Source: Nymphaea colorata (lineage: Eukaryota > Streptophyta > Magnoliopsida > Nymphaeales > Nymphaeaceae). From it: a DNA stretch of 64,000 bases. Shown one piece after another: positions 1 to 64,000 of the stretch. The DNA lies in the NCBI RefSeq assembly GCF_008831285.2, contig NC_045147.1, positions 22,592,981 to 22,656,980 of the forward strand, written 5' to 3'. The first letter of the stretch is position 1; every line of letters begins with the position of its first letter. Position numbers and translations under genes: made by a program. The notes under the pieces are model-generated. The model saw only the letters and a list, made by a program, of their open reading frames with translations. It made no database searches and was not told where the DNA came from.

Positions 1-530
1 TTGACATGCCAACCTCACCAACTCGTTCAAACATAACTGGTAAAATCATGCTGCTAATTTTTTCGGGTAGTGTAAATGGTGTTCTCCCATAAATTCAGTT
101 TAGATGAATTAACCATCTATGTCATTTATATTTTCCATTTTCTTGATTCCAGCTTTCTCGTGTAATTACCAAAAAAAAAAAAATCCAGACAAGGTTCAAC
201 ATGTGTATCTATACGAAAGACCACCGCAAGTTCTTGAAATACCGGACAAAAGGGTATCTTTTATTTTGCCTGCTACAAAACGCATTTAATATTAAAGACG
301 TTATAATCTGATTTTCAAAAAAGTTTGAGTTATTTAAACTGATATTTGCCGTTAAATTCATGTTTAAATTGTGTCATGCTTTTTCCATATATCTTCTGGT
401 AAATGATGGAAGAAAGCAAACGTTAATCGGAGAAGCAAAATCTAGCATGAAGTAAAGAGTCAGAAAAATTCGCTGGCTTGTTAGTTTAAAAATACTGATT
501 AAATGAACACATACAAGTTTAAAAATATTC

Positions 531-724
531 CATTGTGACTGGTGGGCAGTTACCCACACTTGTATATATATAAAGATAAATATTTAATATTATCGTTTAA
601 AAATAAATAACTTTTAAGAGATTGATATAAAAATAAATATTTAATATTATAATTTAAAAATAACTAAATTTTAAAATACTAGTATGAGTAACTGCTCACA
701 CCAGTCACAATACCAGTCACAATG
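531..724. mobile_element. MITE-like element with terminal inverted repeats
   Basis: The element starts CATTGTGACTGG (531-542) and ends with the exact reverse complement (713-724). A second copy of the right terminus sits at 701-709. Similarity between the two ends continues inward for about 30 bases (left GGCAGTTAC, right GTAACTGC). The interior is almost pure AT and contains a direct duplication of a 35-base segment (about 577-612 and 631-665). It is short, AT-rich and non-coding with good inverted ends, which fits a non-autonomous DNA transposon. A clean target-site duplication was not seen, so the superfamily is not assigned. Confidence 0.6.
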
Positions 725-916
725 TGACTACGCCACTGTTAGCATTAATGGATGGACTCATATGAATTGGTGGATAACTATACCGTAATGTTCAATGTCA
801 ACCCATATTTTAAAGGGTTGAAGCAATGCCAGCCTCCAAACGTTCAATCCCTATTACTTGAAGGTAAATACTCCAGATTGGAGTTTTGAAGGTAAAATAT
901 TATGTTGGCTTCAAGA

Positions 917-1000
917 GCGGAACCAAGATTTTTTTGTCGTAAAGGTCAAACTATAGTTTCAAAATTTTAATAACGGCCGAAATAAAAATTTTCTAATTTT
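917..1000 (-). repeat. Decayed copy of an AT-rich dispersed repeat (copy 1 of 3)
   Basis: This segment matches, in reverse orientation, two segments at the other end of the window (59912-60072 and 60866-61041). Shared blocks include the run around ACCAAGATTTTTTTGTCGT (the complement of the end of the copy at 59912) and the following AGTTTCAAAATTTTAATAA. The copies are strongly diverged. It has no coding content. Confidence 0.4.
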
Positions 1001-4000
1001 TCATATACGCAAAACTATTTTTTTTTTAGATTTACATAGAAATATTTAAGTTTTTAAAATCATACTGATTTTAGAAAATGAATCTTAAGAAAATATGATT
1101 TTCATAAGGAATTGAATATCTTAATCCCCATGTTATTTAAAAAAAAAAAGTTTTTTGAGGGCTATTCGGGTACCCATCGTATGATGGGTCAAGCTTCTAT
1201 TCGACTTAGGATACAACACAATAAGAAAAAGCTAGCCAGGTCAGACCATCTTGAGCCCTTCTCTTTGTATTTTATCTTCATAAACAAAATGCAGCAGCTT
1301 TTTTTTTTTTTTTTTTTTCAGAGAACATAAACTATTGATGAACCAATGATAACTTTTAAGAAATTAAAAAAGAAAACGCGAAAATTTTGGAGCAAGGATA
1401 GACATCAAATAGAAGAACTTTTTTGAGAATATGGATTGAGCCGAACTTACCTACAAAGGTTTTCTGTCTACTTGAGCCCAACTTTGTTGAGCATCGCGTA
1501 AACGTATCGCCATAATTTTAGTGTGACAGTTAAGTACACAAACTAATTTTAAAAATAAAAAACGATTAAAGACCATCGTTTTTTCAAAATTATTTTTTAT
1601 AAAATAACAGAGGAGAAAATCCATAAGTTATTATGTATATATATATATATATTAAAAAAATAAATCATACATTAATTAAAAAAAAAACTTTGCTTAAAAA
1701 TAATGAAAAGCTGTAACATGTTTCTCTTGTTGAACCCGAATCCTACTATCAACAACCGAGAAGGTATTGCGTTAAGATTTCAATAACCAACACAGGATTC
1801 TGAAATAGTAAAAACTTAAATTCAAAATGAACAGGGGCAGTCAATTTCCACTAAGAAAATAAAAAATTAAACGGCACGACCCTCGCGGGAGAAGGGACTT
1901 TGTTTGTCAATCGTCTCTTTTGAAAGAGAGAATCTTTCTAACAGTATCATCATTACCGTTTCATACACATTTCTTTCTCGCCATCCAAGAAAAAAGTGGT
2001 CGGCATTTTTTTTTTTTTTTTTTTTTGCTTTTCCTGCCATGCATGCACCTTTTCCGGTTAAAAGAAAAAGTAAATTTCATTTGGATGCTTTTTCCAGGAT
2101 TTTCAAATTGTCAAACCATATTTTCACATGGAACACCCGTTTCTTTTGAAATAGTAAAAAAACGACCTCTCGTTTTAATATTGTGGAGCCAGTTTGTTAA
2201 TCTCCATCTATATCCACCTAGTCTTTGCTCAAAAAAAGTTTGAAAGCCCCTACTTATACCAAAAAATTCAACAACAATATAGGTAAGCAAGGTTATCCCT
2301 CAAAGTATCAAAGTGTCACTCTTATCATGTTTCAGCTTGCACGTCAGTGATTCTCCATTTGAATACAAATGGTTGGTGTGAAGCAGGAACCAACCGCCTA
2401 CTGGCCCCCAACCCAATCTTTGCGCCATCATCCAAAGATCTTGAATGAAGAACAAGCATAAGTACGTAAAGAAAAACTTGTTTTTTCGGTTGCCCACCAA
2501 CCAATGGTGGAGACAAAAAATTTAGGTCAAAGAGGTGCTACTTCAACCGATTTTAGATTTTTGTATCACGATATACACAGAAAGGGCAAGTCGATGAGCT
2601 CACATGTGTCTCCGCCATCAACAATTTTAAAGAAGAATTAGACGAAATTTTAAAATGTGAAAACTTTTTTTCCTGAGTGGTAACTAAGCAAAGCGGCAAC
2701 TAAGTGATAGTTATTTTAATTTTTTAAAACGTTAAGCACCTCTATGTGAATAAGATAAACACCAGGCGGGTTTTGTCAAACCCGGTGACTTTTCACCAAT
2801 GATTTAATTAGCACTATATGATATCCGGCCCGACAATAACACTTAGTATTATTTGTTTTAAGAGTGTGGTTAATATTATATTATATGATCATTTTTTCCT
2901 TGATGTTTCATGACATTTTATGGTTTAACAAAAGAGAACCATGGTTTTATCTTTTCCTGATTACCAGGTTTTTAAAAACAGCTTTCAACAATCATTTATC
3001 ATAAAGATTTTTTTTTTAAAACATCATTTAAAGACTGTGTTCTCTTTTTCACATCTTTTTCATCCGATGGTAACCATGGTTTGGCCGGATCTAACATGCC
3101 TTACTAGGATGGGTTTTGAACTTGGTCCGGATCCAATATCGATGTCAACTACCCGAATAATGAACGGCTTCATGCTCACTAAAATGGAGACCAATTGAGC
3201 ACAACATGAAGTTTGAGTGTATCGGTCCATCTGCTATTTCGGGTCCTGGAAGTCACACCACATGCATGTTACTCCTCGATATTAATAAAAGCAAAAGTTT
3301 GGATTTCTTTTTTTCCCGATATCGATAGATTGACAAAAGATCCAACCACTGCGGGTTGGCCTTTTTAGAGGTACTTGTTAAATTTTCAAGGAGCTGTTTG
3401 ATGATCTTAAATTGCACGGACGCAAGTCTTGTGGAATTGAAATAATTGTGTTTGATATAAGATTAAGGTATGGTTAGGTGAAATATATCCGGGATTTGGT
3501 ATAATAAGGATTTGCATAAAACAAGATTTTGTAAAAGCTTGGTTTTGGGTGACAAGACCATGATCAAGTTCTTATGTGAAAAGACAAGAGTTTTTGGCTT
3601 AGAAATCACTTTTTACTCACTAGCTCGTCTGGTATAACTGTATTGTCTTTTTAGCAAAGCTAAAGATTTGCATGAAAAGCGCTTGTGACCGTAGACTTTA
3701 CCCATAACGAATCCGGATCCGGATCTGTCATTCATCCAACACTGGCCCGGATCTTTGACATACTAACAGTTCCTCACGGGTGTGTGGTCAAACTGTCCTT
3801 TGACATGCACTATATGGATTTTGGTGCATATTATTTAATTATTGTTATTTTGGGGCTTCCCCACCATGTGGATTCCAACCAAGACGCGCAATAAAAGGGC
3901 AAAAGAGAACGTGTGAGAAAATTAAATAGGGGGGCAAAAATGCTGTCACATTTAGTTTGTTAATTATAAATAATTAAATTTTCAAATTATTTTTTAAGTG

Positions 4001-6384
4001 GATGTAGCTATCATTTATTGAAAGTCATCTAACATTTTTTATTATGGACGGTTGAAGGACAAATAATAAAAAATAATGAATATTTTTATCATTTATTATT
4101 AGTTCACATATATATATGTGTTTATTTTTTTTCTGGATTGAAGCATAGTGAGTTGGGTGGCTCTATAAGTCAAATTTTCCTTTTTTTTTTATTAATTTAC
4201 ATGTGTAAATGGATCTTAAATATTTGGTTTTCCCATTTGGTTAGTTGGTCGATTCTCGAGGACCCCACAATAAATGCTTCCAAAAAGTAGGCATATGGAT
4301 TCTAAGTGGGCTGAGCTGGACCTGTTTTTAGTTTCACCTAATATATCACATTCGACCTTACCTTACTAGTTATTGACATATTAGTTCCTTCCTTATAAGT
4401 ATTTACAAATGAAGTGAATAAATATAATTAAAATACAAATTTTAATAAACGAAGTGAATAAATAACTTTTCCATAATAGCCTAAATAAAGTGAAATATAA
4501 ACCTTTAAGCTTCAAATCAGATAGCTTCTCATGTTGGGTATATAGATAGAGTAAGTTAAAAATCATCATGACAGTAACAAAAAATATAAACTTGTATTGA
4601 AAAACCGCATAAAATTTGCATGCGCTTCCATCTCCACGTCGAAACTTGAAAGATATGAATTGATTAAGAGTAAAAGAGTCGTACATTTGAAAGATCCAAC
4701 CTTATGATAGTGTATCCGTTAATATGTTAAAAACTTGGGACATATATTTGGAAGTTACGACTTGAATAAACCACCCAACACCCAACAGGGTCGTTTCTCT
4801 GCTACTGTCCATTTTTATGAAAGTGAATGTAGTGCCATTATTTTGTCCATCGAGTTCGGCTTCTTCCCCTGCAGTTCAGTGCTGCATTTATGGTTCATTG
4901 TCTTGTTTCGGCCATGCAGATATAGCATTAATGAGAATTGCTTGATTTATGTGTCTGTTGAAACGATTGAATCATGCAAACTTCTTTTCGTTGTTGTTTT
5001 TTTTTTTTGGGTACAGGACTGCTCTCAGATCATCGGCACATATAAAGTGTTCCGCCAGGTTTTGAACTCTTCGTTTTATCCGATCTTGAAGGACCCATGT
5101 CTAGTTTCTAACCACGTGGATTGATTGGTTGCTTGAACTTATTTCATCTGTTTACAGTTGATCTGTTTCAATGGGGATGGAGTTCCTTTGTCGTGTTATG
5201 AGCATTTGGTTTGGCGTCAAGCTTCCAAGATGAGATGAGCCGAAAGTTCAGCATTCAATGCGTACTTTCTCTACGGTCTGATCAGTAGATGCATCTCCTC
5301 CAATGTCTGGTTCAACAAGTTCAGAAGAGACTCGCTGACTCTAAACACGAAAAGGAAATTACGGCATGAGATTGTCACAGATCATCTTGTTCATCTGAAT
5401 AAAGGAAAGCAACAATATAATACTCCACATTCCTCTGCACTGTGCACACTTCATGATTGGCAAACTCATTTCATGATTTTCATCCCGAGGGAGAGCATAT
5501 TACATGATACACTTCATATAAAAGTAAACAAAAAATGACCCAAATTGAACCAAAAAATTATTATGTTACAGATGAACTGTTCATATATTTCATATGTTTA
5601 GGTTTGGATGATTTATTATAATATATTATAAGTAGATGTTTTGGTTCTGATATCGACCTTTTTAAGCGAGGAACTTGGGGAGATCATAAAGATTGCGACA
5701 AGACCTGCATTGAATTTGAATATTGTTAATCTATTTTCATTTTATATTACCCAAAAGAGTAATATATTGTTAATCTTAACCAAATCCGAAAACTCCTACC
5801 CTTTAAATCAATCGCAAGTTTCAACCAAGGCGATACTGGAACATAGGAAATTCATTAATGGCGAATAAAGAGCCCGTGGGTGATTCAAGAAATACGATGA
5901 TAATGTTTAAATAAGCAGTTAACCGTGACGGGTATTTGCAATCAATGGAAAAAGAAGAGACCGATGTAACTTCCTCCCGAGGCAGCCATGGCCACCACGG
6001 TCATTTTCCGGCTCTCAATTTTCGCCTTTTCTTGACACTTCAGTGATCGTACTGGTCTTTGATCACGTGACATCGCAGACCCACGCCTCTTTTCGTGAAT
6101 TTTTTATTCTCACACCCTGAAAACCAAAAAATGGTGCCCTGTGAGTACTTTGTCCTCCATTAAAGCCATGCCGATTTGGTCTAAGAAATCGATCCTTAGA
6201 GGGACGGGGCCCTTTTTATCTCCCTGTTACCAGATAGTACTATTTCCTCTCCTGTTTCCACAAGAGGAGGGAGAATCACTGGATGGGTCATCGGTCTTTC
6301 TGTAGTTTCTTGGCGGAGAAGAAGGCTTGAAGAAGAAGAAGAAGAAGAAGAAGAAGGAAGAGTGTAAGGAAGAAAAGAAGAACA

Positions 6385-9300
6385 ATGGGGTTCATGTCCA
6401 GGAGGGTGCTGCCAATCTGTGGCAATATGTGCGTTTGCTGCCCTGGGCTGAGATCTCGATCTCGGCAGCCCGTTAAGCGCTACAAGAAACTGCTTGCTGA
6501 CATCTTCCCGAAGAATCTGGTAGGCTTTTGCTCCCTTCCTCTCTCACTTACCCTTCGTGGAGTGTCGTTCAGGTACCATTTTCTGCCGTTGGTTTTTCGG
6601 CGCATGTTATTAGTTAGTCTTCTATAGCCGGTGTCTCTTGTTTCTTTGATCGCTCGCTGGAATCGCTCTAGCGATAGTACCCTGTCTTGGTCTCATTCTC
6701 TCGCTCCTTACGAGGGAGAGAGCTGTTAGGTTCTTCTTCTTCAGGTGTCGGGTTTTTGGTTTGCGTCATGTTTTGGTCTTCTGAAGGTGGTGTTTCTAGT
6801 CTCTTTGATCTCTAGTTGGAACAATGTGAGTGAGAACCTGACTGCTCTCTTTCTCTCTCAGTGGTGAGTTGTTCGGATCTTGTTGGTTTTTCCGGTTCTT
6901 CGCAACCCTCTTGTTTCTTAAAGTCGGTTTTTCTTGTTGCGAGTGAGCATCGTCCATGTTCTCTTTCTCCCTTAATCTCTCTAAACATCCCCATAATTCC
7001 TTTCTTTCTCTGAATGGAGAGTTGTACTGTTCATTTTTGGGTGTTTGAGTTTTTGGCCGTGGGTATTTTTTTACTTGTTAGATCTATTGTTAGAACAATG
7101 TGAACGACATTCTGTCCTGTCCTTGGTTTTGGTTGTTCAGTTATCAGTTTTCTGCAGTAGAGTTCTCCTCAAGTTTGCTGTTGCACAACGAGGAGGTTTT
7201 GTTTCTTGAACTTTGTCAGGAATGTTGGGTTCGTGGTTATTATATTTTTGATTTTATTCCGATTTTCTTGAGTGAAATGTTTGTTTCTATTTTTGTCCTG
7301 TAGAAATTTCTGAGCTGCATGCATGGTATCAGCAATTTTATCTGTGATCGTCTCCTCCAAGTTTTTTCATCCAAGTACTGGTGATAGAAGTGAAGAATGA
7401 ATACCTTTCTTTTTATCTCTTGACTCAACTCTGGATAGTGTTCAGAGTTAGATTATCTGTCATAACTCTTCAAGAGTTTTCCTTGATTAGTTATTTTTTG
7501 ACTTTCTTAGGTACTCTTAAACATCACAGTACTGACATGGCCCTTTTTATTCTTTCACTGGCCCTCTTCTTTTGCTTTATTAATGTATCGTTTTTTTATA
7601 TTAGGTCATATCTATTTTATTGGCCTTTTTTCAGAGTATGAGATTTACAGTCAGTCTTTTGCCTTTCTGGGTTGACGACACCTATTCTTTTAACAGGATG
7701 ATCCTCCAAATGAAAGGAAAATCACCAAGTTGTGTGAGTATGCCGCGAAGAACCCTTTCCGTGTTCCAAAGGCATGCCTCTCTCTCTAGTCTTATGGAGT
7801 GCACTTTTTCTGAGTTTTTCTGGATCTCTGTTCGAGATCTTCCTTGCTTAACGTTTTACGTTTCTCATATTTGCTAGATTGCCAAGTACCTGGAACAAAG
7901 GAGCTACAAGGAATTGCGTTCTGAGCACTTCAAGTCAATGAGGGTTATCATGGAGACTTACAATAAGCTACTTTGTTTGTGCAAGGGCCAAATGTAAGTG
8001 GTATTTCATTATTGAGTTGAGCTTGGAGATTGGGATTGTGTTTGAAAACCTAGCTATAAGAGATGCACATTTCTGTTATTCTGATGTCATTGTCATGATT
8101 ACATGATAAAATGTCCAGCTGCATGTGCTGGTATGCATGACATGCCCCTGGGCATGAAATGTTTAGTGAACTTTTCAGGTTTTATGTTGCTTTTTCTATG
8201 ATAAGTGGATGTCAAAATAAGTATCGAGCATTTTCTCAAATAGGCAAGCGCTTATAATATTACAATTTTCATGACTTGCTATTGTCCTTTAACTCATATG
8301 GTTTTTATTTATCCAAATCATGATAATACGAGAAGGTCAAGGAGACAGAAGTTCTGATTCTTAAATAATACGTTCTGACTGATAATCTTCATTTGTTATG
8401 CAATTTTGAAGCAGTGCCCAATGAAGAGCTGGTGCTTCATTGAAGCTCAATTTGTGTGTGACATTTCAATTTTTTTTCTAGCTTAACTAGGAAAGCGATT
8501 GCTGGTCTATGTGTTTTCTAAGATTACTTGTAGTCATTTTTTTTATAACGATTGTATAAAATAGTTTGAAGTTGATGTACGTGCTTGTGCATGAAGTTAA
8601 TATGTAGTTATATACACTTGTACGGTGACCTTCATTGATTTTTCAAGGGCATCTTGGTGTTGATTCTGGTCAAATCAGTCTCAGTGTTAAGTGCTATGAT
8701 GTCTTAGATTCTTATTGGGTTGTTGCATCTGTGCAAATGTGTGTGGTAATTGGTAGCTCTTGGGTCTTGTGGAAAATTTTATAAATACATTTAGTTGCTG
8801 GTTAATGAGGATTTGATCATTTGATGTGATTTCTGAATAGGCCATATTTTGCTGCCAATCTGTTGAATGTGGTAAATGAACTTTTGGATTACACCCGTGG
8901 TGATGAAATGCAGATCCTGGGATGTCAAACCTTGACAAATTTTATCTACAGTCAGGTAGCTGTTTGACTATATCTGAACTATATGCGTGGATGAATGTTT
9001 CCTATTGTTATTGTGGACATGCAATGGGGTCATGATTTTATTTTATAATTCTGTCATGTTTGTGTGATGCTTCCAATTTTTTTTATTCATTTTCTTGTAT
9101 GTTATCTTTATCAGTTTTCCAGCTCTGTTTCCTTTCAGCACATGAATATCTTGCTGCTTTGTAGTGTTAGTGGTCAAACTGGTTTTTTTAATTTTGTGTC
9201 TATTATGTCGTCTTCATTTTCTCCAAACTTAAATTTTTCTTGTTTATATTTTCAATTGGGTTATCTCTTGCTTGAACAGGCTGATGGAACATATACACAT

Positions 9301-12300
9301 AATATTGAGAGCTTAGTCTGCAAAATTTGTACACTTGCTCGTGAGGATGGAGAAGGGATTGACAAAAAGTCCCTTCGGGCGGCTAGCTTGCAATGCCTCT
9401 CAGCCATGGTAAATTGTTCCTTGCTCTCTGCATGTTTATTATGGTAAACAAGTTATTGGGTGTTCAATGAAATTCTTGACATATAAAACTAGCTAATATT
9501 TGCTGTGTTCTTTCGCCTAACTTTATTGTGAATATAATCTCTTTTGTTTATTATGATAAATTTGTTATCCTAAATTTTTCAACAGTACTGTTGTACTTGA
9601 TTGGCTTATGTTATTCTTCTTTTTCCCTCGAGCTGCAGGTATGGTTCATGGCAGAATTTTCACACATCTTTTCAGATTTTGATGAGGTAGGAATGTTCTA
9701 CGGGTTTGTGGTTGATATCTAGTTATCTTTACTGGATAATAGCTTACCTACTTCCTGATAAATTCTGTGCCTTAGGACCAGAGTTGAAGTCTACTAACAA
9801 GGTTGAGTGTGACTGGTTAACATCCAATTCTAAAATTAGGTTTGACATTTACAGACTACAGTGAAACAAAAATGCGAAGCTTGCTGGTGAACTAATTTCT
9901 CCCTGCGCCCCCCCAACCCCCCGCAAAAAAAAAAGAAAAAGAAAAAAAAAGAAAAAAAGGGTCTTGTTCAATGAAATGCAAGCAGAAAATTTGTCCAAAA
10001 ACCTTGTTCAAGCTTAAACTAAGGGCTAAAATTATGTTGAGTTGCATCAACAAATTATATTTGGTTTTCAATAGAACAACATTGCCATCAGTGAACTATA
10101 CAAGGCAATGGCTTCAAAATTTCCTTTTCATGACACATGCAAATCTGCTCGTGCATGGATATTTCTTCCATTTACTGATGCTGATCTTATCTTACAATAA
10201 TATAAAGGATGTTTGTTGGCAAAATGGAGCAAGTGGAACGGAATGTTTTGTGCTGTTCCCCACATTTCATGGTTTGTCATGGAACACTGAAATGCACTTC
10301 TCAAGTGCAACAAGAGACATTGAAGACGTCTCTTGCAGCCCTGCATCTGTGGACCCATTATGGAAGATTGCAGGCATGATGTTTCACCTGTATCATTATG
10401 CCAACCACACATCCTCATAAATCTTGCTGCCTTTGTACTTTTTATAGCATATTAATATTATGTTATTCCACGTGAATGAACACCTCCACCTTCAAGTGTT
10501 AGAACTACAAGATTTGTTTCCAATTCAGTTCCTACTTTTAGTCAAAACGGCAAGCATGGTTTTTAATCCTAGAGACATGTCTTCTAAGCTCTGGAATTTT
10601 GAAAGATTTGGATATGAAACTGGCACATGCACATTGCACGCTAGCCGCTTCTTTCCTTCTCTTATATTTTACCCTTGGGCTGGTTTTGTCTTTTTGCAAA
10701 GTATTTCTGATTATAATGTACCTTCATCTTGATAACTGTGTTTACTCAGTGTTATTTGTATTGTATGATACGACTCATTTGGATGAAGAAAACCCAGATG
10801 ATATGAGCTCGATACACGATATGCCCGCATATCGTGCCGTATCGGGTGTATAATACTATACACATAGTACACCCTGTATCTTACGATACATGGTTAAAAC
10901 TTGAAAAAGGGCCCCAAGGCCCCTTTTTGCGTCATTCGTTTAAACCGAGACCCTCTCTCCTTCTCTCTAAACTTCTCTAAAGGCTGTGAGAGGGAGAGAC
11001 TTTGCTGGTTTCTCCAAAAAATTGCTGATTTGAGGAAGAAACCATCGATTTGATGAACTTGTGATGTAGTTTACTAAACTCTATAACTCTCTAAAATCTA
11101 AAATCTAAAATCTAAGGTCTAAACTCGTATGTGATAGATGCTCTTTAAACTTGTGATGGATCATGGATGTTTTAATATGTTATTTTGAATCTCTTAGTCT
11201 TACTTTTCATTTTTTGAATTTGTTGCTGATATATGTGCCTATGGTTTATGAATGATGAATCATTAATGTTCGTTATTTGTGATGAGCTTTTTTATATGAA
11301 ATACATTGTTCTTGATTTTTCTTTTTTTTTTGTTTTTTTTTCCCTGATTTTTCCTACTTTTTTAGTGTTTTTTAATTGAAAAATCAATTTTGTGATACAT
11401 TACAATACATTTACGATATGTTACGATACAACGTATAGGTTTGCCCAACCGATGCGTGATACAATATGCCGGTGACAACATTGGTTTACTTAGTTGTGTA
11501 TTGAGGTCTCACAATCTTTATGATAAATTGATAATTGATTTTCAATATGAGTTGTAAGCCTGTAATATTTAAGACACCTGTTTGCATGTTTAATTTTCTA
11601 ATAGTCAGTGTTAACTATTGAATTTGAGATGCATTTGTCCATAAATTTTTATGCAAGTTTCTTTTTGTTTATTGCAGATTGTGTATGTTATCTTGGACAA
11701 TTATGGAGCAGATACACATCATGAAGGTGATGAACAAGGAGAAACACATCACAACTGGGTCAATGAAGTTGTGCGTTGTGAGGCGAGGGGAAATGTCTGT
11801 GTTACTAATAATATTAGCCCAAGTTTTGATATAATAAGATCCAGGCCTGAAAAGAAGGATCCTTTCAAGTTGACAAGGTTACCATCTACAGGGCTAACTG
11901 CGTTCCTTTTTTTTTCAACTACTTTTCCATTCAGTTTTGAAAGACATACACATTTCTTGTGCTTTAGTCATTTGTTATATTTTATCTCCTGGTTATTTTC
12001 TGCTGGCAATATTGATGTCTATGTTAAATCATTTTCAAGAGTATGTTGCTATGTATGACCTTGATTTGTGTGCTTGTTCCTTTAACATATTGTTGTCATT
12101 TGTTAAGGTTAACTGAGATTAATATCCTCTTGCAATATTCCATGTATATGAATGTATGCAAATCTGCTAGGTTTTCATTAAAAAAGGAGATTATAGAGAG
12201 TGTGAGGTGATGCCTGTATGATTTATGTGAGACCTTCAAGGAAATTTTTGTTACTGAATTAATTCTCCTCCAGCATACATTGCATAATCATGCATTTGGT

Positions 12301-15300
12301 GGCATGTACTACTGCACTTAAAGGTTGTTCCTAGCACTGTTGCTTGAGAAATATGTGGGAACAGCTTCTCTGTAAGCAAGATAACCTATTGAAGACTGTC
12401 AGGTCCTTAGGTGGTGGATTCCTTGCTGATCTCTCTCTCTCTCTCGTGCGTATGTGTGTGTTTGCATGCTTGATGCACCCTTCTTATCTCTTGGTTTCTT
12501 CAGAAAGTGATTATTTGTCACATTATTCCCTGCATGGGATTTCTTTTTAGCATGCTTTTGACAAATATGCTCTCCAACAGTTATCAGATTGTTGCTTATT
12601 GATAAGAAAGTATCAGAAGTGTTGATAAACTTAATTTTTCCTGTAATGTGTATGAGATTGATGCTAATTGATATGAAAGTATCAGAAGTGTTGATAATGG
12701 ATGGCAGATGAGAATATTTTCTTATTTTGCAGGGATGAGATTGAAACACCAAAAGTATGGTCTCAAATTTGCATCCAGAAAATGGTTGAATTGGCAAAGG
12801 AGACTACAACAATGCGTCGAGTCTTGGAGCCCATGTTCCTTTACTTTGATACAAGAAGACATTGGCTTCCTAAGCAAGGACTTGCAATGCTTCTTTTGTC
12901 TGATATGTGTTTCTTGATGGAGAGTTCAGGTTGATTTCCTTCTCTTTTATTTTTTTTCCTTCCGTTTTCACATTTCACTTGTGATCATGTTGACTGTTGT
13001 TTTCTCGTTCATGTACATGGGTTACTTTTGCAAATGCTTTCTCTTTACTTTGTCATGATAAAGCACTGTACTGCTCATACCTATGGCTTAGTCTTTTCTA
13101 TACTATTTTTTGGATCATGGGTTTATGTTATTGGCTCTACTGTTGTGCTTTTTCTTACTTGGTTGGATATTATAGGGACAATCCCTTATAACCACCTTAG
13201 AATTTAACAGATAGTTGCAATACTTTTCTTGTAGCTTTCTTGGCATGTCTTGAACTTGATTTTTGGTTTTTGTATTGCCTATTTACTGGGAAAATGTTTC
13301 AGGGAATGACCAATTGATTTTGGCTGCTATCATCCGCCACCTGGATCACAAAAATGTTGCTCATGATCCTCGTGTTAAATCTTCTATAATTCAGATTGTT
13401 ACTGCATTGGCTCAACAGTTCAGATCACGAGCTCTGGTTGCTGAAGCAGGGGTGGTCAGTGACTTGTGTAGGCACTTGAGGAAAAGCCTTCAAGCCACTG
13501 ATGAATCTGTTGGTTTGGAAGAGTCAAATGCAAATCTTTCCCTTCAGAGTTCAATTGAAGATTGCTTGCTGGAGATATCCAAAAGGGTATGTCTTACATA
13601 TCATTTTTGTGATTCCCCAGTCAGTCATATTTCAGGATATTTGCATAAAAGATGGATTGCCTGCTTTTCATTTGTGGTCCTAGAAACAGGTTTGACAAGT
13701 AATGGTCCCCCTTTGTGAGCCTGATTCTCCATATGAATCACTCAACTATTGGTCTGGGTTGATGTTGTGGGTTCATGTTTTTGGTTGTAAAGAAAGTTGG
13801 GATTTTTTTTTTCCAGATAAGCGATGCGAGACTCCTATTTGATATGATGGCAATAGCACTGGAGAAGCTGCCTAGTGTTGGAGTTGTTGCCAGGGCAACA
13901 GTTGGATCTATGCTGATTCTCGCTCATATTATTTCCTTGGTTTCATTTCAGTCGTATGTACAACAGGTACAATTGTTTTTTGGTTAAAAAGGTTATTATT
14001 TTAGTTTTCTTGGGGATGTTTCCTTCTGTTTTTTTTTTCCGTTTCATAGAACCTTTCAGTTTTCCAACAATTGGATAATGGATGTAAATAGACAAGTATG
14101 GTCAATTGGTTGAATTTTGTGTGGATACTTGATTGTTGTATGACGAGGTCTGGTTGGTACAACCATGGGGGCAGATATTTCAATCCAGAGTATATTTACC
14201 TAGCTTGGCAAACAAAGGTGCCCTAACATTTTACTGAAACTCCTATGATATAGGTAGCTCAAACTCGACAAAGTATATGGTGCTTGTTGAGAAATGGAGA
14301 GTGAAGCGGGAAAACCACGTAGTGGTTGGCCCTAATACCATGTTGCAATTGACAGGGAAGTAAGATAAGAGAACCAGAAAATCGTCTTTCATTAACCATA
14401 ATCTCTACTTAAATAGAGATCATTAAGAAATTACAGAGAGCTCCTCTTTATTACATTATATTTCAAGACAAATATAAATTTTGATAAATTTGCAATAACT
14501 ATCCAACGTAAAGTATTTCTCTCAACAGTAATTAATTAAAGGGCAATTCCCATAGTGAAAATTTTGAACTCTTTCATTGTAACTTGAGAAATTTCAGCAT
14601 ATAACATAGAAATACAATCTGTATGACAATTATGCATATATTAGTACATAAAGCCATTTGCTTTCCATATGCCCTTCTTTATGTTCTCCACCACATGGTC
14701 CTGCCTTGAATAATTAGGAGGTCCGGTTTGCTTCATGAAGACTACAACTTTTTTTGACTTTTTTCTTTTTTGATCCATAGGAAATAGGTGGGTGGAATGG
14801 TTTGTGTTTTCTAGTGATTTTTTTGACATAATGTAGGCTCTCTTACGAGTAAATTGCTGTCCTGCTATTTTTGGCTTACTGTCTATTGGACTTTATTTCT
14901 TATTTAGGTTTATCCAGAGGCTCTTCTTCTTCAACTGCTGAAAGCTATGATACATCCAGACACAGAAACCCGCTTAATTGCACACCGGATTTTCACTGTC
15001 CTCCTTGTCCCTGCTTCTATCCATGCAAGACATGATTGCATGTCCTTACACATGGAGTCTGTCTATGAACCTAGAAGACTGCACTCAAGAACAGCTACCA
15101 TCTTTTCATCAGCCTCTAAGCTCTTTGAAAAGCTGAGGAGGGAAAAGGAAGGACCTCATGTTGAAAAAAGTGGGGATGGTCGTGATGATTCTAAAGATAA
15201 AGAATGTGCTGATGAGGAGTTTAAACATGGGTGCATTCGAAGAAGTTCTCCAAATTTGTACAGGATAAGTTGTTCAATTGTTGACATTGCTGCTAGTAGC

Positions 15301-18300
15301 CCTAGCTCAACAGATTCGGTATGTACAGAATTATTCATGATAGATGTCATTAGTTTGCAAGCTCATAATGTCAAATCTGGTTTCTCTCTGTGAATTAATA
15401 AAATGTTTAGCAGGCTTATGTTAGTCTATGTATCTTATTGAATTTTATCAGTTCCATAGGATTTAGTGCATTTATTAAAAAGCTCAGTCGCTTCTGTCCT
15501 TGATCCTAGTGCATTCATCCTGTATAATGATGTGCCTTTTCATTAATTTACAGGAACCAACCATTGTAAAACTAAGCGAAGACCAAACAGCTCAGCTGCT
15601 TTCAGCCTTCTGGATACAGTCCAATTTACCTGATAACTTGCCATCAAATTTTGCAGCTATAGCTCATTCATTCAGCTTGACACTTCTCGCTTCACGGTTA
15701 AAGGTGCTTGTTGCTCTTTTACTTCTTGTCAGTTGAACCATATTTTACTGTTTGTGCACATGCTTTAGAAGATCCTTTGAGAATGATGAACTGTTGGGCT
15801 CAAAGAAGTCTTGTTCATGGTTTGGATTCAGTCAAGTAATGCTTTGCTAAAAGAGCTAGATAACTGTGAAATGGAGATCGTTGTCTGAATTTAAATGTAT
15901 GTCACATGGACCTTCAAATAAGGGGCAGCACCCGAGTTGACATGACTCGGGTGCAGGTGTGGATGCAGTATGGCTCTGACTCACACCCCAGCTGTGTGCT
16001 ATTATATTCCCTTTAAAAAAATTTTTCCTCTTTCTTTTTCTCCTCTCTTTCCCTCTCTTTCTTTATTTGCATTTATAAAAGTAAAAAAAAAAGGACAAAA
16101 CAACCATATAGTTATAACATTATATATATATCTATATACCCTTGCTGCACCCCTGCACCCAATTTTTTGGGGACACGCCACACTGGCACCCACACCCCGC
16201 ATCAATGTGACATAGATTTAAATGTGAAAGTCTTGTTTGGGAAAACCAGAAGGTGCTCTGAAGTCTGTATAAATTGATTGCTTGTGTTTCAGGTCCCGGC
16301 TTATGCATGGATACCATTATCTGTACTCAACAGTGGGCTTAGGTGCCTGTGCAAGTGTGCCTAGGCCCTGAGCGGTCACCTTTTCTACTAGTTTGCAGTA
16401 TCTAAGCTAAGCAAGAAATGGCCTTAAAAGATGTTTATCTAAGCCAAAAAAAGGTCTTAAAAAAGTGTAGTTAGTTTTACTGAAAGTTCTGCTAAGATGA
16501 GAATCGGGAATTGTCTTCCAATTCCCTGCTTACACATTGATACCATCAGTGATTTCATTGTTCTTGGAGAGGTCTTTTGCTTTATGGTGTTGGATTCTTG
16601 CACATTTCAAGCTGGAGGAATTTTGGTGCTCACAAATTCTAAATTAAAAAATAAAATATTAAAACTTCCATGGTTGAATAGATTATTTCTGAATTTTCTT
16701 GTTTATGCTTTTTTCTTCTTCTAAAGCCTATCATGTATGATACAGCTGAAGTAGAGGAATATGGCTTACAAAGGTACTATGAAATCTTCATAAAAAATGT
16801 GCCTGTGGCATTGAGGAAAGCATGGGGTTAACAAAAGAAAGAGAATGATTCCTACAAACCAAACCTTTATTATGGTGTCCATATATAGGAAATCTCTGTT
16901 GAATAGGAACTGTTCTTTGGATCATTGTGCTGGTTTCCAAGGTGCTCAAAAGAAAGAGGATCATAATTAGGAAAGGTTTCATGTTTCAAAGGAATGAGGC
17001 TCATGTCAGAAAAGTCTGGTCCAATAATCAGTCACTAGCGAGTAAATAAAGAGTATACAATATGTTACAATATACATTTCTGTGCACGTAGTAAATGTTT
17101 TCTTACCTTGGGATCGTTATGATGCAGGGTTCCAATCACAATGTTCTTCGCTCTTTTCAGTTACCTCTCTCTCTCATACATTTCTGTGCACGTAGTAAAT
17201 GTTTTCTTACCTTGGGATCGTTATGATGCAGGGTTCCAATCACAATGTTCTTCGCTCTTTTCAGTTACCTCTCTCTCTCAGAACTATATCTCTCGATTCT
17301 GATGGTATATTCTAGCCTCTATTTTCTATTTCTCATTGGTGCAAATAAGATCAAATGATGTTTTCCAGTGGCTTTAGTACATGTAAGGTCCAGAGGGTTA
17401 ATCTCGTTGGCCTGAAAGAACATATCATTAGCTAGTCTTGCATAATTACACCTTAACATGCTCATACGATTCATAATACAGGATATGATCGTTGTTCTCT
17501 ATGACAATACATCTGTATGATGCTCACTGGCAAATTTTGCTACATGAATTCCTAACAAGTTTGCTTGGTGCTGCTTGTTTTTGAATTTAGCACATAAGAT
17601 AGTGTGGCTATGCCTTGAGAAATTGCACACTTTATTTGTTTGTTCCTAAGTCTGCTTGGCATCTTTGTAGATGTTTGCTGAAAGGCATGAGGTTGACTAA
17701 TGGTTGATTTAGTTTCTGGGTGTAAAATGCTTGTATGACGTTCCCTGCTGAGCAGTAAGGTCTCCCATTTTTTCAACCTTGTGGGAAGGGATGCATAGCA
17801 TGCTATATATCCATGCTGGAATTCATGGTCGGACATGCAAGGATACAATCTTCAATTCTGTATTCAGCCTTTTTTCATATTGGATCCCTTATCCTTTATT
17901 TTAAGGAAAATTATTTGGATAGTAGCAGTGAGCTGTAAGGGGAGTATCACTGGATTTGTTCTGATTTCTGATAGGCAAGCTATACAAGCTGAACTTGTTT
18001 GCTAAAGTTATCCTCAGCTTGTTTGCCTTTGTTTGTCACCCAAAGAAGAGGCGCTTTCAGGTGCCCTTTTGTTGTTCTGCAAATATGCAGTTTGTTAATC
18101 TGTTCATCCTTCTTCAGTCTTCACTTTTATTTTCCTTAAGTGTGCTGTCTAGGTTGACAAGCTTATCCATCTTAAGATATGAGTTTCCATTCCGCTAACT
18201 CTTTGCCCCTATCTTATTTGTATTGAGCAGGAAAATTATCTCCTTCACACCAAAGGTCACTTTACACCTTGGCAACAGCAATGTTGATCTCAGCAGCAAA

Positions 18301-21300
18301 GATATATCACATACCAGAGCTAATTGACTTTCTTAAGATGTCCTTGGGCTTGAATAGTGTAAGATATTTGAAACTCATTTCCATTTGGTCCTCACAATGG
18401 TAGCCTTTACCTTTAAGCGAGCAATTGTAATGAGACCGCTATCAACTTGCACGTTTTTCTCTTGAGCGTATGGCAAAAATCTTTATAGTTTCAGTTAACT
18501 GCACTTCAGAAGATCCAACAGTTTTTCCCTAAATGAAGATAGCAACTAAACCAACATTATTAGCCAATAGAAATAATATCTTCCAGGATAGGAGACAGTT
18601 TACTGGCTTCTCTACCTCCCATGCAGATTGAGATGTTCTGGTATGTACTTGAATGTCAAGGATATTATGTAGTTTAAATTGTCAGGTTGATCTAGGTGGT
18701 AGACCATAAAAAGGCCAAGTCAGGGCTTATGTTAGCTAAAACGATAAAAGCAAGCAGACAAACTGGAACATAAATTTTGACAATATTTATGTTGAGTATA
18801 ATGTTCTGGAATTTAAGAACAATTTACATATATTCAGCGTAATGCTTAAGTGTGTACATATATTCAGGATATTCAGCAATAAAGAAAAACAATTTATAAT
18901 ATATTCAGTATAATACTTGATAACATTCACATATAATCAGAATATTCAGCAACAAATTAAGACATTTAAGTGCATTATCTAAGAAAAACAGACTGCCTCA
19001 ATGCAGCCTATTTTTCCAAATGGGCTGGGTCTGATTTGGTTATGTTATTTTTAGTTCACTTAGGTTTCAATTGGTTTTTCCAAATTCATTGCTAACCATC
19101 TCTCTGGATCAAGTCTGACATACAAATGTGGTGGAGTAAATAGTTATTAGTGCATAATGCCTATTTTGTCATCAAATATCATCATTTCCCTTCTATAAGG
19201 TAAGAACCTTTGTGGTTTCTGACACATGGCTTTCAGGTGTTAGCTAGCATATGTCTACTTGAGTATAAAGCAAAAGTAATTACTCCTGCATATACACATG
19301 CAGACTATTTCTAGATTTTACAGTTGGCCAAAAAACTGATTTGATACCAATAAGCTACCATACGGTATCAAGAACTGGGATGACTGAGACACCAAAGTTG
19401 ATTTTAACATGGCATTGTTTTTAGTTTAAAATTCATAATTGGACCTTTTGTTTACAACGTTAATGTGGTCTCTAATTTTGCATAGTACATAGGATAGAAC
19501 ATGCTCTCGGGAAGGATTAGAAACCTGAATAATCTGGTTTGTAGGGTTGACCTTAAACTCAATCTTGTATTGTATTTTTGGATAGCAAATATATTGGTGG
19601 AGGTCTGCTTCAGAACTATTACCTATAGTTGAGGGATATCTCTACCCTATTGCTATTTGCAGTCTTGCATTTTCCTGGAGTTTTGTCAATTTACTCTCTT
19701 CCCGGGTTCCTCTAATATGTCAACTAAGAAAAATGTAAACTTTGTCAACTCATCTGGAGTGCTATGAAACTGGGAAGGTTCAGCAACAAATGGAAAAGCC
19801 CTCCTTTTTGGACTTAAGCTTAAAGGACTTGTCACAGTCTACGCCTTATTAGTTCACATATTCCTTGGACCCTCTCTTCTCATGCATTTGTTCTTTAAAC
19901 ATACAAGTTCAACCTTTGTGTGCAGCTCTTTACCGAGTCAAATGACTTTAAAAATTGCTGTGGCATGATAGTCATTTTCTGAGGACTATTCTCCTTAAAG
20001 TTACATTGTATCAACTTCAGTTCTCTGAACATGACGTGTTTTTTTTTTTTTTTTTTAAAAAAATATTTGGTTCTTATGAATTATGGTTACATCATCAGAA
20101 CGTGTAGATCAACTTACGCAGTGTTGTGACTTGTGCGTCCTTTTCAGATGGATCCATATATAAGCATCACTGATGATCTTTATATATATGTAAAGCCACC
20201 AGCTGATCTGAAGGAATATGGAACCGATTCTGATGAAAATGCAGCCTTATCCTTACTTTCCTCTTTAAGGATGGCAGAGAGTGAGTCAGGAAATGCTCTT
20301 ATAGACATTATAGTTCGTGGTGTATCTGACAAAATGGAGGTATGGTATCATGATATCATTTTGACATGGACCTCACGACCAGTTTCCGATTGATTGGAAT
20401 TATTTACTGGAACTAATATCCTTGTTTCTATCTTCAGGTTGATGCGAACAGCCTAACCACAGAACTCTCTGACATATTTGTGCCTGATGACACCTTCTTG
20501 CTTGGTCCTCAATCTTTGTTGGACCTTGGATCCTGTAAGACCACTGCCCATACAAAGGAATCACTTTCAATGGATGAGGTAATTTCATTTCCCTAAATTT
20601 CCAGCATTCTTGAGTGGTTGTTATTCTTGAGTTGCTGACACGACTGGGGTCTCGTGTAGTCAGCTGTTATGCATTGTCTTGTTCATTCTTTTGTTTTTTG
20701 TTGAACCGTTGGTTTTATGTTTGTTCTCTCTCATTCTGATATTGTTCTAACTTTCTGGCTTCCATTTCTATTAGTTGGTCTAAAGGGGTATTCACTTTGT
20801 TAGTTTCCTTTGCGCATCTGTCCACCTACGTTCTAGTATTTTTGATCAAGTAATCAGCTGAGGATTACCGGCTCTTTTCATGCATATGTAGATTGCCTGC
20901 AACTTGAGAAATTTGGGTCTTCTTTTCCCCTGCTTCCTGTGGTTGTGTGTACAGGGAGCAGTAATTGCTTCCTGTGGTTTTGTGTATAGCGGTTGCTTTT
21001 GGTTCTATTGTGCCTTGGACATGTAAGCTTAGTTCTTTCTGCATCCTCTATTACGGAGAATGATTTTGGTCCCTCTTGGCTGAGTATATGTTCCTTGCAG
21101 GACTTGCCTGCACATGCATTGATTGAGGATGATGTTGTAAGTGAATCATCTATGTGTGAGCTTCCTCGCTCTGTTGCAAAATCACCTTCAGCATCTCTAT
21201 CACAGATAATCAGCGTCGGGCAGTTGCTGGAATCAGTACCTCTCTCTCTCTCATATTATGTGTGTGTGTGTGTGTGTGATATTATTGAGAATAGAAACCT

Positions 21301-21730
21301 GATTTACATTCATGTGATGCTTTTGCTTAATTAGGCACTTGAAGTAGCAGGTCATGTTGCCAGTGCATCCGTAGCGACGTCTCCACTTTCATACAGCACA
21401 ATGGCTAGCCAATGCGAGGCACTTGGCTTAGGAACCCGGAAGAAGTTGTCGAGTTGGTTGGTCCAAGACCCTAAAGTGGAATTTCACTCGTTCTCAAACG
21501 ATACCCAGGCGATGCACTCAAAGGTATGAAACTCACGGGCTATCAGTGCTTTGTCATATTTGTGTTTCTGACAGTCATCTTTCATTGCAAATCTTGATTA
21601 CTTTTTTCATGAGCAGGACCGAAGCGAAACTGATGGACAGAAAGATGGTCTGCCGCAGGAGCCATGGCAAGCTCTAAGGCTACCTCCTGCCAGCCCATTT
21701 GACAACTTCTTGAAAGCAGCAGGGTGTTGA
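6385..21730 (+). CDS. SRL2: EFR3/SEMI-ROLLED LEAF 2 family protein (PI4-kinase membrane anchor)
   Basis: Exons: 6385-6519, 7697-7771, 7878-7993, 8841-8955, 9280-9408, 9639-9686, 11678-11877, 12733-12929, 13303-13586, 13817-13966, 14908-15318, 15554-15703, 17232-17304, 18231-18358, 20148-20339, 20438-20578, 21101-21235, 21335-21523, 21617-21730. They sum to 2982 nt in one frame (993 aa), the usual family length. Plant EFR3 homologues (rice SRL2, Arabidopsis EFOP proteins) are helical-repeat proteins that hold the PI4K alpha 1 complex at the plasma membrane. The N-terminus shows the expected anchor: cysteines 12, 16, 18 and 19 (candidate S-acylation sites) followed by an Arg/Lys-rich patch to about residue 36. 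Other family landmarks are VWFMAEFSHIF, RHLDHKNVAHDP, LFDMMAIALEKLP and the C-terminal PPASPFDNFL. The start is the first ATG after a purine-rich leader. The donor after residue 70 is GC rather than GT, and the acceptor of exon 13 lies in a duplicated block. Confidence 0.93.
7772..7877 (+). other. Intron 2 of EFR3/SRL2: non-canonical GC-AG intron
   Basis: The donor reads AAAG|GCATGC and the acceptor TTGCTAG|ATT. Joining the flanking exons here gives FRVPK then IAKYLE, the order remembered for plant family members, with phase kept. The nearby GT (in CCGTGTTCC) would remove residues VPK. GC-AG introns are a known minor class spliced by the U2 spliceosome. Confidence 0.8.
10811..11474. repeat. 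Probable non-autonomous insertion in EFR3 intron 6
   Basis: The ends share a diverged direct match: GATACACGATATGCCCGC at 10811-10828 and GATACAATATGCCGGTG at 11458-11474. Nearby bases are rich in variants of ACGATAC and GATATG. The interior contains a hairpin-prone run (AAAAAGGG then CCCTTTTT, about 10904-10928), a pyrimidine tract and triplicated ATCTAAA words near 11092-11115. No reading frame resembles a transposase. The 2-kb intron 6 is much larger than most of its neighbours, which fits an insertion. The class is unknown. Confidence 0.35.
12601..12697. repeat. Short tandem duplication in EFR3 intron 7
   Basis: GATAAGAAAGTATCAGAAGT at 12601 recurs as GATATGAAAGTATCAGAAGT at 12670, each followed by GTTGATAA, giving a 69-base offset. 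It lies just before the exon 8 acceptor (AG at 12731-12732), so the duplication brought no coding sequence with it. Confidence 0.6.
14330..14527 (-). mobile_element. LTR-retrotransposon remnant: LTR plus primer-binding-like site
   Basis: Read on the minus strand, 14527 to 14341 starts TGTTGAG and ends CAACA, the TG...CA ends of an LTR, about 187 bases long. Directly after it, 14340-14331 reads TGGTATTAGG, close to the initiator-Met tRNA primer-binding site (TGGTATCAGAGC) found next to plant 5' LTRs. No second LTR, gag or pol was seen, so it looks like a truncated 5' end. It sits inside EFR3 intron 10. No target-site duplication was detected. Confidence 0.45.
15928..16215. repeat. Dispersed-repeat-like insertion with a perfect 10-bp hairpin in EFR3 intron 12
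   Basis: A perfect 10-base inverted repeat, GCACCCGAGT (15928-15937) and ACTCGGGTGC (15945-15954), flanks a 7-base loop. It is followed by GC-rich words such as GGTGTGGATGCAG. The right end (16142-16214) has matching opposite-strand words (CTGCACCC, CACCCACACCCCGC). A pyrimidine tract and a small TA microsatellite (about 16120-16139) lie between. Words of this type are also present at 51238-51280. It is non-coding and probably a short non-autonomous element. Confidence 0.4.
17072..17279 (+). repeat. Exact 104-bp tandem duplication across the EFR3 exon 13 acceptor
   Basis: Bases 17072-17175 and 17176-17279 are identical by eye over all 104 bases. Each copy carries the end of intron 12, the acceptor GATGCAG and the first 48 bases of exon 13. 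Only the second copy continues into the rest of the exon and its donor. Using the second acceptor (exon start 17232) keeps the frame. Using the first (17128) reads into copied intron sequence and meets an in-frame TGA before the second acceptor. The first copy is therefore a complete decoy acceptor, or the duplication is an assembly artefact. Confidence 0.9.
18359..20147 (+). other. Large intron 14 of EFR3/SRL2
   Basis: This 1.8-kb intron lies between the exon ending LGLNS and the exon starting MDPYIS. It contains repeated words around ATATTCAG(C/T)(A/G)(A/T)AA between about 18830 and 18960 and a T run at 20040-20056. No exon, RNA gene or recognisable transposon was seen in it. Confidence 0.7.
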
Positions 21731-22871
21731 GTGAGAAAGAGCAATTTGGACGAGTGCCTTTGCTTGTATAGCTGCTAACTTGCATTGTATTATTCAAATC
21801 CCTTGTTTCTTTTCACGTTCTCGTTTTCCTCACTGCACTGATTCACGGGAATGTGGCGGTGGCGGGGGGTGGGGGTGTCTTACTGACGTGCATCTTGTTG
21901 CAGACTGTCACTCTTTGTGGGTTTCGGGTTCCTAGCTCAGTACACGGCTGGATAAAGATGGATATGTCTTTGATAGGAAATGTCTATTCACAGTTCTTCT
22001 TTCCGGCTTCCATTTCTATTTTGTGTATATATGCTTAAGATTTGAGTCAATTGCTCAGCTGTTGCTTCTAAGCATTCTTTCTTTGTGCGCTCTTACTCGA
22101 CAGTCGACAATTACCTGCAAGTTAGATTTTTGGTAGCTTTCTGCAACATTTCATAAGGTTCAACGCTATCCTATTTATACTTTTAAGTAATTTTTTAATA
22201 TTAGAAATAAGAGAAAATAGTATAGCATGAGATTGTGGCATTTTTGCTTGTAAGAGTTTATGGGATATACAGCGAGAAACGCTAGAAGGATAGGCGGCTC
22301 ATCACTTGATTCGTAGAATACGTGTTTCCACAATCCTGCAGAAAGAAAAAGTCTCGTACTATCCGATTTTATATACTCAAATAAAAATATTATATTAAAA
22401 AAAAGTGAAAATGGCATATGATGAATCCATTACATCTTTATGGTTATGCAGACAGAAATGGTAGGGGGAACGGGCCATGATGTTCTTGCCCTAGGTGCCA
22501 TTCGAGTCTCCAAAGACCGAAAACTCAATCGGAAAAATTGGATGTTAAAGCTAGTCGGTTCATACTTGGTATTTTTGAACTTAAGCCACAAAAAGAAGCA
22601 TTAAAGGAGCTTTCACGAAGAAATGAATTCTTCGCTGGAGCAGCTGAGTACCGAACGCAAAATAGCAAATTTGATATGCATATTATTTTTTTAAAAAAGA
22701 AACAAGCAGACAAATTGCCATTGGAAGGGCAGTTTTGTCGACGCATCCTATGGTCAAGTTAGGTGACAATCCACAACTCACGAACGTATCATTACCTCAT
22801 TGAAGGAAGATCAGGGAACAACCTTGCCAATGACAAAAAAGTCAAGAAATTACAATTGAAAAATGTATTAC
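21731..22871. other. Intergenic region between convergent EFR3/SRL2 and RPL17 genes
   Basis: This 1.1-kb stretch should hold the two 3' untranslated regions and polyadenylation sites of the converging genes. The first part (about 21731-21830) is T-rich and suits a 3' UTR. Short frames near 22525-22760 overlap on both strands and match nothing I recognise. No gene is called. Confidence 0.6.
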
Positions 22872-24818
22872 CTATACAAGTTCGATGTAAGCCATGGGAG
22901 CATTATCACCACGCCTTGGTAAGGTCCTGATTATTCGCGTGTACCCTCCATTTCGCTCACCATATCTATCCTGAACCTCTGCAAAAAGGGCGTGAACGAT
23001 CTGCTTTTCGTATATAAAGCCCAAGGCTTGTCTTCTTTTATGCAGAGAGCCATCCTTAGCCAACGTGATCATTTTCTCGACGTACTTCCTCATGGCTTTT
23101 GCCCTAGCTTGAGTTGTTTTAATCCTACCATGCTTTAGAAGCTGCGTGGTGAGACCCCGTAACAGTGCCTTTCGTTGATCAGGAGGCCTGTTGAGTTTGG
23201 GCACCCGTCTGCCATGGCGCATTGCAAAGAATCTACTGCCATTGTTGACAACACCAAGAACCAGATCAAACCCATCGACGTCTGTACAAAAAAAGGCGCC
23301 CGGGGCACGTAAGCATATATCAATATTTGTGATGGCAACAAACTAGAGGAATATTCACTAGAAGCAATTGCCAATACAGAAGATGAAGCCTCATAAAAAA
23401 TGCAACGGTCTCCTGAATTAACACAGGCAGACTTCACAGAAGATGGTGGCATTAGGAATAGGTATCTATATAAGCAGAATAAAAGGGCAGATTTACAATA
23501 CAAATCAATGATCTTTTCAATAGCAATACACAATAAATTATTATAAAGACTAAAAGTCCCCACAGAGAGAAAACAATTGGAGTGCCTTGGATTACTTATA
23601 CACGACTTCAAACCCCGCCTATGTCCATCTCTTAATCCAAAAGAAAGAGCAAGAGGGAAGGGCTCCAGGATTCGACCTATTGGCAAATATGAGGCCAATA
23701 ATGGTAAGGATGTCCCGTTGGCTTAGCCAAATGGAGAAGGAAAGGACATAGGTCAAAAAACATCCTTTTAAGTCAAATCCTAGTGGTTGTTATACTACAC
23801 AAGGATCACCTCTTCAGAAAGAAAACGCAGGCTTACGAAGTGAAAGGGCTCTCAGCTGCACAATTTCAAGGAGATAAGCCAAGGCGGCGAAAATTAACTG
23901 TTCAAGATAAACAGTGTTGCTGGGACACTGACAGAGTGATAATGCTTGCAAGGCAACGGTTCTTGCTACTATACCATAAAGCTAAATGTAACCCACATTT
24001 CATGTTTGCGAAGAAATCACCTTTTAAAAGAAATCAGACATTACTATATCCATAACCCATTGGCTTCCCTGTTTCGTTATTTAACTAGTGAACAAGGACA
24101 CCTTGGGTCACTTAAACAGCCGAGTTAACTCAAGTACCGATCCAAATGCTATGTGGACACTTTGAAAAATACCAAATTAACCCAAGAAAATAGCGCAGGG
24201 TTCCCAATTTCCAATCCGATGCACATGAAAATAGAGTAACATGGAACCATCTCGGCGTTCCAAAATATCGTGGAGTTCCACATTAAGGAGAAACGATGAG
24301 ATGTATGGATGGAGGCAAGATCCAATTAAGAGAAAGAAAAATGAAAAAGGACACATTTGTTGAAATCATTGCAGGGTTTGTTTTGGAACAAATTTGGTCA
24401 TGGGAGAGGGGAAATCCTCCGGGCATTTGGGACGAGATGCTGCAATTCATACTACAAAAATGGGACGGCATCCACTGTCAAATTTGTCCCACAATCTCTC
24501 TCTCTCTCATCCACTCACACATCCACGCCCGCTCGCTCGCTCAGATACCAAACCAAGAACGAATGGAGTAGAGAAACGTTGCAAAAGCAAGAACGACAGG
24601 CCATTACCTTGCTTAATGCGCAACGGGTTTGCGACCGCCAAGCCGGAAAAGGACCGCGAGAGGGTCAGCCCCCGGCGGACCGAAACCTCAGAGCACATCG
24701 TAGGGAATGGCGACGGAGCCGCCGGGGATTTCCCGCAAGAAACCTTCGCCGTCGAGATCTGCGGGAGCGCAGAATGAAGGGACGCCATGCTCCAGACAGA
24801 GCAAGAGGCGGACGCCAT
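22872..24818 (-). CDS. RPL17: Chloroplast 50S ribosomal protein L17 (bL17c), nuclear-encoded
   Basis: Two exons on the minus strand: 24608-24818 (start ATG at 24818) and 22872-23281 (stop TAG at 22872-22874). They join in phase 1 to give 206 aa, close to the length I recall for Arabidopsis plastid L17. Residues 1 to about 85 are Ser/Ala-rich with few acidic residues and fit a plastid transit peptide. From Met91 the bacterial-type L17 domain runs to the C-terminus: [45 protein letters not shown] and the end PMAYIELV. L17 sits at the peptide exit-tunnel side of the large subunit. The intron is 1326 bases with a GT donor and a TTGTACAG acceptor. The leader just upstream of the ATG has a long CT tract on the coding strand. 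I see no defect. Confidence 0.95.
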
Positions 24819-24830
24819 TGCAGCACACGA

Positions 24831-24834
<4 letters not shown>

Positions 24835-24877
<43 letters not shown>
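24835..24877. repeat. GA/CT microsatellite in the RPL17 leader
   Basis: About 20 GA units on the plus strand read as CT on the RPL17 coding strand and end about 16 bases before its ATG. Pyrimidine-rich CT tracts are common in plant 5' leaders and core promoters, including those of photosynthesis genes. The array is long and near-perfect, so its length is probably polymorphic. Confidence 0.9.
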
Positions 24878-24880
<3 letters not shown>

Positions 24881-26401
24881 AACGTTTGCCTCGTCGCTCG
24901 CCCTCCCTCTTTCAACGAGTTGCAGGAGTCTGGTGAGGCTTACACGGGTCGGTTCCATAGGAACCAAATGAGGAACACGATCCCATTCAGATCCTAACCG
25001 ATGAATGGCAATAATGTGAACTGCCGGAACACTTGTTACACAGCTGCAGAGCAAATCAGGTCACCCCTTATATATGTACCTTCATCAATGTGACAATTCA
25101 ATTGGAATAATTGTTATTTTCCCCTTTGCTTAACATCTAAATGAGTCTAAAATAGTCTTTGATTCAAGATATAAATCATAAAAACTCGCATCTCCTGAAA
25201 TAGATCAATTCAATTCTAAGTCACATGGATACTTCAGTAAGATATACGTACCCGTGTCGTCGTAACTGTATCCAAAATGAATACTTGAACACACTCGAGT
25301 ACCTTTAGATTTGAGTTGCTTAATTTTACTTTGATTTATTTTTTTTCACATTACTTTAAGTTATTTTCATTAACATACTCATGTTTTTATTTATATCATT
25401 TGTTTACTAAAACTTTGCTTTCATTTTGATTTTTTTGTGTTATTTTGCATATATACATACATAATGCCGTGCCCCCGTACCTACATTTTTAACGTAGAAG
25501 CAACTTGCTGCTAGCTATTTCCGCTCGTCTCTAGCTCAGGTTAATACCTGCTCACGTCAGACCTAAGACTCCCTTCTATGCAACCAAGAGATTCCTCTCG
25601 TTAAAAGATTTAGAAGTTCGACCTTTGAGTTAAAGGAAGTCATTAGTTCACTATTCAGAAAGGGCGTTGCTTCTATGTACTAGTTACTACCAAGAGTTCT
25701 GCAGGCCACTTTCAAATAGTTGGTGCACCTTCGCTTTTGCCTTTTGTTTTCAAAAGGGAGGAAATCATTGGGGTATTTTGAATGCGCCAAAACGTGCTTA
25801 TCCAGGCCGTAAAGAGTCTGTATCACTATTCCAATTATCATATTCCAGTTATCCCCAAGTACTTTTCCCCATCCTCACTATGCCCACTCAGAAAACCGCC
25901 TCTGCAATTGAGTTAGCTTTCAGTCGTTTGCCCAGTCAAGAGACATAGTGGAGTGATGAACCAGTGCCGACCACTCTCGCTGGAGCTGCAGTCAAAGATG
26001 CAGTTGTTAGATACCATGATCAGGAAGTACTGATTCCCATCTCCCCGTGACAATCGCAGGTGACCTTTGAAGACGGTTCTAATTTAAGTGAATCGTCTAT
26101 ACCAATCATCCCTAACTGAGAAGAAAGTGCAAAGAATCATAAGCTTCAATCAGCGACACAGGTTAGCCATAAAATTCTAAGATATTCAAGAATCGGAAGT
26201 GATCCTATTCAGGCAAATGCGCCAGCTCCTATTCGGCCAGTGCTGCTAATGAGCGAATTGAGAGGAGAGGAGAGACCTTAAAAGATGGCAGACACTTGAT
26301 AAAGATTCTTTTCACTACCATTATCACAAAAAAAATCTTGCCTCCGGCTTCCATATTTGCAAGTTTACTAGCAAAGGATGCTAGAGAACAAGTATAACAT
26401 C
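24878..26401. other. Intergenic region between RPL17 and the INO80B gene
   Basis: It contains the RPL17 promoter side (24878 to about 25100), AT-rich DNA, and from about 25490 to 26060 a stretch of more even base composition with no lasting reading frame, possibly organelle-derived (see findings). The last few hundred bases before 26402 should include the 3' UTR of the INO80B gene. No gene was identified. Confidence 0.55.
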
Positions 26402-29068
26402 TCAGCATGATGTAACCGGTTCCATCATTTTGTTTACTGCTTTGTAACACTGAAGACTGCAAAGAGGAAGATTTGATTTTGAATCTCTATACTTGTATGC
26501 GTTTGTACATGATGGCCCTGCACATCTTTCCCTTGGTGGAGGATAACTGCACAAATGACGGAACAAAAACAAAAGCTCAGACACTCGAACAATCAAAAGA
26601 ACTAGACAGCATGCATTAGTCAAAACATCAAAATATAGCAGCATGAATGAAAAGCAAAGACAAGAAAGAGCTTGCTCAGGAATTAGCATCTAACAATCCC
26701 AATATGTGCATTTCAAGAGTTAACTTTTACCTGCAGGGTTGAGAGCTAAAAATGCTGGGGAGTCCAGCATCTTTAGGGAATGAAACAACTGTTCCAGATG
26801 GTCCCATAACCCATCTGACGGTGTTAGCAGCAAGAGATTTGGCACGCTCTGCCTTCTCCTGCAAGAGAGAATTCCATGAGAAAAACCAAGTATCAAATTT
26901 CACTACAGCTCCGAAGCAAATGAACCAGGCACAATTTGTTATTTTACCAGCGCCATCTCCTCTTTCTGCTTTCTCACTTTCTCGTCCCGTTTCTTTCCAT
27001 TTGCATCTTGTCCAAGTATTTTCCTGATTGCCTGTGCCTGCGGTTTGGGAAGCAAAGAGAAAATTAATATTTAGAAGATGTGGTGATGAGCCAAAAATGC
27101 TAAGGATAAAAAAATATATAGAATATAATCTGATACAAACTTCTGATTCCCTGGCGGCTTTTTCTACTTGCATTCGACGCCTCTGAGCTGCCTCAGCCTT
27201 CTTCAATTGCTGCTCCATATCAGTTTTATCCGCTTGCTCTGTTAGTTGAAGAGCGTGTAAATGAAAGCCACATTCACAAAAAAAACGTGAAATTGTTGCA
27301 AAATGAAGCAATAACATCTTACTTCTTGAAGGTGCCGGTGGCAAACCATCTGGAAACTCAACCAAACCAGCTGCAGATGATGGATCTTTCCTGGATTGGA
27401 GGGCCCTCTGACGAGTTGTGAGAGGCACCTCCTTCTTATCATCAATCAAAGTATCAATAAGCCCTCTCTTTTTCTTCTTTCTGAAGCCTGAACTGAAACC
27501 AACTGTTTCATCGTCTTCATCAACTAATCCTTTTTCTTCTTCATCAACAAAATATAGACCATCAATGTCCCTTGATCTTGGTTTCTTCCGGTTTTCCTTG
27601 CGTGAGGAAGCTCCAATATCATAGTCACCATCTTCTTCAAAATCACATGCACCAAACCTTCTGGAAATCCTTGAGGTTCGTTGCTTATGGCTTTTGCCAT
27701 TTTGATCTGCATCATGATCACCACTTGCTTTAGAGGCTTTCAGTCTTTCAAGATACCGAACCTCATTGTCATCTTCATCACCACCATCAAAGTCGCCATC
27801 TAACATACGCCTCTTTGGTACGCGCTTGCTCTTGCGAATTGGCTCCGAAACAGCAGACAATGTTGTTTCAGTTGGTTTTCCAAACACAGATCTCTTAGAG
27901 CCCTTGATCCTAGAGTCCAGCTTCAATTGCAATCTGAAACCCCCATTGTGGAAATCTTTCCATGGAATGCCCTGCAAGCCTTTTCCACTTTCTGGAGGTG
28001 ATTGATCCTCGCCATCAGATTTATCCTACAGGTTTGCAGATACATGACATTCATTTGAGAAATGAGAACTAAAGCATGTTCCTACTCCATAGCTGAGACT
28101 GGGAGAATAAATAAACTACACCAAATTTCTCTCTACATAGACTGCATAGAGACAAAATTGAGGCGATATGATTGCATTCCTAACTGCTCAATTAGCAGAC
28201 AAATTGACAACAAACTAGTGAAATACATTAAGTGCCATAACAAATGTAAATTAAAAAATATATATATATATACCTGCAAAACTAGCTTATGTCGATCTCT
28301 AGATACATCTGAAGAACTTGGGGCCTTTGCAGAAGAATCAACAGGGGACCCATGCTGATCACCACCAGAGTTGGACAAAGGTTTCGTGTGAATTGTGTGG
28401 GTAATTCCTCCAACCTTGAGCTTTACCTTTGTAAGCTTATTCTCCTGAGAAGAGTGGTTGCCACCATTGTCGGCAATAGGACTATCACTCGTGCTATTTG
28501 AAGTGAGAACAAACCGCCCATTGTTTCTGCTGCTTGCATTCCTTGTGATGCTAAGAGTCCTCGATGAGTCTCCAGACCCAACCTTTAGTCGCTTAGGTCT
28601 GGTGTCCGGATGACCTTGTCGGTGACTGTTCAAACTTTTCCAGTTAGCTGGTGCAAGAACTCCCTCGCTGCTTCGTTTAAATTCAGAATAAATTTGTGCA
28701 TCACCATTGCTGCTGTAAGATTTATCTGGAATCGCCATGTGAATGTCATCAAATTCTTCAACTGCATCACCATTTTGTCTGCTTTTCTTTGAATCCTCGG
28801 AACTAGAAACCCATGCTCTATATTCATCTTCGGCACCATTCCTAGATTTCAGTTCTCTTTGTTTATAGCTTTGATCACCCTCCCAATTGTCCTTGTTTGC
28901 ATCTCTAAAAGGTTCTCCTCCATCAGAAGCAAATGCAGATGAAAGTGAAGGAAGTTCACGGCAGTCTATAAACTGTGACTCTGTCCTAGGCCTCCTGGAT
29001 GAGAAGCTGCTACGCTTCTTTCGAACAAAATTCGTACCATCAAATGCCAACCCACCAATTCCCTCCAT
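26402..29068 (-). CDS. INO80B: INO80 chromatin-remodelling complex subunit B (PAPA-1 / HIT zinc finger)
   Basis: Exons on the minus strand: 28274-29068, 27323-28025, 27141-27238, 26948-27037, 26731-26858, 26402-26546. All joins keep phase and sum to 1959 nt (652 aa). The start at 29068 (MEGIGG) is preferred over an in-frame ATG 12 bases upstream because I recall homologues starting MEG. Residues 1 to about 500 are Ser/Lys/Asp-rich and look disordered. From about 500 there is a charged helical segment, then the PAPA-1 region (AQAIRKILGQD, then NTVRWVMGPSGTVVSFP), then a C-terminal HIT-type zinc finger (RCAGPSC ... CSLQC, about 605-652). In yeast and animals this subunit (Ies2/INO80B) binds and stimulates the INO80 ATPase, which slides and edits H2A.Z nucleosomes; the same role is inferred here. 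Confidence 0.88.
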
Positions 29069-29190
29069 CAGGGCCACCAAGGCCTTGAAATGCTAAAATG
29101 CTTGCTCTATGTCCCTTGTGCTAAGACAGCCTGTCAAAATGACATGAGCTCAGCATGCTTGACACTCTAAAACGTCCACTACGTGATACC

Positions 29191-30431
29191 TGATTGGGAG
29201 AAAGAAAGGAATAGCGAGATAACAAAAAACTAATTAGTCAGTGCTGTTAGAAAAGTAAAACAAATCAATCGAAGCTACATCCAAAAAAGAAGCTAGAGAC
29301 AAGACCAAGTTCAGATATAACAAAGTTATAAACCAATAGGCAAAAACCAAATGAGCTAAAACTTATTTATGAAAGCAACCAAAAACCACGTGACATGAAG
29401 ACAACACTGATTTGGGCAGGACATATATGAGGAAGAAAAAAAAAATAATAAATTTAATCAAGAAGGAACGATATAACAATCAGAAACGATCAATTCTTAA
29501 ACCAATCAACAGAATGGTTAAGCCAACCAACATGACCTACCATTTGGTTCGGCCAAGTGCATGGCAAATGAGATGAAACTTCAAGAAAAACAGTCAATCT
29601 CAAACAACCATAATGGTAGGAACAGTGAGCTTCCCAAACAAGAAAGAACCCACAAAACACCAACCAATTGGAATACTGAAAAGCTATCATGATCGAAGAC
29701 CTTGAGAGTTCACGAAATCATGCCCAAAAAGTCATGGAAACAATGAATGCTTCTTCCACGGTAGAACGAACACTCCAATGAGCAATGACAGTAAAAATAA
29801 GAATGCAGGCTCAGAAGCATTAAATGAAAAACACATCCGAAACTAAAAGACACACACAAAATAATCAATAAACACCACGCCACTCAAAACAAATGAAACG
29901 CCAGAAGCACCTCTGCATTGTCCACTAAAGCAGCATCCAGAAACCAAAACAAAGAGCACCGAAAGAATGTAAACTCCTACGCACTTGGCAGCAAAAAGTA
30001 TTCCAAGAGATATCAGAAACCCCCATATCAAAAAGAACAATTCCGACGCACATCGAATATAAAAAGACCACCCAATTCAGCAGATCAACCATTAACAGAA
30101 CACCAAAAGCAAGCCCCAAAACTACCACAACCCAGATGCCCAGAAAGGCCAAGCCGTTAAAAAACAAAAATCAACAAACGGAAACGGAGAAATCGATGCT
30201 AAGATCTCTTCAACAGCCAAAAGCCATTAGTGCACAACCCCCAAATTCCCAAACAAAAAGCGGAGAAAAAACACACACACACACACATGACAGACACAAC
30301 CCCTACCATCAGTACCGGCAAATAGATACCCACAGAACCAGCAGGAAGAACCAACAGCAAGCAAACCAACAAAAAGAAAAGACGAGCACAGCAAGAGAAA
30401 GAGAGAGGGAGCAAGAAGAAGACTGCCTTAC
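29191..30431 (-). other. Probable leader intron in the 5' UTR of the INO80B gene
   Basis: Upstream of the ATG at 29068 the minus strand has a strong acceptor (pyrimidine run then CCCAATCAG, AG at 29190-29191, exon base 29189) and, 1.24 kb further up, a strong donor (CTCGAG|GTAAGG, GT at 30430-30431). Between them the DNA is A-rich on the plus strand, so T-rich on the transcribed strand, with no conserved frame. Leader introns are frequent in plant housekeeping genes and can raise expression. The first non-coding exon would lie from 30432 upward. Transcript data would settle this. Confidence 0.55.
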
Positions 30432-33400
30432 CTCGAGTCCTTGGAGCCCTAAAACTGCGAGAGCGAGAGAGAAAGAAAAGGTTCAGGCCAAGAGAAGAGG
30501 GAAGATGGGGTTTTGTTTCGTAGAGAGAGAAAGCGAAGTGAAAGTTTCTGGCAATAGGGGACATGTTGGGGATTTTTAGGATAGGCTTCCCTCTGTTCTG
30601 ATGAAGAGAGAGAACCGGGTGGTGTTGAGGTGTGGGCTGTTCCATTCCAACTCCTGCTTTGAGAGGCTGGCGTTTGGATTTGGTCTTCATCGTGAGGTAA
30701 AGGCGTAAAGCCATAGGTAACCGACCCCCACCTTAGTTCTCTCTCTCTCTCTCTCTTTCCCATGTCACTCGCTTCCCCTTTTCCTGATCTGGCTTCGAAA
30801 GCCCATGAGATCAAACATGGGGTATTGTCGCTTTTGTTCAGCCAGATTCTCAGATAAGTGAACTCAGAAACACCCATCTTGTTGATGAGGTTAGAACAAA
30901 GACCTCTCTTTCTCCCTCCCAAGTTTATCTTGGATAAAACAATAATTCATAGTATAAAAGTTTTCTTTTGTCGAATCAGAATTCCCAGTTAACTTCTAGA
31001 AATTCTCAACTTGGCGGAATCGAACAAAAGAAAATTTGCAGGGAGACCTTCGCTTTTGGAAACCTTCAAACGGTAGACTGGTGATTTTTTCCTTCTTTTT
31101 GAACTGGTTAAATTACGGCGAGGCGTTTTCTGTTGATGGGCAAGGATAGAAAACATCTACTTTTTGGGACCTTCAGGTAAACTTTTCTGATTCCGACTCT
31201 GTTTTCTTAGTGGTTGCTTGGAAATCAAATTAAAATTGTGGATTAGATGAACAGTGCAGGGAAAGCCTGAAATTCTTGGATTTTACATTGCCAAGAGATC
31301 ATGTGATCTGCTACCATTTTTTGTGAAGATAATGAGGCCGGGATTCTGAGGAATATTTATTATTAATTTTTTTGGGGGTCCCATGAATTTCATTGAATAT
31401 GATCGGCTGAGACTTAGAAAGAGTTCATTTGATTGAACAGGCCAGAGCAGAGTCGCTCTGGTACAAGTGCTTATATACAGCTGTTAGCGTATTCTTGGTA
31501 TACATATAGCGACACCAAGCGATGGCGAAATGTATTATTAAAGTTGAAGAACACAACGGTACGTGATAAGTATTAAATGCTCAAAACAAGCAAATTTTCC
31601 CAGAGAAGGTCAACAAAGATAATGAGAAAATGAAAATGACTGACATTTTTTAAGTAGGGATCGGATTCGCATAGGATATCCAATTGGATTGCTTAAAAAA
31701 GTTGGATATGAATAAAGAATTTAATATCAAATTAAAATATCGGATATAGTTGGTTTTAAAAAATGACATTCGATGGAATTCAAGGTTTGGTCTTAAATAA
31801 ATATCTTAGTGAATTTTAATTCCTATGCTGAATTGATTATATAAGAATAATATTCCATATTCAATATCCATACATTTTCAAAGTCGATTTTTGATGTATC
31901 ACAATGTGGTGCAAATTAGGTTGTATATTTAAAAGTTGGATTTGGATTTAGATACAAACTTAAAAATCAGACCCAAATCAGATTCAAATTAGAAATTTAA
32001 AATTCAGATTTGGATATAGTAACAAGACTTTTTTTGTTCGAATTCGAATTTGTATACGAACATAATGAAGATCCGATAAATTGGAGCGGTAAATGATACA
32101 TCTCGACCCGTTGACAGCCCTAATGACAAATTTTTTCTTTTTATTATAGTTAAATTGCTTATTTTTTTAATGTAAAAGTTTGGCTTTCTTATTCAACATT
32201 AGTTAAATTTAAAGAAGTCCAAAAACTGGCACGTTTATGGTTTTGTTTATCGCCCATAATTAAGGCTGGACACCGTGCCAACATGACCTCATAAAAGAAG
32301 TTAGGCTTTGATCGGGCTGCAGCTTGTGAGCGCAGCCTAGGCCCAGTTCTACTGCGAGCCCAGTTCTACTGCGAGCCCGAGGCCCGGCTTGGTTCGATTG
32401 GACCCAATTAAAATAAAAGTATATTTAATATAATATAATATACAATTATAATTAAATATAATAAAATATGTATAATTATATATATTTAAGTAAGATAATA
32501 TTAAAAAATAAATTATCAAGTCGGCTTGAGTTGATTAGATCCAACTGGATATTTAAAATGTTGTTCTCTCGCTCTCTCTCTCTCTCTCATAACACACACC
32601 TCTTCCCGCTTTTCAAGTGGCCACTAAGTAGGGATGGAAATGGGTGGGATCTGTTCTTGCCCCTCTTGGCTATACAGAGTGTAGTTGGATCTGACTCACC
32701 CGTGAATTTGGCTGTCTCAAATCCTCCTCTTTCTAAAGAGCATCATCATGTATTTTGCATTCTTTTTGTCTACACTAAAGACAGGAAAAAATTGACTCGT
32801 TTATCTTCGCATAAATTCGGTTCGCAAGTGCATTATTCAAAGCAGCTAAATGTAATAATCAGTTCCGGCACAATAGAAAATCACTAAATCCAGCCCATTT
32901 GAAACCTAGTCGGGGGCGGAGACACATGTGGGCGATTGCCCACACAGCCTTATAAAATTTTCTTATTTCATTATTGGTTGACTCCAATTTTTTTTTATAT
33001 ATTTACATATAAGATGCCCCTTAAATATGTGGTGAATGTTTCTCAGCCATATGCATCTCGGCTCATGCTTTTCGAAAAAGTTTGAAGGTGAATCTCGCAA
33101 CTCCCATGGTGGAAAAATAATTGATCTCTCGATCACCTTAGAAACACCTGGTTTTATGATGTTCTTGTAAACTACCAAGTTCGTCAACATGCTTATTATG
33201 AATTATAAAGCACTAAGTTCGTGAACATGTTCACGATCTTGTTCGTATCATCCCCAAACGTGGAAGATCCCCTAAATGCAATTTCCAAAAAAAAAACAAA
33301 AAAATCAGAACTTCTTCTAAGACCCAGGTGAATTTTGCAACCGGTGAACAAGATTTATGCTAATTTCTGCGCCAAAAATAACAAAACAAAAGCAAAATTT

Positions 33401-33889
33401 TCACTGTCGTTCAACCTTGCGGACCTTATTTGATCTTATATCCCGAAATTTCTCGTGAAGTGAAATAAAAGTTTCTGAGTATTGAATTTCAATAAGGAAG
33501 AGGAATTAGACTCATAATCACGATCATCCGCCTTTTTTCCGGTTGCCGCACAATTAGCAATTAGCATATAGGTTTTCGTCTTCCAAAAATCAATTAAGGT
33601 ACCTTCCTGTTGGTTGATTCCGGGATAATATTCGCAATTGTAGATCTGACAAGCAATACCCAAAAAAATGTGAATTAAGAACATCCTCTGATACAACTAA
33701 TTTTCTTGAAATCTTCCAACGAAAACCCAAAGATTCATAAAGGTCACGACGTTTCTCCTTGCCGGGATTTTTCCAAGAACATCATACTTGCATTAGGCCA
33801 TGAAATTGCCAATATATGTGTGAGGGCAGGGCATGCATAAAGAAGATGAGGAAAACATAACCACGGGAAGCCCGCCCTGCCTTTTTATT
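30432..33889. other. INO80B promoter side and repeat-rich intergenic DNA
   Basis: 30432 to about 30800 is the probable first leader exon and promoter of the INO80B gene, with a CT microsatellite near 30738-30760. From about 31650 to 32120 the sequence is built from variants of GGATATGAAT and GATTTGGAT words, typical of decayed plant dispersed repeats. At 32341-32374 the 17-base unit GCCCAGTTCTACTGCGA occurs twice in tandem. Around 32920-33010 is another AT-rich repeat-like stretch. No gene is supported. Confidence 0.55.
33884..33889 (-). terminator. Candidate polyadenylation signal of the PMEI gene
   Basis: The minus strand reads AATAAA here, about 100 bases after the PMEI stop codon at 33990. 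This is a normal position for a near-upstream polyadenylation element. Confidence 0.45.
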
Positions 33890-33989
33890 TACATGAGATA
33901 TCCATTCATTCCCCATTACAAAGCGGACAATACTTGTCTATATAGGAGCAACCTTGGGAGATAAAAGAGGCGAACCAGTCCGACCAAGC

Positions 33990-34583
33990 TCAGAGAATGG
34001 TTCCGAAGTAGAGGCAATTGCTCATAAGGTGTTGTAGCTCCAGATCATGTCGGCTCAGCGGCGAAATCAAGCCGGGGAACTCGTCGAACCCATCGTCGCA
34101 TGTCTCCACGTCCGTCATGGCCGCGCTCAGCATGACGTTCAATGTGGCGCCGTCGGACTTCGCCATGGCGTCCAACGCGGCGTCCAAGTTGCTACTGGAG
34201 TCGTCGTAGTTCTCCTTGCAAGTCTCCACGCAGGTCCTCACCTCTGGTGATATCGTTGTATCGCGTAGAACCTCGTCTGCTTTGGCATTAGCCTGACTGA
34301 GCCTGGACCTACTAGCATTAACGTGCATGATGAGCATCTCCTTCGCACCAACCTCGCCGTTTTCCGGGAGATACGGCCGCACTGCAGACACACATTCGTC
34401 CGGGTAGCTGCTGTTCTTGCAGAGGGCTACGACAAAGGCATTGACCGGCGGCGGCGGCGCCACCGAAGCCGGTGGCTGGACCGTCTGCTTGGCCTTGAAA
34501 TGGTGAGGCCGAGGCACGCAGAGGCCATGTGTGCCCTGCAGGAAGAGGAGAGAAGAAAGAAAGAGAAGAAGAAGGCTGCTCAT
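33990..34583 (-). CDS. Plant invertase/pectin methylesterase inhibitor (PMEI) domain protein
   Basis: A single exon encodes 197 aa when started at the ATG at 34583 (MSSLLLLFL). An in-frame ATG 42 bases upstream would add a hydrophilic stretch before the signal peptide and is less likely. Residues 1-20 are a signal peptide, so the protein is secreted to the cell wall or vacuole. A Pro-rich linker (about 36-47) leads to the PMEI four-helix domain. Conserved cysteines are visible: C55 and C64 (CKNSSYPDEC), C118 and C122 (CVETC), and C162 (ETCDDGF), with the family patterns YDDSSSNLDAAL and LSAAMTDVETC. Family members inhibit pectin methylesterases or acid invertases; sequence alone does not say which. 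Higher GC than its surroundings is normal for a coding exon. A TATA-like box lies about 105 bases upstream. Confidence 0.92.
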   Translation of the reverse strand: MSSLLLLFLSSLLFLQGTHGLCVPRPHHFKAKQTVQPPASVAPPPPVNAFVVALCKNSSYPDECVSAVRPYLPENGEVGAKEMLIMHVNASRSRLSQANAKADEVLRDTTISPEVRTCVETCKENYDDSSSNLDAALDAMAKSDGATLNVMLSAAMTDVETCDDGFDEFPGLISPLSRHDLELQHLMSNCLYFGTIL

Positions 34584-34687
34584 CTTTCTTTCTCGTTCTA
34601 TATGACCCACCCACACAACACACACACCAGAGAGAGAGAGATCAGAGGGAGAGAGATGGGTGTGGAGAAAGGAAGGATGAGGATGGC

Positions 34688-34694
34688 TTATAAG
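34688..34694 (-). promoter_or_regulatory. TATA-like box of the PMEI gene
   Basis: The minus strand reads TTATAAG about 105 bases before the ATG at 34583. A start site near 34660 would give a leader of roughly 75 bases, which includes a CT-rich run. The assignment rests only on motif and spacing. Confidence 0.45.
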
Positions 34695-35537
34695 TGTGTT
34701 GGTGGTTGTGGTTGAGGAGTGGGAAACGGAGCGGTTTAATTGCTAATTAATCACAACCATTGCGGTGGAACAGAAAAGGGAGCTTTTCTTTGGAAATTCT
34801 CATCATCCTATGCCCTTAAATTACAAATGTAGGAAACCTAATACCTAACATTGCCCCCACATAGACCAAAGCGTCTTTGGTTAAAAGATTAGGACAAAAA
34901 AAATTCATTTCAGGCTCAATATTTTGTTGCTAATTTCAAAATGGAGACTGATGTTTTTTGAATATTTCAATTCGGTGGACAAGAACTGAGAAGAGGAAAA
35001 GTGTGGTTCTCATGGTGGTTTCATTTAGGATTTAGAAAAGAGCGGGACTTTCTTTCCCCGGCCAAAGAAGGAAGGGGTGAAGGCAAATCTTCGGGCCATG
35101 GTCTCTTCGTTGTCGTTTAGAGTAGGCCCTGTGGACAATTTTACGAAAATGTAAGGTGCATATTCAAATAAATTAAAACGAAGAGTCGCATTTTGAAATA
35201 TTTGGCAAAAGGTTGGACTTTGTTGAATCTTTTTCTAAAAGAGGATTTTCTGTTTTCATGTTTCCTTTTTCTAGAGGGACTTTATTCTGTCTTGTTTTTT
35301 TCAAGACTCATGACAACTGAATTTGCTAACTACCATTCAGGCTCCTCGCTGTCAAGTAACGACCTTGGTTAAGAGGAATCCACACCGGATTACAATGATG
35401 AGAAAAGAGTGAAGGTTGGAGAGGTAACCCGAGAAAATTGTCATGTGTGTGTTTGTCAAAGAGAAAATCGTCCGAGTCAAGAAAAATGGGACGATACGGG
35501 TTGGTGTTTCGCGTAAAGAATAGGAATCCGAGCCTCC
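34695..35537. other. Intergenic region between divergent PMEI and 177-aa protein genes
   Basis: The start codons of the two genes are 1.0 kb apart and face away from each other, so this stretch holds both promoters. Apart from the two TATA-like boxes it shows no repeat or reading frame that I can support. Confidence 0.55.
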
Positions 35538-35544
35538 TATAAAT
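35538..35544 (+). promoter_or_regulatory. TATA box upstream of the 177-aa protein gene
   Basis: TATAAAT lies 44 bases before the ATG at 35588. This implies a start site near 35570 and a short leader. Confidence 0.55.
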
Positions 35545-35587
35545 GGAAAGACGGGGCCGGAGAAACGAGGAAGAAAGAACGGGGGAG

Positions 35588-37651
35588 ATGGGAAAGAGGA
35601 GGACGACGAGGGAGATCACGTTGGAGGAGTATGCTTCATTCCAAGCGAACCTCGACGACGGCCACAGCCTTACCGCCGAACTGCTCAATCGGGTCCCTTC
35701 TCATTCTCTCTCGTTCATACGCTTATCGTCGCCAAGAATTTCATCGTCTGGCCAATCCGATGGTCGTCGTTTATGTGAGATGTCGAAGCAAAATTTCGAC
35801 TGTCCGGACACCGATCGCCTTCGTTTTCCGGAATAGATGTGTAAAGCACTCGAATAACGGGAGTCTTGAGAGAGATGGCGATCGGATCAAATCATTGGGG
35901 ATATTCCTCCGCTCTGATCCGATCGTCGTCTTTTGCTCTTCTTTACATCATCCAAGTTGCTGTATTGATCGTCAGTGATCAGGGAGAACCAAAATAGCGT
36001 GTAAAAAACCTCCTGAACTGTGTTACCGGCAACAGCTCGGCGACCTTTCTATTTTCGGCATTTTCAACTGCTCCTGTGTTTTGTCTTCTCTTCTCTTCGA
36101 CATTTTGTCATATATTGTGATGCATTATAAGTAGAAGCTTTTCTCTTCTTTGTTTTCTCCTTTTCAGATAATAGCTATGCACGGCTTCTGCAGGATTCGT
36201 CGGCCTAAGGTATGTCGTTCCTTCTTTAGTCGACACCACGAACAAAAGTGTTTTACACACAGTGAGAGAGAGAGAGCATTTTGCTCTTATCTTGACTTTC
36301 TTGTGCTTTACTTTTTGCAAATCAAGATGCTGGGAGCAAATGTAACTCGAAGAAGGAGGTTTATCTTTTGTAAAAGGTCACGGCCGAAAATTGGCAATTA
36401 CAAAAAAACTTGAAAATGTCTGGAAAAACAAAGAATTGAAGAAACATGGAATTGTCAAGAAGAGAAGGAAAATTATGAACTGTGAAGATTCTGAAAACTA
36501 ATCCGGCTGTCGTGCCTCGGATATGGAGTTACTCTTGGGACTACATCGTTCTGGGAAGTACCGAGAAAGTTTCAAAGATACTCTGTTTACGTAGATTTGA
36601 AGTTTTTCGAATGGATTCTTGATTTTCGTCTGTTGGAAAGAAGAACTATTCTACCGCGCTCTTGGACGAATTCGCAAATACCGCCAAAGGCGTTTAATTG
36701 GCACCATCGTTGCTTTCCCTGCTTTTGTTATGAACATGTACGTCCAGGGACCTTGTTCCAAGGACACGATCCTATTCTGACCTTTCTAGCAAAGTTAGGG
36801 ATATAGTGGTGGTCCAATGGATTTGCGCGGGAAAATGCACACTGTCACGAAGGGTGGTCAGTTATCTGGTCGTTACAAAAGGGAGGCCTCTGCCCAATTT
36901 CAGAAACTGCAAACAGCTTCAAATGTCCAAAATAACCTTCAATATTCCCTGATTATGCATCGGAACCTCCAGAAATGCCTGACTAGCCCAGGTAGGGCCT
37001 CTAGGTTGGGTTCGAGCAAGACCGGACAGGTCGATTCTGAATGTGAAATATATGCTTTGGTTAGGACTTAGGAGGTATAGTGAAGGGAAATCAGAACCAT
37101 GTTATTATTGTTAGTTTAAATCGAATGCCAGTCGGATTGCAGTCCGGAGTTAACGAGTTGCATTTGAATGTGTCCCAATACGATTAGAATATTATGGTCG
37201 AGCTTCCGTCCATGTGATCCGAACTCTGTTGAGCTCACTCCTTCTTGTCCTTGTCCTTCTGCAGGCAGAGATTATGGAGGCGTTGCGATCGATGACGCTG
37301 GCGAGCCCGTTCAGGTCGACCATGGCGCAGGGGGCTGCCCCGGCCCCATTGACGCTCGAGGACCTGGCCCTGCACGTGGCGGACCTCAACTGGAATGAAT
37401 GTCAGATGAATTCAGTCAGCTCGCTGGCGATGGAAGTGGAGGGTAAGCAGCAGCTAGAATCTAACCCCAACCCCTCGTCATGCAGCCCCGGCCTCCTGGC
37501 CCCGTTCTTCCCCACCAACTCCAACTGCAACAAAAAGCGGAAGCGCACCAAGCGAGTCAGGGTTGCCAACCTCCTCGAAGACTCCCCTGTGGGTAACGGT
37601 TCGTGTACCCTTGCCCTGGCCAATGATGGTGTGAAAATCAGCTTGTCGTGA
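35588..37651 (+). CDS. Unrecognised plant protein of 177 aa with a basic nuclear-type signal
   Basis: Three exons join in phase 0: 35588-35692, 36168-36209 and 37265-37651 (stop TGA). A TATA box 44 bases upstream and the rise in GC over exon 3 support a real gene. The N-terminus (TTREITLEEYASFQANL) is followed by IIAMHGFCRIRRPK, encoded by the 42-base exon 2, then RSMTLASPFRSTM and LTLEDLALHVADLNWNEC. The C-terminal half is Ser/Pro/Asn-rich with a basic cluster KKRKRTKRVR (about residues 139-148), a likely nuclear localisation signal. The layout of LEEY, MHGF-R, PFRSTM and DLNW-EC blocks reminds me of a small plant-only family of unknown function, but I cannot name it. The first donor (CGG|GTCCCT) is weak, so exon 1 is the least certain part. 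Confidence 0.6.
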
Positions 37652-37655
37652 GATC

Positions 37656-37677
37656 AGAGAGAGAGAGAGAGAGAGAA
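37656..37677. repeat. GA microsatellite just after the 177-aa protein gene
   Basis: About 10 GA units start a few bases after the stop codon at 37651 and probably lie in the 3' UTR. Confidence 0.85.
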
Positions 37678-38254
37678 AGCTCCCTTGAAGCAAGACATAT
37701 CTCTCTTCCTTTGTCTATAGGCCAGCTTGTAGAGAGGATGGACCAAAAACACAGGAGACTTGACAAAGAGAAGCACGGGATTGATGTAAAAAAACTAGGA
37801 AGGCTTTCAAGATCGCAAATCGGTTTTGCTTCTCACCTAAGACATGCTAGTCGTCCCCGTCTTGCCTTAGCCCTGACTCCGACTTCTTTTACTAACGTTT
37901 TCGTTTCAATTAAGCTTCCTGCTTTTATGCCCCCAAAAATACTTTCAGTCAGCGTTCGGTCTTCTTTGAGCCCCCTCTTCTGTGCGAGAAATTAAGATGT
38001 GGCTGCTCGAGTAAGTGGGCTTACAATTTTCAGATATTGAATCCATTTACTGTACTCGATCCAGGAACATTAACAAGCATAATAATATTGGAAAACATAG
38101 GAAAACGCATTTTTGCTGCTAGTCCGCAACAAAATATGCACTTCACCTGGGGAAGAGGGAGCAGCAAGTACTCCAAGTGGTTCGTTTGATGAACCGCTCA
38201 CCTGACCATTCACCCTGCAAGGCATGGGGGAACAAACATAGGCTTGAATCCTCA

Positions 38255-38562
38255 AACCATTCCTGAGGATGGAGGGGCGTTTTGCTCGCAGGCTTGCCGG
38301 AGGAGGGATTCATACTTGCGCCACCATTGTTAGAAAATATCCCATCTATTCCTTTGAGCTACAAGTTCAGCCCTTCTGTACCAAGGACAATTTGCAAAGG
38401 GTAAATTTCCTCAATTACTTTGTTAGTAATAATTAACAAAATAAATCGCTGCCACAGTTTAAAAGGTTATCCCTAAAACATAGGGAGAAAAAGAATGATT
38501 AACACTAACGACAATCGTCAGCCTGCTGCCAGAGGACACTCACACTGGTGGCAAGGCCAGGC
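38255..38562 (-). pseudogene. Diverged duplicate of the 3' end of POP1
   Basis: This segment aligns by eye, in the same orientation, with 40343-40636, which holds the last 58 coding bases of POP1 and 236 bases beyond its stop. Shared blocks include ACCATTCCTG, GC(A/G)CCACCATTGTT or its GCGACACCATTGTT counterpart, TTGAGCTACA and GGTGGCAAGGCCAGGC. On the minus strand the copy reads LATS(V)SVLWQQADD where POP1 reads LATVVLQQQEDD. It contains small indels, lacks the rest of the exon and cannot encode a product. It lies about 2 kb downstream of the gene. Confidence 0.65.
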
Positions 38563-40578
38563 TTATGAATGTAATTTTTTCAATAAATGCCTAATATTTT
38601 GAACATACCAATAATGTAGATTATTGGAAATAAGAGTGAAAAATGTTAAAAAGGAAAGGGTGTGGCGAAAACCAGCATGGATATAAGACTAGTACTTGAA
38701 TGCAATATGTATGTACCTGTCCGAACTTGTTGCCAAAGAATCAAGAGGGTCGTTTATATGTCCGGTGTTCTATAGGGAGGGGTCCGAAAAAGACTAATAA
38801 ATTAAAAGCCTTTGGTGAATACCGATAAAATGAAAAATTCATGAATAAAATTTTGTGACAAGTTGTCACCAGGATTACAAGAACAAGTCAGAAACAAAAA
38901 AACAAGGGAGATCGAGGGCCCACGCAGGAGGTGGGGAGAGAGTGTGAGGGATCTAGAGCGAGAGCGGAGAGGAAAAAGGAAGGAGATAGAGAAAATGGGG
39001 TTCAGACGCCACTCCTAGCGGTTAGCACAGTAGGTCTAAGCAGTTCCTGCATTAGCCAGCCACTTTGGGAGAAACAGAGAGAGGCTAACAGATGGCCAAC
39101 GTTCAGTTTTGTGCGTATCTTAAATTTCATTTTGCTCATTCGGTTTCTACTTCCTCCTCATTTTAAGGGCCTGGTTGAAGGCCTGGAGATTTCCCGTGGA
39201 AAAAAAAAAGATTCAAAACTTTTAATTCTATCTCCGTTCCATCAAAGGGGGGGACGGACAATACAATCGTTAGTCCTAATTTCAAGAAAAAAAAAACCCA
39301 GTCTCACCCCTTGGGTTGGGACGAGAAACCGATCAAAAAATTGTCAGTGTCAGTTTTATGCTCGTTTTAAATTTCATTTTTGCATATTCAGTTTCTACTT
39401 CCTACTCATTTTAGAAAAAATGTTTGCTGATTTTGAAGTTAATATTTGTCTAATGCTTCAGATTGCCTATTAACAGGTAGTAATTGGTTTTTAATATTTA
39501 TGAAGGCATAAGGTTTATTTGGGGCAAATGCAATTTCTTGGCTGGCGTTTCATGGGATGCATGAAATATTTGTTTCCTGTAAATATTTTATGTTGTACTG
39601 CAGTTGAAGTCTTTCAGACAACCAAACCGAAGAAAAAGAACTTAGAGCTCCAACTGAAATTTTCGAAGAATCATATCAAAATTAAACAACCCGACGAAAA
39701 AGGAAAACCTTGATGGCTGGAAAACACAGACAATTAGAGAAAATAGGAGAAAATCAGCATGACCTGGTGGCCAGTTTGATCACTTGCAGATCAGCTAGGG
39801 AAAAACCCAAGCTACCCCTTATTACACCAGTTTTAAACCAGGGGGCAGCTAATATTAACGTTGAAGATTTATTCAATTTTTTTCAAGATAGTGGCCGGCT
39901 TATGGATAGGAGGGCATATAGTTTGAATATCATTTTACTTTTGATCAAATATAAATGCAATTAGCCAGATCTAATTAAAAAGCGTGAATATGAATATTAG
40001 GGTTTTGTATATGCAAATCTCATGTCATGCGCGCATGTGTATATATATACAAGTACGTATATTTACATGTAAATTTACATAATAATTTTTTAAAAAATTT
40101 AATAGGCAAAGTCCTTTAGAGCAATGCTTGGTATATATATGTGAGTGCGAATATATATATATATATAAAGAGTGATTGAGCGGTCAGCTATATGACAGCT
40201 ACTTATTTTTAAACATTTCTTGTAAATAACCAATTATATGGATCTACTTTTTACTTTTAAAACACAAAAAATAGACATTAAAACTATATATTTGACAAAA
40301 TAGGATGGGTATTATAGGGCAAGGGCGAAACAAACGACCGCCGACCATTCCTGCAGATAGGAGGGCCTTTTACCTCAGAGGGTGGCTGCGGGATGGATTC
40401 AAATTTGCGACACCATTGTTATTAGCCATCCGATCTAACCCATTGAGCTACAGACTTCACCCTTCCATCTCCAAGAGGTAACATTCCTCGTGTACTTGAT
40501 TGGCAATAATTATGTAAAAACGAAACTGCAGATCAAGATTTAAAAAATTATCAACAAAACAATGGAAAAAAGAACGGT

Positions 40579-43500
40579 TTACACAAACGAAAGATCGTCC
40601 TCCTGTTGCTGAAGAACAACGGTGGCAAGGCCAGGCCTGTACACGGTAGATCTTGGATTCCTGACTAAAACCATGATCTGATTCTTTCCTTTCCCTTTCT
40701 GTGTTGGTTGCTCCTTACTGAGTTGGGCAAGCATTGAAGCCTCACATAGAGCCTCGGCTGCAGGCTTCACACTGTTGAGCAGACCATCAAAATGGATTTT
40801 AAAAAATGAGAAGTTCTGATGTCAAAAAGTACAACGCTTAGCATCAAGCACATCGCAACTTCATGTTTGACTCGCAACAATGAAAAACTTGTCAGATTAA
40901 AAATCTGCATCCAGTCGCTTGAATAATCCAACAACTAGAGATATATTATGGTGGCTTACAAAGTAAAACCTCGGTTCTCTTAGTGCATCTGGTGAATAAG
41001 GAGATGGAATCAAGAAGACAGAAGTCACTTGTTAAAAAGAGAGAGAGAGAGAGAGAGGTACCTGCCACGGACAAAATCAGTCGTAACAAACCCAATCAGC
41101 TGCCTGTGAAATTGCCTGGTGCCTGGACTTTCAGGGACCTGCATCTGCCACATGTGGAAAGATTGCTGGGTAAAATATGATCTCAATAGGATTAAGGGAA
41201 TCTGTAGTTGTTCTTGTTCATTGGGTCTGCAATTGAATTAAACATGAAAGATAAAAAATCAAAGTCCAGAAAAACTACAAATGAGAAAGAACACAAGAAG
41301 CATAACCCCAGAACTTGAATGATACTTCCACGAGGAACTAATACGGTAATACCTCAATAGGACAAGGGGACAAGGTCAAATTTTCTTCCCCGAACCAGAA
41401 TAATTAACTACGTTCAATCTTTCAGTTCAAACAACTCATCAGTCTCCACCATAAACAACATAAATTTTGCAATTGAATTAAATATGAAAAATGATATCAA
41501 GAAAATGAGAAGCATAATTGTAATTGAATTAAACATGAAAACAAAATAAAAGTTGAGAAGAACTACAAATGAGAAGAAAGAACAAGAGAAGCATGAGGCT
41601 AGAACTTGGATGACTCCCACGACAAATTATACAGCAACAGGATAAGAAGGCAGGGTAGATTTCTCTTCCTCGGGCCAGAGTACTTAACCACCCAACAGTG
41701 TTCAGTTGAAACTACTAACAATTCTCCACCATGAACGAGATAGACTTTGTAATTGAAATAAAAATGAAAAATGAAATCAATGTCCAGAACAGACTGAACA
41801 GTACAAATGAGATGAAAGAATACAAGAAGCATAACTGTCACCTTGGGACCCTACCAAGCTTCCAGTTGTCCTCAAAATTTTAAGAATAGTTACATCATAC
41901 GACACCAAGAGCCAAATTAAAATTAGGATTACAAAGAAAATGAACAATGGAATAAGTAAAGGAGAAGATCCACAAATCCATGAACCACCAACCTGGACCA
42001 TAAGGAGTAGTCATCAGAAGTAGGCACACATACACTGGCACCTTCTTCAAAAACTCCTCTTTTGTTGGCATAAAGAACAGTTCTCACAAAACAGCCTTTC
42101 TGAATAACTGGAGAAGTGCTGGCCCCACTAGTGGTCCAATTAGGACTCGTTCCATTGGCTATCTCAGCACATGAGCCCTTCGTTGCAGTGTCTGGGTACA
42201 GAATCATGTCGTCAACATGAATGTCATTCACATACCCGAGCAAAGAAGCAGAAGTCCTCGCCACGAACCCCTGAAAGGCTCGGTCATCATGCAACCCAAC
42301 ATTCACACCTGTCAGCAAACAAGGAGACACTTCATTGCTCTGAGTTAGTAATCGGCCCTCTCTCGGCAATTTTATGCAATTCCATGGAGGTGGGATCGGT
42401 ATCCTCATAAGTCTCCTTGAAGGAGGCAAAGCTTCAACTTTTTTATCAAATGCTACAGCTTCACAAGCCATGTGGTCTGCATACGCCTTGCAATCAGGAA
42501 AATCATAAGGAAAGGACGGCAGTTTTGCCTGCAGGTGAAATTTAAGGTGTCAGATTCAAACAACTAGTTATAATTGCCTTATGAAAAAATCAGCCACTTC
42601 TTTTTATCGGTTCTGTTTATTGTATGCAATTTTGTTAAATAACCACAGAATCTATCAACTAAGATAACATAATGCCACCAATTTAGTGGAATCAGCGATC
42701 TTACTTTCAAATTCCAATATTAAACTCTAGAAGAACCACTTCTGATGAATACTAGCACTGTTATGTCCAAAAGGAACAAAACAATAAACTTACAAACGCA
42801 GCTATTGTCTAAAACATACCTCACAAGCAATCCACCTTCTCTCCCGCAAACCAATTGCATGCGCCCCATGAGAGACCATAGAAATCCAGAAGGCCTTGAT
42901 CCAATTTATAGGGAGAATTATGGACCACCTGCTGAGAGGAAAGAGCACAACATAATTATACACGCCTTTAAATAAGTTACAAATATAACAACAGGATACA
43001 TCCATATCTGCTTGTGTGAGAACACTACATGTAGGACAGAATTTGAAATACAGACATTTAAAGCAAGTCCATACAAGTACACCAAGTCAGTGCATTATGA
43101 GAAACCCAACGCCTCCAGCAACAGAGACCAGTAACCCAATAAATTTATGTGCACACATCATATATTATGAAAATTATTGTTTGAACATATGAAATAACAA
43201 AAACGATGGAGAAAGAACACAAACAAACAAATTACCACAAAAAGGAGACGTCCTTCTGGCTGTTTCTCAAAAGTAAAATAGGACAGAACCTGGAGAAATT
43301 GTTAGTACTCTTGGAAGTACATATTTCTTGATTTTTCTTATCCATGAAAAAGGAGGACAAACGTCTCTGGTGCTTTTCAGCACAAAGAAGAGATTCTTCC
43401 ATTGGAGAGCTCAAATTTTTGGCACTCGATTCCCACAACTCTTTAGAATCAGGGACAAGACAATTCCATTCATGTTCAAACCAGGTACCCATAAAAGCTT

Positions 43501-46500
43501 CTATCTTATTCCCCGTTGCTTCCCAGCATGATCCATTGTTTTCTTCTAAACTACCATTTTGTGCAATGGGTTCAACCTTGGGTCCCATCCAAGGGCATGT
43601 AGTTTCTTTTACAGGTACTACACGGGGGTCTACAACACTTAAAGAGAGAATAGCATGAGAAGCAAGGTCCTCCGCATGTTCCAGATTGAAAGACTCTGAG
43701 AAAGTTGAGTTTGTGCCCTCTTCCCCAACATCTGGACTTACTAACTTAGAACATCCAGCATTGTTACGTGCCCTGTCAAAAGAGAAAATCATCATAAGAA
43801 GTGTCACACATGCATGAACATGAAATGGCAACTCCATTTCCAACTGAAAGATAGAAATGGCATCTTACTCTCTCATTGGTTTCAGCAACTTCTGACAAAT
43901 TTTTAAGGCAGTAGAGCCAAATAGTTCCAATCTGCCAAGCTCCCCTTCACGTGAAACACAGTTTACACCTACACCGTCGGCATGCATCTGAACAAGAATT
44001 AATCGGCCAAAAAATAATAATATAAGCAATAAATCACGCCCAGCATTCCACAAACACAGCAACAGCTCTGTAATGATAAGAAATCAAACCGCCTGTGAAA
44101 ATATCATCTGCTAAACTACAACTTGACAGGAAGCATGATAAATCACATTCCCCTAATCCATCCAAAGTATTCCATTTAATGCATTCATAATTCAAGCAAA
44201 CAATAATATATAGTGAAATTCCCTTGGCCTTAAACAAGAAATAGGACTGCTCCAAAGTCCAAAGCTAAAAAAAAATTGAATATGAGAGCGTGATAAGGTC
44301 ATCATCAAATCTAGATGATATACAAAAAATGAAGGACCATATGTAGTCAACCAGGTTGTACACCAGATTTTGAAATGAATTATACAAAACTACATGTCCC
44401 AGATATAGGCGTGTTACATAAAAACACAATAGACAATTATTGTATACTTGTTATAAAACTATTGAAAGGAGTTCGACATGGAAGTAACTGGAGTGACATG
44501 GTCAAATAAGCCTACAACTACATTTATGGAACCAGGTGGATATAAACGATGTTTTCTTATTTATGTAATCGATTTGATTTTTTTCAACATTGATGTTTTA
44601 TTGGAGATGGGAAACCTTATTAATGAACGATTTATTACATAAAATCAAATTAAGGTTAAATACATACATATTCAAGTTGGAAGCATCACCTCCCATCACC
44701 CACCATCTGCAACATGAATTTTCATATTACAAATCTCTTATTTGCACTGTTCCATTAATACTTTAAGGTGCATTTTGTTTCTTCAGTTATTATCACGCTA
44801 TGCCACTCTTTTTGCTTAATCATGGTTATTCAATCTGGACATGTTTATCTAGGAAATGCTCCCCTGACTATAAACTTTTTTGCACACATTTCTGTAACAA
44901 AAAAAAAGAGAAATAATGTTAATTCTGTCTAAAGGCAAAATTTTGGAATATAAGTACTTACACCAACTTGCAAACTAGAAAAGTTAGATGAGATGTTATC
45001 CCAGAAGAAGGGAACATAGACAGATCAATGATTTACATACAACAAAGTGAAACAAACACTTAAATGTAAGACTATCGTGTGTTCGAACAGAACCACATTC
45101 CCCCCTAAATTGCAAACTTTGGAGATGCATCATAAGTCATAACAGAGATATAGCACTCTCCACTTCACAGTAGTACAATAAGAAGACTAAGCAAGCAGTC
45201 TAGTTAAAGAGATTATGAACACTGAAACTGATGCACTGAAGTGTAAAAGAAGAAAACATGGTTCTAATATAGACCTGCCTTCCACAAGCAGCTCCTAACG
45301 CATCAAATCCTTCCTTGAATGATGCTGCATGTAACCAGATCCACAACTGACGCTTCTTTTTCTCATACAGAAAGTCATGCACATCAGTTGCACCATTCTC
45401 CGTGCCAGGGTGAGTAGAGGTCTGAACTAAAGGTCGCCACATATATGTCACAGGTGAAATCGCCTGAGAATCAGCTCCAGCATGATAAAGCTGTCAAAAA
45501 TGAATACATTATAAGTAGTAGATACATTGAAAAACAATTAACATCCCTCAGACGTTCAAGAGGATTAATGTCAGAATTGTACCATAGACTGGCCATAACT
45601 AGCTCCATTCAAAATAGGCTTAGAATATTCCTCAGGTATACTTGAAGGTGGTGGCACTAAAACCTCATCCAAGATCGTCAAAATGGATTTCTACGAGCAC
45701 GTGAAACAGGAAGAATTAAGATTGCAGCAATTGAGTACACATACAAGCCACTCGCCAAAGGTCCACCTAGGGAGAAAAAGGAAATGCTTCATTTGAAAAG
45801 TCGTTCCCTCCTAAACAAAGAGGAGAAACGTACCTCAGCACCCTCCAATTGCACAGTGCTAAAGTAACTTGCGTCATGTATAAAGCATTCACTTCTAAGC
45901 TGCTTCAAAATCGATCTCGATCCCCTCCCTCTGCGACACAAAATGGACCCAATAGAGTTTATAGTTTCAAGAAAGAAAAAAAGAAAAGGAAAACAACTGA
46001 ATCCAACATAGTTCGACAAATCATAGACGAAGAAACAAGCATGTTTAACCACCATAGCAAAAACAATATAGAACTAAACACTCGAGCTTGCTCATGGACA
46101 AACCGATCGCAGTCTGTCATTGTCTTAGAAAAACCAAGAAATTTAAAACCAATAAGAAGAGTTATTAACAGCGGACATATGCAGAAGCACCCTGTAAGAC
46201 CAATAAAAGTTTCCAAAAGAACAGTCAGATCAGAGAAGCTAAATCTAACGCTCAATTCTAGGAACTGAAAGGCCCCTGCATGGACAAAGCATATTGACTC
46301 GCAAGTCCATAAACTACGAAATCCATACCTCCTTCTCACATAGACACAGAATCCGAGCTCCTCAGAACAACAGCTAGAGGGGCCCGCTTTACCTGTAACC
46401 AACAACCTCACGTCTTCAGCACCACCACGTCCATTTTCAAATAGATTTCGCTCGCGGAAAACATTAATAAAACTATGAAACCAGGGTTGAGAACCAAAGT

Positions 46501-47051
46501 TTGCAATAAGAAACACCAGTAGAAATAATACGCAGCGCCCAAAAGATCACAAAAAATAACGAATCCACTTCCACAGGAAAAGGACGACCTCAAAAATCGG
46601 ATTACCTGCCCGATAAACCCAGAGGAAGATAAAACCCCCATCTCTTCACCATCTCGAACCGTTTCGCGTGCCAAACATGCGTTCTCAGCCTTTTCGTTCC
46701 ATCACCGGAAAGGCTAAACCCCGAAATAGGGTTTCCCTTGAACTCCATTCTCCTCCTAACCCTCCTGTTCTGACATTTCTTCTCTTTCGCCACTTCAGGG
46801 TCCGTTGTGCTCCCATCTTCGCCGGAGACTTGCCCTACTTGACGCTTTCTCTTCTTGCTCTTTGTACGGCAGTTGGGATTCCGGCGATTCAGGAAACTGG
46901 AAGTCCTCCTCCGCGTGCGGCGGGGAACCCTGAAGTCGGAGCCCACACGCTCGGCGACGATGGCGTGGAGGGACTGAAGCTCCGCAGATCGGGCGTCGGC
47001 GAAGCGTTGGACGTTTAAAACCCGCGGTGGAGGCCGCTGTTCTCCCGCCAT
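40579..47051 (-). CDS. POP1: POP1, large protein subunit of ribonucleases P and MRP
   Basis: Ten exons on the minus strand: 46606-47051, 45834-45930, 45583-45690, 45275-45490, 43869-43987, 43236-43772, 42820-42928, 41993-42528, 41062-41226, 40579-40771. They total 2526 nt (841 aa), close to plant POP1 length. POP1 scaffolds the RNA of RNase P/MRP, which trims tRNA 5' ends and cleaves pre-rRNA in nucleus and nucleolus. The N-terminal POP1 domain shows RRTRRRTSSFLNRR, a KSKKRKR basic run, THVWHAKRFEMVKRWG and, in exon 2, CFIHDASY. The POPLD region lies in exons 6-7 (WSIILPINWIKAFW, SHGAHAIGLRERRW). The C-terminus has LRSYF, IGFVTTDFVRGS, KPAAEALCEA and VLVRNPRSTVYRPGLATVVL. Exon 9 includes LQIPLILLRSYF, whose phase fixes its acceptor at 41226/41227. 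The exon 7 acceptor is a NAGNAG site. The start is the first ATG of the long exon 1. Confidence 0.92.
41227..41992 (-). repeat. Tandem imperfect repeats in POP1 intron 8, including acceptor-like copies
   Basis: The intron is largely made of two to three diverged units of about 230-290 bases. A core around AATTGAATTAAACATGAAA occurs at 41231, 41471, 41521 and (as AATTGAAATAAAAATGAAA) at 41751. A second block, ACAAATGAGA(A)AGAA...AAGAAGCATA, occurs at 41277, 41564 and 41803. On the transcribed strand the core at 41231 is the working 3' splice site, TTCAATTGCAG. The other copies read TTCAATTGCAA, TTCAATTACAA and TTCAATTACAA, so each has lost the AG. Confidence 0.6.
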
Positions 47052-49498
47052 GTTGCCCAAACGCAATACGAGCAATGAAGTGGACAGTCCTCCAAAACCT
47101 CCGACATTTTATGGGGTCGTGTTAATGGGTCGGATTTATCCGGATTATTTGAAATCGAACCCGCTTAATTAGACCTGGTAAGTGGTAAAGTAAATCGGCC
47201 CGAAATGAATGTCGATCCGGTGCGCCGTTTCTTACCTTTACAAAGGGGAGTTGAATCCCCCCTCTGACCATCTGTCACGCGTGTGTGAAACATCCGGACG
47301 GATAGAGATCTACCCCAATAAAATCGGCACCTTTTCTAATAATTTTACAAGGCTGAAGAACAACATGTTCTTCAAACACATGTTTATAAAACACACATCT
47401 CAAAACTAGTATGTTTTTGTTCTAAAAAAGCATGGTGCAATTATATTTCCAATGCAACCCTGCTGGGGGAGGCCCCCGACCATTAAAGAACTATGAACAA
47501 AAGATACAAAAGAGTGGAAAGAATTTACACAAAAGATCCAAAAGCGTCACTTATAGAATAGCATTTGGCATTCACAATCACACTAAAAAAGCTTTTGAAG
47601 TTTAATCAACTAAATGTTAGCCGATAACATACTTGGTGAATCTTGTTCATCAGTTAATTCTTGTAAGTGCTATTCTCCCAAAGCCCATAACAATTTAATT
47701 CTTGTAGGTGCTGTTCTCCTAAACCTTATGGGCTGAAACGTGACAATAAATTGAAGGTATATTTTCCTTACACCCAAGTAAACCTCAAACCATGGAAGTG
47801 AGGAAAAAAGAGAGGCTTCCGCTTCTCATGCCAAATTGGCACTAACATTTAAAATATCTTTCAAGCTATCAACCCCACCCTTCCCCCAACTAAGATCTCA
47901 CGTCAGAGTCCTTTTATTGGACGTGCCGAACCTCGCCGTGCATCCTGAAAGGTGTAGCATCCGTGCCACTGTTAATACAAACACGGCGACAAAATTTGTT
48001 CTTTTTCATTACTGGCGTGCGAGGGATAGGACGAGCAAACAAAATTGGTTATAATGAAACCAAGTTTTACTCCTAAAACCAAGTCTTCGGCATGTCTAGA
48101 TGCAAAATGAGATCTGGCAAAAAAAATTGAAAGAGGAACAATGGCAACCGTTTTTCAGACTACCTGTCGGTTGGAACATATTTTGAGATTGCCCACCTTA
48201 AGCAAATTCAGGGAAGCTATTTCTGTGCCGATATACGGCTAAGAAATGAGAAAGCAGAAGAAAAAAAGGTTGGTCTGTTGGCACAATTTTCAGTCATTTG
48301 CCGGTGATATCGTCCGACCTGGTCAGCTTTTGGCCGAATGGCGGCCGGAGTCGATGTCCGTCCCTCCAGCGATAGCGGCGGTAGGAAAATGGCAGAGGGG
48401 GAAGGAAGCTGCAAACCTCTCCCGAGTCCCATTCCCTTCCATGAGATTGGGTCGGGAGAAAGTCAAATGGTTGCTAACTGCAACAGGTTTTACGTTCACA
48501 AAACATGAAACGACCTTAAACTAAGTCTGGAAAGAAAAAGAGATAATTCTCAACAGTCTTACTTAATAAAAATATGATGAACAAATTACAAAATCAAACA
48601 CTAAAAACTGGAAAAAGAGTATTAGATTACCTTCGTTTTATTGAATTAGATGGGTGAGGTGTGTGTGTGTGTGAGAGAGAGAGGGAGAGAGATTTTACTT
48701 TTGAGATACTTGAAATAGAATTTGGAGAAGGAAACACTTCCATTCAGCACGAAGACAGGAGAGAGTTGAAGAGAAAAAGGCAAATTTGAGGAAACGATTA
48801 GTGAAAAAGTAAGAATTACTGCTGTTTTATTTTGAAAAACTGCAAAAAAAAAGCCAAAATTACTCATTCGGCCCATGAAGTAGGGCCATGTGTAAATCAG
48901 AGTGCCACTGCCATCCGGCTTTCTTATATAGACCTTTTACAAAAACATACGATTCTTGATATAAGGTTTATTAATTTTGTTAATGAATCAACAGAAAAAT
49001 ATCCAATCTTGGACTCTCAAAAGAAAAGAAATAAAATACTATATGTCGTGAGGCAAGACGGACTTTAGCATGTACAATGTAATTCAGCAACTGAAGTACT
49101 CATTCTTACAGACGCACGTAGGAGCACGGAACATTTGCCGTAGGAGCTGCATGTCGAGATGGGTCGCTACTAGAAGGTCCTCACCGCAGATTGTTGGCTT
49201 CAAAGTGAGTTTCATATGAGAAATGATCCTAAGTAAGGTTTAATCAACTTTCAGTAAAAATGACAAATTAAAAAACTGTAATTTTCCCTCAAAAATTATG
49301 TAGAATTCTAATACGTTACAGATAAATGGCGACGCCCAGACAGGATAGTTCAATGTTAAAGAAATCAATAAAGGCTGGTATTCACCTTCTTTCTGCAAAC
49401 GCAGACTTCATGGTAGATCGCAATAAAAGCTCGTGGCTGGAGACGCCAGGACTTTATTTCGCTCTTTAAGGCCTTATATAACATGAAAATAAAATGAA
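47052..49498. other. Intergenic region between FIPS5 (3' end) and POP1 (5' end)
   Basis: Both flanking genes are on the minus strand, so this 2.4-kb stretch holds the POP1 promoter (just above 47051) and the FIPS5 3' UTR (just below 49499). It contains a GT/GA microsatellite at about 48658-48690. Short frames on both strands match nothing I recognise. No gene is called. Confidence 0.6.
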
Positions 49499-52400
49499 CT
49501 AACTGCCACACCACCTTCGTTTCCGCATTGGTCTTTGCTTCGCTTCTCTAGTTTCAGATTCCTGGTTTTCAGTGACGACATCGAGCACATGATGCAGGTT
49601 CCCGTTAGACTCTTTTTTAAGAGAAACTGATTCCTTAAATCGCTCTCTGCGCTTCTCCATCTTGGCCAGCATCTCAAGGATCCTTTTGTTGTCCTCTTCG
49701 GGAGCCGATTGATTATCATCTGTCAGTTTACTGAGGACTTTGTCTCCAGAATTATTTTGATCAACATGTGCAGATGCATCCACTTTCCTTACCTCTTGAA
49801 TCTTCTCCACTGCCTTCGCTTCTTTCTTGCTGTACTCCTCTACTGCTGGATCCTCTTTTGGCATAGAAACTTCAGCTCCACGGTGATGCTTGACTAGATG
49901 CTTGTCCAGACACATGCTCTTACGACGGCAATAAGAATTATTTGTATTGTGCAATGGCCTTTTTCCAATTTCCGAATTGTCACTGCAAAATCCCTTGACT
50001 TCTGCTCTAGAATTCGAAAAAGAAACCTCATTGTCCGCATAAAGTTCATCAAATTTCCTGAAAGCCCTTTGCTTATCAGTTGAATCTTGCCTCAGACTTC
50101 CCATTCTAGAATACCTTCTGGAAAACTGCAACATAAGGTGAACTAATTTAGCAAACCGTTAGAACAAACACAAACGGCCCAAGTAGCATCTTGTCACAGA
50201 GGAAGAAGAAGCTCACTCCACGTGCCCCACAGGCAAAAATACCTGAGAGCTGATATGAGTGGCAACCAGTTTCAAACTGCATATATAACTCCCAAAAGAA
50301 ACCATCCAGCTGTAAGGGATGACGTAGCTATCGAGTTGTGTGGCTGCCAGCCACTCAGGGCATCCCACACAAAGAAAACATGACTAGTTTGTCCAAGACC
50401 ACAGGACTAGAGGGGTAAAAGGCAGGTTCCTACAACATTCAACAATAGGGAGAGACCACAATATGTCATCCAGATTGCAAGTTGATGCCAGGAAAACAGG
50501 CACACACCCCACCGGTAAAACCAAAAGCAGACAGTCCCTTTGTTCTTCAAAAACTACGGAGTTGACATGCCATATGTTATCAATACAGCAGGAATACATA
50601 GTATTTAAACAATGGAAATAGACATAAGATGGATTTGTAAATGAGAGATAAATAAGTTTCATCGTCCTTGCAAGTTGATTGTAAAGTGATGGGTGAAATA
50701 TCTCCTGCAAGGTCTTCAAGTTAGCACTACAAAAAAGCATCTATCATGTACAAACATGCATTAAGATCACCTTGTCAGCTTCATGACTTCCCACTTGTTT
50801 CATTTTGATTTTGCTAAACTTTTTACAATTAATATTTCAAAATGTACCACCAGTGTTGCTAAAGTAGGCTTCACATCATCCTAACTAGATGATAAAGGAA
50901 ACTGAGTCTAGCAATAAGACTGCTTCATGACCAAGGCGGCAAAAGGAGTGCAAGGTAAACTTTTTATTCCAACTAAAAAGAGTTGCATGAAAGTTGAAAA
51001 ATAAAGCATTTGTTTTATTGGAAAGAAATACCGTGTCCGTGAAACATATGGAAGCATCAACGACAGAAACACATATTTTCAGATACTCGTAATCTATTTA
51101 GTGCAAAAAAAACCTGCAATAACATCACTAGTAAATATCAACTATATTCCGTACCATTTAAACTCACACAATTTTCATTTCACACCCAAGTCACACAGAC
51201 ACTTGTAAAAGGCAAAGTACCCTTGTTGAGAAGACCTGATATGGGTGCAGGTACAGGACACGGCTTGGGCACAGCAGTTTTAATTTTTTTTTTTTGGGTA
51301 TATTTTAGTATCTTTTTGTATTTGGTATATTTTAGTTTTTTTTGTTCAGTAATATATATTTTTATGAATGCAAACAATCAATTTATGGGAATATTGCTGC
51401 AGAACCCAGAATTTGGCAACATAAGAACCAATTAATGCACACATATAGATACACACGTCTAAGTTAATTGGACTTTTTATGCACTCATTTCTCGTAACTG
51501 TAGTAACTCTGAAGCCCCTGAAGTATGCTGCCATTCTTTCACTTGCATTTGTGGTTGGTAAATCCCTTGAAGCCAATTTATTCCATTTTTTCTTTCTAAG
51601 CTAAAGAAGGTACATGATCTGTAGAGCTTATTCGTAGTCAACTTGGCATGATATAGTCCACATAATCTTCATAATTACCCGTCCAAGAACCAGAACAATA
51701 ACCAACTGTTGGAAGTAACAACATACTGCCACCGGCGAGTGAATTTTCAGTTGATGGACCAAATTTTCAGATCAATGCGTCAAAGCATTAACTCCCCTTA
51801 TCCTCCACCAACCATAGAACCCATATTTAGAAGTGTTCTTGTACTTAAACACAAGGTAAAGTGGCAGAGCAAGAATCATGACAAGTAACAGCTATCTACA
51901 TAAAAATAACAAAATAACAGTAATAGCAACAACAGTTATAATAAAAAAAATAAAACTAAAAGCAGCATACAAAACAAGAATGATGTAGACATGATGACTT
52001 TTAACAGAACTGTGACAAGGTCACCAATAGAAGAAACTCCCATAGCATCAAGAATGAGCCTATTTCATACAATGGGCGACTTACAAAGTCCAAACACTCA
52101 ATTAAGCTTCTCTAAGGTAATTCTTGAGAGTGTATTGTGTGCAAGCGTAACAATAAATCAATCAAGATAGAGGGAAATAATCAAAGGACAGGACATAGAA
52201 TCTGAAGGACTTGACAATGACATGAGTATTCAGTATTAAGTATTAACCAATATCCAAAGATTCCAAACACAGATAATACTGGTAACACAGTCCACCAAAA
52301 GAATAACAAACTTTTTGAAGGACATAGCAGGCATTTTATGGAGCAACAAGCATGGGGAAAAGAGAGAATAAATTCATAAACAACTTTTTTCCTTGTAAAA

Positions 52401-55400
52401 GCATTTAAAAATGGACAAAGGGTAAGAAGAATAAATTATCTTTTTCCTTGTAAAATCATTTAAAAATGAACCAAGGGTAACATTGCCAGAATTACAACAA
52501 AAATTAACAACATGGGCCTGTCACTTATTATGGAACTATCAGCGGTCTTGCCTATTTTCCATTTTGTAGGCCATTCTTCAGGAAAAGTGGACATCCATCA
52601 CTCCAATTTGATTACCAATTAAAGGAAGGGCATTACATTTCCTTAAAATGCATTTTGCAATTTTTCACTTTTCCAATGCAAAGTTTCCGTTGAGTTACAT
52701 TTGTCTCAACAGTATGTAAGACCAAAGATATTCCTAATTTGATCGTGGAAGCCTATTACCCTAGGTTGTGTTTGAGAAAACTTCTCTTCAAGTGCATCCT
52801 ACTACCTTATTTAACAATTATGGTTGCCACTTGTGTAGTTTACTACAAGAGTTCTTGCTAACAATCCAATTAGTGTATCATGGCCAACTAGTGACTTGCT
52901 TAATTCTAGTTTCTAGAGGATACCGCACAGCCTACATTGAGCAGACAAAGCAAGTTAAACCATGCACTTTTCCAGATAGTCCTCAGACATTCTCCAGATG
53001 GATTGTCTATAAAACACATCTAAATGTGAACATTTTTTTCAAAACCACCAATCCGGAATTTACTTTTGCATTTGTGAAGACTGTGTCCTGTTTTATTAAC
53101 CAGCAAAGCTCAATGGCCAGTTGATTCTACTTTCTCAAGAATACATACTGTTAGCTAAACCCCACCCACAAACTTTAGCTTTATAACAGCAGTTGGCGGA
53201 GATCTAGCATTTACTGCTCACGACATTTTGATGTATAACATCCTCAACTAATCAGTAATCAGTGGTTCACAAGTCCGCAACTCGCCCCAGTACAGTGTTT
53301 ATCATGCAATTACACACAACTAACTCTAAGTTAAATATTTTCCAGTTTCTCATGAGGCACAAATCATCTTAATAGTTCCAAATGTTCTCTAGCTTAATCC
53401 CAGCTTGATAAATTTTGTCAGACTAAAAGTCTCATAGTAACAAAAATGTGATTTCCATTCAATCCCCTCCCCAAAAAGCACTAACTAGCAGATCAGTGAA
53501 CCAAAGTTTTATGTGGCTCATCAGTTTAGCACTATGAACTGTGAAACTAACAATCCAACAAAGAGGAATAGCATCTCTGTTTCTTAACATTCTTGCTCTA
53601 GAATATGTGATTACCATGAAAAATTTAAGAGCGTTGCTCACTAAAAATGTTACAGGAATACTTATCTGGATAGTCCCCAGTTAGAAGTAGACATGATTGT
53701 CAACATAGATAACCAGTAAATAACTAATGCATTGGGATGGCATTACAGTGATGAATAACTTCACAAATTTATTAGCAAATGAAATTGGACTTGTAAAACA
53801 TAGAGAAACAGCCATGTTTTTCTCAATAGAAACAGCAGTATTTGCCACTTACAACAGCCAGAGCATGCAAGCAAAATAAATGATACACCATAACACCAAG
53901 CACCCTTTTATACAGTAAGAAACATGCACAAAGTTCCATATTCAAGTACCTATAGACTATAACATCATACAAGGTCTAGGAAGATCAGGCAATTGCAAGA
54001 ACTCAGTAAGCAACACAAGAAGAATGTTTCATTAATATCAGACCATATCATTTTTTACATTTATACTCTCATAGCAAACCTGAACAGCTGGTAGGTCAAC
54101 CAGCAAAGGCACTTAATTCCTGCACACACCCCCACCAAATAAAGAACCCTCTTTTGTGCATGGTACATATGGATAAGACATATTCTCAGCACTAAAACAA
54201 AGAATCAAAATGGAAAAAATTTCTAAACTAAGTACACATCTTGGAAATGCTCCAAGAAAGCTAAAAGGACAAAAGTTCACTTTTGGTATGCCATTTTTCT
54301 CATACAATTGTTTGTTTTCTAGCTATAATACACAAATACCCCAATTTTTTACCTTTTCTTCCCAAACATTCCTCTGAGATTTCACTGATTCTCTGCAACT
54401 TAACGGAGTGGTACCATAATTCTTACCCTCACCACCCACATCAGAAAATGAATGAATTTGTAGATCGACATCAGATTCCCACAACCTGCCTTTATCACTC
54501 AGCAGCGGTCCGCCAAATCCCAATACATTTCCCCTGTCCAAGCCATGTCGTTTCACATCCTTATGCTCAAATGTAGCATCTTCATGGGAATAATACGAGC
54601 ATAGATCACGTCCATTATCTTGATGCCAATATCCAGACGATGCCTCATCATTGGTGTTATATATGTCTTCTGATAACCAACCCTTCCTTCCATTCTCACT
54701 AAAAAATGAACCACAGGAAAATCCAGAATCTTCTCTATTGTCATCCCAATCATTAGCAGCAGCAAGGTTGTCCAGCTTAGATGAATGATAATGTTCTTTC
54801 ATTCTATGAATAAACAAACCCTCATATTGGTGTTTCTTGTAGCGCAAATCTCTAGAATCAGCTTGCAAATAACAATCTCTAATCCTTTCTTTTTGCTCAC
54901 GAACATGCTGTGTATCCTCAGCACTTGGATGTTCACTAATTATCTTGCTTCTAACTGTATTATATTGTTTTGGATCAGATAAGTATAAATCCCTCTTACA
55001 AGGATGCATCCAAGTTACTTCATCTAGTTCCCAGTCCCTCAGCAATTTGTGCATGTCAGATCTCATATCATGCCCATATCTCTCTTTTACACCTTTAATT
55101 TCTATTCCTCGATCAGAGTAAGGCATACAACCTTTGGACATTTCTCTCATCACTTCCTGATTATGACTCTTCCTTGAGATCATATTATGGAGGTCTGTAC
55201 TTGTTCTAATCTCACTTTCATATTTCAGATATTTATATCTTTGCTTTTTATTGTCACGGGATAAATGTTCCAAATCAGATCTATCACATTCCTCATCAGG
55301 AAAGAGACCCCTTCCATGAGAAATTTGAGTTCCTCTTTCCACCAACCAAGCCTCTTGATGCTTTTTTTTATTCCCCCCATAACATTTTCTCCAGACATGT

Positions 55401-58400
55401 AGCCTTTGATGGCAACATTGCTTTCTGCGCCTACATCCAGACTCCTTCTCAGATCATTTTTGTTATAAATGTCTTCTGAATAAGCATTACCTCTCCTACG
55501 TCTTTCTAAAAGTTTTCTTCTGTGCTTAATATATTCTTCTGTTTCTTCATAATAAACCAAGCTTCTCTGCTCAGGGGGATATGAAGGTCAACTTTTCCTT
55601 CCATGATTTCAGAATGAATTGCCATGTCATGCTTAGACTTACCATGGCTAAAAGAAACTCCATCTCCCATAGGCAACTTTGACCTTGCCATGCTCCGACG
55701 CATTGATCTGCCATCACATTTCATTTTATCTTCCTGATGAAATTTCAAACGTCCTCTGCTTCTGACTGATTCTACCTTAGACCTTCTATTTTTGAACTCA
55801 ATGCAATGGCGATCTTGAGAAGAGTTTGGCCTTCCATCCAGCTGATCAGGAGGGCTTATATAATGTTGTTCCCCTGAACTACTTATTTTTTCTGCATCAA
55901 TGAAAGAACCATTTTCAGATCTAGAATGCCCTTCAACATGGCCATGTCTAGAACCATCACTTGTCTGATCCGAGAATGCTGATTCATTTTGTGATGGACT
56001 ATGCTCTGATTTGGATGATATATCACCTTTTCTTTCATCATTTCCCATAGTACCTTTTGGTGCATCCCTTTTTCTATTGTTGCCAGATGGGTGACACTTG
56101 CTTTGCTCATCCGAATGGTCATCACTGTGTGCAGAATCATCCCCAGAGTACCTAAAAGAGATGACAGAGAAAAAGTGTCAGGCATAAGAACTCATGACAG
56201 AACGAGGATCAACTAATTCAAAATTACAAAGAGAACATAGAATGAAAATTTAATCTGTGTTATCAGATTAGGTTGACGTTTGTACTTTGTAAGCAGGCTA
56301 CGATGACAAGTGGATTCCTTTGAGGAGAATTTTTCTAAATGATCACACCCAGATCATGTAATGTGTGAATAGCCTTTGCAAGTCAATTGCCAAGAGAAAA
56401 TAACAAATGGATTCATCAATTCGTTTATATATTCTACTATAAAGAAAAAGTTAAAGGACCTCGCCAAGAAGTGCTGGATGCCATAATCTGTGCGACATAG
56501 CAGTTGGACAGATGCCATTGCAAAATATGTACTCTAGAGTCTAGACTCCAACAAGATCAATAAAAAATGATACTTGCATGTGATATGGCCAATAGACAGC
56601 TGTAATGTACTATGTCTATTACCTCAACAGGCCAGTGCACAAGAAGAAATTGTGAGATGGGCCAATCATTCTCCACTGGCTTATGCTTCTCACAAGTTAA
56701 GATATCAAGAGGGCAATTATAGAGGCTATCTTCCAAAACGATAGCAGAAAATTAGCATTTTGAAATGGTTCATGGGCCAACTGAGGCCCCACTTGCAGCA
56801 GAGACACAAAACTATCACGAAAGATATTCACCAACCTAACAGCTTCTTGGTTCAGCAGGCAAGAGAGAAAATGATCCACATCAAGATTGTAGTTGCCAAG
56901 AAAGAAAAAATCAACAAATTTGTACCGCAATGGTGTTGAGTGACAAGAAAATTGTGAAATTTGAACGATTTAGCACAAACCTTTCTAGAAGGGATATCCC
57001 ACTCCTTTTGCTAGAAAAAGTGCTGGATCTCCCACAAGCTGGGACTGAAGGCATAGAGCGGGGCCTAGTATCCTTGTGACACTCAGGAATAGAGCTTGCA
57101 GGATTCAAGTCACCATCGTTATGGCTGTCAAGTAGCTCGCTTTCCATTACATGGGCCTCCTTTCCAGGATTTTTGTTCTGGACAGAGCCATCACTATATC
57201 TAACATTTTCTTTGTGTGTATCTTCAGAAGCTTTTACTTCTTCCTGCAACATAACCTGACACAAACATCTAACAAGAAATAAGTGGAGGGTTCTCAGATA
57301 ATGCATTAACAGTTAACTGCCACTCTGTACCTGTATGACAACATCTGAATCCCGAACACGTGGCCGTCTCACATCGACAGAAGGGAGTCGTTCACCAGCA
57401 CCATCCTCAACTTGAATAGCTCGGCCTTTTCGCTGAATTATAAAGGCAAGTATTTATGACAAATCATTGTCTGCTATTAAAGGGAAAAAAGGAAAAACTA
57501 AATGTGATTCACTAAGCTAAAGATTACAATTTCAGTCCATCTTGCATTTCTCTGTGTAGCAACCATGACTGAACAGATCCTTTCTTCTTTATTAAGTGTG
57601 TTAAATTCACCTCGGAAAGCTTCAGAGCCGCCTGATCCAGGGACCTGCTTAAACACTAGCGTTTTTACATGAGCGCCTTTAAAATTTCATGATGTGATGA
57701 AAGAGAAAAAAAAATTGAAATATAATACGTTGGCATCAAGCAAATCATTTCAGCAGGCCTTACGGATTCATAGACAGGAATTCTCATTCTCATGGTTGCC
57801 TGCTCTCGATATTGTGCCTGTAAGATTGGAGACCAAACACTAATACATGTAAAGATTTTGAAATACAATTATGAAAACCAACTTCACCATAACAACTGCA
57901 ATTACCAGTGACATGCAATAATTTTTCCAACTTTCCTCATCCATGCCAAAGTTGAAGAAATCAGTTATATCCACTCCTGGACACCTCCAAGGCTTCTTGT
58001 CTAACAAATCAATGCCAACATCAAAAATAGTCCTGGAAGAAAAATCAGCCACACTATTCAATGACTCATAATAACGAACCAGAGAAACCTTCTGCTGTTG
58101 AGCAAGTCGTAAACACAAGAACTACTAATAAGAGACGTCCAGAACGGGGGTAAGTTATGGAGCTTAATTTTATGGACCAACAATAAATAACAAAGATTTT
58201 TTGGGGATGCCATTTGAAAAAACGACAGAAAGGCAACAAACAAAAAGTAAAAGAACAAGGAAAAAAGACTAGCATAAACGCCGCCTAAGATGTAAACAGC
58301 TCATTGCAAGTACAAAGTAGATAGCTTACTTATTCCTAGGAAGGAAAAACTCGCGTCCACTTGGATCAAACGACAAGGTGCCTGCATTTTCTAATGACCA

Positions 58401-59515
58401 TTGAATCATGTGAGCAATGTAGTCTGCTAAGTGCTAATTGCTAACTCATCTATAACAAAAATGCCCACCAGAAACCGAAGGCACCACGCTCCCACTCTTA
58501 CAGGACGCTATTTTCGTATCTCCGTGCCGAACTTGAACCTGTGGTGCTCTATGCCTGTTGACGATTCCAGTAGCGCGTTGCCTAACATACTGCCCAATGC
58601 AAATACAAACAGAAAATCACTAACAAATGACAATAAAAGGAAAAAAATTAAAGAAAAAGATAAAGGACCTGTTACGGGGAAGCTCATCAAAAAGCTACCG
58701 CAAGCAACTGCTTATTTCCTTTTTAGTTCACTTATAAAGCTATGTAACGGGCGTTCTCAGAATTGAAACGATACCTTGTATTGCGAATACTGTGAATTCT
58801 GATACTGCCTTGAGCTCCCGCAGCTTCCTCCATTCTTAGTCGATCTATGTCTTTCGGTTCCACCGTCATTGACTCCCGGTGGCGATGGAGCCTCATCAGC
58901 CCACTTCTGATCTTTATCTGGCGTTTCCTCGCCCATAACAATAACCAAATCGTCATCCTCATCATCATCATCGCTCGCCACGCCACTTGGACGACTCGAC
59001 CTAAACATCGACGTTGGTTGCGAGAAACATCCATCATCCTCATTCAACACAATGTGCAAGTCATCCTCACTATCACTATACTGACTCAAGCTCGAAGCCT
59101 CCGCCTTCTCACTCTTCCAATTAAGCGCATTGCCCACATCACAATCGGTAAGTCCGCCAACTTCACGCTCCGCAGCTGCGGTTTGCTCAGCTGCGATATT
59201 ACCGTCATAGCGTGCTTTCTTTTCCTCACTTTCCCCACTTCGGTTCCGATCGCCTTCAGCATACAAAGGTTTCGTCACTTCCTCAACTGTCCTGGAGCCA
59301 CCAAAGCCATCAACTCCTCGGATTCTACCATACAAAATGGACTCCTCGTTGAGCTCTGTCTCATCTCCGTTACAGTGAGAAGAAACACCGGGGACGAAAT
59401 CGTCCTCGACGGCCTTCTTTCTATAAGAACGGCAGTAATTCGACACCGTACTGGCCGGTTTCACCTCGATTCCAACATCAGCATACAGGTCCCCGAAATC
59501 ATCCATCTCCTCCAT
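49499..59515 (-). CDS. FIPS5: FIPS5-type FIP1, pre-mRNA cleavage and polyadenylation factor subunit
   Basis: Exons on the minus strand: 58775-59515, 58502-58589, 58330-58381, 57906-58032, 57764-57817, 57331-57432, 56981-57255, 54353-56151, 49499-50125. FIP1 links poly(A) polymerase to the CPSF complex in 3'-end formation. The N-terminus is acidic (MDDFGDLYADVG; SDSEDDLHIVLNEDD; DDDDEDDDLVIVMGEE). The FIP1 motif is at about 294-336: SFDPSGREFFLP, KKPWRCPGVDITDFFNFG, ESWKNYC. Next come RIPVYES and GERLPSVDVRRPRVRDSD. The long C-terminal part is Arg/Asp/Ser/Lys-rich and ends KRRWCGS, like Arabidopsis FIPS5 (KRRWTSS). Exon 8 runs through three frames: one base seems missing in the run at 55574-55578 and another at 55373-55378. 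With both allowed for, the exon ends in phase and the protein is about 1288 aa; as given, it stops at 55506. The last intron spans 4.2 kb; extra small exons there cannot be excluded. Confidence 0.85.
50126..54352 (-). other. Very large intron 8 of FIPS5
   Basis: The 4.2-kb gap between the exon ending NVWEEK and the exon starting FSRRYS joins in phase 0. It is AT-rich and contains a short tandem duplication (52384-52480) and a GC-richer repeat-like patch at 51238-51280 with words such as GGGTGCAGG and GGACACGG. A plus-strand open frame at 52768-53124 has no recognisable motifs. No transposase, RNA gene or further FIPS5 exon was recognised. Confidence 0.65.
52384..52480. repeat. Tandem duplication in FIPS5 intron 8
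   Basis: CTTTTTTCCTTGTAAAAGCA followed by TTTAAAAATGGACAAAGGGTAA recurs 56 bases later as CTTTTTCCTTGTAAAATCA followed by TTTAAAAATGAACCAAGGGTAA. The two copies differ by a few substitutions and one indel. Confidence 0.7.
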
Positions 59516-59613
59516 TGCCGAAAGCAAGAATCGGATTGAATCGGAGTGCCGATTTCACCATGAAAACCAAGAACCGGCCTTCGCATATCGGCAAATGCCG
59601 GACGAAGGCCGTC

Positions 59614-59621
59614 TAGGGTTT
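59614..59621 (-). promoter_or_regulatory. Telo-box upstream of FIPS5
   Basis: The minus strand reads AAACCCTA about 100 bases before the FIPS5 ATG at 59515. This motif is frequent near the start sites of plant housekeeping, ribosomal and RNA-processing genes. Confidence 0.5.
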
Positions 59622-59911
59622 TAGCTTCCAAACCCAGGCTCCCATGACTTGGAAGGACAGACGAATCCGACTTGAAGTCCGGACGGCACTTCTCATGGTT
59701 TTCAGATATTTCGCGTTTTTTTTATATTTAAATCCTATTTGATAATATATTTGTAAATAGGGCCTAATTTTATACCTTTTTTACAAATCAGTACCTCGTT
59801 CAGTCACGTATTTTATCCTTCGAAGCAATCTCCTATCTCCATAGCAAGTGCCTGTAAATTATTGCTTAACCATTTAAAAACAGGGCCGAAGGCGTTGAGG
59901 CAAGGAGGTCG

Positions 59912-60072
59912 GCAGGGGCAGTGCAGATTTTTTTTTTAAATGCTACATACAAATTTTTAAAATTTTGTTTTAACTTATATAAAATAATTTCAAAAAATAT
60001 ACATCAGTTCCTGTTAAAACTTTGAAATTATTGACCCTTACAACGAAAAAATCTTGGTTTTGCCCCTGTTTA
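59912..60072 (+). repeat. AT-rich dispersed repeat (copy 2 of 3)
   Basis: It begins with a GC-rich word (GGCAGGGGCAGTG), then runs of A and T with TTTAACTTATATAA, and ends near TTTTGCCCCTG. The order of blocks matches 60866-61041. A partial reverse copy is at 917-1000. Confidence 0.5.
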
Positions 60073-60865
60073 AAAACATGATTAGATTAATTAAAAACTC
60101 TGACTCGAGTGTGCGATGGTAATTTGAAGGTGATGGCATTTTTACTCAAAACGAAAAAAGACGTCCATGCAGGAGCGAATATGAATAGGAAATATGCCGT
60201 TATTGTCGGGAACTTACTGGGAAACAAAAATCACCCAGATGGCAATCTTATTAAAATTGGTTTTTAAATCAGAAAGATTCAGCAAACTGGGTGAATCCGA
60301 TGAGGATCGTCTTTAAATCAGAAAAAGGAATAATATTTTACGTAAAAAAAAGGAAAATGATAGAGAAAATAAAAAATCGGAAAAGATACATAACAATGTT
60401 AAAAAAAATCAGAAATTAAATTAAATTAATTCACTACCAAACACAAGACCATGGTTCGTTTTCTCGAGCTTCAAAATGAAAATGGTATCAGCTATACTTT
60501 GAAATGAAAATGCAATTGCATCAAGATCTTGCTCATTCTTCTGTTTCGAGTTGCCTTTCATAGCAAGTCCAGTTAACAAGGTTGCTGCTTCACATGGAGA
60601 ATCACGGACTGCAGAAACGTCAAAGGTGATACGATGCAATTTTGTTGAACATTGCCCACTCACTTGTGAACATGGCAACCAAATTACCGGTGGTTCCTTT
60701 AAGTAGAGCAAAGATCCTTACAAAAAAAAAAGCGTGATATTTTGGGAAAATTTTGCTACGGAAGGTATCACACTTATTAGTACAACTTGCATGTTAGATC
60801 CATTGTGTTATGATATTTTTCAGTTGAGCATAAGAAAAACCCTTACACCTTGCTTGGAGGCAGGG

Positions 60866-61041
60866 GGCGGCAGGGGCCGTGGCCCCCCACTTGAAGATTT
60901 TTATAATTTTTAAAAATTTATATGTAAGTTTTATAAATTTTAGCTTAACTTATATAACAAATTATATTTCAATTTCTATTAAAATTTTTGAAAGTATAAT
61001 TTGCCTCTTGCAATGAAAAATTACTGACTCCCCCTGACCTG
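60866..61041 (+). repeat. AT-rich dispersed repeat (copy 3 of 3)
   Basis: It begins GGGGGCGGCAGGGGCCGTGG, then AT-rich sequence with CTTAACTTATATAAC, TTTCTATTAAAATTT and GCAATGAAAAAT, and ends near CTCCCCCTGACC. The GC-rich head plus AT-rich body looks like the end of an old non-autonomous element. Confidence 0.5.
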
Positions 61042-63417
61042 AAGCTGCAGCCTCGTTATTTTTTAAATCAAATGTGAAAAAACAAAAAGGGAGACATTTT
61101 AAATTAATGAAGGCTCACCTAATTTTGCCCGCTCATCGTTTTGCCCAATATAGAGTTTCTTTGTAAATGAAGTCGCTTACACTCAATCTTCCTTTGTCAA
61201 TCTTCTTCACGTTACTTTTTCTCATGTGATTTATTCTAGTCGTGTGAGAGTCGTCAATTGACCATATCCTTAGGCATCAACCTCCAGATTCTAGATGGTT
61301 GCATTGCCAACTTATTATAGAGAGAAAGGGAAGAGAAGAGAAATGTAAAATTATATTATGAGAGAGAGAGAGAGAGAGATGCAGAATCAGATTAACTCCG
61401 ATAATAAGTTCAGCTTGCTTAGATGTATAAATTAGAAATTTTAGCATATAATATTTAAAATATTTTACACATATTTAATTTGGCGATAAGATATTTAAAA
61501 AAAATATATGTAAAAATGAATAAAACAAAAAATAAACTACATACAAAATATTTTTTTTTAATTGACATTTGAAACTTTTGTATTGGGCCATATAATCTAA
61601 TAAAAATATTTTTCTTAACGATACTAAGTTCTAGAGTTTTGGGGGCATTGTTACAGACCAACCTAAATTGTCTTCATTTCATTTATGTAGTGTAAACAAA
61701 TATAATTTTTACAGTTCTTTTTTTTTTTCTTTTCATTTTATTCAAACAAGCTTTTGTAATTATCAGTTTCATTCTCGTCCATTTCCATCCATTCTAACAG
61801 CTCCCTTTCCCTCCAGCTAAACAAGGAATTAGGGTGTGTTTGATTTGAAAGCTGTGGATTTAAGATCAAACCCTCTCTCTTCTAATCACAAACCAATAAG
61901 AACTTTAGTTTAAGGAAAGATAAATTTTACTATGGACCTTGTATGGCATCAACAAAAACAAACCAAATCAAATCCATAGATTTCAAATCTAGGGGGCCTT
62001 CGGGCCTTGCTTGGGCGGTGGGGGTTAACACCTCTCGCTCACCCAAAAAAATCTAGAGTAATGAAAAACATCTCTTAAATATTTGTATACATCAGATATG
62101 ATATCTAAGATGATTGATATCACATGGGATCTTAGAACAAAAAATTTGAAGTCAGACCTCCTCGTCCCACCTCAAGTCTAATGTTTTAGCGACATACTAA
62201 AAATTTCAAATTCTCCTTTTAACAGTGGTAAAATCCGGTGCTTGTTCACTCATTGTTGGCGCATTAAATGGATTTTACTTAACACTACCTAAGAGCAGCA
62301 GCAAGACCTAATAGGTGCACCTCACTAACCCCGTGAGACGTACTCGGCTTGTCTAACCCTAAGTTCCACGCCCATGAGAATCAAAACACGTCCCCACTAA
62401 GCAAGCCCCTTCTGTATCATGCCCGTTATTTTCAAGAAACTTTTCCGCAACGAGCGTAAGAAAAAGGCGTACACCAACCCATGCCTGTGTTTTTCAAGAA
62501 TATTTCTCTTCTGTAACGAGTAAAAGAGAAATAAGCCGCCACCGAAAACTTGCCGCTGGGTTCTTGCTGTTCAGCACTCAGAATTCTAAGATATTCTTGC
62601 GTTTGGAAGTCAGCGAGCCTCGCAAGGACCTGTTAGGAGACGAGAATGGTGAGATTCATAGCCTAGGGCCGGGGCCTCCAGCTCGCCGATACCCGTGTCG
62701 CCGGGAGAAAAATATAAGGGTGGATAATATATCGGCCAACACGTCAAGTTTACGAGTCAACAACCCAGCAAATTTAAACCTTGGCCTATTAGTTTCATGG
62801 GTTGGCCAAAGTCCAGTTCTAGAATCTGCTCATGGGAGTAATTAAGCCGGGCAACTTGCTGCTCAACACACGCAGACACATAGAACAGGAAAAAAGAAAC
62901 ATGTTTGAACTTTAAAAATAAGTCATAAACATATATAATATAATATAATATATAAAAGCACGCAAAAACAATCGGAACTAACGTTTTCTCATCATACAAA
63001 ATTTCCAGCATCTGGCGTTGACCCGGCCAAAGAATTGATAATCAGCCTTTTATCTTACCTGCTGTATCATAACTGAAATCAGGACCCTTCACGTGCTATA
63101 TCTGATCAAAGCTTCTCTCGACTACACCTCCAACACTAAAGCCAGTGGCTGAAACTGACATCTTCCACTCTTGAAGCTCTACATTAATGAAAGAACCAGG
63201 CCGCCTCAAATTCATCTCTACAAGACTACAACGCAACCACTAGTGACCTGCCGCTACTGCCAAAGAACCTAAAACCTACAGTTCGCTACCCAAATTCTGA
63301 AACAGCTTCGAAGAAAATAATTGGGCTCTTCAGATCCACACAATTCAATCAGTGTTACTCAAATGAACATGGATCATGTCAACGCCATCAACACCACCTC
63401 CTCATGCTTCAAAGCCA

Positions 63418-64000
63418 TTAGTATGCTCGCTTCCTTGTTACAGGTTTCTTTGTTTCCTTCTTTGCAACAAATGTCACAGATGCAGTAGAGGCACTATTTA
63501 CTGCCCAATTTAAAATGTCTCTCAACCTTCAACAAGGAAATAGCCAATCAATTAATCGATCAAGTTGTTCAAAAAAGAAACAAGGTGCTTAGAAAACCTG
63601 CTACCTTGGCATGCTGATGAAGAGAGCAATAATGCAAACTCCGATAATAAGTGGGAAAACAGGCGCTGGAGTTGGTTCCTGTACAACATAACTATGGCGT
63701 CAATATTCAGTACCAGTGGAGTGAGAAGTCAACTAAATCTAGCTCACCAGTTTGTGATGCAACTCCAACACTTTATACTTGAGTGGACCAACATGAATCT
63801 GGGGTTGCATTGTCAGGTCAACCTCTAAGATCTCTGATTCAAACTTGCGAGTACTTGATGAATGACCGAAAATAAGTTGCACAAAATGCTTGCTTTTAGG
63901 CAAGCCCCGCACTTGAAAATAGTGAGAGAGAGGCAAAGGTAGTGCCGCAACTGCCTTGGAGGGATTGTCTTCAGATCTAATTTGCACAGTGATATGAGGC
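63418..64000 (-). CDS. NOMO: Nodal modulator (NOMO) C-terminus, partial gene
   Basis: Three minus-strand exons: 63748-64000 (cut by the window edge), 63605-63678 and 63418-63526 (stop TAA). Phases agree. The encoded tail reads HYFQVRGLPKSKHFVQL, then FESEILEVDL and HVGPLKYKVLELHHK, then one membrane segment (about VFPLIIGVCIIALFISM), then a short Lys/Arg-rich cytosolic end (KKETKKPVTRKRAY). This order is that of plant nodal-modulator-like proteins, which carry many lumenal carbohydrate-binding-like/Ig-type folds. In animals NOMO works in the ER membrane with nicalin and TMEM147 in biogenesis of multi-pass proteins; the same is likely here. The rest of the gene lies beyond position 64000. Confidence 0.85.

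Follow-up and report, generated by a model that had tools for sequence, protein, structure and literature searches.

The window analyzed here, a 64,000-nucleotide stretch of Nymphaea colorata DNA, carries on its minus strand a Fip1-type gene that begins with an ATG at 59515 and ends with a stop codon at 49499 (Table 1). We assigned its 10 exons manually at GT/AG borders and verified them with a script; together they give a coding sequence (CDS) of 4015 nt. Membership in the Fip1 family is clear: the match to PF05182 scores 73.5 bits against a curated cut-off of 22.7 (E 9.5e-21). The predicted product would be a Fip1-type subunit of the plant mRNA cleavage and polyadenylation complex. Exons 1 to 8 sum to 1589 nt and join exon 9 in phase 2, in keeping with the G|TAC at the start of that exon. 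Exon 9 itself is 1799 nt long, opening directly after TTTTAG and closing directly before GTAAAA, and its third reading frame exits in phase 0 into the last exon. The phase argument of the first-pass annotation, that one added base per run brings the exon to the phase its donor needs, was right. Scoring with splice-site weights gave plausible borders at all nine of the nine introns; these weights, which served for both the whole-gene border scoring and the GRAS control exons, are approximate Arabidopsis frequencies. The intron that separates exon 9 from the last exon (54352-50126) is 4.2 kb long, and the other introns of the gene measure 75 to 829 nt. Read-through from exon 9 into this 4.2-kb intron would add a short tail that stops at 54323, resembling a product of intronic polyadenylation.

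Table 1. Features of the Fip1-type gene, with positions given in window coordinates.
Feature	Position	Strand	Basis or remark
Exon 1	58775..59515	-	Start codon at 59515, MEEMDDFGDLYADV...; donor checked
Exon 2	58469..58589	-	GT/AG borders
Exon 3	58330..58381	-	GT/AG borders
Exon 4, Fip1 motif PF05182	57906..58032	-	Pfam E 9.5e-21 and whole-genome match
Exon 5	57764..57817	-	GT/AG borders
Exon 6	57528..57644	-	GT/AG borders
Exon 7	57331..57432	-	62% over 39 aa to the FIPS5-like gene on C3
Exon 8	56981..57255	-	GT/AG borders
Exon 9, long exon through three frames	54353..56151	-	ORFs and codon model
C5 run (coding strand), probable first one-base loss	55574..55578	-	Within 95% set 55590-55558
TAG stop, end of frame 1 after 744 aa	55506..55508	-	ORF reading
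G6 run (coding strand), probable second one-base loss	55373..55378	-	Within 95% set 55456-55343
A8 run (coding strand), alternative second-loss site, adjoins G6	55362..55369	-	Within 95% set 55456-55343
Last exon	49499..50125	-	C terminus RKRRWCGS; 41% over 58 aa, E 8e-5, to the C3 gene

Other genes lie on the same strand. Pieces of a gene for POP1, a subunit of RNase P/MRP, adjoin the Fip1-type gene (41929-47108, minus; PF06978 and a weak PF08170 match). A ribosomal protein L17 domain is complete in one open frame (22872-23342, minus), and open reading frames at 26727-29092 (minus) are, by eye, like a plant INO80-complex subunit B (PAPA-1-like) protein.

Which Fip1 gene is this? A whole-genome search revealed two loci with a Fip1 motif, the gene in the window and a second one on contig C3 (24.42-24.44 Mb). 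The C3 locus contains the stretches GRGRGDWRP and YDPDLPPELAAAAG and an open reading frame of 653 codons. These two stretches are features of Arabidopsis FIPS5 and serve here as a lead rather than a test. With Arabidopsis FIPS5 as the reference, the FIPS5-type stretches that flank the Fip1 motif are present in the C3 gene and absent from the window gene. The window gene shares with FIPS5 the Fip1 motif and the C terminus; relative to the C3 gene, it is similar at the Fip1 motif (61% over 44 aa), in exon 7, and at the C terminus (Table 1). No Pfam family matched the frame 1, frame 2, or frame 3 part of exon 9, and no PDB chain matched its frame 3 part, so that homology can be used only at these three places.

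Two Fip1 families are present in flowering plants, with At5g58040 (FIPS5) and At3g66652 (FIPS3) as their type members (PMC3538716). Since a FIPS5-type gene is found on C3, the window gene is most likely FIPS3, the second angiosperm type, an assignment made by exclusion from the two-family pattern rather than from a tree. With the At3g66652 type it has in common the Fip1 motif, an acidic N terminus, a long charged C-terminal region, and the RKRRW end, and its genome likewise contains a FIPS5-type gene. It differs from that type in having, as written, a frame that is broken twice in the long exon. The name FIPS5, given to the window gene in the first-pass annotation, is therefore probably wrong, because FIPS5-type sequence belongs to the C3 gene. 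The same annotation had proposed looking for an intact FIPS5 elsewhere in the genome. That question is largely answered by the FIPS5-type gene on C3, in which the long and last exons are open.

Within exon 9, three minus-strand frames are open in succession: frame 1 (56177-55506), frame 2 (55587-55225), and frame 3 (55453-54323). Codon log-odds, trained on the window gene itself, preferred the frames in the same order along the exon; the frame preferred in each block has no stops, and the other frames have 3 to 29. The order of frames did not change when each block was left out of its own training set, and the codon signal past both shifts was as strong as that before them. A change-point model that used codon usage alone, and was therefore blind to run length, confined the two switches to 95% sets of 55590-55558 and 55456-55343. 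The whole CDS contains exactly two G/C runs of at least five bases, CCCCC and GGGGGG on the coding strand (GGGGG and CCCCCC in plus-strand letters), and each 95% set holds one of them (Table 1). Random intervals of the same sizes both touched a G/C run of at least five bases in 0.12% of trials. Each switch amounts to one base too few, with the same sign at both, and the distance between them is ∼200 nt, a proximity that two random events would show in 10% of cases. These data bear out the earlier observations that the exon passes through all three frames, that the C5 and G6 runs lie at the switches, and that both changes are losses in the same direction. The A8 run, like the G6 run, could be the site of the second slip.

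A near-repeat within the exon agrees with this picture. Two copies of a 27-nt sequence (89% identical; 54647-54673 and 55453-55479) encode SEDIYN-ND, one of them in frame 2 and the other in frame 3. Their spacing of 806 nt is one short of a multiple of three, in agreement with the loss of a base between the copies.

As written, the protein ends after 744 of ∼1,338 aa at the TAG occupying 55508-55506, the stop that had been reported before. The 594 aa lost amount to 44% of the protein and not to more than half of it, as had been claimed. The truncated product retains the Fip1 motif and loses the C terminus. More than 1 kb separates the frame 1 stop from the last exon junction downstream. A stop so placed is expected to trigger nonsense-mediated decay, and the mRNA of the gene as written would be expected to share this fate.

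Do the two breaks belong to the assembly or to the plant? Beyond the two switches, the 4015-nt CDS has no additional stop or frameshift, and none of its splice sites is broken. A decayed pseudogene was considered and rejected on these grounds, as there are no more stops, all borders are intact, and the coding signal is undiminished. The frame has been maintained up to the very recent past, or is still maintained, as evidenced by the undiminished codon signal downstream, the fitting splice sites and phases, and the conserved RKRRW end.

We consider it probable that a single patch of ∼200 bases was poorly corrected in the assembly and carries two consensus errors, within an otherwise intact FIPS3-like gene. 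In that case, a single base would be missing from the consensus at each G/C run or, for the second loss, possibly in the A8 run next to it, and the true chromosome would encode one frame of ∼1,338 aa. Several lines of evidence lead us to infer that the assembly, rather than the plant, has lost the bases. The switches coincide with the sole pair of G/C runs of five or more bases in the CDS, have the same sign, and are ∼200 nt apart. The rest of the CDS is free of defects, with full codon signal after the shifts, and the C terminus, which the given sequence places out of frame, retains similarity to its counterpart in the C3 Fip1 gene. Long-read plant assemblies are known to suffer from homopolymer indels that survive polishing and create spurious frameshifts (PMC10584963). 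The window gene resembles such consensus errors in its clustered, same-sign, single-base changes in runs within an otherwise intact conserved gene.

The wider assembly fits this explanation less well. All 29 full-length GRAS genes were unbroken (53.6 kb of open frame with 72 G/C runs of at least five bases), as were all 11 full-length Exo70 genes, the latter judged from the search table only. Thus, a general proneness to homopolymer frameshifts was not found in these 40 full-length genes, and run-length spectra revealed no truncation of run lengths in the window. An assembly fault would have to be local, which counts against the error; a local fault does not, for its part, depend on such general proneness. 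The suspicion of sequencing or assembly error raised in the first-pass annotation holds as the best single explanation, but the assembly is not generally frameshift-prone at G/C runs in the sampled genes. DNA, frame 1 protein, and frame 3 protein searches of the genome for a second copy or haplotig of exon 9 returned the window locus only. If the fault is one of the assembly, automatic annotation will truncate or split a polyadenylation-factor gene, which would mislead comparisons of FIPS3 between plants.

Alternatively, both losses may be real and recent slippage deletions, a possibility to which we give distinctly less weight than to a consensus error; both weightings are judgements, not computations. 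The allele would then be a null or C-terminally truncated FIPS3-like allele, with the FIPS5-like gene on C3 covering the essential Fip1 function. The presence of that gene in the same genome favors this reading, as do the clean state of the assembly elsewhere (the 29 GRAS and 11 Exo70 genes) and the fact that real slippage also favors homopolymers. In Arabidopsis, piN/piS exceeds 1.5 for FIPS3, in which 807 accessions are listed with a frameshift variant, whereas FIPS5 is nearly invariant (PMC10839035), a difference that fits a real loss. However, two independent deletions of the same sign would be needed, close together and in the only two G/C runs, and 4 kb of coding sequence with full coding signal downstream has no other sign of decay. 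It is possible, though improbable, that the C-terminal 44% of FIPS3 disappeared recently from the lineage or the individual, so that only the Fip1-motif half or a null allele is left, and that FIPS5 alone serves polyadenylation. Were this so, the plant would be a natural FIPS3 null or knock-out that could help to reveal the role of the second plant Fip1, which has been little studied.

Can splicing join the frames instead? Part of exon 9 could be an intron (exitron) that begins at a donor, ATG|GTAAGT at 55642 on the minus strand, which outscores every other donor in the gene. Several donor-acceptor pairs would mend the frame; splicing between 55642 and 55195 (448 nt), for example, would leave a single frame open through to the last exon. 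We regard this as quite unlikely, because donor-acceptor pairs as good or better occur in the intact intronless GRAS exons and in the FIPS5 long exon, because the stretch to be removed has coding codon usage in frames 2 and 3, and because the shortest single-intron solution has a weak acceptor (3.2 bits). The enumerated splice rescues of exon 9 were discounted as not supported, the control exons holding equal or better pairs. A donor as strong as that at 55642 was seen in only ∼3% of intact GRAS exons, and it may be an exitron donor. Slippage of RNA polymerase or the ribosome at both runs, which would restore the frame in some molecules and with which the location of both switches at homopolymers agrees, is very improbable, as it requires two same-direction events in one message, for which we know of no precedent in plant nuclear genes, and a run of five C's is short for productive slippage.

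Two possibly damaged copies of other gene families were seen elsewhere in the genome. A BAHD transferase copy at C3:8061033-8062095 appears as two overlapping matches, the second with stops, and looks like a pseudogene of a tandem family. A partial Exo70 match at C10:20342316-20342744 (model positions 199 to 342) lies 43 kb from a full-length copy and is perhaps a broken tandem copy.
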